This document shows positions 1 through 64,000 of a stretch of DNA of 64,000 nucleotides, piece by piece. The notes beneath the pieces were generated by a model. The model saw only the letters and a program-made list of their open reading frames with translations, ran no database searches and had not been told where the DNA came from. Both the position numbers and the translations under genes were made by a program. Origin of the DNA: Fragilaria crotonensis. Lineage: Eukaryota; Bacillariophyta; Fragilariophyceae; Fragilariales; Fragilariaceae. Within the stretch, counting starts at the first letter, position 1, and each line of letters begins with the position of its first letter. The stretch is from assembly GCA_022925895.1 (NCBI GenBank), contig JAKSYS010000199.1, positions 1-64,000 on the forward strand, in the 5' to 3' direction.

Positions 1-1
1 T

Positions 2-235
2 GTTTGGCGTGCGCCACAGTCGACGAACAGACACACCCTACCGATTACCAGCTACTGATGACGCAGCCCTTTGAAGTGCGTCAGTAGCGGTTGAGCGTAG
101 TGTGCCATGACCTAAGACAGATAGTCAATCTCTGCAGCTGTTTCTAGCTGATCGGAGCAGAGAGAACTCCACCAAAAATACTTCATATTTTCTACAAGTA
201 TTCGCGTGAGACGCGAATCGATAGGAAAAGGGATA
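2..235 (+). repeat. Split direct repeat A1 of YR element 1
   Basis: This 234-bp block recurs at 6465-6701. It starts GTTTGGCGTGCGCC and ends AGGAAAAGGGATA, just before the gag-like start at 241. It differs from A2 by a few substitutions and small indels. Confidence 0.85.
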
Positions 236-240
236 GTACG

Positions 241-2594
241 ATGGTCGACAATCCGGCGTTAGCCGAACTAGTCGCAGCGCAACCAGTTGCGCTTCAGCGT
301 CCGTATGCCGCTGACCCAGGGACCCTCACGGGGTGGCTGGTCAAGGATACGCTCGAAGCATCCCCGGATGAGGTGCTTCGCATTTTGGCGGCGACAAATG
401 CTAAGTACGCAAATGTCAATGCCACCGATGCCAACGCGGAGGATGCCACAAACATCCTCAAGGAATTGGCTGAGGATATATTTGCGGCCGAAGCGTTGGA
501 GACTTTCCTGACGGTAGTGATACCTGAAGGGGGGGAGTCAACTGTGATGGTCGTGACAAGAATGTCCCGATACCGCCCAGAACTGGGAGTGGCCTCGCCG
601 TGGTCGGGACAAGGCTTTGGTTTCCTCGGGGAGGTCGAAGGAGGGCAGTTGCCCCCGTTGGTGAAGCTGCCAGATGCGTTGTCGTTACGACAGGCGTTGG
701 CTCCGAAAGAGGTGCTCGCGCCTACGTGGTCCGAATGGAACACCCATTTCGGCATTGACCCTCGCGACGTGCGCATCCGAGGCGAGGAACTCATGGTTGT
801 GAGGGCGGAGATGACAATGGCAGGAGGGGTGCCCAAGTTGCAGTACCCTCGTGCCTGGGCGCCGTACTTCTTTGGCGGCACAACTCGGAGCACGCCATGA
901 GACTGATTCGTCAGCTAACTCGGAACTTGGAGACCGAGCAACAAAAGGAAGTCGCAGCCCTTTGAGCGCTGGTGTGCCGTCGTGCGTGCGAAGCGGTATT
1001 GTTCGGTAATCTGCGCTCGCGCAGCAAGAACTACATCGCGTGGGTGTCGCCGGCGGGGCACTCGACAGGGCGCTTACGCGTTGGAGCGCACGAAAGATGG
1101 CGCCGTATATCACGATCGCAGTGCCACCGATGATGGCGGCGATGTATCCCCAGCGGCGGCTGGCGGCGGAGAGCAGCAGCGCCCATCCCGATGATGCATG
1201 CTCCGGGATACGAGGCCGGCAATCGGGACAAGGTGTATAGCCCCTTCGAGCACGAAAGAATTCGGACGGCATGTGGACTTTCGCACGCCAACTACGAAGC
1301 AAGTCGTCCGCCCATTTATGCAGCCATGCTCACGGAAGGCCGGACAATGGCCAAAGTGGAGGCAGTATTGCAGAGATTCTTTGAACCTATTGCAACGCAT
1401 TGGGATCCAGTGAAGATCTACGTGTCAACAGAGTTGACGCGCGATGTCAAGGACCTGCGCTTCGGCTACGGGAATGAGAACACGTACGACACGTGCCATC
1501 GCGGAATCTCGCCGTTTGCGGTGCTGCAAGTGTCCATGGAGCAGCAGAACAAGCGTCGTAGGATTCAAGAGCGCGCCGATCGAGCGACGCACTTGTCGAC
1601 AGACGACGTACGCGAGATGGAGGCCGAGCCCGGAAGCTGTCCCAGCACCTACTTCACTATGTTAGGTCTACTAAAAAAGTACATACAGTTGCTGACTGTT
1701 CTTTTTGGCCCGGGATGTGCCCACCTGGCGGAGGTACAGGGGGTCTATCAGATATTGTCGGCCAAGTCCGCCGTCTACGAGACGATGACGGCGGAATTGG
1801 TCGCGGAGACTCTATGGCATGTCTTCATCGACGCCCGGGAGTACTTCAGCTACACGGGACCGGGATTGCCGGACTCGCAGTTGTTTGCCCTGCGCGACTG
1901 TCTCAGGAGCTGCTCGTTGAAGGTGACGATTAACTGCCCGGTCTACATGCTCTTGGGACGTCCAGCCCCATCGGTGGCAGCAGTGGTGTCGCGAACAGGC
2001 AGTGCTGGCGGCGGCGGTCGCGGAGGAAGCCACGGGAGCGGTGGATCAGCATCGACGATGTCGACACTCACAGGATCGGCGGCGGCGTCGCGAGTGGCGC
2101 CTGAGATGGTTGGAGGAAAGTGGTTAAACCCGACTCCGATTCCGGAGATTGTATCCATCATGACAGCCCTCCGAGCTCGGAAGCCAGGAGTGGATATGTA
2201 CACGATCATGCGGTCCCAGAAGCTACTGATGTCGGATGTTGGCATTGGGGCCGCGGGCAGTGCATGGACTTCATGTACTTCGGCGAGTGTGGCAAGTCGG
2301 GATGCTCGTACTCCCGTCGCCGGAGCGGTGTCGGCTGGAAAACGGCGCGACGTGATCAAGAAGATGACAAAGCGGTCGCCGGGTATCTTGCCGAGGAGAC
2401 TAGTGCCGGTGGCTGACGAGCAGGGAAAGCATGACTGCGGGAGGATTACGGAGACGAGTAGCGACGACAGTACAATTAATACAACAGTCGACCTTACATC
2501 CGTTAGTTCCACCACTACCCACATCATGTTCGTTCCCCAAACAGCAAAAAATCCCGCCTACACACAGTGTAGACGCGAACTTGCCCCGTGTTAA
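241..2594 (+). mobile_element. Gag-like region of YR element 1
   Basis: Two consecutive open stretches lie between repeat A1 and the reverse transcriptase. The first begins with ATG at 241, six bases after A1 ends. The second contains a Gly/Ser-rich segment (around 2000-2060). No enzymatic motif is seen. The position corresponds to the structural (gag-like) gene in Ngaro and PAT elements, so the assignment rests on place, not on recognised homology. Treated as part of a fossil element. Confidence 0.55.
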
Positions 2595-4961
2595 TATCGG
2601 GCGCGGGAATTACAGCACCATACACAGTAGCCGTACTCGCGGCAGCCAGTGAGCGACGGGTAACTGCCGCGTCGTCCGGCGTGCTCCAGAAGTCGGACAC
2701 GCGCCAGCGATCGGTGGACAGACCACCCACTCTGCCAGCGCACCAGTGTCGTACTGGCACTGACCCAGTCACTACGGACGTCACCCGGCACTCGAGGCCG
2801 GCACGACGGCCGCCAGACAGACCAGCGGAGTTTTCGTTCGGCGCGCGAATAAGCGCGGAAGATCCGGATCTTCGCCCAAGTCGAATCTTTGAGCCACCCG
2901 GCGAATCACCCCACAAAATTGCACAAGGTAAGCTTAGAAAATTAATGAACCCGGAACCGTGGATGCGATTCCACCCATTTGTAGCAACGTTGGAGCAGTG
3001 GTCAGATGGAGTACCAGTAGTTTGTAGTCCGCCATGGAGCCCAGTAGCAATAGAAACAGCGGTCGCGAGGGGTCCGCACACAAGTGCACTAACGCCAGAG
3101 GCGCGCCAACTTATAACGGAAGAGATGGAATACCAAGTAGCTGCAGGTTTCTCTGAGATTATGCTGTGGTCAGACGTCCAGGCGCTGCAACCAGAGCACC
3201 TCAAGGTATCCCCACTGGCGGTAATACCGCAAGTCGGCCGACGTGGCCGTCTGCTATTGGATTTATCCTTTGCCGTTCAAGCCCCCGCCGCTGGGGGGAA
3301 ACGCGCCAGACGCGCAAATAGGCCCACAGAACCCCTCGCACCGTCTGTGAACGACACAACAACTAAGCTATCGCCAGAATATCCTGTCAAAGAAGTAGGC
3401 CGAGTCCTCGTACGATTGCTACAGTTTATGGCCGCGGTACCCGCAGAGGAGATAATCAATTTTGCTAAGATTGACCTATCCGATGGCTTCTGGCGCATGT
3501 TGGTTGCTGACGACAGCAAATGGAACTTTGCGTACACACTGCCCGGTGAGGTCGATGCCCCCGTGCAAGTTGTCATCCCACATGCCCTCCAAATGGGCTG
3601 GACAGAAAGCCCGGGTTACTTCTGCGCCGCAACCGAGACCGGGCGGGACATTATGCAAGCAGTGATTGATGCCGGAACTGTCTGCCCCCCGCACGCGTTA
3701 GATGACTTTATGACACCACACAACCCCGCTCGCCGCCAGACCAGTCCCGAAACGACAGTGCGAAAATGGCAGATGTCGGCCGTGTATGTCGATGACTACA
3801 TTCTGGCTGCCGTGGAAGACCGGGCCGGCACTCTATTGCAACGCACCGGCCGGGCGGCGCTATACACCATTCACGGCCTTTTCCCGCCGCCCGCCCGCTC
3901 AGGCCACATAGGCGGTAAGGACCCGATCTCAGCAAAAAAGCTTGCAGCCGGTGATGCCCGATGGGCCCACACCAAAGAACTACTCGGCTTCGTCTTCAAT
4001 GGGAAAGACCGCACCGTGCACCTTACTCAGCGAAAAGCGGCAGGTATTGCCGACGACACCGCCAAGCTACTTAAGAAAAATAGTGGCACTTCACAAATTT
4101 CAGTCCATCGTTGGAAAATGCGTCACGTTACCACGATACTGCCCGCGGCGCGGTCTCTTTACCCGCTCAACCGTGCCCTGCGCGGCAACCCAAAGGTCAT
4201 CTCGTTGGGTGCCCACGGGAAGTCCGCGCTGCGCTCCTTGATTTGCGGCAGCTGGTGGTCAAACTTGCTGACCGCCCCACCCACGTCAATGAAATCCTCC
4301 AACTCGGCGCCCCAGCCTACATTGGGTATTGCGATGCGAGTGCCTTCGGCGCCGGCGGAGTCTGGTTCAGCGGCACAGTGCCGCTCCCGAAACAGTCTGG
4401 CGACTGCAGTGGCCGCGGGATATCACCGCGGCCGTCGTTTCTGAGAGCAACCCGACCGGGAAGCTGACTAACTCAGACCTCGAGATGGCGGCGGTTGTTT
4501 TGCACTTGCGTTCTAGAAAATGTAGTGCCTTCCTTCGGCACCTCCACATTTTTGTCCATAGTGATAATACTCCAAGTGTAGCATGGGTGACTAAGATGGC
4601 GACCAAAACGGCGCAATCCGATGCTGCACACCGACTCGTCCGAGGTTTGGCGTTGCGCCAACGTATGCTGGAATCGGCCCCCGTGAGCATTAGTCACGTC
4701 GCGGGGACCGACAATGTATTAGCCGATATCGCATCACGCCCCATCCCCACCATTGATGACGACTCTGCGTTCCTCACGCACTTTGATTCTGCCTTCCCAT
4801 TACAGAACAGATACTGGCGTCGTGCCAGCCCGCTACCCGTGCAGCTTTCCAATGTGATTTTGACGCTGCGCGGGCAGCGCTTGACAATGCAACGGTGGAC
4901 ACTAAAGTCCGGGCCGCCAACTGGCGGTGGTGGGACAATACTGCACCGAGTGTGGAGTTGA
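2588..4961 (+). mobile_element. Reverse transcriptase and RNase H region of YR element 1
   Basis: The reverse transcriptase shows the palm motif KIDLSDGFWRML and the catalytic YVDD box (encoded near 3785-3800). The downstream part reads as RNase H, with an acidic SDN motif and a GTDNVLADIASRP motif of the kind seen in DIRS-order RNase H. The region overlaps the end of the gag-like frame by a few bases. No integrase or aspartic protease is present, as expected for YR retroelements. Fossil element part. Confidence 0.8.
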
Positions 4962-5941
4962 TCCCTGGCTCCGAGACATTAACCCGCCCACCCGACTCCA
5001 ATTATTGTTGGGCTTTGCCGCACGGACTCGAACTGGATATTTTGGGAAGGGAAGGCAAGTTACCTCCCAAACTGTTGAAAAAGCCATGCGTCACGTGGCA
5101 CAAGCCTTCATGCTGGAGGGATACCCTGACCCCCGATGCCCCTCTGGATCCAGCGGAGGCGACCTGGCTCTGCCCGTTACCCACTTACTTAAATCCTATA
5201 AAGACCGAGACCCCGTCCCCCGACCACAAGTTGCCCTCCCCGTTGGTGCCATCCAAATGGCCGCCGCCGCCCGCCTAGATGCTGCTGCTACCCCCAAGGA
5301 GCAGGCAACTGCCCACCTAATCGTCATGGCGTTTTATTTTCTCCTGCGGGTTGGTGAATATACACTACCCCAGCTCATGTCACCACCCGCACTATCCAGT
5401 TTCGAGTGAGTGACACGCGTTTCTGGCAAGGCCAGACGCTGTTACCGCCCACCAGCGAGGCAGCAACCTCGCAGCGGCCACCTCTGTGACGCTTGTGATG
5501 GACAATCAAAAGAACGGGCACCGTGGTGACACCATCCACCAGGAGGCGTGCGACACGGATTTTTGCCCCGTCCGCTCAGTTGCGGCTCTTGTGAGTGCCA
5601 TCATGGCCCAAAACATGCCGGTTTCTACCCCACTGAGTTTTGTACAACCAGGCATGCATGTGCAGCCTGGCCATATTCTCCATGCCGTCCGGCGGGGAGC
5701 ACAATTAGCTCAGCTCGAGGCAAGCGGCTACCAGTTAACCCGGATCGGTGCGCACTCGCTGCGCGCCTCGGGTGCCATGGCCTTGTGGTTATCCGGTCAT
5801 GGCCCGGAAGCGATTATGAAACTGGGACGCTGGCGCACCCAAACATTTCTTACTTATATCCACTCCCAAATCGCTGCCCTCACCACAGGCACCTCTCGCA
5901 AGATGGGGCGTTCAGTCAACTTCCACAATGTGGGCGGGTAA
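4927..5941 (+). mobile_element. Tyrosine recombinase region of YR element 1
   Basis: This is the last coding region before repeat B1. The C-terminal part shows the phage-integrase-type signature GAHSLRASGAMAL (H-x-x-R box) followed by LGRWRTQTFLTYIHSQ, with the expected nucleophilic tyrosine in the final segment. An N-terminal, largely helical core-binding part precedes it. In this element class the enzyme inserts a circular DNA intermediate without a target duplication. Fossil element part. Confidence 0.8.
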
Positions 5942-6221
5942 ACTTTAGTAACCCTCAGACTGTACAATCGAACAGCATCGGACCCTGCTCTTTTCATTAC
6001 GTTCTTAGGTTTCCGCAGGTTCCCTGGGCGGCCGTCCGGCGCCCGCATTTATCCGAACTGTTCGATCGGGACCGGCGCTAGCACCGCGCCGGCTTCCTGT
6101 GCACTTGTAGCTTTGTCAAGGGACACCTCCCGGTGGGGGGTGGGTGTGTCCTTGGCACCGTTTACAAGGCCGAATTAGCTGGTGCAAATACGACACCACG
6201 AAGCAAACGGCACCGAGTGGG

Positions 6222-6464
6222 GGATGATCCGGGGGGAGGGAACAAACCCAAAGAACCTAGAGTTCTGTGGAAATTCCTAACCCTATAGATTCCTGTCTAC
6301 GGCCAATATGCTAGTGTGGTAGTACTGTAGTTGCTAGCACTGGTGCCACACGACCACTAGTGATGACGAAGGATTCTACTGGAGGAACGACATACTGTAC
6401 ACTACGGGGAGCTACTCCCCCAGGATATTCGAAGACCGAGCGCACAGCCCCCTATCTCTGATAG
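6222..6464 (+). repeat. Split direct repeat B1 of YR element 1
   Basis: This block starts GGATGATCCGGGGGGAGGG and ends CTCTGATAG, and recurs at 6745-6987 with about one difference visible by eye. It directly abuts A2. Confidence 0.85.
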
Positions 6465-6701
6465 GTTTGGCGTGCGCCACAGTCGACGAACAGACACACC
6501 CTACCGATTACCAGCTACTGATGACGCAGCCCTTTGAAGTGCGTCAGTAGCGGTTGAGCGTAGAATGTATGGCCTATAAGACAGATAGTCAATCTCTGCA
6601 GCTGTTTCTAGCTGATCGGAGCAGAGAGAGAACTCCACCAAAAATACTTCATATTTTCTACAAGTGTTCGCGTGAGACGCGAATCGATAGGAAAAGGGAT
6701 A
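6465..6701 (+). repeat. Split direct repeat A2 of YR element 1
   Basis: Second copy of block A, joined directly to B1 on its left. On its right, a C-rich spacer of about 43 bp separates it from B2. Confidence 0.85.
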
Positions 6702-6744
6702 CCCACCCCCCCTCACCGGTGTGACTAGCACACCCCCACCCCCC

Positions 6745-6987
6745 GGATGATCCGGGGGGAAGGAACAAACCCAAAGAACCTAGAGTTCTGTGGAAATTCC
6801 TAACCCTATAGATTCCTGTCTACGGCCAATATGCTAGTGTGGTAGTACTGTAGTTGCTAGCACTGGTGCCACACGACCACTAGTGATGACGAAGGATTCT
6901 ACTGGAGGAACGACATACTGTACACTACGGGGAGCTACTCCCCCAGGATATTCGAAGACCGAGCGCACAGCCCCCTATCTCTGATAG
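6745..6987 (+). repeat. Split direct repeat B2 of YR element 1 (right end)
   Basis: Second copy of block B, which defines the right border of the element at 6987. Non-repeated DNA (CCCTCTTG) follows. Confidence 0.85.
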
Positions 6988-7449
6988 CCCTCTTGTATAA
7001 GATTCTAAACAAGTGAGAGAGTACCTGGTACCAGGTTTTCTAGTACAAGTAGCAGGTACTGCAAGTACACATTTGTACGAGAATTGTTCTCAGATGTTGT
7101 ACACTCGTACTGAATGATGCAGTCACGAGTCACGGATTGTAAAGTGTAAACAGTGAACCCTCTACGAGTACTGAGTACATCGTACGTGCTCTTGTGTACG
7201 ATGAGTATTTGTACTTCAGTACTCGAGTATATAGTACAAGTACTGGTACAACGTGCAACACTTCACGGTTTCATTCCTTTCTCCATTTACTCGTCGTTGT
7301 AGTCCAGTACTCTAGAGAACTACAGTACCATATTGCTATGCACCATGCGCCATGCGCCATGCGCATGTACTGTACACTGTATACTGTACTCCAAGTACGG
7401 AGTATACGCTGAGCGCACGTACTACCTGTACAGGGACCACTGACCTCAA
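6988..7449. other. Intergenic, rich in GTAC/AGTACT words
   Basis: No gene is visible. The sequence is dominated by overlapping GTAC, AGTACT and TACTGTAC words and holds a short CCATGCG triplication near 7342-7366. The open frames here are short and repetitive. Confidence 0.6.
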
Positions 7450-8740
7450 GCTCAAATGTCAACAACATCACATGACAATGATATCAACATGTGAGAATTA
7501 CTGCTAGCATAGGTCAACTCACATACAGCTGGCATTTACATGTTTTTGTGTAGGTATGCTATTCAAGTGTTCATCATTGGTGAGTATTACATGCCATAGC
7601 TATTGCATCACGGAAGAATCCATTAACACATGGTCAACATGAAATTCTGAATATGCCTCTCAACCATGAACATTGGCCAAACACAAAGGTTGTTGATCCA
7701 GCTTCATTATATGTGCAGCATTGTATCATGTGCTGCTCACCAACAATTCAATCTGATTCTGCTTGTCACTTTGTGGTGCATGCCAAGCCATAGCACAATG
7801 ACAACACATTATCAGCCAATGGGATGATTGAAGGAAAACAGGCTTGGTTCCAACGTGGAAGTTGGGTTATGACATTGGCATTCCATGTTGTGATGTTTGT
7901 TTCCTGTTGGTTTCATCCAAATGAAGGCCAGCATTGCTTGTCATTACTTGACTGCCTCAAAGCTGGAGGTGCTTGAGTCAACACAATTGTATCCTCAATC
8001 ATTGGCAAGATTTGCTTTTGGTTGTCTGTGTTGTTTGCCCATGGAGAAGATCATCTTTTGCCACTCAGCAGGGAAATGGAAAATGCTTTATGCAATTCAG
8101 GAATTTGTGGTTATGCTAAAGATATGCGGTTCATCAATGGAGGAAGCCTGTTGTGGGAAGCATCAGCCACTACAACAGCCTGCTACCTAACAGCATTCTT
8201 GTTCTGTGGCAAATTTGACCTGACATCTGCCATGGCACAGTAGAACTTATTGACGTTCACTTCGACAAAATTCAGTGCTGGCTGGACTGACAATACTCTC
8301 AAGGCCAACAACAAGGAATGAAGGTTAAACCTCAACAACATTGGGCTGTCCATAGGAGACATGAGATTTGGTAATTCCAATCTGACTCTGGTGGAATGTG
8401 GCTTGAGCTTCTGGGGCAGCAGGAATGATGGTGTTGCAGTGGTATCCTCCAAATCCTGCAGTCAACAGATTCAGGGCAAGCAGCAATGCATGTGTGAGTA
8501 CCCTTTGGAATTTGACCAAATCAGCAAAATTGTGCTCCTTGTCTTGAAGGAGCATGACAAGATTGTAGGTATGTCAATTAAATGCTTTCCCCAAGAATTG
8601 CTAAGGTTAGCAATGACCCCACCACCTGCAAAAGTACAGTGCAGCCATACGAGATATAAAATCATATTCACTGGACACGAAAAGCACAAGGTCTGCAATC
8701 TCAGGTGTGTTGATTAGGGGTTGGCTGGGTCTCATCGTCT
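7450..8740. other. CpG-poor tract, probably a decayed repeat or gene
   Basis: This tract has almost no CpG dinucleotides, unlike the flanking DNA. Several medium-length open stretches occur on both strands (for example 7897-8190 and 8361-8717 on +), but none matches a family I recognise and none stays open. The composition resembles the inside of the Copia element further right, so an old mobile element is likely. I see no termini or target duplication. Confidence 0.4.
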
Positions 8741-10754
8741 CATCCTTCAGATTTTTGTAGATTATCATACAACATAGTAGGTAAGCACTGCTACTCAGGC
8801 TTCATTAGTAGTGTAGGCCGTACTCGGTACCCTAAACCGTAGGGTACTCGTACATGTACCGAGTGCGCTGCGTATCACGTATCGCCGTATCGCGTATCGC
8901 ATAATCCGTGGTACGGGTTACGGGTTACAGTTTACCGGCAGAGTACTTGTACCATGGTACTGTAGTAGTCATATGATCATATGATACAATCGGAGTAATC
9001 GTTATGCACAGTTCGCATGTCTCATAATTTATTGTTGCCACTGCCCGTCTTGATTTCCGACTCATGACTGAAAACTGTCTGATCATGTTGCTCTCCGAGT
9101 GTATAACTTTTTGTATAACTTTCACGCTCACTCAGAGTAGTCTAGAAGATTACCATGGTAGCTAAGAGCCCATACATCCTTGATCGATCCTTTATCGGGT
9201 TAAATCTCACCCTAAACGCTGAATTCAGTGCTTTGTTTACTTTCCCTATCTCAATCGTTGCCGCTCTCCTGATCGCATAAAGGCAGAATTAAATCAATCA
9301 TTACGTCTACTACAACTTTGTAAGAAGGACGAAAGTCAAGGCTCTAACAGGAAAAAAGTTATTGGAATTGAAAGGTTGAAGAAAAATTGAAAATTTTAAT
9401 CTCACTGAATTACGTTGCTCACTCACGAGCCTCTAACTTCTGATGCATTGCGAATACGATGCATATGGGGCACACAAAGCAACCTATGGTGCAACTCCAG
9501 GAGTGGTTTGCACCTTTTTTTAGACAAATGATGTTGTGCGTGCCTATCGGAGATGAAATCCGACGTTGAGTCCTCTCCACGTATCAGCATGGGGAGGGTC
9601 GTTCCACCCCACAATTAGTGTTGTTACCCGAACAAAACCTCATGCTGACCTTGCTGTGTCGGCTTTCATGTACACTGATTTCAGATTGTTGATACTTGCA
9701 AGCTTGCAATTGAATTCAAATTGTCTAAGTGCGACACCAGGCCTTGTGACAAATGCCTCGACAAGCCCTGCATTCACGTTCACGAGCGCCATCACAACCT
9801 AACGCAGCAACACATGAACATCCAGTCTTTTGCACAAGGTAAATCTTCCGATGAGATTGAAGAGTTTCTGAGCTTATAAAAGGTCTTCAACTTGGCGACG
9901 GGGATCGAAGTGAAACAGAATGGTTGTCAGGAAAGTCCTTTGCACAACACAATCTCCTCCGGGAACTCTCCTTCCGTTATCACCAACAAGCGTGCCAATA
10001 CATTAATGAAACACCTCGCATGATACAAAAAGATTTCAATAATAACTGCAATACAATTACAGCAGTGCTTTTGTTTAGTTGTCTGCAAAATTTGGTGAGA
10101 AAGCAATGTCTTGCAAGGTAGAGTGCAGCAGACACGGATCAGCCAGCCCGCAGTTCTTACCAAAGTGGGCTGCACCTCGCTCACCCTGACTTTCTTCTCA
10201 CATCTACGCGTATGCTTCCCCAAGAATTTGAAGACACTTCGTGATGTTGTCATTTGGGGTCAGTAAGGCTTCAGGAGCAGTCTCATAGTAGTCAACAGCA
10301 GCAATACGTTGTGCTCAAAATGTTGAGATTTCGTTTTTGGAAAAGGCAGTAGTCTACGGCTTTCAAGCTCTTCAGCCTCAACAGCCACATGATCCCCACC
10401 TTCCAGATTGTCTTGTGACGGTCTTTTTGACATGAATTCATGCGGTCCTTCCTGGTTGAAGCTTGAGAATTGGGTCACAGCAAGAGTAGATTTGACCGTC
10501 GTCAAAATCATTGTGATGCGTTGTGAAACAGTCCTGCACTTATTTGCAGACACCTTTCTCCTCGTGCTTCATGAGATGAAGGTCACCCAATGCATCAATC
10601 ATTGATACATTGGGTACTTTGCACAATCCATCGCTCATGGGTGGAGAAACGTCTTGACGATCGAGATCTTCGCTCGGACGCCATGGTGTAGCCGTTTGTT
10701 TTTCGGCATGATAATTTTTTAACGATGAAAATTCACGTTCACTTGCGGAACTTT
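8741..10754. other. Intergenic, no recognised gene
   Basis: A short CGTATC-rich stretch lies near 8870-8930. Two minus-strand open stretches (9927-10253 and 10260-10553) sit side by side. They show no family motif, signal peptide or plausible start context that I can support. Nothing else is seen up to the border of the second YR retroelement. Confidence 0.4.
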
Positions 10755-10962
10755 ACGAAGTTGTTCGCTGCGCCACTTCGAAACCAGTCTGTTCTTCCCT
10801 CTTGTTTCCGTTTGGGTTGCCCAAGTCGTTTTCTGTCGGGCTCGGCGAGCAGTTGTCTCGCCCTATTAGTGTAGTAGGTTGGTAGGCTGATGTTTGGCTT
10901 GGTCGAGGGGAATTCCTCGACGGTAAGTTCAGCTCCAACTCCCCGGATGTTGGGTGGTCCAG
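10755..10962 (-). repeat. Split direct repeat B2 of YR element 2 (left border)
   Basis: This block of about 208 bp begins ACGAAGTTGTTCGCTG and ends GGTGGTCCAG. It recurs at 11338-11543 with two one-base length differences. Confidence 0.85.
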
Positions 10963-10976
10963 GGGTGGGCTTGGGG

Positions 10977-11338
10977 AAATTAAACAGTTAGGGGCTAAAG
11001 CTATTGGCTTGGTGGTTGGGATGGCACAGTCGATTCACGATGGTGGCTCGATGTGTGCAAAGTTTCCCACTCCAGCTTGCTGGATCGGCGAATTCACGTT
11101 GATGTGCGGTTCGGTATCCAACGGTGAATCGTGGTTGTGTCCGTATCCGGCACGTATGTCCGCATATGACATGCCGATATGAGATGCCGAAACGAAATTT
11201 CGTGGCCCGGTGCCGACACGAAATGCCGATAGTGTGGGACCGTTGGTACCCCCTCGATAGTGCTACTGTCGCTTCCCAGTGTGGTAGTGTTAGTAGTGCT
11301 GGAGACACAGTACTGTGCTCTCACCCCAGACCATGTAA
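10977..11338 (-). repeat. Split direct repeat A2 of YR element 2
   Basis: This 362-bp block is repeated at 24725-25086, with a single C/T difference seen by eye. It ends CCATGTAA and runs directly into B1. Confidence 0.9.
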
Positions 11339-11543
11339 CGAAGTTGTTCGCTGCGCCACTTCGAAACCAGTCTGTTCTTCCCTCTTGTTTCCGTTTGGGT
11401 TGCCCAAGTCGTTTTCTGTCGGGCTGGCGAGCAGTTGTCTCGCCCTATTAGTGTAGTAGGTTGGTAGGCTGATGTTTGGCTTGGTCGAGGGAATTCCTCG
11501 ACGGTAAGTTCAGCTCCAACTCCCCGGATGTTGGGTGGTCCAG
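11338..11543 (-). repeat. Split direct repeat B1 of YR element 2
   Basis: Second copy of block B, adjoining the 3' end of the recombinase gene. Confidence 0.85.
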
Positions 11544-11959
11544 CCATTGAATCTCTCTTTGACTCAGATCGCTCTTCATCCGTCAGTGGTGCAGGTGCAT
11601 CCGGTTTGCCACCTTCCTCGATCCATTTGCTAGAGGGGTTCCCGCCTTCGTCCTCGTACATGGGTCGGTCGGGTTTGCCTTCCGGGAATCCGCAGCGTCG
11701 AAGAACGAATCGTTGTGGATCATGTCCCCGCTCAGTTGGTTCGTCCATTCCAGGACCTGGGGTCGGATGTAATCCAGGAAGGCATCCGATGACCACCTTC
11801 CTAGGATCATGATCTTAGCCACCGGTTGGTTCATCAGAAAGAGTCCCATCGCGGCTCCAGATCTGATCGACCTCGTTCCGATGTCGCTCGCATTGTACCC
11901 GAAGGTGCTCGATCCCCCTCCTTTGGTACACGCTGATCGTAGGCCCCAACGAAGTTCAC
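11544..11959 (-). mobile_element. Tyrosine recombinase, C-terminal catalytic part (YR element 2)
   Basis: This stretch encodes the recombinase catalytic end, with a GTRSIRSGAAMGL segment at the H/R-x-x-R box and ILGRWSSDAFLDYIRPQ with the candidate catalytic tyrosine. It is the distal part of the gene whose proximal part lies at 18,644-19,830, on the other side of the nested Copia. Fossil element part. Confidence 0.8.
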
Positions 11960-11964
11960 TGCTG

Positions 11965-12518
11965 TAAAGTTTTATTCGCGGCGTTGAGGCTACGAACAAG
12001 GGCTCGACGAATTAGTAGATCGAAAACTTAGACTTGTAAGAATGAACTATTGATTAATTGTGAGACATGTAAAATATGCAAAAGAATGAAATGAGAACCA
12101 TTGAATGAGAGCAGTGATCAAATGAGAGCTGTTCTTCTTGTTCTTTTGACATCATTCTTTGTTCTTTTGTTGTTCTTCAAATGTAGCTGTGTAGATTGAA
12201 TGTAGAACATGTACGAAACCATGTTAATGAATTCGAATATATATCGTGTAATATGTAGATTTGGTGATGCACCCATTTTGTGTTCTCGTCGTAGCTCGGC
12301 TTACGATTGCGCTTCCCGACATTTTCCACAGAACATTCGACAGTGTCCGAGGAACAATGACGCAAAACAATTATGAGAAGGCGGACGCAAAGCGAACCGA
12401 ACCGGTACCCAATGAGAACCGAAGCGTGACCCACGAAAACTTTGGTTGACGGACGGACGATTAGGAGACTTAGAGTATTGTCACGACGATAGGCGGCAGC
12501 ACAGTAGCTTTTGTTTTA
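11965..12518 (-). repeat. Copia 3' LTR (left copy)
   Basis: 554 bp, from TAAAGTTTTATTCGCGG to GCTTTTGTTTTA on the plus strand. It is nearly identical to 18087-18643. Confidence 0.9.
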
Positions 12519-12607
12519 CTCCTCACTCGTTCGACGTAGTCCTCTGGATCACCAACCCATCAATTGCTTTCTCAACTTGGTGTGAATTTCCTCATTGCAA
12601 ATCTTGG

Positions 12608-15600
12608 TCAGAATATCTGCAAGCATTTCCTCAGTTGAGACTTGATGAATTGAAATTGTACCATCTTGAACCTTGCTTCTGAAATGATGATACTTTGTGT
12701 TGATGTGACGCGCGTGGGCGCATTTTCGATTCTTGACGCTGAAGCCAACTCAACTGCACCACTGTTGTCCTCAAAAACCCTGCAATGAAGATGAGGTGTT
12801 GTTGCTGTTAGGCCACATCCATGTTGTTGCATCTCTTGTACCAACTCCATCAATGGAAGCACTTCTCTGGTAGCTGCTGAAATTGCCAAATATTCACTCT
12901 CAGTTGTTGACAAGGCAATCTCTGACTGAAGCTTGGATGCCCAGATGACTGGACAATTGGCATAAAGAATCACATAACCAGTCCTTGACCTTGCTGTGTC
13001 TGAATCCCAATCTGCAACTGTTGGATCCCAATCTCCAGTGAAGGAAGCATCAACATAGACATCAAAGCTTTGGTTGCCTGGAGAATAGATCATTCCCTTG
13101 TCCTTTGAACCAACCAGGTACCTGCCCAGCCATTTCAATGCTTTGCCATGTTCAAGTCTTGGGTTAGAAACAAACCTTGCTCCTTGGTGAACTGCACAAG
13201 AGATGTCAAGCCTGGAACATTTTTCGAGATAATTCATCTGTCCAATGACTCGGCGATAATTGAAATGATCATCAAAGGGAGGAGACTCCAAATGCCTGCA
13301 CAAAGTCTTGCTTGAGGCTCCAGTTGTTTTCTTGATAGCCACATTCTTCCCATCCAAGCGCAATTCCTTGATGACATCATTGATGAGGTGAGGCTGAGAA
13401 AGGTTGAAAGTGTTGTCATTGATTCTGTCAATTTGAACCCCAAGGAAGTCTGAGATGTCTCCTTCCACAGTGAGCTTGAGTCCAACTGCTTCCATCTCTT
13501 TGACGATGTTATCCAATTCTTGAGGGTCTGGTCCAGCCAAAATGGAATCATCAGTGTAAAGAACAAACACTGACTTGCCTTTGTAGAATAGGCATTCATC
13601 AACTTGACTTGGAATGAACCCAACTTCCTTGAGCTTGTCCACCAGATGCTGGTTCCACACTCTGCCTGCTTGCTTCTGCCCAAAGAGATTCTTCTTGAGC
13701 TTGAGGACAAAGTCTTGAGCTTCACCTTCCACTTCAAAACCCTTTGGGATGGCCATGTAGAGTTCACATTCCACATCTGCTTGAGTATAGGCCAACACAA
13801 AATCAATCTGCTTGGTGTACCAACCATGAATCAGGGTAGTGATGAGCACCATTCTGATGGCTGCCCAGGATGCCACAGGTGAGAATGTTTCCCAATAATT
13901 GACTCCTTCCTCTTGTTTGGATCCATCAATGTTGAGCCTGGCTTTCCACTTGTAGACTTCACGCTGTAGCAATTCGACGCTTGCGCTTCATTGCCCACAC
14001 TGCTGGAAGGATCTTGGTTCCTTGAGGGACTGAGGACCTTGGTACCAACTCCCAGACTTGATTTTCGGTGTGACTCATGACTTCTTTCTCCATTGCCTTG
14101 ATGAACTCGGCGCGATCCGGCTCCCTCATGGCCTCATGGTAGTACATCGTGTCGGGGTCCGCGGAGGCGGCATAAGCAAGCATGGGATGCAGCTCTCCTC
14201 AATGTCCATCCACCTTGATGGTCTCAAAGGCCACATGATAAGGAAGCTGGTCCTCCAACTTGGCTTCCAGGTTGTACCAAACATCAAAAACCTTGGACTC
14301 TGGCTTGTTGGAAGGTTCATCAGAGGTCTTGTTGAGTCTTGGAGATCTTCTGAGTTGAACTTGAGGTTCTTGATCCTGTTCTCCCTCAGAAACTGGAAGT
14401 GGGGTTTGAGATGCTTGTGCTTCTCCTCATTGACCGATTCTCCAGGTTCCAGATCAAATTCCATGAATGGGACACCCTGTTGCAGACCTTGAGCTTGAGC
14501 TGGTTGCTTGATGTCTTGAAGCCTGGAAGTGGATGAGGCTTTGAACCCACATAACTTCTGCCAATCTGAGGGTGGAGACAAGTTTCCCAATGAGTGCCTG
14601 ACTGTTTCAAACTTGGGATCAAAGGTGACATGGAATTGAGGTGATACATGGCCTGTCTTGAGGTTGAGAACCAAAGCCACACTCCTTGCATGCTGCATGG
14701 ACATTCCCAGGTAGACTCCCATCCTGATCTGACTTCCACTTGGGTAGCTTCTTTCCAGATTGCATCTTGTTGTCAAGGACAAAGACAGGACATCCAAAAG
14801 GCTGGAAGTGATTCAGATTTGGAGTGACTTCAGACTTGGCAAACAATTCGAACGGCGACTTGAGGTCTTCCTTCCCGAGGAAGCTGTAGAGTTGTGAACT
14901 TCATTGGCAACCCTGAGGGCATAGGGCCACAGATGAGCATCAATTGCCTTGGGCCACCTGTGTTGAGCATGGATGAGCATGGTCCTTGCTTGGTCTTGTA
15001 AAGTCCTGATCCTCCTTTCTGCCACTGCATTCTGGAAATGGGCATTGACCCCACAGAAAGTGATGGTTTGACCTGCCTCCTTGATGGCTGCCATGAACTT
15101 GTTCTCTGCAAACCTGCCATTGTCAGCTTGGTAACTCTTGATCTTGACATTGAACTTGGATGCATACCTCTCAAATGCCAGCTTTGCTTCAAGAGTTTCA
15201 TCTGCATTGGTTGACTTCTGAAGGTGGATGTAAGACAAACCACTGAAATGATCAACAAAGACTGTTGCCACCCTGTACCTTTTCTTGGTAAGCCAACCCT
15301 TGATTTGGGCAATGAGCCCTGGAGTTGTGGACTCCAACTGATCAACACTGATGCACTGTCCGGGCTCCTAGCTGTCCTGAGCTTGCCACCTTGTTGTCCA
15401 AGTTTGGGCTTGGTTCTCCAGGGTCTCCTGGTGGCCTTCCCATACAAGCAACTGGTGCAAGTTGGGATTTGGCATGTTGCCAACTTTTGGGAGCAAACCA
15501 CTCTTGGCCATGCTTTGCATCTTGGCTCCTGACATATGATTCAGCTTGTGATGCCAGCGAAGGAATTCTGCAGCAGGTTTCTCTTGGAAAGTAGCATCCT

Positions 15601-16736
15601 CTTCATCTTCAACGATTGCTGGCGAGTCAGGGTGGTTCTTGGCATCGAGGTCAAATGAGACTGGTGTATTTGGAGTTTGATTCCAATCCACCCCTTGAGT
15701 TGAGGTATCTGTTGCCTCTGGGAGATAAACTTGTTCATCACAGTCTTCATCATCAGGGATGAGATGGGTGACCATTGAGATGATAGGATCATCCTCATCC
15801 AGTTCCACTTCACACATGTTGCAGAATGTGGAAAAGCCTTGTAGCTTGGGAAGTGTACATGGTTGCAATGTTGCCACTGTCCCTACCCAACCTCACTGTC
15901 TTGGTGAACTTTCTTTGAGCCCACTGAAGCTGGATACAATCATGATATGTTGAACACCATGTGCCTCTTGGCAAAGGCTTGAAGTCTTGGGCAGTCTGGG
16001 CCCAATGCTGTGGAGATAACAGCTTTGAAGGTGAATCCTTGACATAGAGCCCATCTGGGATGACCCAATCATGAGAAACTCCATCATCATCTTCAATTGA
16101 CCATTTGATGGTCCCTGAGTATATGTCAGCCAATGTGCCACCCAACCCCTTTAGTTTCTTGTTGACCTTCTTGAGAGGGGTGATGAAGTCCTTCTTGTCG
16201 TTGGAGATGCAATAGGAAGCACAGTTGTCAATCCTGATTGCCCTGGCATCAGTGTCAAACCTTGCCACTTCATCTTGATGGGTCTGCTTGGCCTTCATTG
16301 CAATGATTGCAGTCAGGCATTCCAGTTGACTGAAATGTTTCTTGCCCCTTGACCATCTTCCTTCTGAGGGAATCCATTGTCTCTTGTAGGGCTTGAAATT
16401 TCGTCCAGAGCTTTGCTTTCTCACGCGCGTTTGAGGGCGCCTCACGACTGGGCGATTGTTGATCCATTGTACCTTGGTTCTTGACCTTGGCTGAGCCTCA
16501 GGGGTATCATGCATCCAAGACTTGACATACTCAGACACGGCGACTGGGAGTGCCTCCAAGGACTTGTCTTCACAGATTTCTTGCTTGGACATGGAGGGTC
16601 CCACACTTGTTGAACCACCTGGACAATGGTACTCATGAAGGTAAGGAGAAGGATGCACAGCTCTGCCATCCTCCTCTTCCACCATTGAAGAGTCCATGGC
16701 CCAATGAACACGCAGTCCATTGGGCTTCCCCATCAT
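12608..16736 (-). mobile_element. Copia pol region (protease, integrase, reverse transcriptase, RNase H)
   Basis: From right to left: a protease-like segment (RIDNCASYCISND near 16,230), the integrase zinc-binding segment (HHKLNHMSGAKM near 15,560), the integrase core (VDHFSGLSYIHL, then QADNGRFAENKF), reverse transcriptase with FVLYTDDSILAGP, and RNase H with VDASFTGDWDP and STTESEYLAIS. Integrase ahead of reverse transcriptase is diagnostic for Copia. Fossil element part. Confidence 0.88.
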
Positions 16737-17996
16737 TCGTCATCTTGAGAGATGGCGGCGAGGGCATTGGAGAGTTTCATGTTGTGCTTGGCATCTGCAA
16801 ACTTGTTGCCTTGATCCTTCTTGGGAGCTGCCACCTTGAAACCAATCCCTTTGCACTCAGAGGGCCTGTGCCTGGTCCATCTGTTGTGATTAGGGCACCA
16901 ATGATAGTCCTTGCCTTCCACAGTCTTGTTCTGCTTCTCACCAACCTTGGGAGAGGTAGTCATCCATGCTGGAAAGTCACCTGCCCTTGGCTTGCCTTTA
17001 CCCTTGCCTTTCTTGTTGAATCCCTGCTTGTAGTCCTTCTTTCCATCTCCATTGGACTTGCCTGCTGGATAGGTAGGTTTCTTCTGATGGACCATGAGAT
17101 TATTGACTTGGGCCTGTAAGGCAATGATGGTTTCTTCTTCTGTAGTTCTCTGGCACCACTGCTCTGACTCCTTTCTGGTCTTGAACTTGTTGAGAGCCCA
17201 ATCCATGAGTTGCTGGTAGTTGACTTCACCTCCTTCCTCATAAAGGTCTTCCTTCTTCTTGATGTAGTCCACAAACTCAGCATCCTTGCATGCCTTGTAT
17301 CCTTTGAAAAGATTGACCAGGAGATCTTGAGTCTCTTGTCCTCTGGCGTGGAGCTTGCTGACCAAACCAAGAACATAGTCATTGAAGGCTTCAATATCAG
17401 AATCTTGTTCCCTCATTGCATAATCAAGACTGGAGAGTTTGGTCCTGACACTGGTGATGGTAGCTCTGGTATCCACATGTGACACCATGATGATGACCTT
17501 GAGGAGGAGGGGGCCTGAACCTTTTTCCACCAAACATGAAGGGATGAACATTTCCTCTGGTTCTGACTTGCTTCTGAGCGGCGTCGGTCAAAGAATTCAT
17601 GAGGCAATGATAAAGCATGAAGGAATCTTGAGCCTCTCTTGAGTCCTCATTCATATAGGTGAGGGCATGAGCTTTGACATCTTCATAGGAAATTTCTCCA
17701 TAGGATTCAATGAGGTCCTTGGACAATGCCACATCCCCTTGAATAGGAATGTTCAAGATGTTGAGCCAATCAAAGACAATGGACTTATCCCTTGCTTGAT
17801 CCAAGAAGAGCTGGAGGTTTTCTGGCTTGCAGTCAAACTTGATGGACAAAGACTCAGTACCAGACTTGAAGAGCTTGGCAGCAGCCTGCTCAGAGTAGTT
17901 GAGAACATCAGGGTTAGCAAAGGCTGGAGCCAATGCAAAATGGGGAGCTGGTTGAGCAGCCATGGTAGATCTTGCTGGGAGACCTAGTTGATGCAA
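16733..17996 (-). mobile_element. Copia gag region
   Basis: This region encodes a gag-type protein. Its C-terminal part is basic (KGKGKGKPRAG), followed by a short Cys/His-containing segment (WCPNHNRWTRHRPSECKG) that may serve as a nucleic-acid-binding knuckle. It lies just inside the 5' LTR. Fossil element part. Confidence 0.75.
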
Positions 17997-18086
17997 ACTT
18001 TAAAGCACTTGACTTTGAAAAGCTTGAAGGTTAGTTTGATTGATCAAACAACAGCACTTGTCTTATTACTTAGCGCAGAGGAAGCG

Positions 18087-18643
18087 TAAAGTTTTATTCG
18101 CGGCGTTGAGGCTACGAACAAGGGCTCGACGAATTAGTAGATCGAAAACTTAGACTTGTAAGAATGAACTATTGATTAATTGTGAGACATGTAAAATATG
18201 CAAAAGAATGAAATGAGAACCATTGAATGAGAGCAGTGATCAAATGAGAGCTGTTCTTCTTGTTCTTTTGACATCATTCTTTGTTCTTTTGTTGTTCTTC
18301 AAATGTAGCTGTGTAGATTGAATGTAGAACATGTACCGAAACCATGTTAATGAATTCCGAATATATATCGTGTAATATGTAGATTTGGTGATGCACCCAT
18401 TTTGTGTTCTCGTCGTAGCTCGGCTTACGATTGCGCTTCCCGACATTTTTCCACAGAACATTCGACAGTGTCCGAGGAACAATGACGCAAAACAATTATG
18501 AGAAGGCGGACGCAAAGCGAACCGAACCGGTACCCATTGAGAACCGAAGCGTGACCCACGAAAACTTTGGTTGACGGACGGACGATTAGGAGACTTAGAG
18601 TATTGTCACAACGATAGGCGGCAGCACAGTAGCTTTTGTTTTA
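18087..18643 (-). repeat. Copia 5' LTR (right copy)
   Basis: 557 bp, nearly identical to 11965-12518. It is followed by the target duplication TGCTG at 18644-18648. Confidence 0.9.
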
Positions 18644-21600
18644 TGCTGGTGATAACCCGGGTTCCTCCCGTCGTCTGCTGGATCGACCCGATGGGTGTCT
18701 CCTGCTCCGATCCCGGGATTCTGTCCAGTACCCGCAGGACTAGGGATGCCAGCCTCCGCACAGGACACATGACACTGTCCCCTGTCCTCTCTTGGGTGCG
18801 CTTGTCCATCTTGAGCCCGTTCTTCTGGTTCTCGAACGTGACCGTTACTCGGCGGGCCATCGGGAGCTCTTGTCTTGATGAGTGGGGGATCTCCCGATGC
18901 GTCGCGTCTCGGAATACTACGCACTTGAGACGTATGATCTTGGTTCTTCCTGGGGTGGTCGTCGCTGTGATCTCACACGAACGCATCGCGAAGAAGTAAG
19001 CCGCGATCGCTATCTCGGCAACGACCGCTTCGCGTGTGTCTCGTCCTGCTTCCGTTCCAGCACCTGATTGCTCAAACAGTGCCCGCAAGAGCTGGGGTGT
19101 CGCGGCTTTTTGCTTTCGTTTCGGTGGGTCGGTGTTGTCGCAGGCCTTAAGCCAGTCCCTGACGAAAGGTCGCATGTTCGGGGATCCCTTGATGTGCAGG
19201 GGGCTGCTCCCGATATTGCCCCGAAACGCCGCAGCCAGGTTGCTTGCGGTTTTGCGCAGAGTACTCGCGACCACTGGCTCGCGACGATCTCCCTTAGGTC
19301 TCCCCCCTGGGTCCCATTCGGCTTCTCTGTAGAAGCCGAGGAATGACCGGAGGAAGAGGTCTCGCTCGTTGTCGGATAACAGAGTGAGGTAGGGGTCATC
19401 TTCGTACCCAACGTGACGGCAGTACCCAATCCACCGTCTCCAGGTTCGGTCGTAAGCTTCGTTGCTGCTTTCCTGCCGACCGTCAAATATGACTCTGCGA
19501 CTCGCAGCACTTGCGTGGTCCAGGATAGTATCTCTTCCGGTAGCTGTGAGATAGCGAAGTTCTCCGGCACCTGAGATGGATACGATGTGAGGAACCGGCG
19601 GGTTAGTTCGTCGTTTGCAGGCATGTCTGCTGCGATAGGATGTTTCTTTCCTCGCGAGTCGTCGCCAGCGAAAGATAGCAAGTCGGCGACCACGTTGAGT
19701 TCGCCTTTCAGGTGTTGCGAGGCGAGGCAACACTTGTGCTCGATCAGCAGTTCGGCTATCTTCCTCGCTACCTGGAGGTGGGCCTTTTGTGCTTCCCATC
19801 TGGTTTCCAGGCGGGACGAGTTGTGGAGCCACCCGATCGCCGACGTGTTGTCACCGATTGCCAGGATGCAGTGTTCCCCCCCATCGGACTCGCGACACGC
19901 AAGCCAGACATTAATAGCCATTCCCAAGAATTCGAGCAGGTTGTTTATTCCCTGGTGTCCGAATATTGGACTGGATTTCGGGATTCGGAGGCGCCAGGCT
20001 CGTCCTGACAGGCTGTACCCTCCGAGTCCATACGGGCAAGCATCCGACCAGCAGATCTTGTCCGGTTCCCTCGTAACCAGTAGGTTCATTGGTACTCCTT
20101 GATTCGCGTGCTTGAGGAACCCTTCCCAAAGAAGTAAGTCATCCAGTGCCTCGGGTCCTACTTTCTTTCTCCGCCCCCCTCCGCCGCACTCGAGTCCCAT
20201 CCTGATTCGGCTCATGAAATGGCGGGAGTTTGGGATGATATAGGCGGTGTGGTTTAACCGTCCCACCAGCGTCTCCAGCTCCTTCGTCGGACAATGACCG
20301 GCGGCCCTAAGTTTCCTGATGTCCTCAACCCAGGCGAGGTACTTGTCGTCGGGTAGGGAGATCTCGAGGAGTCGCGTGTTAATCCTCCACCCAAGCACGA
20401 TCTGGACCTCCTCTGGTCGTCCTTCTGCGATGAGTTTTGGGATGGATAGAATCGGTCTGCGAGGTATCGGCTCATGCTCGTCGCCCGCGTGGGGGCGGCT
20501 CGTCAGGTGCATGGCGAGTGGCACGATGTGCGGTTGTCTGAGGCAGTTCGCCGGGGTGTCTAGGAACACGTTTATCAGGTCGTCGATGAACCCATCGACT
20601 CGGCCTCCGGCTTTGGTCGGCGGGATGTTGATTGCCATCCGTCGGGCCTGGACGATGGGGACATGGTCCGGGAGTCGCAAGGGTTCGGGGGTTGATGGTT
20701 GCGCTGGGCTCCTGTGTTCGGTTGGGTCCCACTCGTCACACTGCGCGATTTCGTTTGCCAAGTCGGTGACCAGCTCCGAGAACATACACCACGTTGGTGG
20801 GTTGGGGGAACCACCAAAGGTGAGCCTCAACGAGAGGAAGGCGGTGCTTCCATTGATTGCGATGGTCTGCGAGGTGGCGGTTGAGCTGTGTGCAATGCGT
20901 CGGTACGCGTCACTGTAATCGTACTTGCTTATGAGTATTAGCAGTGCCGGGTTCTGCGAACGCAAGGCGACGATGAAGTGGACGATGCGAGGTAGACACC
21001 ATCCGTACACCATGTCGACGTAGGCCGACATGTCGATACGGGAATTGATGGAGGTCGGCTCCGACCCGCGCCCTGTTGAGAAACTCAGGTCTTGGGTAAG
21101 TCTGAACTTGGCCTTCCTCGCGCCGTCTTGGTCGACCGTCCACTGCTGGACCAGTCCAAGTGGCTGTACCATGGCTCCGGGGATCGACTGAACCGTGGCA
21201 ATCGGTATCGGTATCGTGAACCCGTGGGTGACGTCCTTGGCCAGCAGCTCTCCCACACGGTCCTGCTCCTGTTGGGCCGACTTGTGATTCCCCCTGGCCA
21301 GCATGGCCGTCACTTCGTCTCCCCTCTCCTGGGAGCTCAGCTCCCTGTCGAAAACGTACTGCATTCCTTCCGTGAGGAGAGTCTCGAGTCGAGGGAAGTG
21401 GGGGTGTCGTCCAATGAGTGGGCGGAGTTCGCTGACCTTGCGAAACTCCGACCCGAAGCCGATGGTCGACGAGTCGAACGCCTGGATTAGGCGGCCCAGA
21501 TCGAAGTCGAAAGACTTCAGTAACTCCGCGTTGTGCGCTGACGCAGCCTCTGAGACCTCGAACCGAATTGGGGACTTTGTGGGCACCTCCGAGGGTGCTG

Positions 21601-22585
21601 CACAGATCGCCTTGATTGCCTCCAGAAACCAGGCTGGCGGCCTGAACTCATCGCACGGGCCGCACGGTGGCTCCCGGAAGAAAAGCGCGGCGTCGCTCGG
21701 CAGGTGGACTTCGTCTCCGTACGAACTCACTATTCTCGGGTACTCACCTAAGGTTTCCCGATCATTCACGTCCGATTCCCTGAGGCGTTTGGCGTTTCGC
21801 TCCTCCCCTTTTGTGACAATCATGGGCTCTCGGCGGCTGGTGGTCTGCCTCTGTTTGAGGCGCGCTGCGGGGCTGAGGACGCTCCTAACGCGTTCGGCGG
21901 CGCTCGTCGTGAGGTGGCCACTTGGTTTTGGGCCCTCCCCTTTGTCGGTCGACTCGGGGGTCTGGTACGTTGGGAGCTTCGCTAGTCCTGGTTGAGGTTG
22001 GCTCGTCTCCTTTTCTACGGCGTCTGTGGTAACCGCGACCTCGGTAGTACTCCGGGCTGCTTGTAGAGTACCTTCGTACCGCAGCCTCGACCGCCGGGCC
22101 GACGCGGCGTCCGCCATGAACGTCGTTTCCGAGGCCGGGTTTCCCCCGTTTCGGTACTGGTTTCCGCCTTTCGTCGAGTGAATTCCCGACCCCTTGTGGG
22201 CCATATCGGCCCTGGCGACCGGCGGTGTCGCGCCATGCTGGGGGCCGTACTGGTCCCCGGCTGTCAGGCTGCACGCCTCGCCTGTTGTCGATCCTGCCGG
22301 TGTGGCGGTGTTCTCGTTTGGGCCATACTGGTCCTTGGTTAGGCTTCGCGCCTTACTGGTCGCGCCATGCCCTGGTGCCGCCTTACTGGCTGATCTGTTC
22401 CCCCCACCAGTCCCCATACTGTGGACTGCTGGTTGTGTTCCGGCCTTCTTACTGAGGTCCGGCTCCCGCCCTGGTTCCGCCCTGTGTGTCCGTCGAGCCA
22501 TTGAATGAACGTTTGAGGACGACGAGCGGGGTGGGTGGGTGGAAAATAGGCGTGGTGGGCCATCGGGGTCGGGTGATGGTGGCAC
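18644..22585 (-). mobile_element. Reverse transcriptase, RNase H and proximal tyrosine recombinase (YR element 2)
   Basis: A long minus-strand open region. Reverse transcriptase motifs include ISKYDYSDAYRRIA and a FIDD catalytic box (VDGFIDDLINVFLD, near 20,580). RNase H follows, with CWSDACPYGLGGYSL and AIGDNTSAIGWLHNSS. The proximal recombinase part (core-binding domain, from about 19,830 down) overlaps the end of the polymerase region, as gene overlaps do in this class. The N-terminal third of the polymerase protein is low-complexity and Thr/Gly/Pro-rich. Fossil element part. Confidence 0.82.
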
Positions 22586-22600
22586 CGATGGCCGACGCCT

Positions 22601-24721
22601 TCAGGTGTTGTAGACGACCTTGAATCGTGCGGTCGCGGTTTCGCGAGCGCTATCGGGCATGTCAATGGAGGTGATGTGGGCGAGGGAGCAGTTCTGTTGG
22701 CATTTTCCCGTTGACTGGAACCGCACGCACATGGGGGCTTTCTGCGTCTTGTTGAGCTGCTTGGAGATACGTGTGTCCAATAGCACAGGCCACCCTTTTA
22801 GGCCGGGCATCTTGGTGCCGAAGAGGTCCAGGTAGTCGATCCCTTCGGGTAGCTGCCAGGCGGCGACGGGTGCGGTGTTTGAGTGGGCGACAGCGTCCCG
22901 CACCACCGAGGGCGATGCGATTGCGGTCGGCTTTTTCTTCTTTGCGGCTTTGTCTCCTGTCGCGACCGTCCCCACGCGCTTGGTTTTGTCCGCGGTCGTG
23001 GCAGTCGCGCTCAACGCGACCGGTAATACGACGTTCAGTCCCTGGCCGTCTTCTAGTCGTTCGATCAACTCCTCTGCTTTGTTGGTGAGGTACCGGGATT
23101 GTCCTTCCGTTGCTATGTCCTCCCACCTGGTGACCTTGTTGAAGAAGGTTTGGAGGTGTCGATCGAGGGCGTAGCAGAACTTCGCGCCAAAGTCCGTCTC
23201 CGACTTGAATCGGTCATTGAGAACGGTGGTCAGTTGTCCCCATCGACGCGCGTCCAACACGTAGGCTAGGCCCTTGCCCGCAATTGTTCCGTCGCAGGTC
23301 AAGAGTTCCAGCATGTCGAGCGCGGTCTGGAGCTGCACTCGCAGGTCGTGGGGCGTGTTCGGGGTGTAAAAACCCTGTTTCATGTAGAACTCTAGGGTCG
23401 CTTCGTCCACGTCCATCCCCAGGTACTCTCGCAGGAGTTCGTTTCCGCCCCTGCTTCCCTTTGATCCAAGGTCGACTGTCTTCGGGTGGAACATGAATAT
23501 GGTGAACCCGCCCGGGTTTGCTCTGTTGGGGTCCTGGGAGAGGAAACCATTTGACAGCATCTTGTGGAAGCCGCCGACGGAGAAGGTTCCTTCCCAATCC
23601 CGTGTCTCGGACTGTATGAGGTTGATGGCCTTCTGAGGTGTTTTGCTCGTCGTCAGGTTCATCATGAACTCCGTCATCGTGGGCTCGACGCTCATCCGCG
23701 CGGTGCAGAGAGAAGTGAACAGTCCGCGCTGAGTTGGTCCCATGGTCTTGAGGATCGACTTCTCGGTTTCCTTCTTCTGTCGGTCCGAGTCGGCTCCTTC
23801 CTGAAAGCGGCTGAGGAGGGCGACCATGCTTTGTGAGGAGGCCGCCATCATTTCCATGCTCGCGTTCCCCTCTCCCTGGGCGTCCGCGTTTCCCGCGACC
23901 GTCCTTCCTGTTGTGGGGCGGGCTACGGCCCCTGTGAGCTTCCCCCTGACTCCCCGGATTAGGTGACTCATCATAGTACTCTCGGGGACGTCGACGAGGC
24001 GGATTTCCCTGAGCATTCCCTGTTCCGATGCCCATAAGAGGGCTAGTATGTCTTCCAGCCCCGCGGCCTCCGCTTCTCTCTCCGTGCTGATCACGTCGTC
24101 GTCGGCCGCCGCGATCTGGAATGCTTCGATGATGGCAAATGCGAGGTCCTTGGCGGAGACCAGCTTGGCTCCCCCGACTTCCTCGAAGGTGCTAGTGGTG
24201 ATGAGGCAGTGATTGGGTCGTCTCTCTAGGATTTGGTTGCCTTCGGCTACGAGCTCGGCGAACTCATCCGGTGACTCGGCCGCCATCATGCTGTCCAGGG
24301 AGGGGACAGCGGCTCCTCCTCTACCGGGTCCTTCCACGTCTCCGCCTTCGTTGCTCACCAAGGCGGGGGAGACTAACTCGTCTCGGTCTACGGTCTTGAA
24401 TGTCGTGGTGTCGTCGAGGTTTCCGTGCGCGAACGCGAGTGAGAATCCTGTTTCGGTATTGCAGGCAAATCCGTGGTGGATGAGTTGCATTGTCCCTTTA
24501 TTTCCTGGGACTAGTAGCATGTTTCCATAATCGCTCCCGGTGATTGTTTCCGTAAGCTTAGCGACGCTGTTGAGATGCCCTTCTGTCTTCCTGGCCATCG
24601 TCTCCATGTTTGTCTCGAAAAGCACCTGAAAAGGTCCTCCGTCGTTCTGGTTTCGGGCATAAAATTCTGTCCACTTGTTAGTAGAAGCAGGTTCTCCTGC
24701 AAAGCTGACCATGGGAGCCAT
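22601..24721 (-). mobile_element. Gag-like protein of YR element 2
   Basis: One open frame of about 706 residues starts four bases inside repeat A1. Close to its C-terminus is a C-x8-C-x3-C-x3-H motif (CVRFQSTGKCQQNCSLAH), a CCCH knuckle suited to RNA binding. A basic KKKKP patch lies shortly before it. No enzyme motif is seen. Position and finger suit the structural protein of a YR retroelement. Fossil element part. Confidence 0.75.
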
Positions 24722-24724
24722 TGA

Positions 24725-25086
24725 AAATTAAACAGTTAGGGGCTAAAGCTATTGGCTTGGTGGTTGGGATGGCACAGTTGATTCACGATGGTGGCTCGAT
24801 GTGTGCAAAGTTTCCCACTCCAGCTTGCTGGATCGGCGAATTCACGTTGATGTGCGGTTCGGTATCCAACGGTGAATCGTGGTTGTGTCCGTATCCGGCA
24901 CGTATGTCCGCATATGACATGCCGATATGAGATGCCGAAACGAAATTTCGTGGCCCGGTGCCGACACGAAATGCCGATAGTGTGGGACCGTTGGTACCCC
25001 CTCGATAGTGCTACTGTCGCTTCCCAGTGTGGTAGTGTTAGTAGTGCTGGAGACACAGTACTGTGCTCTCACCCCAGACCATGTAA
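24725..25086 (-). repeat. Split direct repeat A1 of YR element 2 (right border)
   Basis: 362 bp, matching 10977-11338 with about one difference. Its right edge directly touches the CCCCAGT terminus of the PiggyBac-like transposon. Confidence 0.9.
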
Positions 25087-25094
25087 ACCCCAGT

Positions 25095-25151
25095 ATTTTT
25101 TGTCGCATGGCATGCGACAAAAAATCTTCCGAGTTTTGGGATATCCCAAAA
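25095..25151. repeat. Twin palindromes in left end of PiggyBac-like element
   Basis: At 25095-25125 two perfect 15-nt arms (ATTTTTTGTCGCATG and its complement) surround a single G. At 25134-25151 TTTTGGGATATCCCAAAA is a perfect 18-nt palindrome. Both lie within 65 bp of the terminus, and the GTCGCA word recurs near 25190, 28840 and 29040. Confidence 0.8.
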
Positions 25152-25455
25152 TTTTTGTCCTACGAAAAAGCTAGCGAGAAATTTCGTGCGACAAATGTTT
25201 TTCAGCGATTCTCATTGATGCCAACAATTGAAGTTCGCTTGTTGCCCCTTGCATGCATTCCAGAGACCAGTTGTGCACCCTGTCTCCGTACTAAAAGTTC
25301 AGGTCTTTGTACACTGTAGGTTCTACATACGGTAGGTATTATCTGTAGACCCTCATACAGAGGTGTATGTGCACTTTGAAGTGCGCAGCAACAACAAGCA
25401 CCCGCCATTGCATCAACAAGAAATCAATTCTTGCTCTTGAAAGGTCCCCTCAATC

Positions 25456-28400
25456 ATGTCAAACAACAGTGATGGTGGCGATGAAAGTGACTCTGATCTT
25501 GAGGATATGATGTATTTGATGTCTGGTTCAGCTGGTGATGCTGATTTGGATGATGCAGACGACGATGAGGAACCGATAGGAGAATGGAACTTCATCAGAG
25601 AGTTTGAGACAACTATCGAGATCGATGTAGTAGACCGACATCTGCTGGAGGTGGCCCGCCAGGAGGTACCAATTGTCCTTAACCGTCTGAAAGCCAAGAT
25701 GTTTGGCGGAAGAGTCAGGAATCTGTGGAAGGTTGAACCTGCTCGTTTTTTAGAGGCGTGGATGGATGCTAATTTGCTGGGACATATCAAGCAATTCATC
25801 AATAAGAACTTATCTCGGGATTCCGTCTCGAATTCAGAGATACTTGCCTTCATTCGGATTGAATTGATGCTCTCATTCTACCGAGTCTCCCCTTCGTTGT
25901 ACTTTGATATGGATGAGCGAGCAAATTTTCCATCTGCAGGACAGGGTATGGACCTCATTCGATACCGAGAGATCTTGAAGGCTTTGTCACGGTCTGGCAC
26001 TTCAAGGCAGGAATCAGCATCAACTTGGACACCTCCTATGCAGCATGACAGAGAAATGGCTGCAGCAATGGAAATTGTTCGTTCAACTGGGTCAGAGCTA
26101 GCTTTTGTTGCAGGAGTGACCCAAGTTGGTTTGGACGATGACTTACTTCGGATGCGATCAAAGAGGGTCATCAATCACGGGTTCTCACAGATCAACAACC
26201 CTGCAAAGGGTTAGGAGTCATTCATCATGGAGCAGTGTCAGTGGTCACTGGTTTGTATATTGGCGGGCATGTTGCAGCTCGGGGTGAGTCAACTTTGGAC
26301 TGTGTGAAAATATTGCAGAGGAGTATGACAGGCGTATCATCCGAATCGCAAATCCGACTCGATGGCAACACTTTCTTCTGGGATCGAGGATATGGTGGAG
26401 TGAATGGAGAAGTCAACCAGTGGAGTGTGTCGGTTGGAGCTATGCTTTTGGGAACAACAAAGAGAATGCGATCGTTCCCTTTTACATACGACCAACATCC
26501 GGGCCCAGACCGGCGGCTTATTGCAGAGAAAGGTGCATCAGCCCATTATTGGGCTACGAAGGCGATAAGAAATGGTTCAAGAGTTACACATCAATATGCA
26601 CTGGCCAGTCGAAACGGCTTAGGCCGGGTGGTTCTCATGCAAACGACTGATGACAGGTACGGACCGGGAAAGTTTACCCTTGTAACCCGACAACGAGGAT
26701 GCGATGTCGCTCCAGAACCTACAGATGATGAAGTAATTAGACTGTTTGAAGCAGACCATGTTGAGCAGCTGACAGATACGCAACGATCTCCAGAATGGTT
26801 CAACCAGCGTCAGTTTTGAATTACTGGAACCACTGCTCTTGCACTATGGAAGCGCTATGCGCATCGGGCTCGTTACACCGCCAGTGTCACCAGTGGAGGG
26901 GAGCTGTCGCACAATATCCTGTCAAGCTGTAAAATACTTGGGTTGAAATGCTCGAATGAACTCATTCCAAATGAGGCTGTGGCTGATCGGATTTACAGTA
27001 GACATGAGTTAGTGGGGTTGTCGGTTGCACACCTAAAAGATATTTGCCGAGCGAAATCTCTGCTGGTGACAGGGAGCAAAACAATTCTCATTGATAGAGT
27101 GCTTTCATGGGGAGGATCTGATCAGTCAAACGGGGAATGCCCAATACTGGAACTTCTTCTGGAGAAGTGGTTTATGTCGCCCTTGCCTCATCGACCTCAA
27201 TGCGTGAAGGTACCCTCAATGAGTCAAATGTATTGTCAAGACTTCCCTGTTTCTTGATCAGGAAAGCGATTTCGTTGTGACACATATCAGGGAATATGGC
27301 TTGTTATGTGCAAAAGGTATGTTCTATGCAGCATTCTCGCCCGATGCGATTGCAGTTGCGGAGAACGAAAACATATTTGGCGAGGACGAAGGTATTCCTT
27401 TCATAGTGGAGATCAAGAGCAAATGCACCCCCGCAACAGTAATGAAAGAGACCGCATTGGCCAGGACCTACGGCACGTGTCCAACGATTTATGTTGTTAT
27501 GACGGATCCTCCTACGAACGACGACTTTAAACGAATGATTCCTGAGCCCGAGTACAGGTGTCAATTGTTGCATGGCATTGCATGTGGCAATCTGCGACAT
27601 GCTTTCTATGTGGTGGCATCATTGCACAAGATAATTCGTGTTGTTCATGTGAATGTTGATGAGCAGGTGGTTGAGCAATATCGATGTGCATTGCAAGAGG
27701 TACATGATCGTGAGCTTTCCTGGGTACTTCATGGTCGTTTACCGTGTTTGGGAGGAATGAAGCTGAGGCATGCAGTTGACGAGTACACTGTTCAAAATAC
27801 GTTGGAACTATGGAGAGCAATCTATAATCTTGTGAAGACCCGGGGCAGACCGTTGCCAGCAGGACGCATGTTGATTCCGACCATTGTAGCAATGTGGAAT
27901 CGAAGCAAAGGTCCTGTTGATGTGTTCTCGCGGTACATGAAGAACTGCCATGCTCGGCATGCACAGCTCTCACCATTGGCACACATATGGCTTCGTCTTC
28001 TGATGTCTCGAGTTTATAATGCATATCAGAGCTACATTCTCAGTCGCTCTGTTGCATTCCTGCTAAGTGATGGGTGCAATTTGTATGCTGCATTCCAGGC
28101 ACACCGAAAGCTGTATGGGTCTTTTTCAAAGTTCTGCAGTTCTCTTGCTAAAGACCTAACACTCGAGGTTTCAGGTGATGACAGCAGCGACAGTGAAGGA
28201 GGAGATGATGGTGGTATCAGCATCCAGCAGACGGGAGAAGGAAGTGTTCTGAACACAAGCGGAAGGTCTTTTACATACAACAAGCGCGAGCTGTACTTCA
28301 CAAGTCGCGAGATGATTCAAAGACGATTGGACCAGTCATTGCCACATGTTCTATGCAAAGTGGAATCGAAACCAACAAGCTGTGTCTGGTGCTGCAGAAA

Positions 28401-28632
28401 GAGGCATGATCAACCAGATCCGAAGCACTGCAGGCATGGTCGTACGACGAAGTTCATGTGTCCTGTGTGCATGGTCAGCCTTTGTCGTGTCAAGCGTTTC
28501 AACGGCATGAGCTGCCATGAGTTATTTCATACAAGCAGATCATTGGTAGACTATTGCACAGCCGAGATGGATGCTGTGGTTCACGTCATCCGCATCGAAA
28601 CCGACCACCACCTCCGAATCGAGGTTCAGTGA
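25456..28632 (+). pseudogene. PiggyBac-like transposase with inserted SAP and PD-(D/E)XK nuclease motifs
   Basis: The protein starts at ATG 25456 with an acidic N-terminus, then an N-terminal PiggyBac-type helical region (ILAFIRIELMLSFYRVSPSLYF). Candidate catalytic Asp motifs are GLDDDLLRMRSKRV and FFWDRGYGG, followed by GTTKRMRSFPF. Before the last catalytic segment (WNRSKGPVDVFSRYMKNC) there is a SAP-like motif (LVGLSVAHLKDICRAKSL, about 27,010) and a YqaJ-like nuclease motif (FYAAFSPDAIAVAE then FIVEIKSK, about 27,330-27,420). The C-terminus has a Cys/His cluster (CVWCC...CPVCMVSLC...CHELFH) like the PiggyBac C-terminal finger. Three lesions are apparent: a one-base shift near 26,205, an in-frame TGA at 26,817, and a one-base shift between about 27,190 and 27,260. 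All are small, so the copy is recent or the lesions are assembly errors. The family assignment is by motif only. Confidence 0.65.
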
Positions 28633-29065
28633 ATCCAGATGATTCTTCTCAGGAAAACGAGGAGCCACCTCGCAGAGTTCGATCTCGGATTACTCCTGTG
28701 GTAACACGAAGACTTCGGAGATCGCTGAGACCAAGGAGAGCTCCAATACGGCGGTTTTAAGACTGAACATCATTGTGTCAATGTGATCACCGCGAGTCTC
28801 CTCGTGTTAATTTTTCAATAGTCGTATTTTTTTTTGTCGCATGCTAGCTTTTTTTCGTGCGAACTCCGAAAAAAAATTGATGAAGTTTGCAATGTTGTAC
28901 CTTTGCGAGCATCATGATTAGGAAGTTATCCTCACAGATGTAGGAAGAAGGTTAAAAGCATTACAGATCGCACTTTTCAGAATCAAATGGTTGTGGGTTG
29001 TTCCTCCGTTATTGGGTTTCAACATTTTGTCGTCTTTTTTGTCGCACGGAATTTTCGCACTGGGG
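28633..29065. other. Right non-coding end of the PiggyBac-like element
   Basis: Holds a basic, RRLRRSLRPRR-like stretch in another frame just after the transposase stop, then the T-run/GTCGCATGC region near 28,828-28,880 and the right terminus. No further gene is seen. Confidence 0.5.
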
Positions 29066-29386
29066 TTAAAAGATCGTATCTCAACAACTATGCATACCGA
29101 TCCAAAAACGCGCATCTTGATAACCTGTATTCTACTTGAATGTGACTTCAAACGTGTACTGAGGCATAAGCAAGGCAAATGAAGAGATCAAAAGAAATCG
29201 GATTTATGAAAAGGAAACTGAATTCAGTGCATTTAGACTGAATTCAGTGGGGTTGAACAGAATAAATTTTCTCGTATTTACTGGTAGTAGTAGCAGACCT
29301 ACCCTGTGGCAACATTTGAAATGTTCTCCGTGTTCCGTGTGATAGGAGCACGCCTTCAGTGTACTGTCGTACTGTACTCATTCACT

Positions 29387-29419
<33 letters not shown>

Positions 29420-29532
29420 GAGTATGGAGTATGGAGTATGGACCCTCAGCCCTCATCAGCCTCAGCCCATCACTCACTCCTCACACCTCGCACACATATT
29501 TCACATACACCTCTCAAACGAACAACTCGTCC
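29066..29532. other. Upstream region of the dehydrogenase-like gene with a 7-bp microsatellite
   Basis: Contains eight units of a 7-bp repeat at 29387-29442 (four GTATGCA, then four GTATGGA). A pyrimidine-rich leader follows up to the ATG at 29533. The reading frame is open through the repeat, but the encoded peptide is low-complexity, so I treat it as 5' untranslated. Confidence 0.55.
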
Positions 29533-30531
29533 ATGACCTCTCCGGTCCTCTTGCGGTCGACACTTCAAAGGTTCTTCCGCCAGGAAGAACATAACTTATC
29601 GAAGTCACCCATCCTGCTCATATCGTCCCTTCCAGAGTCGTCCAAAGCAGGAGTTGTGGAGAAAACGATTGAGACTTCGATCGACGGGTTGAAATTTTAT
29701 GGCCAACAACAGCTGGGCTTACCTGTGTTTACGACGCAGATTCGTTCGGCGTTCTGTACCTCCATTGATATTGAGAATGTTCAGAAACTTAAGAAAAGAA
29801 CGGGCGCGTCCATTATTATTGGTGCTGGCTCTGGAGCTGCCATGGATCTGGCAAAAGCCGCTGTTGAGACACGCCAAGGTGACGAAAAACTCTATCTCTT
29901 TCCGTCCACGAGTGCTGCTGTCTTGGCGTCGTTCACTTCGATAAGTCTAGTTCTTGATACGAAGGAAGAAATTATTATCATGAAGGTTCGGCAAGGAGAT
30001 AATGCAATGGTTGTAGTTGACGAGAAGGATCTACCTGTTGTTGTACATCCGCACGCACTCGCCGCTTGTCAAGCTATCCTTTTGGATGCAGCACTTCGCG
30101 ATGACAATATCGACCTTTCCAAGGCCATGACTTTGATGGAAACACTTCAATACACCGCTGCAAATCTATCGACTGGTCTTGGTGATCAAACTAGAAGTGT
30201 TCCGCTTTGCCTAGCGTCATCGCTAATCCCTCCGTTGTTTTCGTCAACTCACATATTCACGTTTTGGGCCAGTCTGGTGCCTGCTCTCATGATGAACCAT
30301 GCACGAGCATTGGCCGCCGGTTGTGATAGTGTTAGTGGTGATACCCTACTCTCAACGTTGAAAGACGAGGATCCCGCAGTTTATCCTGCTCTTGCGGCAC
30401 TCGCACTCGAAGCGCAATCCGTGGAAAGCATGTTGCAGCACATAAGGAACAACCAATTCACGACACGTGATGTTCATGATGTCAGCGACGAGGTATTGAT
30501 TCAAGTGTTGTCGACCAGTTTAAATCGATAG
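29533..30531 (+). CDS. Iron-containing alcohol dehydrogenase-like protein
   Basis: A protein of 332 residues if ATG 29533 is used; an in-frame upstream ATG at 29359 would add a low-complexity leader encoded by a microsatellite. The segment ASIIIGAGSGAAMDLAKAAV (residues about 92-111) fits the nucleotide-binding GGGS-x-x-D-x-AK motif of the iron-dependent alcohol dehydrogenase / glycerol dehydrogenase superfamily, and the PSTSAA segment after it fits the next conserved strand. The protein is shorter than usual (about 380 residues), and I cannot point to a full set of His metal ligands, so activity is uncertain. A shortened copy lies at 42,716-43,253. No other host gene adjoins it; it sits between DNA transposons. 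Confidence 0.65.
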   Translation: MTSPVLLRSTLQRFFRQEEHNLSKSPILLISSLPESSKAGVVEKTIETSIDGLKFYGQQQLGLPVFTTQIRSAFCTSIDIENVQKLKKRTGASIIIGAGSGAAMDLAKAAVETRQGDEKLYLFPSTSAAVLASFTSISLVLDTKEEIIIMKVRQGDNAMVVVDEKDLPVVVHPHALAACQAILLDAALRDDNIDLSKAMTLMETLQYTAANLSTGLGDQTRSVPLCLASSLIPPLFSSTHIFTFWASLVPALMMNHARALAAGCDSVSGDTLLSTLKDEDPAVYPALAALALEAQSVESMLQHIRNNQFTTRDVHDVSDEVLIQVLSTSLNR

Positions 30532-30767
30532 CACATACCGGAGTCGTACTCCGAGTATGTCTTCTATCAAGAAATCAAAAACAATAGATGTGCAACACGA
30601 ATGCTCACTTTGAAGCAATTCGCGATCGAAATGTCACGGGCACAATGAATACTCCGATTATGTATTCCATCAATAAAAACAATAGATGTATAATACGAGC
30701 ATGCACTTTGAAGCGCATCGCGATTGAAATGTCACGGGGAGAAAGGCAGAAAGGGAAGGGATTAGAA
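30532..30767. repeat. 3' flank with tandem duplication of about 100 bp
   Basis: The segment around 30,558-30,645 (TCTATCAAGAAATCAAAAAC ... GAAATGTCACGGG) is followed by a diverged second copy at about 30,662-30,741. A related single copy lies at 43,285-43,370, downstream of the shortened gene copy, which shows that the duplication included the 3' flank. Confidence 0.65.
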
Positions 30768-31510
30768 TGCAAGGACATGACATCACGGAATATGTCTTAG
30801 AATCACCTGGAGCACATTTTCAAGCGGTAATGAACATTATTTCATTGTTTCAGTCACTATTGCTTTCTTTAATCTGTGATGCTGACAAAATCCTTCCATT
30901 CATCATTCTGTAGGATCCAGAACAGCTATTAGTTTCCTGTCAAAGCCTGTGGACATTTTTCTAACAGCCTTCAAGACTGCACACCAGTGTGGATTGGTAC
31001 CCTCCCATTCCTATGACACCATTGCTTTCCTTCAGAAGATTTCTGTGTTTCATCAGAAATAAAGAACAACCTGTTCAAGTACACTACATTGTCCTATAGT
31101 AGTCTGCAGGGTTGGAGGCAACAATCCACACCCACCCATGGCTCCCAACCCGGAAATCCCATATTAATGGCTGCTGCCAATATCCAGCCCTTGCAACTGC
31201 TTTGTTGACAAGAAGCAGTATTGGTGAGCTAATAACATGTCAATGATTTCTCAAGAATGGCACATGATTTAATGTATTTGCCACACCTTAATGCCATAAC
31301 ACCTGAAATGTCTCCATCAGACAGTATGCCAAATCTCCACAAACAAACTGGTGCATCATTTGTCTGCCTCTACTATAATGGGCGCATGAAAGAAAGGGTG
31401 GTCAACATGGCCAGGCTAAGCCAAGGCACCAATCCTGTTGATAATGGGTTAAACTAACCAGTCTTGCCAAGGTCACCACTAGGACAGTGCCCCTTCCCCC
31501 TTCCCATACA
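30768..31510 (+). mobile_element. Decayed MULE copy (5' portion), same family as 34,316-40,280
   Basis: Begins GATTAGAATGCAAGGACATGAC, the terminal sequence also found at both ends of the MULE further right. From about 30,910 the sequence aligns by eye with the start of that transposase's exon (TGTAGGATCCAGA ... TTTCCTGTCAAAGCCTGTGG ... GGATTGGTACCCTCCCATTC). The match continues through ATGGCTGCTGCCAATATC at 31,168 to the GASFVCLYYNG and NPVDNG segments near 31,350-31,450. Many differences from the other copy are CpG losses, and the frame is broken throughout. The match fades after about 31,500 and no right terminus is found. This is an old, methylation-decayed relative. Confidence 0.75.
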
Positions 31511-34315
31511 CTGACAACCTTCAAATGAGTTTCCATAGAAACAACTCTTTCAATTGTATCCTTTGTGCTCACATATTCAGCTGGGTTGTCATCTGCGTTG
31601 GAGAAACAGCTCAACAAACAATGCACATAGTCTTTGTCAGCATCATCAGTTCCATTGGAATTCTCATAGTGATGTTTCTTGTTGTTGCTTTTAAACATAA
31701 TCATATCGTTCATGATCAATGTTCTTGATGTTGATGGCCTAGTGGTTTACGGTTATATGGTTTTTCAAGGAACTTGAGCTGAATCTGTGTCAGTGTGCTG
31801 GCAAGCTGGATGCCACCTTTCACAAGCGGGTCAGATAAGTGGAAGATGTTCTTGCAACATCCGCTTCAAAGAGGACGCAAGGAGACAGGGGAAGAATTGG
31901 AATTACCTGCTGTTCTGGTCAGCTTCAATGACGCGGGACAATAAGCGATGAAGCCGATGACAATGATGGTGCAAACACAAAAGAAGTTGGCATTGCCATC
32001 ATAAAAAAGAGGTGCGTGATCACTATGATGGCTTCAACGGAGACATGGCAATGCCATCATAAAAAAGAGGTGCGTGATCACTATGATGGCTTCAACGGAG
32101 ACATTATAGATGCCGGGCAGCCACTTGCTGTGATTGATTCTCCGATGATCAAATGGATTTTTTGTCCAACAGCAACAAGAATTAAGCAAGGTTGAAACAT
32201 GACAAGGAGCAGAACTAGCATATGGAAAATATGCGCTGCCGGTGGATCACGAGCCATTAAAAAAATCATAAAGAACAACAACAAATAAAACAACAACAGC
32301 AGTATCATCACCAGCAACAATGAATCATTTAATAGGAACAAGAGTCTGTAAGTGTCTATCCACCAGGGTAAAATAACCCCATCACTTGCCGTAGGAATTA
32401 CCCCCATGAAAACAAGATTGTGTAGAAATATTACTGCTGCTGTGTACTCAAATATAAAGTTGATTATGAAGGTCAATATGAACATCTCCACACTAATGAA
32501 CGCAGATTGAATTCCTCTGATAACCCAAATAAATCATCATGGAGTGTGGTATTACAAGCAAGATGTTCCTAATTGCTCCCAATGTTAATAATGGAATTCT
32601 CAATGAAATGGTGACAGTCCAGACCCAGAAATGCAATGTAATAACCCTCAATTGCCACACTATAGGCCAACCCATTTCATCTCTACATGCATCTTCGAAG
32701 GGAAAGTGGAAAAATAATGGAAACATCCACCATTTCTGCCAGACCTCTTTGTTTCAAAAAATGGAACAACATCCATATTGCATCTGTTGCTACTCAATGG
32801 TTGAGATTGTTTGGATCAAGGGGACACTAGGATTAGATAAGTTGTCGCACCCGTTCAAAACGGTGGAGCCACAACGGGGTACACTCATCGGTCTTGACAA
32901 AAGACTGGCGGCGGTGATAACCCGATAATTAGGTTTCGTTTGTTTGTTTGAGATTGTTTGGATCCTCCCATTCTCATCAGCAGCCTACAACACGTCAGCA
33001 ATTTCATGAGCATCCTTTCTGCCACATTTGAGCTCAATTGGACTTGCACATTGTGGGGTGTGGACGATGTGATGCCATGGTCCACATAGCACGACAAAAA
33101 AGTAATGAACCCCGTCGGGTGGATAGAAACTAGTAGAGAATGTGTTGAGATGTTGATTAGAGAGAGGTCAATCGTTGATGAAGTCATGAAGGTGTTCTGT
33201 ATAATTTCGGTACTGTAGGAAGCATACAGTACACCAAAAGCTCACACACAGGTTAAGGGCTGATGTTGAGAATCCCAGATATCTTCAGCGTCGTACGCAC
33301 GTACTCTAGCTCTACCTTACTGTAGATAAGTTGACGATACTACTGTACTGACTCTAAATTCTGGTTCCAAATATTGTAACTACTTTAGTTACTTCCTTGT
33401 TCCAGATCAGTCCTGCCAACCTTCCCAGACAGGGATCTCTTGTCTTGGTTGGAGATGATCTTAAATCTTAAGTCCTCCTTTGACTCTCCTTTCTCTCTTA
33501 TTTAAAGTCGTCCAATCGCCATCTACATCATCAGACAATTCTGTAGTTTCTTGTCGGACGATTTACTGTCGTTCGAATACTGTAGATTCTGGATCGCGGG
33601 TGTGTTGCCAACGGAATATCGTTCGTAGTTCCGGCGTACACACGACAGAAGCGGGATTCCGGTGCTGGATGTTTGTCTGTTTGATGTACTGTCGCTGGCT
33701 TGTACTACCTGGTACAGTAAGCGTTTATCCTCGAGAGATCCTGAGTATGGATGGGTATGTTTAATTGAAGTATACCGCCTGTATTATACATACCGCTGTA
33801 TTATACCACCCTCTTCTAGAAATTGTATTTAAATGTATAATTGAATTAACCTTTAGGGTTAAGGGTTTATGTTGATTTTCGTGCTAGTACTCTAACCGTC
33901 ATCAAAAGAAAGCTGTTTTGTGTGAAATTGCATCGTCTTCCCGCAAAGATTCTGCCACTCAGAATACTAGTATTGGTAAAGTGCACTAATTGACAAGATA
34001 GGTGTCTAGAATGCACACCAAATCTGAGATCTGGAAGCACTAGTATGGGGATGTTTACCAGCCACACACTGTTGATGATGGTACCAATCAACAACACAAA
34101 GCTTAGTCAACGTAGGAGCCAACTATTGCAGCATCTGGGCAGAGGGAGAAGCAACAGAGAGGCATGTAGTTGATGGTATTGGTAGCTAGAACTATTGTTG
34201 ATCTCCTAACATAACACCTTCGCTCTCACCTCACTAGCCCTCGGGTGAAACAGTATGATCAGTATCATATAATCAGTGTACTGCACGTGCTGTTCTACTC
34301 AATACTGTACTGTAC
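31511..34315. other. Repeat remnants and intergenic DNA, no recognised gene
   Basis: The left part is CpG-poor. It includes a 58-bp tandem duplication (31,988-32,103) and a CAA-rich stretch (about 32,270-32,310) that yields a spurious hydrophobic minus-strand frame. An open plus-strand stretch (32,539-32,928) has no recognised motif. From about 33,190 onward the DNA is GTAC-rich intergenic sequence. The mixture suggests several overlapping old insertions. Confidence 0.4.
31988..32103. repeat. 58-bp tandem duplication
   Basis: Two adjacent 58-bp units, starting TGGCATTGCCATC and TGGCAATGCCATC and both ending GGAGACA, differ at one base by eye. Confidence 0.9.
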
Positions 34316-34321
34316 GGATCC

Positions 34322-34360
34322 GATTAGAATGCAAGGAAATGACGTCAACATTTTCGTCAC
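34322..34360 (+). repeat. Left terminal inverted repeat of the MULE
   Basis: Inverted match to 40236-40273. The same word also opens the decayed copy at 30,768. Confidence 0.8.
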
Positions 34361-34605
34361 AGTAATGAAGCTGCGTGGGACCATCATGTAGAGCACCTGT
34401 GACACGCGTAGGCCAAAGAAAACACGGAATCTTCGTTTCTCATTTCTTTCAAGGGTTTTCCAACACGCCTGCCCACCCTCTGTCACGCCAGCCAGTTAAT
34501 TTTTGAAATTTGTTATGCGTGGAACAGCATACTTGATACGACACTCCATTGGTCTATGATAACCGAACAATTTGAATTGCTACGTGTGCATATGATACTT
34601 AGCCC

Positions 34606-34715
34606 TGTGCTGCCACTTGTACACGACGGCGGCATTAGTGGATTTTTTTCTACCAGTAATGCTGCCACAAGTACAACACGGCAACATTAGTGGATTTTTT
34701 TCTACCAGTTGGATA
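34606..34715. repeat. 56-bp tandem pair in MULE left region
   Basis: Two copies of a unit containing GGATTTTTTTCTACCAGT, preceded by GCTGCCAC and a GGC-rich or GGCAAC stretch, about 56 bp apart. It borders the 73-bp array. Confidence 0.65.
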
Positions 34716-34728
34716 ATTACAAGTAACA

Positions 34729-35290
34729 CTAGTACGGTACAATGGGGACTGTTTGGTGTACAAATTTTGATCTTCAAATAGCCTCAAATGGACGAGTAAC
34801 ACTAGTACGGGACAAAGGGGACTATTTGGTGTACAAATTTTGATCTTCAAATAGGCTCAAATGGACAAGTAACAGTATGACAGTACGAAGACAACTATTT
34901 GGTGTACAAATTTTGATCTTCAAATAGGCACAAATGGACAAGTAACAGTATGACAGTACAAAGACGACTATTTGGTGTACAAATTTGATCTTCAAATAGG
35001 CTTGAATGGACAAGTAACAGTATGACAGTACAAAGACGACTATTTGGTGAACAAATTTTGATCTTCAAATAGGCTCGAATGGACAAGTAACAGTATGACA
35101 GTACAAAGACGACTATTTGGTGTACAAATTTTGATCTTCAAATAGGCACGAATGGACAAGTAACAGTATGACTATTTGGTGTACTTTGATCTTCAAATAG
35201 ACTCCATACGACAAGTTACACTAGTACGGTACGAAGAGGACTATTTGGTGTACAAATTTTGATCTTCAAATAGACTCCATACGCCAATTG
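34729..35290 (+). repeat. 73-bp minisatellite array, left arm
   Basis: About eight units, each holding GACTATTTGGTGTACAAATT and GATCTTCAAATAGGC. Spacing is mostly 71-74 bp, with two shorter units. The open frames in it are translations of the repeat. The same unit recurs in opposite orientation at 35,800-36,712. Confidence 0.92.
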
Positions 35291-35314
35291 TTTGGAGACT
35301 TTATATATTTTAGT

Positions 35315-35388
35315 AGCAATGCGTAGGTTAGTAGGCTAAACCTTGTTTTTTGAAACAAGGTCCGGGGTTCAATCCCCAAAAAATGCTA
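35315..35388 (+). other. tRNA-like relic between the arrays
   Basis: A Pol III A-box-like word, TAGGTTAGTAGG (11 of 12 to the consensus), begins at 35324. It sits in a possible D arm (GGTT/AACC), followed by a hairpin (CCTTG...CAAGG) and a T-arm-like GGGGTTCAATCCCC. The outer AGCA/TGCT could pair as part of an acceptor stem. The anticodon loop is irregular, so this is not a functional tRNA by eye. It may be a tRNA pseudogene or the head of a tRNA-derived SINE. Confidence 0.4.
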
Positions 35389-35416
35389 AAAACCTATTTC
35401 TTGTGATAATCAACTT

Positions 35417-35640
35417 GGAAACCATCATGTGGGCGTCAAAACAGGTCACTGTTATCTGTGACTCGGGCACAGTAACAGCAGTTCCAACCTTGGCGTCAGA
35501 AAAAACATTGATGAGGAGTACGGTTGTGGAATGCACATGTTAAACGAGGAAACCATCATGAGGACGTCAAAACAGGTCACTGTTATCTGTGACTCGGGGC
35601 ACAGTAACAGCAGTTCCAACCTTGGCGTCAGAAAAAACAT
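35417..35640 (+). repeat. Pair of about 92-bp direct repeats
   Basis: GAAACCATCATG ... CGTCAAAACAGGTCACTGTT ... GCGTCAGAAAAAACAT occurs at about 35417-35508 and 35549-35640, with few differences, between the two inverted arrays. Confidence 0.85.
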
Positions 35641-35799
35641 GAAACGGTTTTACAGAATGATACCGGCAACACTGGAAAATGAGGTTTTCAAGGTGTATAT
35701 CAATCAGGGAAAAGTCAACAAGGGGTTGCCGTGGCACTGAGGCCGGAAGAAATGTTACTTTTCAATCCATCGTATCAGCACTGTTTGACATCCCGCACA

Positions 35800-36712
35800 T
35801 TGCATTAGTCATCTTTGTACTGTCATACTGTTACTTGTCCATTCGTGCCTATTTGAAGATCGAAATTTGTACACCAAATAGTCGTCTTCGTACTGTCATA
35901 CTGTTACTTGTCCATTCAAGCCTATTTGAAGATCGAAATTTGTACACCAAATAGTTGTCTTCGCACTGTCATACTGTTACTCGTCCATTTGTGCCTATTT
36001 GAAGATCAAAATTCGTACACCAAATAGTCGTCTTCGTACTGTCATACTGTTACTTGTCCATTTGTGCCTATTTGAAGATCAAAATTCGTACACCAAATAG
36101 TCGTCTTTGTACTGTCATACTGTTACTTGTCCATTTGTGCCTATTTGAAGATCAAAATTCGTACACCAAATAGTCGTCTTTGTACTGTCATACTGTTACT
36201 TGTCCATTTGTGCCTATTTGAAGATCAAAATTCGTTCACCAAATAGTCGTCTTTGTACTGTCATACTGTTACTTGTCCATTTGTGCCTATTTGAAGATCA
36301 AAATTTGTACACCAAATAGTCGTCTTTGTACTGTCATACTGTTACTCGTCCATTTGTGCCTATTTGAAGATCAAAATTCGTACACCAAATAGTCGTCTTT
36401 GTACTGTCATACTGTTACTTGTCCATTTGTGCCTATTTGAAGATCAAAATTCGTACACCAAATAGTCGTCTTCGTACTGTCATACTGTTACTTGTCCATA
36501 CGTGCCTATTTGAAGATCAAAATTCGTTCACCAAATAGTCGTCTTCGTACTGTCATACTGTTACTTGTCCATTCGTGCCTATTTGAAGATCAAAATTTGT
36601 ACACCAAATAGTCGTCTTCGTACTGTCATACTGTTACTTGTCCATTTGAGCCTATTTGAAGATCAAAATTCGTACACCAAATAGTCCTCATCGTACTGTA
36701 CTAGTGTTACTT
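35800..36712 (-). repeat. 73-bp minisatellite array, right arm (inverted)
   Basis: About twelve units at an almost exact 73-bp period (GCCTATTTGAAGATC recurring from about 35,849 to 36,652), reverse complementary to the left array. The array ends in GTGTTACTTTTTGCGC at about 36,712, shortly before the C-terminus of the MULE transposase. Confidence 0.93.
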
Positions 36713-36793
36713 TTTGCGCAACTACCGTAAGTATGTCCAACGTGTAGCGCCGGAAATACAATGTTTACCATACATCTATGACGTGACATCACT

Positions 36794-39700
36794 TCAACCA
36801 CACCAAGCAGAAACTTTTGATTTCTTCACTTTGCCTACAGGGCATGATGACACCACTTCCCCGATGGGTGGTGGTTTCTCGGACGCAAGGTTTGCCTTTT
36901 CAACAGAAATAAGCTTGTCAAGAGCTTCCTCAACCGCTAGTCCTCGCTCTCGGCAGTTTTTTGATGCCGCAACAATACTCACTAGCTCCTTTACTCTTGG
37001 CATGAACATGTCGTATGGATTGTACAACAACGAATCCGGGAACTCGTCCTGGTGGTGAACACGTGATCCAAAGTCAATACAATCACTATCCACTTTGGAT
37101 TCGATGAGCCAGGCATCATCATCGTCATCATCGTCATGGTAATTGTCACCACTGCCACCATCATGACAGTCATCACACAATTCATGCTGCAAATGAACTT
37201 CTTGGGACATGGAGATGGGAACATTTGTTGAACTGTGCTTAAGGGCAACCATCACCTCATCCCGTGAGTAGTTTATTACCCGGTTGATTACAGAGTCTTT
37301 TTTTGAAAAGTAATGCTAGGCAGCGTTCTGTTGCATTCCGAAATGTATCATTCGAATTCTGTCCAAATTGATACACACGACAAAATGATGAAACTGTGTG
37401 GTCATAAATCTTTTCTGAGAAGGTAGGTCCTTGGCACTCATTTCCTCGAAGTGAGTCCAACTCTCTTTTTATGTCGGCCTCAGTGGATGAGCAATCGTGG
37501 ACATTCTTCATTGCAAAGTACAGATATGCTTTCCACCAACGTACTGAAATGTCGTGGTGAGTGATCATGGACTTGGCCGCATAGTACATCTTTACATGTA
37601 CCAAATGCTGGCAAACCATGCCATTGCATTCAAAGTATTTGCAGTCACACAGGAGACAGCCACGATCCTCAAAAGAATGCAAAGTAACGGTGTAGACTCT
37701 ATGAAAACGGGGTACCAATGAATGCACCTCCCGTTCAACAGACCTGACAACAAGCCACCTGTCCTTGCTTGTTCTCCAAGACGCATAGTTCTCGCACTCC
37801 CGAATAGCAAATTTCAACATGAATTCTGCTGGGAGAGTTATGTCGTTGACAGTCATGGAGGTACTCCAGGTTGCTCTTCCTAGCAACACGGTAGCTAGAT
37901 CACGACGATAGAGGTCGAACTTGTTACAATCCATATCCAGCTGAATTTTGGCCGATTTGTCGATTGCATGCTGTGGAAGTACACGGGAAGGACCAGATTT
38001 GATGGCGTGATTGGTCCCTTCATGACCAGAGTTCGTAGTGGTCTCAAAGTGCCTAACGCCCTTCCGCAAGTAGAAGCAATAACTTTGCTCATGTGGGATG
38101 ATACAACCACGGATGAAGTCCAACAGTTTCTCTCCACCATCATCGCCAAAAATGGCCTTAACAACATCTGACTTCAAGTAAACAATTAATAGGGCCTTAC
38201 TTCTGTAGTCACATTGATCATGTTAGGTACAATCAACGACATACATGTGGAGACCCAAATAATTTGACTTACACTTCATATTCTTCTTTGGAATCTACCC
38301 CGCGGCGCATCCAGCTATACAGCCAGTTTTGAATTACTCTCACCTGACTTCTTGCAGCATCTCTCTTGCCCTTCTGAAAGCCTAAACCTCTACATTCTCG
38401 TCTCCAGCCTTGATGAACAAGATGCCATCCACAGCGACTACGAACTGCATTGACAAAATACGTTGCAATGGCATAGTCGACCTGCGCCATTTCTTGGGAG
38501 TCGCCATCTGTCATGACAAGCTTAACCAACCGCAATGTTTGAGTACCTAAGAGCAGAGGAAGGGCTTCTTGAAATAACCAACGGAACAACCAAGATCTTT
38601 CATTTGGGGCAAAGCATCTGACCACTACCATCACATTTCCGTCCGAGTCCTTGACAGAAAGTGTAAGCAAGGGTCTGCTTTCATTGTTTGTCTCATGCGT
38701 CCCATCGATGCAAACGACTTCTGGAAAGGCTTGAAAGAGACGTCTACCATCTGGCAACACCCAGCAACATGCAATAAGAATGTCCTGGTCGTCCCTTGCT
38801 CCGACTGAGTGCCTACTTCTCTGGGCATATTCCTTGAAATCGGCAGTCTCTGTGACCTCCAGAGGTACAGACTTATGGGCTGGGGCGCTTTCCATTGTGG
38901 TCACCATGGAAAGGCTGGTTAGATTAACCCCATCATCAACAGGATTGCCTTCGGTTCGTGCCGCCTTGCGATTTTGACCACGAATTTCTTTCGTATTCCC
39001 GTTATGATACAGACAGACAAATGATGCGCCAATTTTTGGAGATAATTCAGCATACTGTCTGACGGTGAAATATCAGAGGGTAGTGCAGCACCCTGAGGTG
39101 ACGAATCCATTAAATCTTGTGCCATTCGGGAAAACCTTGAACATAAGCCATCTGTCCGCGTGTAAATAGCTCACCAGTACTGCTTCGGGTGAACAATGCA
39201 GCTTGTGAGGGCAGGATATTGGCAGCAGCCATTGCAGCTGCATTTTCCAGGGTAGGAGCGTCCAGAAAACGTTTGCGATTGGTTATCTCGTTACGATCCA
39301 TGGGTGGGTGACCCCTATGCTGGTTGTCTCCGACCCCACAGACTAGATGGAAGCTGTACTGGTCCAGTCGGATGACAAGTTTTGCAGAACAAGTGCACCT
39401 TGTATCGCGTTGGGTGCAATTACGTCGTCGCAATGCCTTTCCTGAGTTATTGGAACCACGAGAGTTCTTTCTGTCACCAATATAGGTTGTCACACGATAA
39501 GCATCGGCTTGGGCACCATCCAAACGATGATGATACTTTCGGCCGTTACTGCACAACAAAACACGTTGGTCCTTGCAGGCTTTAGCACTACTTCCATTGG
39601 ATATCAGGGCACAGTTACCATGGGATCTGGCGGCTTGGCATAAATCAGTGATAAGTCTTTGGCCTCCAGAATCCTTGCCGAATCCTCCCACAGTAGGGTA

Positions 39701-39922
39701 GAGCAATGGACTGAAGCGCACAATAAACTTCATGGGGCCTTTGTATAGGGAACTAGTAGTGTACTCGAACAGGTCGTGCTTCGTTTCCAATGAGGCACAG
39801 AAATCTTCGGAAGGTAAGCAAAGGTGTCCATTGAATGGGAGGGACCCAATCCACATCGCAGTCTTGAAAGCAGTTAAAAAGCATCCACAGGCTTTGTAGG
39901 AAACTACTAACTCGTCTGGATC
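36794..39922 (-). pseudogene. MULE transposase (FAR1-like DNA-binding, DDE and SWIM domains)
   Basis: Right to left: an exon from 39,922 (acceptor CTTTAG) carries a FAR1/WRKY-like zinc-binding segment (CTQRDTRCTCSAKL...NQHRGH). Next come SFVCLYHNG and NPVDDGVNL, then the MULE catalytic region with IDGTHETN (first Asp, near 38,690), TDGDSQEMAQ (second Asp, near 38,505) and CGWHLVHQGW. A 72-nt intron is likely at 38203-38274 (GTAAGT...CTACAG), and joining across it keeps the frame. A SWIM finger follows (CDCKYFECNGMVCQH, about 37,610-37,650), then a C-terminal acidic tail (poly-Asp near 37,120). A one-base excess in an A-run at about 37,297-37,304 breaks the C-terminal frame, and the frame also changes around 39,050-39,110, possibly a further intron. 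The protein would be active in the nucleus if whole. Confidence 0.75.
38203..38274 (-). other. Predicted intron in MULE transposase
   Basis: Minus-strand donor GTAAGT at 38274-38269 and acceptor CTACAG ending at 38203. The 72-nt intron joins exons in phase 2 and removes an in-frame stop. Confidence 0.6.
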
Positions 39923-40235
39923 CTAAAGGCAGGACAACGAATGGAGAGCATCATGTGAGCATGAAAGAGGATTTTGACAAAGCAACAGGGATTGAAGCAA
40001 CAAAAACAAACGAACCATGGTGTGGACCATAAAAGGTTAAAACTGTGGTAAATTGTGGCGGAAGTTTTGGGTAATCAATCTTATAATCACATCAACACGC
40101 GAAGATTTTTATTACTGTTCAAACAAATGTCGGGCAGATTTATGTTCCTTATCCATGACGAAGTTTTGACTAAGGTTGCTTGAAAAATGGCTCCTGTTGA
40201 AGCGCTAAAATGAAGATTCCAAAAAGTCAGATTCT

Positions 40236-40273
40236 GCGACAAAAATGTTGACGTCATTTCCTTGCATTCTAAT
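40236..40273 (-). repeat. Right terminal inverted repeat of the MULE
   Basis: Reverse complement of 34322-34360, with two differences by eye. Confidence 0.8.
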
Positions 40274-40280
40274 CGCTTCC

Positions 40281-41042
40281 ATTATACCATGTGGTATTAT
40301 ACATGGTATAATACGGTTCAGAAATGGTATATGTATATATATGTAACTAGTGGGTACCTCCCAATTGGTCGGACTTTTGGAATACGTGTACGGTATGGTT
40401 TGTGCACGGTTGTGTGTACTGTTTGTACAGTTCAGTACTATACGCAAGTAGTGCAGTACCCCAGAGTGGTCATACTCCGTAACAGACGCACGCACTGACG
40501 CAACTACGTATATGCAAATCTTACCGACATCGCTTACGGAGTACTCCGAGTACTCCAGTATGCATGTATGACATATACTCCGAGTATGAGACAGTATTCA
40601 TTTGATCCAGTACCCCAGAGTGGTCATACTCCGTAACAGACGCACACACGCACACACGCACACACGCACACAATTAATTTATAATATAGTAGGATACCCA
40701 TCGATAATCCTGAGCCACGCTACTATGATATACGGATCAACGGCCTTCAACGGTGTGAAAAAAATGCGGGGAAATATTATATCGCAACGAGTGTGTCCAA
40801 GTATCAAGTGCTACTAGCTACCTGGTACTTGTACAATACTATCGACGGAATTGTCCCGTCAAGTGTAAGCAGTAGGCTTGAAGGTTGCTTAGCGTAGATA
40901 TGTACGTAAAATGTCACTATGTAACGGTCGGGTCCTGAAAGCTGTAAGGTCGTTCTGACTGCAATCAACGGTACCGGTACTATCCGTAGTACAAGGTACC
41001 AGCATTTGCATTTGTCGGTTTGTCGTTGCAACCACGTTTGGA
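40281..41042. other. Intergenic with microsatellite and a 39-bp repeat pair
   Basis: Contains a direct repeat (CAGTACCCCAGAGTGGTCAT...) at 40454-40491 and 40608-40646, and a GCACACAC microsatellite at about 40641-40672. GTAC/CTCCGAGTA words are frequent. No gene is seen. Confidence 0.6.
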
Positions 41043-42542
41043 ATGCCAAAGCAACGCAGCATTGGCGACAGATCCTCAGCGACAAGCGCTGCATTAAACA
41101 ATCACTGCGAAGCCGACGAAGATTTTGTGATCGCGACAAAGATCGATGACGATTTTGACGTAAGCTTCTCAGATAGAATGTCAAACAATCAAGGAAATCC
41201 ACTACAGGAAGCACCAAGCCCAACTCAAAGCATCAAATCCGATGTAGGGTCTGTTTGTATGGTAAACCCCGAAGATGGGCACTGGATTTGTCATCCCTAT
41301 AAGCGGCAGAAACTTCAGGATGAAATCGATCAAGCGCAGAATACCGGCATGTCAAAGAAGGGAGCTACCTTGGAAACCTTGCAAAGGAACAACGTGTCAT
41401 GCTATATTGTGACGCACGAATCCTCGAATATTCTGAAAGCCATTCGCTCTATTATCGACAAGGCTGCCAGTGAGAACGTCAGCACCGCTCTACTGGAACC
41501 CAACGTGAAACTCAGGTGCTGCTTGTTCGAAGATGAAAATGGCCGCCTCTTCAACCTTGTGGTTTCCGAGCATTCAGTTGGTCCAGCTACGGAGTGGGCC
41601 TCCTTGTTGCAATCCTTTTCTGGAATCCAGGCCATGATTGCCTTTGTTGTGCTCTGTCGAAGCTTCCCATGTGCCTTTGCCAACAACATCGGCCAGTTGC
41701 AACCTGCCTTGCTGTCCGTCATCATGGGATTGGTGTTCAAAGAAGAAATCAGTCTCTCAGCGGTCAATGTTAGCATGTTGGTGCGATGCATGCCATCCGT
41801 GTCGGCGCACACCTTGACTTCCGAGCTTGGCTCCGACTGGTTGCGCAAGATTGCCACACTCTTGTTGGCCTTTGCCGGAGCTGCCACCGGAGATGGTCAG
41901 AAATACATGACAATCACTGGAATTTTTATCATGGCAGGGCTTTTGCTCGCGAACCTCGGATCTCGGGCTTGGCATTTCATGAAGTGGAAGCCTATCAGTT
42001 ATCGTGGCCCGTTTTCGCCAGCTGTTGGGTATGTGATTGCAATGCTCTCCGGCTTTGTCTTGCCCTTTATGGGATACCGAGAAATAGAAGCAGGAGGGAA
42101 GCCAGCACTTGAGAGTGTCATTGGTTCGGCATTGATTGTGGCGATTGTGTTTGTGTTGAGCGATATTGATGAAATCCAAAGTTTTATTGTTGTGGGATCC
42201 GAGGCGTGTCCACAAAATGATGTCAATGTCGTGGTTAGCATATGGTGGACTCTTACCTTTGTCTCAAGTTTGGCCATGGTCCTCTATATTAAGCCTCACC
42301 GGGAGTTACCTGCCAACGAAGAGCATCTACTAGTTCCAGCTCAAGAGTCACCAGTTGGTTTTAGGGTTCCGAACCTCCCTGACTATGTTGTAGATCCAAT
42401 TCTCGCAAAGGAAGGCATCAGCTGGATTTCCAAAAGAGTTGAGTTTGTTTTCGGCGTGGTCGTGGCCCTAGTGGCCGGAGGGCTTATAATTTACTTGAAT
42501 TCTACAAACGTCGACAACATACTGACTGGAGAAGCTCGCTAA
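41043..42542 (+). CDS. Multi-pass membrane protein of unknown function
   Basis: An uninterrupted 499-residue protein from ATG 41043. The first 190 residues or so are hydrophilic with acidic clusters and likely cytosolic. About seven or eight hydrophobic segments follow, for example IQAMIAFVVLCRSF, WLRKIATLLLAFAGAATG, MTITGIFIMAGLLLANLG, VGYVIAMLSGFVLPFMGY, IGSALIVAIVFVLSDI, WWTLTFVSSLAMVLYI and VFGVVVALVAGGLIIYL. No transporter or channel motif that I recognise is present. The long codon-biased frame and membrane topology support a real host gene, perhaps diatom-specific. The neighbours give no functional hint. Confidence 0.75.
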   Translation: MPKQRSIGDRSSATSAALNNHCEADEDFVIATKIDDDFDVSFSDRMSNNQGNPLQEAPSPTQSIKSDVGSVCMVNPEDGHWICHPYKRQKLQDEIDQAQNTGMSKKGATLETLQRNNVSCYIVTHESSNILKAIRSIIDKAASENVSTALLEPNVKLRCCLFEDENGRLFNLVVSEHSVGPATEWASLLQSFSGIQAMIAFVVLCRSFPCAFANNIGQLQPALLSVIMGLVFKEEISLSAVNVSMLVRCMPSVSAHTLTSELGSDWLRKIATLLLAFAGAATGDGQKYMTITGIFIMAGLLLANLGSRAWHFMKWKPISYRGPFSPAVGYVIAMLSGFVLPFMGYREIEAGGKPALESVIGSALIVAIVFVLSDIDEIQSFIVVGSEACPQNDVNVVVSIWWTLTFVSSLAMVLYIKPHRELPANEEHLLVPAQESPVGFRVPNLPDYVVDPILAKEGISWISKRVEFVFGVVVALVAGGLIIYLNSTNVDNILTGEAR

Positions 42543-42715
42543 GTGGATGATGCTGTACTACTCAGATTCCGACATGCATGTAGAGCTAATGAATGAGGTT
42601 TAAGGATTCCCATACCATGACTTGCAACCTGAAGCTGCCAAAGACAGCACAAACGCTATAAGAATCCTGTAGAATTGCACCTGATAATAAGAAATCAGTG
42701 CTGGAGTACTTCAGT
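42543..42715. other. Short intergenic stretch
   Basis: 3' flank of the membrane protein gene up to the duplicated dehydrogenase fragment. Nothing else is seen. Confidence 0.4.
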
Positions 42716-43253
42716 TAGGGCATCTCCAGTCCTCTTGCGGTCGACACTTCAAATCAAGGTCCACCTGGAAGGACACAACGTATCGCAGTCACCCAATGAC
42801 AATATTGAACTTTCACAGGCCACGACTTTATTGGAAACCCTCCTATATACCGCTGACAATCTATCGAATGGTCTTCGCGATCAAATTAGAAGTAACAACA
42901 CAGTTGAAAATCTATCAACAGGCCTCGGCGATCAAAAATAGAAGTGTTCAGCTTTGGCTGGCATCATCGCTAATCCCTCCGTTGTTTTCGTCAACTCACA
43001 TATTTACCATTTGGGCCAGTCTGGTGCCTGCTCTCATCATGAATCATGCTGCCAGTGGTCGTGGTCCCCTACTCTCGGCGATGAAGGACAAGGATCCCGC
43101 AGTTTATCCTGCTCTTGCGGCACTCGCACTCGAAGCGCAATCCGTGGAAAGCATGTTGCAGCACATAAGGAACAACCAATTCACGACACGTCATGTTCAC
43201 AATGTCAGTGACGATGTATTGATTCATTTGTCGGCGACCAGTTTAAATCGATA
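42716..43253 (+). pseudogene. Shortened copy of the iron-alcohol-dehydrogenase-like gene
   Basis: Starts with the same coding segment (PVLLRSTLQ) as 29533-30531, then skips the central part with the nucleotide-binding motif. It resumes at DNIELSQATTLLETLLYTADNLS and continues to the shared C-terminus (AALALEAQSVESMLQHIRNNQFTTR...TSLNR). A short internal duplication of the NLSxGLxDQ segment and a frame change near 42,940 are visible. About two thirds of the catalytic domain is gone, so it cannot be a working dehydrogenase. The similar 3' flank (to about 43,370) shows a DNA-level duplication, not a retrocopy. The C-terminal half is much better conserved than the N-terminal half. Confidence 0.8.
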
Positions 43254-44459
43254 GCATAGTAACGGCGTTGAGCTCCGAATATGTATTCTATCAAGAAGTC
43301 AATAACAATAGATGTACAGTAAGGACTCTCACTTTGTTCGCAGCTCATCGCGATCGAAATGTCACGGGCAAAATGAACACAGGGAGAAACACAATGTCAG
43401 TCCTGATGATACCGCCGTCGAGCCATAATGGCTTTGGTGTGTGTTGGTCCGACTCTGGATCTTGTCATTGGCGACTGATGGTAGGGATTGCTTTGACTAC
43501 CAACGTTTTGGGAAAGACTTGGACGGGTATCAGCTCTGAGCTACAAGGATGCTCGAAGTGCAGCATTTGTACTCCGTACTTGTCCGTTGCAACCGGTCAG
43601 CAAAATGTCAACATCAATTCTGCTGATTTTTTATTACACATGAACATGGAACACATGATGAATGATGAATGATGTGATGCATTGGGATGCACGATTCCAC
43701 TTTTCCTTTATTGGCGTCTGTGGTTGTCATTCGTCGTACCACTCCAAGACTCCGGGCTCGTGGGTACTACCGGTAGTAGGTACTCCTACACTCTACTCGT
43801 ATTTGAAATTTGAAGTGATTGTCTTTGCGCCTCGGGTAGCTCATATTCCCATACAGTACCTGTATTCCCCTTTTCTTATATTCATACATGTATGTTTTGT
43901 CTGTATGATACACTGTATAAATGTAGAACTATAGTTCATGTTTTGAGTTTTGAGAGATCCACGATCCACATGTTATTCCGCCTATCTTTCCAACCTTACT
44001 AGTCGTGGGTTTTCCACACACTGCAGTGCCACACTTTTTTATACTATTACTGTATATGCCTTCTGTCAAAAGGGTTTTTCAAATTTTTGGATTGTCGCCA
44101 GAAGGAAACAAGTAGAAGTAGTACTGTACCAGAGAACGAACTATCATCATGTTCCTGGGAGTTCATTTTTCGCAGGCAGGACAGCAGCAGTAGGATCGGA
44201 TAATTACAAGTGCGTCGAACCTGGGACATTTCCCCCGTTGGTTTGTACGTGATATCAGGGTGTATGTACGCGGACCGAAGTCTGACACATTCCGGTATTC
44301 GCCTGTCGTTCACGTTTTTTCACTTGTTGGAAACAAAGCTGCCTGTTGCCATCACTGATGATTACTCATCACACAAAATCAAACTCCAGTCTAAACTTGC
44401 ACGATCCATTGATTCTGAGATACGAGTACTCGAGTATAACATTTAACAGCGGTGCGAAG
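43254..44459. other. Intergenic between duplicate fragment and esterase gene
   Basis: The first 120 bp are the duplicated 3' flank. The rest contains AT-rich sequence with GTAC words and no recognisable gene. It should hold the promoter of the esterase gene. Confidence 0.5.
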
Positions 44460-45641
44460 ATGACGACGAGTACTCCTAGATTCTTGCTTTTGCCTGTTTG
44501 CGCCATCCTCCTTCTGCTTCTAGAAAGCCATCAGTCTTATGCCGTGAGTTTTGACAAGATTGCAGGAACCAATACATTGTGCGATGTTGGTCCTGACGTG
44601 ATGACCATTGCTTATGGCCCCTTCACCGAAGGGGTCCCAATCACTCAGTATTGCATCAAGAACCCTGTGGAGAATGGAAAGCCTAGATGTTATTACCTCT
44701 TGGTTCCCAAGTGTGCATCCGGCGACGTCCCACTCGTCGTGAATATGCACGGTTCAGAGACCTGTCCCGCGTGGAGTTCCTTCTTCGATCAATGGATCAA
44801 AACTGCTGTGCGCAATTGCTTTGCCCTCGCACTTCCCATTGGTGTTACAGATCCCGATGTGGCAGATCATCCTTGTATGACATTCCCCGGTGGTAGGAGT
44901 GTCAATGGCGGCATGTTCACGACCAACAACTGCTGCTGCTACAAGGATCATAAAGCGCTTGAACCGGGCGACACTCTGGACATGATCTTCATTCGAAACA
45001 TTGTTCAAGACATTGCCTTTGAGAAACGAGTGGATTCGTCGGCCACGATACACAACGGCACCGCGCAACTCGATGGGACTCGCATCTACATGACGGGACA
45101 TTCCAATGGATGCGTTGCGGCTCTCGCCATGGGCGCTCTGTATTCGAACATGGTGGCTGCCATTGCGTGTCATGCCGCAGGAGGCTTTGTGGAATTCCCC
45201 TCCTACTATGATCCCGTCCCAACGATGCTCGTCCAGGGAATGAAGGATGATGTTATGTGGTATCAGTTTGCCAGAGACACGGCACTCAATCTGCAATCTG
45301 TCCATGATTGCAAGACGGACTCTGCAACGCAAGTTTTCAACGGAACTGGCGTGGAGTATGCATACCAAGATTGCAAGAACAATGCAACTGTGAATTTCTT
45401 GCTTTTGAACGAATCTGGCCATATCCCCTTTTTGAACGCATTCGAAGTTTCGGAGGGTGCATCGAGAACCACAGTTGATACTACCCAAAGAGCGTGGGAA
45501 TTCTGTTCCAACTACACCAAGGATGAAATGCCAAAAGCCTTGTTGTACGCATCCAGTGCCATGGGCCGTGATTCAATAATGTGGAGTCCAGGAGGACTTG
45601 CAGTTGCCGTCATGACAATCGTGTCGATCCTCCTTTGCTAG
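44460..45641 (+). CDS. Secreted alpha/beta-hydrolase (PHB depolymerase / feruloyl esterase-like)
   Basis: 393 residues from ATG 44460; an in-frame ATG at 44346 would put 38 residues in front of an otherwise clear signal peptide (RFLLLPVCAILLLLLESHQSYA), so the later start is chosen. NMHGSE (about 95-100) fits the oxyanion-hole HG. GHSNG (213-217) is the nucleophile elbow with Ser215. QGMKDDVM and NESGHIPF supply the candidate Asp and His of the triad. Several Cys pairs and N-glycosylation sites (NGT, NAT, NYT) suit the secretory route. The C-terminus is a hydrophobic tail (LAVAVMTIVSILLC), possibly a GPI signal or membrane anchor. The substrate cannot be told from the sequence; the family hydrolyses polyesters or carbohydrate-bound acyl groups. 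Confidence 0.8.
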   Translation: MTTSTPRFLLLPVCAILLLLLESHQSYAVSFDKIAGTNTLCDVGPDVMTIAYGPFTEGVPITQYCIKNPVENGKPRCYYLLVPKCASGDVPLVVNMHGSETCPAWSSFFDQWIKTAVRNCFALALPIGVTDPDVADHPCMTFPGGRSVNGGMFTTNNCCCYKDHKALEPGDTLDMIFIRNIVQDIAFEKRVDSSATIHNGTAQLDGTRIYMTGHSNGCVAALAMGALYSNMVAAIACHAAGGFVEFPSYYDPVPTMLVQGMKDDVMWYQFARDTALNLQSVHDCKTDSATQVFNGTGVEYAYQDCKNNATVNFLLLNESGHIPFLNAFEVSEGASRTTVDTTQRAWEFCSNYTKDEMPKALLYASSAMGRDSIMWSPGGLAVAVMTIVSILLC

Positions 45642-46026
45642 AGTTACAAAAGGCAAAGTGGATGCATGGGAGTCAGAGTGCGTGTGCGTGTTTGTGTGGA
45701 AATGAAAGCTTGCTTTCTTTTTTTCGGCGAGAGGAAATTGGATTCGGAGATGCGCCTGCTCACAGAGGGTTGTGAATAACGTGGCACAATGACATCAGAG
45801 CTACCGATGATGATACGTAGTGAATTTATATCATCATTATTTAGAACACGTTCACAGGATCAGCTCTGTAGCTGTCGAATGATCTAATATGTATTGGCCT
45901 CTACTAACCTTAAAGTTGGAAACCCTTTGCAAGGAAGCAGTACGAATGGGCAGCAAGCCAGGACTATAGCAGTGTGGACTCTCGATGTCGCAGACAATAA
46001 TCACACGTCTACGACGCTTATTGAAG
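45642..46026. other. Convergent intergenic region
   Basis: Shared 3' flank of the esterase (+) and the FG-GAP protein (-) genes. No gene or repeat is recognised. Confidence 0.5.
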
Positions 46027-48417
46027 CTAGAGTGAAAAAACATTCACTGATCCGGGTGGACCGCTCTGAAATGTTTTGGAAGGAGAGCCGACGGCTACAG
46101 TCGTGATATTTCTGTCGCTGGCGATATTGTCCCCAAATCCCAGATTCTGATATTCTCCAGACAATGGTAGGCTTGCCATAACCCAATCAGTCCCGTCGTA
46201 TCGATAGAATGACACTGTGCCAAAGCCGTCATTGGCACCTGGACTCCCTATTATGAGGTAGTCGTCTCGCAACTGAACGGATGTGCCAGTCTGAGCACCA
46301 TCCGTCTCGCCTCGTACCGCATTTCCGAGCATAATCCAATCACCATCTAGTTGATACACTGAAACCAGGCCAGCGTCAAACCATTCAGAATCTGAATCTT
46401 TCCGCGGCGATCCAACAGCTATGCGATCACCATCCAGAGAAACTGCGGAGCCAAATCCATCTTCTGACTGAAGGGGAGTGATTGTATTGACAATGACACC
46501 ACCCACTTGGTTCCACGCGGATACCCCATCAAAATCAAAGCATTTCACATAACCACCATTCACAATGTCACCTGGAGCGCCAACAACCAAGCGATCGCCC
46601 GCTGGTGAAAGTGAAACACTTGATCCAAACCGATCAAACGTATCGGAGCCAACGAGGGATTGGCCAAGTGGCATCCAGGAATCAGTTGCATCGTCATAAT
46701 CAAACACATGCACCTGTCCAGAATAGAAAATTGAAGGTTCTGCGCCAGAAAGTGGCGATCCCACCGCAATACGTTTACCATCTGCTGAAAGAGAGAGGCT
46801 GCTAGAGGTGTCTGCGCTCATGAGCTCATTTCCAAGCTGCGTCCACTGTTGCAAAGATTCGCTCCAAAGAAAGACTCGCACGACGCTGAAGTTTTTGTCT
46901 GACAACCAAGTTGACCCCTCCTCAGAGACAGCCAGTATCGCCCCGTCATCTGAGAGTGCGAGCGAGGATCCAAGTTGACCCTGAACGTAGCGTCCACTCA
47001 CGGACTGGCCCATCCTTACCCACTCTCCGGTGTTCTGTCTTCGGAAGACGTCAACTCTCCCGATTTGCCCGAATCCATCATAGTAATCGGGAGCTCCAAC
47101 TGCAAGTATGGTTCCGTTACCGTTCAGCGAAATGGATTGTCCAAAGGATTCGCTTTCTTGTTGCCCTAGCAAAGGTTGTCCGTCTGGATGAAACAATGCT
47201 GAAGGTGATACAGATGGTGGCAGTGATTGCGTGATTAAGAGAGAGGGGGGAATCGATTGCAACGCTGTAGGCGACAGGGATAGCTCCTGACTTGGACTCT
47301 CACCTGCAACAGAGGCGGGAGACCTCGAAGGCTTGATCGATGGCATTCTGCTGATGGTCTCCAATGTTATGGGTTCGATGCTTCCAAGTGGAGTTGATGG
47401 CCCAGGACTGAGTGAAGGTGATTGCGACAGAACATTCAGTGATGGAGATATCGTTTCATCGGCAGCCCCGCCTCGAATAGGTGGACTTGCAGCCTGAGGG
47501 GACGCGGACGTGTCGCCTTTGGTCGTCACAAGAGACACGACGACAGTGACTACAGCGATAACAAGCACTATTGCCAAACACCCCAGCACAGCCTGACTCC
47601 TGGATCTCCTGCACAGTCTGACGGTCGGCTCTTCATCATTCTCGTCGTGATCATCAGCGCCACGTGGTTGAAGGCCGCTGGGTAGCTCCTCATCCAATGC
47701 TGGGGGTGATAGGTTGCTGATGCGTGGTGTTGCTCCAGTCATAATTGACGAGTGATCTCCATCGGCCATTCCAGATCTGAGAGAGCTGGCGATTCCGCCT
47801 CTCGTTTTGAACGACCTTGAACTGTTGCGGCTTGTTGCACTCATGGCATCATCTCCGTCGGGTGCACTCCAGACTACGCCACTATCGATATCAACAGGGC
47901 CACCTCCACTCCTATTATTCTGGCCGTTAAATGAAGGACGATGCGATAACCTTGGAATAAATTCAATAGCATTCGACAAAACTGGACCAGACGCCGTGTT
48001 CCCAAAGGCAAAGTTGATGTTTTGTTGGTTCTTTGCTTCGTTGAGAAGTCGAGCGACGTGAGCATCTTCGCGCTTTCTTCGATCAAAAGAAGTGCTCTTT
48101 GGACCTGGAAGTCCTGCATGGGGCTTTGCCGTCAGCTTATTTAGACCAATGACATCTGCAGCACTAGGTGTAGATGATATTGGCGGCGCTGTCATTGTCC
48201 GGAGAGTGCGAGGATTCTCCCATCGAGGCAACGCGGACGATGATGGTGATGAACCACTGTCACCTCCAAACAGTTTAGCCAAGCTGTTGTGGAAGCGAGA
48301 TGAAATTGACGATTCGCTGTCTGCACTTCCACCATCAAGAGTAGAAACCGCTGAAACTTCATCCCTATTCTCATTCTGCGGTTCGCGAAACCGTTTCTTG
48401 GTCCGAATTGATTTCAT
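46027..48417 (-). CDS. Single-pass membrane protein with FG-GAP-like beta-propeller ectodomain
   Basis: An uninterrupted 796-residue protein starting MKSIRTKKRFREP. The N-terminal 270 or so residues are Ser-rich, charged and likely cytosolic. One transmembrane segment follows (AVLGCLAIVLVIAVVTVVVSLV), then a Ser/Pro-rich linker with repeated SPS units. The ectodomain holds about seven FG-GAP-like blades: GQSISLNGNGTILAVGAP, GSSLALSDDGAILAVSE, SLSLSADGKRIAVGSP, GSSVSLSPAGDRLVVGAP, GSAVSLDGDRIAVGSP, GTSVQLRDDYLIIGSP and a last one ending VAVGSP. Such propellers resemble integrin alpha repeats and occur in many diatom surface proteins. Binding partner and role are unknown. Type II topology is inferred from the basic residues before the membrane segment. 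Confidence 0.82.
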   Translation of the reverse strand: MKSIRTKKRFREPQNENRDEVSAVSTLDGGSADSESSISSRFHNSLAKLFGGDSGSSPSSSALPRWENPRTLRTMTAPPISSTPSAADVIGLNKLTAKPHAGLPGPKSTSFDRRKREDAHVARLLNEAKNQQNINFAFGNTASGPVLSNAIEFIPRLSHRPSFNGQNNRSGGGPVDIDSGVVWSAPDGDDAMSATSRNSSRSFKTRGGIASSLRSGMADGDHSSIMTGATPRISNLSPPALDEELPSGLQPRGADDHDENDEEPTVRLCRRSRSQAVLGCLAIVLVIAVVTVVVSLVTTKGDTSASPQAASPPIRGGAADETISPSLNVLSQSPSLSPGPSTPLGSIEPITLETISRMPSIKPSRSPASVAGESPSQELSLSPTALQSIPPSLLITQSLPPSVSPSALFHPDGQPLLGQQESESFGQSISLNGNGTILAVGAPDYYDGFGQIGRVDVFRRQNTGEWVRMGQSVSGRYVQGQLGSSLALSDDGAILAVSEEGSTWLSDKNFSVVRVFLWSESLQQWTQLGNELMSADTSSSLSLSADGKRIAVGSPLSGAEPSIFYSGQVHVFDYDDATDSWMPLGQSLVGSDTFDRFGSSVSLSPAGDRLVVGAPGDIVNGGYVKCFDFDGVSAWNQVGGVIVNTITPLQSEDGFGSAVSLDGDRIAVGSPRKDSDSEWFDAGLVSVYQLDGDWIMLGNAVRGETDGAQTGTSVQLRDDYLIIGSPGANDGFGTVSFYRYDGTDWVMASLPLSGEYQNLGFGDNIASDRNITTVAVGSPSKTFQSGPPGSVNVFSL

Positions 48418-49346
48418 CTTTCACACTTCCACTTCCACTCACACAATGTGCGTTGAAGCGTTTTGTTGCTGAACAAGAGAGTACACGGGAAAGCGGGACT
48501 TCTTGTTGTTGCCCTTCTGCTTGTTCGTGTCATGAGAATAACAGTGTAGGGTGTCTGCAACACATCCCTGTTTCATGTGCATTGTGTGAGTCGAATGGGG
48601 TCCAAGTCGGTTGAAGTACAGTTGTATCTCGTGCAACTCCAGTAGTCCAGTACTGTGTATGAGACTCCACGACTGGAAAAGACATCGGTGTCCGATAGGT
48701 TCAGTCCCAGGAAAACTCATCCCATTCAGCTTACCTACAATGAAAATGTGATATCATAGCTCTGAGAGCAGAGAGCCTTGAAAAGAATCCGAGAGACTAA
48801 GCCCCAGATCTCCATTCAAATTGGTAGTATACACTATACAGCACTATAGACTTCTATACTCTTCTATATACCTTGTATACGCTTCGACAAATACACGACA
48901 CATCTATAAGTAATTCATGTGTCACCCACCTCACATACTGCACAAGCCCGCCGATCCAATACAGAGGGGCAGATGTATCAGAATTGATGGGGATGCGGGA
49001 TGCACGACACCCGGACCCGAGTATCCCATACGACTTGAGTCAAATATGAATAGTACTGTCCTCCGACTACTCCAGTACAAAACTATGCATACCGCAGTAC
49101 CTACCTACTGGAGAGTGGACACACGAGTCTATTCAGCATTTCTACTTGCATCGTATCGGTATTTACTGTGCTACTGGTAGACGTGTACTTGAGGAGGTCG
49201 TGTCCTTCGACGACATCAATTGTAAAATGTCTTGATATACTCGATGACTCTATAGTAATGGTATGATACCCGTCAACCAACACACAACAACAACAACGAA
49301 AAGACAAAAACACGGCACTCGACATCAACAAACCACTCCTTTTCCA
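48418..49346. other. Intergenic, no gene seen
   Basis: Promoter side of the FG-GAP protein gene and 3' flank of the desaturase gene. GTAC- and TATAC-containing words are frequent near 48,820-48,900. Short open stretches have no coding character. Confidence 0.5.
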
Positions 49347-50635
49347 TTACTTGCTTTTCTTGGTCATTCGACTGGTGGGTTCCAACTTCGCTCTCTTGGA
49401 AGAAGGAACACCTGTGGGACCATCAGGAACCTTGAAGGTGCCCCAAATTTGATCGCAGAACGTGAAGACTTGTCCATAGTTGTAAATGTAATGAGTATGG
49501 TGGACTGTATGGTATTTGGATCCCATAATTGGATCGACGTTGAAATCCATGGCATCATGAATGTAGGTAGCCCATACAGCTGTGAAGAAGAGCATGCAAA
49601 AGTGAAGCCCGTAGTGAATGGGCACTATGGGTAGCACAAGGACGTAAGGGGATGCTTGCAATATACCGTCAAGGGGATGAAAGGCAATGCTGCACCACGG
49701 TGTTAACGTATCAGGTCGGTTGTATTTGTGATGCAGCATGTGAACATGTTTGTAGAGAAACTTGTTCGTGTGGAGAGTTCGATGCATCCAGTAGATACCA
49801 ATCTCAACCAACGCGAAGTACAACACAGCGAACAGACAGCAGGGGACCCAGCCGCCAATTTCCTCGATTGTATAGTAAACCAAAGTCCAGCCATTTTCCA
49901 CAAGGTATTCATCGACAACTGGGAGGAGAGTGTACAGAATTAAACTAGCTTGCGCAAGTTTAATTTGATCCCACATGGTATCCCAAGTGGGTCGTCGTCG
50001 ATTCGCGAAGATTACCTTGGAACGAGGATGAATGTAGCAATGATAGTGGAAAACGGCGGCCGTTCCGTAGTACACAACGACCGCCGCGAGGAAGTTTCGC
50101 ATGTAACATAATACGTAATGACCCCACGTCAGATTCCCTCCAATCTTTGTAATAACCCACGACGCCACTGAAGGCGGAATGAGGATCGAATTGAAGTAAG
50201 CGTTGAAATTCCGGCAAGGATGGTCCTGGGCGGCTCCATCTAGGACCGCGTCATACACGGAGGAGTACAGAGTACCATCCCTGGCCGTGAATGCTGTTGA
50301 AGGAGAAGCGATGCGATCCAACCAATCCGTTCCTGGAAACGGTACTGCCGGAGGAGAAAATGTGAGGTATTGTCATAAGCACTTCGAAGGCGATGATCAC
50401 AAAATGCTTTTAACAATTCTCACTCGACAAGTTGCAAATCCCTGGTACTCCAGTACGAGTGCAATTGTAGTTGAACATGACGGTACACGAGTGTCGAGTA
50501 CACGACACAACAGTGCTTACCACTTCTTTCATCATTTGTTATCGTATTTGTTTCATTCTTTTCCCACCATGCTGCACATGCCACAGCAGCGAATAAGGAG
50601 ACAATAAGGAAAGTCAATATTTGAGAGTAATTCAT
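49347..50635 (-). CDS. ERG3: Sterol C5-desaturase (lathosterol oxidase), two exons
   Basis: Introduces the C5-C6 double bond in sterols in the endoplasmic reticulum, using a di-iron centre of the fatty acid hydroxylase family. Three histidine boxes are visible: HRTLH (residues 222-226), HMLHH (236-240) and HTVHH (313-317), among four or more hydrophobic segments. I infer two exons: 50635-50521, encoding a hydrophobic leader (MNYSQILTFLIVSLFAAVACAAWW), and 50332-49347. The intron 50333-50520 has GTAAGC and TTTCCAG borders, and the join keeps the frame (ERSG-TDWLDR), giving 366 residues. Without this first exon the frame has no ATG near its start. The C-terminus is basic (RMTKKSK), as in many ER membrane proteins. 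Confidence 0.88.
50333..50520 (-). other. Predicted intron of the sterol desaturase gene
   Basis: 188 nt with minus-strand donor GTAAGC at 50520 and acceptor CAG ending at 50333; phase 1. Confidence 0.75.
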
Positions 50636-52088
50636 GACAACTTTGTCCAAGCGTTCAAAGTGATTGTTGGCAGACAGGGGAGCAGTAAATGGCCCAATGA
50701 TACCTGCAATGAGCCGGTGGCTTGGGCAGAATGCGAAGGAAGGGCATGTATGCATACAAGGGCACGCCGTTAAGTTCGCATTCGGTTTTTTCCACTGCAT
50801 CATCAGTACAAATTCTACGCAACGGTAAGTCTTGGATTCGTCGCTGAGGCAGCTCTGGCAAAGAACGCTGCTCAACAAAAATTTCAAAACGTATCTGAAG
50901 GTTAAAATATGGTTAATAATTTGATGATATGCTTGGTTCTCGCTGGCGCGCAGAAACGTACGTGTATCATACAACATCTACAAAAATGACACATATGTCA
51001 TATCACGTATCCTTAGCATCATGTGAAAACATACCAGATATAAATACTGTTCCACTAAGTGACCTGACTAATAACCCCAAGAACGTTTTCAAATTGCTCT
51101 TTTTAAGCGCCACGTCGGAGGATTGTCAACAAAACATAGCATCGGATTGGACGATATCCATCGACCATGACGATTGATGACGTATATGAGCGCATCCAAT
51201 CTTTGGATTGGAAGGACATTCTTTACAGTACCTGGTACTTGGCCATGGAGGCGTGTTGTTCTGAATGAAATGTATGGTTAGCATCGCATGCATAGTGTGA
51301 AATTTCGATGGACTGTAGCACCACTGAAAGTATTGATCGTTGACATTCGCGCTGCTTTCTGTGAAGGTACTGTCATTATCGGGGCTCTGGAAGCAGTTGC
51401 GGTTTTACGATATGGGGAATGCACTGCGCACATAGAAGTCTTGCTGGGACTCGATGCTTCCGGGTAATGAGGTACGGAAATGATTCGAATGAAACCAGCT
51501 GCACTGTGAATTCTGATTCGGTACCATAAGCGGATATGGCATCACTGGAGCAACACCACAGTTCGAATGCCTTGGCATGTGCGTCAGCCGATCTTTCGGA
51601 TTATCCCGCACAACAAACGTTTCGAAAAACACATTTTCTTCTCGCACAGCGCCTCTCGCACACAACGAAATACAGTGATGGTCTGATTCTTGTCACGGAC
51701 GCCTCTCGTGATTACCGGTAGTTGCGATAGAAACTTGTCGTCAGACGTATTGATTTCGCTGCGAGGGACTGAATATGACGAATAACAAGACTGAATTGCG
51801 TTTGGTCATTCGCCATTATTGGTAGCGCTTCAAAGCCGACACTTGTAGTGCGCTACGTGGTGGTCGATCGATTTGTCGAAGGGGCTACCGCATAGCAACG
51901 AAAACGGATGATGTTGGTCTGTACCTAAATTAGCTTTTTTTCATTCAGCTCCAATCGAGGGCAACGCGACTTCTATGATTTAGATGTATATCCTCGTGGA
52001 AATTCGTCAATGGTTCGGAGAAAAGATAATAACGTCGCATTCATCATTCCCTCCGCACTCTTTCGCACACCATTCTTTAACTGAAGAC
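50636..52088. other. Intergenic, no gene seen
   Basis: Promoter of the desaturase gene and 3' region of the HLIP-type gene. Open stretches such as 51405-51665 lack motifs and codon bias. No repeats are recognised. Confidence 0.5.
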
Positions 52089-52662
52089 CTAATCCAGAGT
52101 GTAATCGTCGTCTCCCTTGATTGCTAGAAATGCGGTCAGTCCAATGGTGGAAACCGCAAATAAAGCCAAAAAGGCGTAATTGATTGGGTTGCCCTCGGCG
52201 ATTCCCTGAAATACACCCTTGCCTTGAATTAATTCCTGAAGGAACGTCAATACGAAGGCCATCTACAGGGATTGCAATTAGGAATTAAAAGAAGTCAGAA
52301 TAAAGCATGGGCAGAGATAAGACGTACTCCCAACGCAACTTCGCATTCTCACGACACATCATGTTCGCCACAATTCATTCATGATTCATGAATCATCATG
52401 TCTACAGGATGACTTTTTGTAAACTACGTACCTGTGCAACACGCCCATTCCAAATCTCGGCATTCTTGGCCAACCCCCAAGGTGATCGTCCTTCGTTAAA
52501 GTTCCAACGTCGCTCGGCCAATTGCGTTGCAGTACTGCCGGTATTCGACACTGCAGACAGTCGTGCAATTGAGGATGCAGACGGTGTTACAAAAGCAGAT
52601 GCTGATGACAGGCAAGACACAACTGCGACGAGGGTCACTAGTAAACGCTTCATCATCGTCAT
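52089..52662 (-). CDS. Plastid HLIP-type chlorophyll-binding protein, two exons
   Basis: A 134-residue protein of the light-harvesting superfamily. The leader MTMMKRLLVTLVAVVSCLSSASAFVTPS is a signal peptide plus ASAF-type transit motif, as used for import into complex plastids of diatoms. The mature part has the first chlorophyll-binding helix (NAEIWNGRVAQMAFVLTFL), with the ExxNxR residues at E69, N72 and R74, and a second hydrophobic segment (NYAFLALFAVSTIGLTAFLAI). It ends KGDDDYTLD. I infer exons 52662-52432 and 52262-52089; the intron has GTACGT and CTGTAG borders and phase 0. High-light-induced-type proteins bind pigment and protect photosystems in the thylakoid. Whether it should be called HLIP or another Lhc-like class is open. 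Confidence 0.88.
52263..52431 (-). other. Predicted intron of the HLIP-type gene
   Basis: 169 nt. Minus-strand donor GTACGT at 52431 and acceptor CCTGTAG ending at 52263. Reading on without splicing would give an early stop after VRSLQKVIL. Confidence 0.8.
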
Positions 52663-53385
52663 CTGTAGCCGCTACTAGATACGTAAATCTTTGTGCCGTC
52701 TTGTGAAGGTAGAGCACTCAAGAGTTGAGAGGATGGGGTGCTTGCTGGGGGTGACTGACGACCCTGATGCGCTTCGCCTGCTTCGGATGCTGGTCGCCTG
52801 ACCAAGTCCGTCGAAGTGTTCGAGGTGACCAACGTCAGTCATTCAGACTTTATCGCAGATGCGAGTATCAGTACAACTGTCGAACGGTAGACAGCATAAA
52901 TTCTTGCGAGCCCGGACGTGCGGTTGATTGCATGCATACCAGGTACCAGCTAGTAGTACTGCACCTGGGACAAGCGGAAATCATTGTCTTCTAACTTCTA
53001 ACCTATCTTTTACCGTTTTCAGGCAGCTGCTATTTAGCACTCATACATCGACAGTTTTTGAAATGTTATTATTTGAAATCTTGGAAGTATGCTCACTTTG
53101 TTACTGAATGCTGGTCAATTCGCAAGCCGCTAGACTACTACTAAGAGATTATTAGTGGTCTCAAAGTCTCCCCCATGATGACGGATGAACCTTACACACG
53201 GGTGGATTCTTTCATTCCTCCTTGCTGATCGATCTCCAGATGTACCTAAACTAACAAGAGCCTACTACGGGTTAGCAGAGTCTCGATGCACGAGCGAACC
53301 CGAACATACACTACTCCGAGTCTCTCCGGGCGTTTGGGCTTTCCATGCCGAAGAGGTCGTGTCATAAATGACAGAACGAACGTGT
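52663..53385. other. Intergenic, no gene seen
   Basis: Promoter region of the HLIP-type gene on the left and 3' flank of the SnoaL-like gene on the right. A self-complementary CGGTCGCCTGACC-like stretch near 52,770-52,830 is weak. Nothing else is seen. Confidence 0.45.
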
Positions 53386-54186
53386 TCAATTGTATCCTTC
53401 CACACCGCGCTCCTTGTGTGGCCACCATTCGGGCACGTCGTCACTACAAGTCTTGGCGGGATTACCGAGAATCTTGTTATTAAACCATGTAATCGCACTG
53501 TACACAAGACCGGGAGGCGGAATTGGCAGCCCAATCACTTCAAAAATTCCAATTGCAGCACCCTTTCCCTTTGTGTTCCCCTCAAATCGGTCTGCGACGT
53601 ATCCCACAGTCAAGAGTTTCACTTTTTGGTTGTCATCAAAGGTAATAGAAAAGGTTTCGGGACACCCCTCCAGCTTGGCACCGTTTGGAGGAAAGTACTG
53701 GCCGTACCCTAATCCAATTCCAGGTTCCCCAGTGAAGGTGCCCGAGTTGCGCACAAGGAACCAAACTCGATCGGGGTTTTTAGGGTCAATGCTGAACCCG
53801 AACGCGTTTGGGCTGATGTCCGGTAATGCCTCCGAGATTTTAAACGTATCCATTGTTGCGAGGTAGTCCTTCTTGTTAAGAGGACCAATGTAGGGGCCGC
53901 GAAAGACAAAATCATCTGCAAAGAATGAGGGCTCTGCAGCACTGTAAAAACCAGAACTTGTGTAGATGAAATCGTTTGCAAGCTTGATCAGAGTGCTATC
54001 CGTGTTCGTCGGAATGGGCGGTGCCGTTTTTCCTACTGGCAAGTCTGTCGCGGACGACCGAAGTGGTTGGAGGCTCCTCGTCGACAAGGGTGATCTCGAG
54101 GGGAGGACGCTAAAGGCATTGACATAGCAACCAAGAGAGATGATCACTGTTATCAAGGGAAGGAAGATCATGGTTTGATGTAACAT
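53386..54186 (-). CDS. Putative plastid-targeted SnoaL/NTF2-like protein
   Basis: 266 residues from the ATG at 54186; the frame stays open further upstream, but that part looks like 5' leader. The N-terminus MLHQTMIFLPLITVIISLGCYVNAFSVLPS is a signal peptide followed by a NAF-S site, resembling the diatom bipartite plastid leader. The body contains a SnoaL/NTF2-like segment (FFADDFVFRGPYIGPLNKKDYLATM, then YGQYFPPNGAKLEGCPETFSITFDDNQKVKLLTVGYVADRF). This fold forms a cone-shaped pocket or a protein-binding surface; no catalytic residues are obvious. The C-terminal part (PPPGLVYSAITWFNNKILG) is unique. The function is unknown and the plastid location is inferred from the leader only. Confidence 0.68.
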   Translation of the reverse strand: MLHQTMIFLPLITVIISLGCYVNAFSVLPSRSPLSTRSLQPLRSSATDLPVGKTAPPIPTNTDSTLIKLANDFIYTSSGFYSAAEPSFFADDFVFRGPYIGPLNKKDYLATMDTFKISEALPDISPNAFGFSIDPKNPDRVWFLVRNSGTFTGEPGIGLGYGQYFPPNGAKLEGCPETFSITFDDNQKVKLLTVGYVADRFEGNTKGKGAAIGIFEVIGLPIPPPGLVYSAITWFNNKILGNPAKTCSDDVPEWWPHKERGVEGYN

Positions 54187-54600
54187 ATTGACAAGGAAAT
54201 GTGCGAACGAATCATCGAACACGCGATTCCGACCGCACCATTTGAGGTTCCGGAATTCATACTGACCTGGTAATGAAAATGTGTAGAATCTACGGAGACG
54301 TGAATCAAAGTTCCGGAACCCCGTCGAGTCGTCCAATGCACCAATATGCATGGATAGAGAGTACAAGTACATGAAATACGTGAAAAACTCTGCTGCGTCA
54401 TCGTCAAGTTTTTTTGTGCGAGGTGCTGGCCTGCTGCGTCATCTGAAGAACGAGAAAGTCAGATACCGATGTTATTTTGTTATCAAGGTTCAAGGTATCT
54501 GCAGGTGTCTGCTGTGATGCTGTGATAAGTTACTGCATACCTCACTCCGGTCTGCGGTTAACTGCATTAACTGTGATTCATAGAAGTTTTCCAAAAACTA
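54187..54600. other. Intergenic upstream of the SnoaL-like gene
   Basis: Likely 5' leader and promoter. An open extension of the downstream frame reaches 54,372 but has no coding signature. Nothing else is seen. Confidence 0.45.
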
Positions 54601-55430
54601 CGGAAGTTAGATGATTTCCACCAACTCTACTGGGACCACTCCAATCACTGAGCAGCATTATTGGTTTTTTCCAAAACCAAAATCATCATCAGCACAAGAT
54701 CAAGCAATCATGAAGCAATGTGATGATATTCAATCGTATGCAGTGTTGAGTTCATTCACTACAGTCAGTCCCTATTTTACAAAGAATTGACAATTGGTCT
54801 GAATGGTAAGACAATCTGCCATGATCAAATTGTCTTTTTTGAAGGCCTGCCTTCAAAAAAATTGCTTCTCAGCCAAAAAAGGCAAACCACTCCTTTGTCA
54901 AGTCCTCATCGTCCTCATGAGGCTTCCACATCTTCTGAGGCCCAAATTGTTGCTTGTTGAAAGTCATTTGTTCAATGTTTTGGTGACAAACATTCTGCAC
55001 TGCAATACCCGTAACAGCAATGACACCCATGCCACAATTCCACCCTGCACCATCATCTGCCTCGTTTTGCTAGCAAATTTTCTTGCTTCGGGTAGGCGCA
55101 AGCTGGGAAACTTTTGGTTCCAAGCATATGACCTTGAAACATTTTCCAATTTGGTGCAGGCATACTTTCTTGGTGAATTTTGTTGCTGCAACTCAATTTC
55201 AGAAACCAAATTACTATGTTGTATCAATAGACACTTTGCACATCCCAAGGGGATTTAAGCTGCAATAATGGAAGAAGCACAGTTTCAGGGAGTTGTTTGG
55301 GTCCTCAATGCCCTCAGCATCATCATGGATGTATCCTGGATTGAAGACAAACAAGGTAACACGTAAGTGCTTTGCAGGCTCGTTTTGAGTGAACACTATC
55401 GCCTTCAATAGCAAGCTGGGATTTTCGCTC
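54601..55430. other. CpG-poor tract, probably an old transposon remnant
   Basis: A sharply bounded CpG-poor block between normal-composition DNA. A minus-strand open stretch (54,964-55,248) is the best coding-like part, but its sequence is not recognised and it is interrupted beyond. No inverted ends or target duplication are found by eye. Confidence 0.4.
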
Positions 55431-55837
55431 GCCAATGATCCGAACGCCCGTCCCTACCGTCGTTAGGGTACTGTCGTCCAGTACTCGCGTACTGTAGTAC
55501 CGCCTACTCCGAGTACTGCTTGACTCTACGAATACTGTCGACTGTCAACTCCAGTAGCTTGTACTGCAGGTGCGCCTACAGCCTACACTGAGTACAGTAC
55601 ACAAATTGAGTACAGTAAAGTACTGCGGACTACGGAGCACTGCTGACTGCTGACAGTACTTGTACCGGCGACGCTATCTGAAATCTGAAGTGCATTCCGC
55701 GATACCACGATCCTTGCCTCCTGCCGACTTCCATCGATGCCGAACTCATCTTATTTCAGACTTGCAGGGATAATTTGAACTACTCTCTAGTATTAGTACC
55801 GGCGTTCTAGATATCATCATTGCAGTCCGTTATTTCC
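55431..55837. other. GTAC-rich intergenic region upstream of PEX4
   Basis: Very dense in AGTACT, GTACTG and CTCCGAGTA words (55,465-55,660). The segment just before the ATG should hold the promoter. Confidence 0.5.
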
Positions 55838-56484
55838 ATGGCTCATGCCAGCCTCGCAGCAGTCAAACGACTGCGTAAAGAACTTCAACATTTGGAACGA
55901 TCTAGGGAAAGTGAACAAGCTGACAATGTCTACCTTCGACCAGCAAGCGAATCGTCCATCTTGCTCTGGACGGCGCTTCTTCTGGGACCAACCGAAACAC
56001 CTTATGAAGGAGGCGTATTTCAACTAAAGATCGAATGCGGATCTGACTATCCAATGGCACCGCCGAAGATCCATTTTGTTACCAAGGTGAGACACGCCAA
56101 CATGGGCGACAAGGAACACGACGTTTTCGTGCAATCACACCTTCACTCACCCCTTACCTTGGATCTTGCCTCCTATACCACAAGATTTTTCACCCCAACG
56201 TTCATTTTCGTACCGGTCAGGTGTGCTTGGATATTTTGCAAAAGGAATGGTCTCCCGCGTGGGGTCTTGTGAGTGCCTGCCGTGCTGTCTTGGCGTTGTT
56301 GAGCGATGCCGATGCATCATCGCCCCTGAATTGTGACGCTGGAAACATGGTGCGAAATGGCGATTGGCAGGCGTTCCGAACCGTCGCGCGCATGTACACT
56401 GTAGAAAATGCCATGTTCCTCGAATGGCCATCGACGCCAACAACAGAAAGCTGTCAAGAACGGCAAGAGGAGGAGGACGCATGA
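55838..56484 (+). CDS. PEX4: Peroxisomal ubiquitin-conjugating enzyme E2, PEX4-like, two exons
   Basis: A 182-residue E2 that, by family knowledge, mono-ubiquitinates the import receptor PEX5 at the peroxisome membrane. Exon 1 is 55838-56086 and exon 2 is 56185-56484; the intron (GTGAGA...CACAAG) is in phase 0. Motifs are WTALLLGPTETPYEGGVFQL (44-63), YPMAPPKIHFVTK, then across the splice IFHPNVHFRTGQVCLDIL with HPN at 86-88 and the active Cys97, and WSPAWGLVSACRAVLALL. SPLNCDAGNMVRNGD and a MYT segment follow. The HPNVHF-x-TG-x-x-CLDIL and SPLNCD-x-GN-x-x-R-x-GD segments match plant PEX4 closely, which favours PEX4 over other E2 classes. The C-terminus is short and acidic (RQEEEDA). Confidence 0.9.
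56087..56184 (+). other. Predicted intron of the PEX4 gene
   Basis: 98 nt, GTGAGA donor and CACAAG acceptor. It removes a segment with no E2 similarity and restores the HPN box directly after FVTK. Confidence 0.85.
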
Positions 56485-56580
56485 AAACGAACATTCGACA
56501 GAAATCATATTATATAGGATTAGCGTCGATACGGGTTCGCAGTCATTCTTGTCGTCGATCTCTAGTTCAGCACTGCGCTG

Positions 56581-57117
56581 CTAATGGAGGAAGCACCCTG
56601 TGCCATCGACCGACTCGCAACGGCAGAAAAAATGGCTGTTGATTTGATCGCGTTGTAATATTTTTGTTGCTCGCTGCCTGCGATCATCACGGCCGTCTTG
56701 TCCCTCGTTACTCTTCGCCAACGAGCATATGATGGATGTTATGCTTAAGCTCGCATCTTGTTGACTGATCTCGTAGTCCATGTTGTAGTAGTTTGAGTCC
56801 ATGAATACGATATTGGAGACCTCTCTCCATCCTTGCTTCGGCAGTGAGCTGCATCTCTTCAATGTCACGTTGTGCGTCGGTGTCGGATCCCGTTGCCTCG
56901 TGCGTGACCTCAATTCACAGTGCACGTGCGATAACACCAGGATAACATCATGATGGGCACGCACGAAAGGAAGGAGAAGGGACGTCGTTACGCGATCATG
57001 GGGGATCTCATAAATTGGAATCGTTGCAGTGCAACCACGGCAAATCCTCAATGCTGCCATCCCGTCTTCCAAGATCAGCCCGGAGGTTGCGATTAAACTC
57101 ACAAAGGTTTCGTTCAT
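56581..57117 (-). CDS. Hypothetical protein, doubtful
   Basis: An open frame of 178 residues from ATG 57117 (MNETFVSLIATSG), converging on PEX4. It contains four Cys residues near RICRGCTAT and CRCESVDGTGC, but no domain, signal peptide or membrane segment I recognise. Its length and tail-to-tail position leave open a real small gene. Chance is just as possible. Confidence 0.3.
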   Translation of the reverse strand: MNETFVSLIATSGLILEDGMAALRICRGCTATIPIYEIPHDRVTTSLLLPFVRAHHDVILVLSHVHCELRSRTRQRDPTPTHNVTLKRCSSLPKQGWREVSNIVFMDSNYYNMDYEISQQDASLSITSIICSLAKSNEGQDGRDDRRQRATKILQRDQINSHFFCRCESVDGTGCFLH

Positions 57118-57141
57118 GCAATGGCCTTCGGATATCTTCAA

Positions 57142-58674
57142 AGGGTTATTTAGGGTTCACTGAGAAGATTCATGCATTGCCGTAACTTCATCCAAACATG
57201 TTGAATATCCGAGTAACTACTAACACCGTCCACCAATCAGAGCCGCGTAGCTTGGTCGACTGAACCTGGTTGTTGGGCGTATATCATGTTTGGTACAATA
57301 ATTGGTAGTCATCGTTTCTTCATGTATGAGAGCCTAACCTGCTATAGAATCAGATAGAAAAAAGTCACTCACGCATTGTCAAACCTCACATGCCTATGCA
57401 TACATTGTTCTTTTACGACGGAAGTAGATCCCCATGCCTGGTGCCATATCTTAGATTCTGCGTCAAAATTTGGACAAGGAGTACTCCTTAGTCACTTATT
57501 GCCCAGAATCCGATGAACAGTATGATGTATGATGCGTGCCTACAGCCTCTATTGCTTTCTACCTTACTACTAGCGTACACCTTACACCTCGAACCTCATG
57601 ACCACCAGGTATGATATGCTTACCTGCATACTGGGTGTTGTTTGCTATTTTTGCGCGGAGTATACTACAGGGTCTGCTAATCAATATAACTGGTACTCGG
57701 AGTACTCTGTAGTGTACTTTGGTATACTCCAGTACACAGTAAATTTATACTCCGAGTACTACAGTCCTTTCATTCAGCAACAGAAAAACTGGTTGGACGT
57801 TGGAATTGTGTTGGCGATCAATGGCTCCCTTGCTATCACTTAATGTGACAACTGACACGTGTCAAGAAAACGCAGCACTTAGTAGGGGGTTGAGGGGTTT
57901 CGAAAAAACGACAACACGAACGTCCTGCCGTATGCATAGGCCCCTAACGCCTACAGATTCAAACCTATGTGTCTTGGTTACCAGTCGTACAAATAGTAAG
58001 AGTGGCCGCGGGTGGGCTACAAGATTCTGTAAATAACGAATGATCCAAAATCCACCTAAATGGAAAACCTTGTACTTCCGGGATACTCCGGTCTCCAGCT
58101 GGTTAAGAGTTCAGAATATACATCGCAATGTGCCTGGTCAATGCATGGATGTACTGGTAACTGGTATAGAAGGTGTTTTCGACGATCACCGATGTCTACC
58201 GTAGATTCAGTATCGAGTATCGTCTACTTTGGTACTCGTAGTAAAAGTATATGTACTCGTACTCCCATGAAACGTATGTTCGCCGCTGTCGAGGTATGAG
58301 ACACATCTGTGGACGTTTGGGAATCTATGACATGCACTATATAGAATGATGCGTAACCTCAACGCATATGACGAGTACCATAGATTTTCTCAAGTACCAC
58401 TACAAGTTTCTCAGGTGTCCAGAGTACGGAGTTCTCGTACTAGCATTAACATGTGTAAGTTAAAAGTCGAGTCTTTACATCCGAGAAGGCCAGTACCTCA
58501 AAGATTCGTAGGAATGACCGGAATGAAGCCAATTTCATCGCCAAAAAAACTTGCACTGGCTCACAAAATCGCTCCATTTTGCGTTAAGTTTAGTTTCCTA
58601 GACGACCTCCAAGAAAACGTATGCACGTAATTCGCTATCGCACATAACAACTCCGCAGCGTTTGGCAGCTCAGT
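57142..58674. other. Intergenic, no gene seen
   Basis: 1.5 kb with several GTAC/CTCCGAGTAC clusters (57,690-57,770 and 58,200-58,270). Its open frames are short. The promoter of the following gene should lie at its right end. Confidence 0.5.
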
Positions 58675-59982
58675 ATGACGGAAGACTCGTCGATCGTGGT
58701 GGCAGAGTCGTCTACTACGGAATTGTGCTCATTCCCTCGATCAGTGGAGGCGGAAGGACGTGTTCACTCGATAGTCACTTCTGACGATCTCAAGAAAAAT
58801 AGATACAATATTCAAACGAACCCTGCCGTAACATCCGAAGAGTCGTCAGATCCCTCTATTGAGGCGAATGCAAGTCATACCTCAACATTGGCGAGCAATG
58901 ATACGTTTGAGACCTTGGAAGAATACCCAGTTTTCAGCAAATTCATCAACAGCTTTGCTCAGTGTGTTGACTCAATCCAAGATGGCGGTTTATGTCGCAG
59001 CGAGGCTTGCGTTACTGAAGAGCCTCCTGTCAACAAACCGTCATTGCTGTATCGAGCAAAATGTGGCACCGAAAAACCTGGGACGAAGCTTCGTGTCCGC
59101 AACGCAGACAAGGAGAGTTACCTCGAGAGGTTTGCCACAAAGCGAAATCTCAACTCGCGACAGGATTTGGCCGTCGACAAGGACGGAACGCAAGGAATTT
59201 CGAAAGCCAGCACGTTTGATCGAATTCGCGGCCTTGTGCAACGAAAACCGATGAAATTAGATTCGACGGAGGGTGCCAACAGTCGGCGCGGTCTCCCGAA
59301 GCGTAGACATCACAGGCGTCGCAAGCGAGAGAAAGAATCAAGGGAAACGAGTGATATTTCTGCTCGTTCAGTGATAAGTGACCGAGAGAATCTAGTGGGC
59401 GACAAGGCTATTGAGACCACACAAGGCGAGTCCAGCACTCTGGATGCTAGGCAATCTAATGCCGATGTCTTGCATCTGGTCGTTTCTCGATCTGACGATG
59501 CAGAGGTGGACTTGTTTAGACCAACCGCTGAAACACCCGATATGTACAATGCGACCACTCCCAAGGCCTCGTTCACGACAAAATTAGCACACGCCCCTTC
59601 TCCGCTTGCGTCCTCAGAGGCATTCATTTCACCAACCCCCGCATCTCCCGAGATGTTGTCGCCAGGGTCACCAACCGAGGCTCACCGAAAGTCACGCCGG
59701 GTCTCACTTCAAGACTCTCAGTCGAAATTCTCAGAAATTTCGCAAATTCCAGCGGTCGAGTCGTCAACGCCAACCTCTCCTAAAACATTTTCGGCCACCG
59801 AGCCTCCTTCAAACGTATCCTCCCCCGCAACATCACCGCCACCTACTCCCAGTTCTGCCGCCGCCGAAAGTTCGCCGTCGTCATCAAGACATTCTCGTCG
59901 AAAGATACCTTCCCGTTTTGCGACTCGAGTTGGTGGGAATCGATTTAAAGCGCGAGTCCCTAGCAATAGTGTCGACCAGTGA
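58675..59982 (+). CDS. Disordered Ser/Pro/Thr-rich protein of unknown function
   Basis: An uninterrupted 435-residue frame from ATG 58675. A short, possibly folded piece lies at about residues 80-100 (EEYPVFSKFINSFAQCVDSI). A strongly basic patch follows (LPKRRHHRRRKREKESRE), and the last 130 residues are Pro/Ser-rich with many SP and TP sites (SPTPASPEMLSPGSPTE), ending in a basic RHSRRKIPSRFATR segment. No domain is recognised. The basic patches could act as nuclear localisation signals and the SP/TP sites as proline-directed kinase targets; this is inference. The start is chosen as the first ATG in a long codon-biased frame. Confidence 0.65.
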   Translation: MTEDSSIVVAESSTTELCSFPRSVEAEGRVHSIVTSDDLKKNRYNIQTNPAVTSEESSDPSIEANASHTSTLASNDTFETLEEYPVFSKFINSFAQCVDSIQDGGLCRSEACVTEEPPVNKPSLLYRAKCGTEKPGTKLRVRNADKESYLERFATKRNLNSRQDLAVDKDGTQGISKASTFDRIRGLVQRKPMKLDSTEGANSRRGLPKRRHHRRRKREKESRETSDISARSVISDRENLVGDKAIETTQGESSTLDARQSNADVLHLVVSRSDDAEVDLFRPTAETPDMYNATTPKASFTTKLAHAPSPLASSEAFISPTPASPEMLSPGSPTEAHRKSRRVSLQDSQSKFSEISQIPAVESSTPTSPKTFSATEPPSNVSSPATSPPPTPSSAAAESSPSSSRHSRRKIPSRFATRVGGNRFKARVPSNSVDQ

Positions 59983-60254
59983 CAACCTCGCGCTATGAGG
60001 TGGATTTCGTTGTCGTCTGAGTCTGTGCACATTGGTGTATTGTACGAGATGCTTCATAACCATGAGAAGTTCGCCCCAACACGTTTTTGGGCGTTCCAAC
60101 TACAGTAGTGTATAAATGTGCATTCAACCCCTGTTACCATCAAGTTTTGATATTATTATGCGCATAGTAACGATTCGTTATGTGTCAAATCGCTCTTAGT
60201 ATACCTGGATGCTACCAGCGTACGATATGAAAAGTGTATCCGTCTACTGGATTA

Positions 60255-61340
60255 CTACAATTCGTCATGAAATGCGTCTGGCTTGGGAAGGAAGGTTGGT
60301 CCACCAGCGGATTCCAAAATGCCTTCACCGAGTGCTGGTCCTCGACGGATGAGGCGTTTACCATTTATACCATTGCACCATCCACCACATGCCTTTTCTT
60401 CGACTCCCATTCCCAACATGGTAATTGGTGGTATTGGAGTTGCAGTTGTATTTGACGTGTCGAGTGGTACACTGTTCTTGGACCAATTTGGAGGAATGGC
60501 GTATTGCATCTCGTCCATGGCATCGACGCCAGGTGGCCAATAGCCATCTGGCGCATAGTGTATAAAGAGGGAGGTGTACCAGCTTCCATTGAAGACTGTT
60601 GGGCGGCCGTGCAGAATGCGACTGCTTTCGTACAAGAGCAAGTCCCCGGGTGTCATGTGTACTTCGACAGTGTTGCCAGCGTAGTCCTCCAGAACCAACG
60701 GCCATTCCTGTGCATCTTCTGAACTGCCAATATGCAAGATGGACGAGACAATGTGCGTATTTGGATTGTCAACGTGCATTAAGAGTTGCGATTGATTTCT
60801 GTACACTCTCATTCCAAAAGCCACGACGGGCGTTAGTTTGGCGGACACCCATTGCTCGTGCAGACCTTGAAGTTGGTGTAGAATCATCTCATTAACACGG
60901 GTTGTGTCGACCATGAAGGGGTCGTTTTCCAAGCATCTCAATCCCATCGGCTTGAGGTGCGCTTCGTTTTCCAGATCCTTCCAGGGCTGTTTGTGCAATT
61001 CTTCGGTCAATGCCTTGACTAGATGCGCAGGGGCTCTGGTGAGGGCCCATCCATACTTGGTAAAATTGTGACCGACAATTCCGGCTGCTGTTGACAGCAC
61101 AATATAGGCCTGGTAGCGATCATAGGTGTCTTCCATTGCCTCGATCTGCTTTATCCTACGGTCCATGAGGTTGGACAAGGTTGACGGAATCCATTCTTGT
61201 GGCGGCCAAGTGTAATTGCGTTCTCTGTAAACAGCCTCGCGTTCCTCCTCTGTGAGAGGAAAGGCGTCGACAAATTCAGGCGGAGAAACAATCAAAAGGC
61301 ACATTGAAAGTAGAAGGAAGATTGATGGGAGGTGTGCCAT
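60255..61340 (-). CDS. Secreted 2-oxoglutarate/Fe(II) oxygenase (prolyl 4-hydroxylase-like)
   Basis: 361 residues. The signal peptide is MAHLPSIFLLLSMCLLIVSPPEFVDA. Candidate iron ligands are H189 and D191 in LLMHVDNPNTHIVSSILHIG and H244 in SSRILHGRPTVFNGSW, within the jelly-roll pattern MTPGDLLLYESSRILHGRP of prolyl 4-hydroxylase-type enzymes. A downstream basic residue for 2-oxoglutarate binding is not obvious beyond R246. Several N-glycosylation sites agree with the secretory pathway. The substrate is unknown; related diatom proteins could hydroxylate proline-rich wall proteins, but nothing here proves it. The frame is whole with no intron needed. Confidence 0.78.
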   Translation of the reverse strand: MAHLPSIFLLLSMCLLIVSPPEFVDAFPLTEEEREAVYRERNYTWPPQEWIPSTLSNLMDRRIKQIEAMEDTYDRYQAYIVLSTAAGIVGHNFTKYGWALTRAPAHLVKALTEELHKQPWKDLENEAHLKPMGLRCLENDPFMVDTTRVNEMILHQLQGLHEQWVSAKLTPVVAFGMRVYRNQSQLLMHVDNPNTHIVSSILHIGSSEDAQEWPLVLEDYAGNTVEVHMTPGDLLLYESSRILHGRPTVFNGSWYTSLFIHYAPDGYWPPGVDAMDEMQYAIPPNWSKNSVPLDTSNTTATPIPPITMLGMGVEEKACGGWCNGINGKRLIRRGPALGEGILESAGGPTFLPKPDAFHDEL

Positions 61341-62095
61341 TTTGATATCGAGGTGCCTGGTACTCCAGCAGCTGGTAGTACCTTATCGTTGTTTCGTCTT
61401 GAGTGTTGCGCGTTGAATAACTGATTGTCGAGGGTTGAATAGAAACGTCAGTACTTGGATAGAGGTCAATTCAACCTTGATGGCCAATGGCAGATGGTAT
61501 CGACAGATTCTGATAATGCACATAAGCTTGTACCAGGTAGCAAACTCAACCAGAACAAGATCGAATTTTGAGAAGATCGCACTCGCTTGACCGCTCTCAT
61601 TTCTCTTCATTTGACTACAGCGCTATAGCGCAACATCACAAGAACAAAGAACAATACTCCGAATGCGCTATAATGCAGCACTTTCAGGTCATGAGGTAAC
61701 AATAACAGGAATTCGTAGATTCTCTATATGTATCATTCGCTGGCACAGCGTTAATCATGAGTTCGAACTCTCGCTCTTACCTGTGTCGTCCTTTGGCAGT
61801 GGTTCCATTACGCTCTCACTTCAGTCTCCAGTGTACCTTAGTGCGAACATAACTGCCCGCTACAGTAGGTTGCGAGCTGTCGCAGAGCAGTGTTGAATTT
61901 CATGTCGACTGAGGAAACAGGCTCTGCTTGGATTTTTACTGTAATACCAAAGTCAACGTGTACTGTACAGAAAACGACTGTTTCAAGTGAGAGCAGCAGC
62001 AGTTACAACTCGCATCAACATGGCAGAGTGAGTTTTGAGTGTAGGTGTACTTCGTATGCACGATGTATAGAACGGGCTGCTCTACTCGCACCTGC
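61341..62095. other. Intergenic, no gene seen
   Basis: Promoter side of the oxygenase gene. A TTCGAAC-containing word near 61,760 is not a convincing tRNA B box. Nothing else is recognised up to the MITE. Confidence 0.45.
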
Positions 62096-62722
62096 CTCGC
62101 GACTATCGTTGTGTTTGTTTAATTGCTGTTTAAAACACCCTGTTTTAAACAGCTGTTTAAAACAACTTTTTTCTTTCAAAAAAACAATTTGTTTAATTGA
62201 AATCTAGGTTAGGGTTATGGTTTTACGGTTATGATGCGGTTTTTTCATCGACAAGGCTCATTGCTCATCGCATAACTATACTGTTTATAGGTTGAAACAG
62301 CATCAAAATGCAGAACATCAGTTAAGTGATGCATGTCAGACAATTCAATACATTTTGATTCAAGAAGAATGGTGAGACAAAAGGATGTTATCAGTGGACA
62401 CTTATAGGGGATCCATACCATTCAGTTGGTGGGATACCTGCATGCAACAAGGCAGAGTATTGTCAGGCATAAGTGCAATTATAAGTTCATGCTGATTAGT
62501 CCTTAGGGCTCCTTTCTGTCTTGGTTATCCTTGTTGTCTTGTTCTCAAGGCTTTGAACCGTATTGATTGGTGGTCTACTCCGAGTCCTTGACTACTTGGA
62601 GTACTGTAGTACTTACTACTGTGAACTGTTGCTGTTTTAAACAAAGTTGTTTTAAACAGTTTTAAACTGTTTAAAACAAATTCAAAATCTGAATTTGTTT
62701 AAAACACAACGATACTCGCGAC
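62096..62722. mobile_element. hAT-like MITE with 8-bp target duplication
   Basis: The element is 62104-62714 (611 bp), with inverted ends TATCGTTGTGTTT matching over 13 nt. It is flanked on both sides by the 8-bp direct repeat CTCGCGAC (62096-62103 and 62715-62722). An 8-bp target duplication is typical of the hAT superfamily. The subterminal parts are packed with GTTTAAAC/TTTTAAACA words in both orientations. The inside has no coding capacity and is CpG-poor, so it would depend on a transposase from elsewhere. Confidence 0.75.
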
Positions 62723-62983
62723 ACAAATTACGAAATGACAAATATAAATCAAATGATCGGCGATGGTTTATTATTGCTGTTACGTCAGAAACTACAGTAA
62801 CAAACACCCTGGTCCCTTCACCCGCGTGATATGATATTTTACAAACGATGCATCAGCCCAACATCAACGTTCGGTTGGATCCAAATGACAATGACCGACC
62901 TGACATTGCATATGGTCGTAGGTGCATACGGATGTACTGAGATATGTGTGATTCTTGCCCCCCGCAATCAAAGACCTTGATGT

Positions 62984-63190
62984 TTACTTCTTGTAGGCTT
63001 CCTTCTCCTCGTCCGAGAGTGCCTTCCAGCGCTTTCCCAGTTCCTTTCCGACAGCTCCGAACGCCAAGTCGGGGCTTTCCTTGATGATGATGGGGCGAGT
63101 CTCCTTGCAGAAGAGCATGTAGCCGCTCACCTTCTTCTTGCCGCCGGTGGACTTCTTCTTTGGGGCAGCCTTTTCCTTCTTTGGTGGCAT
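62984..63190 (-). CDS. Small HMG-box protein
   Basis: 68 residues from ATG 63190 (MPPKKEKAAPKKKS). A basic Lys/Pro-rich leader is followed by an HMG box: VSGYMLFCKETRPIIIKESPDLAFGAVGKELGKRWKALSDEEKEAYKK. Conserved positions are the YMLF core, the P after the first helix, and GKRWKALSDEEKEAY. The box is cut after the AYKK segment, so the third helix is short, as in some single-box protist HMGB proteins. It should bend DNA non-specifically in chromatin. An upstream in-frame ATG (63262) would add 24 residues with no support. Confidence 0.8.
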   Translation of the reverse strand: MPPKKEKAAPKKKSTGGKKKVSGYMLFCKETRPIIIKESPDLAFGAVGKELGKRWKALSDEEKEAYKK

Positions 63191-64000
63191 CTTGGGATAG
63201 TTGTAGTGTTGAGAAAGGTGGGGGATTGTGAGATCCTTGCCATTCGAAAATCGTCTTGACACACACGGGGCAATCCCCGTGATTCAAAAACAAGGCACGG
63301 ATCTTCCAGACGTAGAAGCCAACCTCTCTCAAAGCAGAACTCTACTGCATTTTCCACTACATAACCTTGTTTCCTATGCGTGTAGCGTGTACTCCAAGTA
63401 TGTACTGATTTCACACGCAAGCTGCTGCCGCTTGTGTCTTGCTGGAAGGTCCGGCCACGCACCTCTGCTTGGTATAAATTGCATGTAGAAGCTACGAGAA
63501 GAAACGTCATTTTAACGGACCTCCCTGCCGTGGCTATATCGTCCAAAAACCACAATAGAATCATACTGCAGCCGGTACTAGCACCTGTGTACATTCCAGA
63601 CCACAAGCCGCTTGGCAGGTGCAGATGGGGGGTGTCACATGGCTAGTGTTCTCAACGGCCGAACGGTCGGGGTCACTGCAGCTTCGCAGGTTTGAAATTT
63701 TAGGCAACGCGCCGGGATTTTGAATTCGTCAATTCAAGTAGAATCCAACAGTGGGAGTATGGATGCTACTGTACATCTTAATTGCGTAGGTTTTACAAGG
63801 GGACCGGTACAACAAGTACTGTTCCACTTGTTGCCACCACCTTACAGTATTGTAGTAGGATAAGGATAAGGATATAAGTAAGTGGATGCACGTACTGGAG
63901 ATTGGACACGGGACACTGGTAGAATAGCATCCGGAATCCAAAACGTGGAAGTAGAAGCAATTCCGCAACAAAAGTCAGCCCACCTTCCGACCACCCAAAC
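63191..64000. other. Intergenic, no gene seen
   Basis: Promoter side of the HMG-box gene and further non-coding DNA to the window end. Nothing else is recognised. Confidence 0.45.

Follow-up and report, generated by a model that had tools for sequence, protein, structure and literature searches.

A putative SAP-interrupted YqaJ-type nuclease within a decayed piggyBac-superfamily transposase of Fragilaria crotonensis

Introduction

Can a piggyBac-type transposase carry a second nuclease inside its catalytic domain, and what could such an enzyme contribute to the life cycle of the transposon? This question is raised by a locus of the diatom Fragilaria crotonensis, for which a sequence-only reading had placed a SAP-like helix pair and a YqaJ-type nuclease signature between the second and the last Asp motif of a piggyBac-like transposase, and had proposed that one protein combined TTAA-directed transposition, DNA binding and a second nuclease activity. 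In piggyBac, cleavage proceeds with hairpin formation and leaves complementary TTAA overhangs that are rejoined seamlessly (PMC7351741, in excerpt), and therefore no second nuclease is required. As far as the relevant extract of PMC4482050 goes, the YqaJ nucleases described in eukaryotic transposons are encoded as separate proteins, the function of which is unknown. Here the element is described in the context of the window, i.e. the whole stretch of 64 kb of DNA that was analysed.

Results

Ends and extent of the element

The locus forms a TTAA-type element of ~4 kb, which spans positions 25084-29069 (exactly 3986 bp counting both flanking tetranucleotides) and whose ends lie outside the region considered in the sequence-only reading (Table 1). 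The heptanucleotide CCCCAGT at 25088-25094 has an inverted copy at 29059-29065, with TAAA preceding the left copy and TTAA adjoining the right one. Judged from their sequence, these ends appear to comprise the TTAA target duplication and the short terminal inverted repeats of a piggyBac-superfamily transposon, in agreement with the TTAA-directed character that had been proposed. The 12-mer TGCGACAAAAAA occurs four times within the 64 kb, always inside the non-coding ends of the element. Taken alone, the 7-nt repeat next to TTAA is a mild departure from chance, 35 of 2000 Markov shuffles reaching it. The terminal and subterminal repeats together reach a score of 19 versus a maximum of 16 in Markov shuffles (0 of 5000 reach 19), a statistic that was picked once the repeats were already known. 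With a threshold of E 1e-3 the window yields no second DNA copy of the element, and no protein match to the element elsewhere in the window is better than E 0.36.

Table 1. Features of the element, with positions in the window
Feature	Position	Strand	Remarks
Left transposon end	25084-25094	+	TAAA (one change relative to TTAA), then CCCCAGT
Subterminal palindrome containing TGCGACAAAAAA	25095-25125	+	Arms 2 × 15 nt, 1 base between
Transposase piece 1, frame 1	25456-26211	+	Open frame; Pfam DDE_Tnp_1_7 match at 25738-26004
Piece 2, frame 0	26211-26816	+	FFWDRGYGG (26373-26399) through to first YqaJ motif
YqaJ motif 1 (QRSPEWFNQRQF, stop, ITGT)	26781-26831	+	Counterparts of lambda exonuclease Trp24, Arg28
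In-frame stop TGA	26817-26819	+	
SAP domain, inside the putative nuclease	27012-27107	+	PF02037, E 4.6e-7, 29.8 bits; curated cut-off 23.9
Frame-2 piece with GTLNE (27209-27223)	about 27203-27256	+	Glu85 counterpart picked by eye
Last piece, frame 1	27259-28629	+	Contains the putative nuclease core, the third Asp motif and the cysteine-rich end
YqaJ block holding SPD and VEIK	27316-27423	+	Counterparts of lambda exonuclease Asp119, Glu129, Lys131
YqaJ third block (IPEPEYRCQLLHGIACG...)	27538-27699	+	PHROG 434 match at 27541-27699
Third Asp motif MWNRSKGPVDVFSRYMKN	27892-27945	+	By eye versus piggyBac YYNQTKGGVD; profile score not significant
Cys/His-rich C-terminal stretch resembling a zinc domain	28381-28533	+	By eye; no Pfam match
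Additional subterminal repeat copy TGCGACAAAAAA	28830-28841	-	
Right subterminal repeat TGCGACAAAAAA	29035-29046	-	
Right transposon end	29059-29069	-	CCCCAGT on the - strand, plus TTAA

Two adjoining long open frames of 1191 and 706 aa on the - strand (19010-24721) are retroelement-like by eye, with reverse transcriptase/RNase H-like motifs; neither product matches a Pfam family at E 0.01, and the 706-aa protein shows a CCCH-like end, again by eye. Nesting of the element inside this neighbouring retroelement was considered and rejected, only one 19-nt match spanning the element (E 0.41). A Copia-type reverse transcriptase is found at 12611-13972 on the - strand (RVT_2, 8.9e-39), and a MULE-type transposase fragment at 38272-38907 on the same strand (MULE, 2.5e-12; ZSWIM1-3 RNaseH-like, 3.8e-13). 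Immediately to the right of the element lies an open frame on the + strand (29359-30528) with an iron-alcohol-dehydrogenase match of 2.7e-4, which is under the cut-off. An adjacent pair of direct repeats of about 90 bp each, 79% alike, occupies 30547-30738.

Reading frames and decay

The transposase gene, on the + strand, is broken: it contains one in-frame stop and changes frame at least three times. Frame 0 is used from 26211 to about 27203 and is broken solely by the TGA, which stands three residues past the conserved Arg of YqaJ motif 1. A possible basic tail in another frame extends up to 28760, as judged by eye. Introns were rejected as an explanation of the frame changes, since the shifts allow no space for any, and the copy is therefore read as decayed. 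A poor assembly is disfavoured, since neighbouring intact open frames reach 1191, 706 and 390 codons. The first frame change (26198-26214) lies at a site that by eye has the formal pattern of a -1 slippery heptamer, directly ahead of a stop, and probably reflects decay; programmed -1 frameshifting at this site was dropped as an explanation, since the stop and more shifts come after it. The gene is a single decayed copy.

Transposase

The first piece matches the Pfam family DDE_Tnp_1_7 with E 2.8e-6 (27.3 bits versus a curated cut-off of 22.4), the match covering profile positions 2-95 of 349 only; the earlier assignment to the piggyBac superfamily is upheld by this result. By eye, five segments can be recognized in the order in which they occur in piggyBac, i.e. 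LDDDLLRMRSK, FFWDRGYGG, VGAMLLGTTKR, GRVVLMQTTDD and MWNRSKGPVD, the first of which has piggyBac IDEQLLGFRGR as its counterpart. In the piggyBac chain of PDB entry 6x67 the other four correspond to ITCDNWFTS, TIVGTVRSNKR, MVYLLSSCDED and YYNQTKGGVD, respectively. The element also has a counterpart of N440, the Asn with which piggyBac contacts TTAA (PMC7351741, in excerpt). Of the catalytic residues D268, D346 and D447 of piggyBac, the second and third were found by motif, the second as DRGYGG at 26382-26399 (+ strand), and the first is absent from the expected position: the stretch that should hold it (26214-26267, + strand, aligned by eye) contains no Asp. The missing D268 counterpart may be a later change in the dead copy. 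A two-sequence HMM of piggyBac and piggyBat, applied to the region bounded by the second and third Asp, gave no significant score for this middle part of the transposase: it picked the NRSKGPVD block with -0.6 bits, which is below the scores of shuffles (up to 4.3, with 364 of 1000 reported) and of other window chunks (up to 3.8).

Putative nuclease and nested SAP domain

The motifs on which the sequence-only reading was built are all present on the + strand and in the order given there, i.e. DRGYGG, LVGLSVAHLKDIC (27009-27047), SPDA (from 27337), VEIKSK (27406-27423) and GPVDVFSRYMKN (27910-27945). The putative nuclease occupies the part of the transposase that is flanked by its second and third catalytic Asp, and the motif series W..R, G..xE, SPD, ExK and Q occurs there in order, with G..xE assigned by eye; for the latter GTLNE, in frame 2, was chosen by eye as the counterpart of lambda exonuclease Glu85. 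Among the lambda exonuclease residues with counterparts in the element, Glu129 is presumably part of the active site. The same role is described for Glu85, Asp119 and Lys131, and Trp24 and Arg28 form the 5'-phosphate pocket (PMC7496540, in excerpt).

Comparison with a profile of 12 aligned phage lambda-exonuclease/YqaJ proteins (lambda exonuclease and 11 others) points to a nuclease of this type. The profile HMM recognizes two blocks in the correct order with a score of 5.7, to be set against a maximum of 3.0 in 1000 shuffles (365 reported) and a best score of -1.1 among 240 six-frame chunks taken elsewhere in the window. An HH-alignment yields three ordered blocks, in which residues 6-22, 176-229 and 263-275 of the query are paired with profile positions 9-25, 91-131 and 140-152, respectively. 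Each block is weak taken singly; their sum amounts to 68.5 versus a maximum of 38.3 in shuffles, none of 300 reaching the observed sum. PHROG 434, a RecE-like exonuclease family, is matched with E 0.0021 on 27241-27780 and with E 0.034 on the longer segment 27241-28629. Pfam YqaJ (PF09588) gave no match at E up to 10 in scans of window segments, and for this reason the nuclease is called YqaJ-type and not a plain member of the YqaJ family. The other weak Pfam matches in this region (Spermine_synth, 0.018; DUF5365, 0.02-0.06; REase_AHJR-like, 0.23) are all under their cut-offs. Two single-sequence AlphaFold models have mean pLDDT values of 33.5 and 33.3 and are unusable, and sequence searches of the PDB with two window segments gave no credible match. 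Of the three domain profiles expected from the sequence-only reading, DDE_Tnp_1_7 and SAP exceed their cut-offs and YqaJ is not matched.

The SAP domain, which had also been proposed earlier, sits between YqaJ motif 1 and the G..xE piece. These two motifs are separated by about 125 residues here, compared with 45 in lambda exonuclease; the enlarged spacing and the position of the SAP match within it indicate that the SAP domain lies inside the nuclease. YqaJ motif 1, which reveals this nesting, is absent from the sequence-only reading. The placement of both domains between the Asp motifs stands, and their arrangement side by side is replaced by a SAP domain nested within the nuclease. By motif alignment the graft appears to come after the insertion domain and to take the position of a piggyBac β-hairpin, residues 426-433; in piggyBat this hairpin has 11 additional residues (PMC11707139, in excerpt). 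Both graft borders are in frame. One open stretch, 26211-26816 in frame 0, leads from the second Asp into YqaJ motif 1; another, 27259-28629 in frame 1, takes in the putative nuclease core, the third Asp and the cysteine-rich end. Because long open frames span both borders, a later accidental insertion is unlikely.

These features make it likely that the transposase had acquired, in frame between its second and third Asp, a lambda-exonuclease/YqaJ-type PD-(D/E)XK nuclease interrupted by a SAP domain. This architecture has good sequence support, derived from one dead copy. As to the proposal that one protein combined all these parts, the motifs and their order agree with it; a single open frame is not found, the gene being broken and the copy dead.

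Discussion

Comparison with known systems

The element resembles piggyBac from Trichoplusia ni (PDB entries 6x67 and 6x68) and piggyBat (9c0f) in its N-terminal Pfam match, in the second and third Asp motifs as recognized by eye, and in the NxxKGxVD motif, the TTAA-type ends, the palindromic subterminal repeat and a C-terminus that by eye is Cys/His-rich. It differs from both in that about 400 residues of YqaJ and SAP sequence are added between the second and third Asp, that the first Asp is not located, and that the gene is broken. With the lambda exonuclease/YqaJ/RecE family (PF09588; PDB entries 1avq and 3sm4) it shares the ordered motifs, the first in the form W...R...(S/T), but in the element the SAP domain separates the first from the second motif, the nuclease is fused to a transposase and Pfam does not recognize it. 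In Tn7, a PD-(D/E)XK nuclease likewise partners a DDE transposase, TnsA cutting the second strand for TnsB; unlike the arrangement described here, the Tn7 proteins are not nested, and TnsA/TnsB are bacterial, with a nuclease of another family. The ISL2EU (Harbinger-like, PHIS) elements are, like the present one, eukaryotic DNA transposons that encode a YqaJ nuclease besides a DDE transposase (PMC4482050 and PMC9179366, both in excerpt). According to the same excerpts, their nuclease is a separate open frame, their transposase belongs to another superfamily, and their target is A|AT|T and not TTAA.

Relatives were not found in viral, prokaryotic, phage or plasmid collections, which were searched mostly with short exact peptides, with a motif pattern and the pattern of the transposon ends for the viral collection, and with tblastn of one segment for phages and plasmids; since these queries were mostly short exact peptides and the collections only non-eukaryotic, the searches say little on the spread of the architecture. 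One locus of the viral collection (L001) matched with 44% identity over 42 residues (E 5e-4); its open frames indicate a phage-like contig, its record matches neither PF09588 nor PF13843, and the similarity is ascribed to chance. Another (L002), found by pattern match only, has a best tblastn E of 0.80 and was set aside as chance. No fusion of piggyBac with a nuclease or with SAP is reported in the titles and abstract openings that were covered, a scope outside which Repbase reports and most subscription papers fall.

Origin and role of the graft

The explanation that best accounts for the locus as a whole, and that we consider probable, is a decayed autonomous TTAA-flanked piggyBac-superfamily transposon with a grafted YqaJ-SAP module to which resection is tentatively assigned as its role. 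Two alternatives concern the origin of the middle region. It could be a long unrelated insertion domain in which the resemblance to YqaJ motifs is coincidental, in line with the silence of the Pfam YqaJ profile, the lack of a predicted fold in the models and the weakness of the single blocks; the ordered series of three blocks, equalled by none of the 300 shuffles, and the independent match to PHROG 434 make this quite unlikely. Alternatively, a separate YqaJ-SAP gene might have been inserted by chance into this one piggyBac copy. With a single known copy, comparison leaves room for such a private insertion, yet open frames cross both borders, and we regard an event of this kind as highly improbable.

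Other alternatives accept the architecture and differ in the function of the graft. The nuclease may have served in second-strand processing or in donor-site repair. In the former case it would take over second-strand cutting at the transposon ends in the manner of TnsA, replacing the hairpin step of piggyBac, which would suit its location next to the catalytic site and the position of D268 being without an Asp. However, piggyBac alone cuts both strands via hairpins (PMC7351741, in excerpt), and lambda-exonuclease-type domains work from 5' ends, with the counterparts of the 5'-phosphate pocket kept in the element; second-strand cutting is accordingly judged unlikely. Equally small is the chance that the graft acted as a DNA-binding or structural module devoid of nuclease activity in this lineage. 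Such a module would be compatible with the absence of a Pfam YqaJ match, with the distance of the sequence from the phage enzymes and with the DNA binding contributed by the SAP domain, but counterparts of Asp119, Glu129 and Lys131 have been retained despite the decay. Resection of the donor break, taken by itself, is a tentative assignment that we hold with rather low confidence.

In the preferred explanation, the nuclease and SAP domain of the intact ancestor would have been joined in frame to the catalytic domain, apparently after the insertion domain near residues 426-433. The piggyBac core and the putative zinc domain would recognize the transposon ends and TTAA, while the SAP domain would bind flanking or target DNA, and the nuclease would attack the 5'-phosphorylated ends produced by excision. 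Repair of the resected donor break from a homologous template that retains the transposon would then restore the element. Lambda exonuclease binds the 5' phosphate and favours ends bearing a short 3' overhang (PMC7496540, in excerpt). The fit to resection is imperfect, because the excised donor site gives 5' phosphates but a 5' overhang. A more far-reaching proposal, which we think improbable, is a two-nuclease piggyBac in which resection of the 5' ends would block seamless rejoining and repair from the sister or homologue would copy the transposon back, resulting in a built-in gain of copies. In a bolder form of this two-nuclease proposal, the RNase H-like site would be permanently without its first Asp, and the graft would do part of the cutting.

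Implications

If intact relatives confirm the architecture, the element would represent an unusual transposase with two nucleases. A nuclease located beside the catalytic site would be tied to the transposition complex, and control of donor-break repair by such elements would become testable. It would also follow that a whole enzyme domain can be accommodated in the loop behind the insertion domain of piggyBac, which would be useful for the engineering of this transposase.
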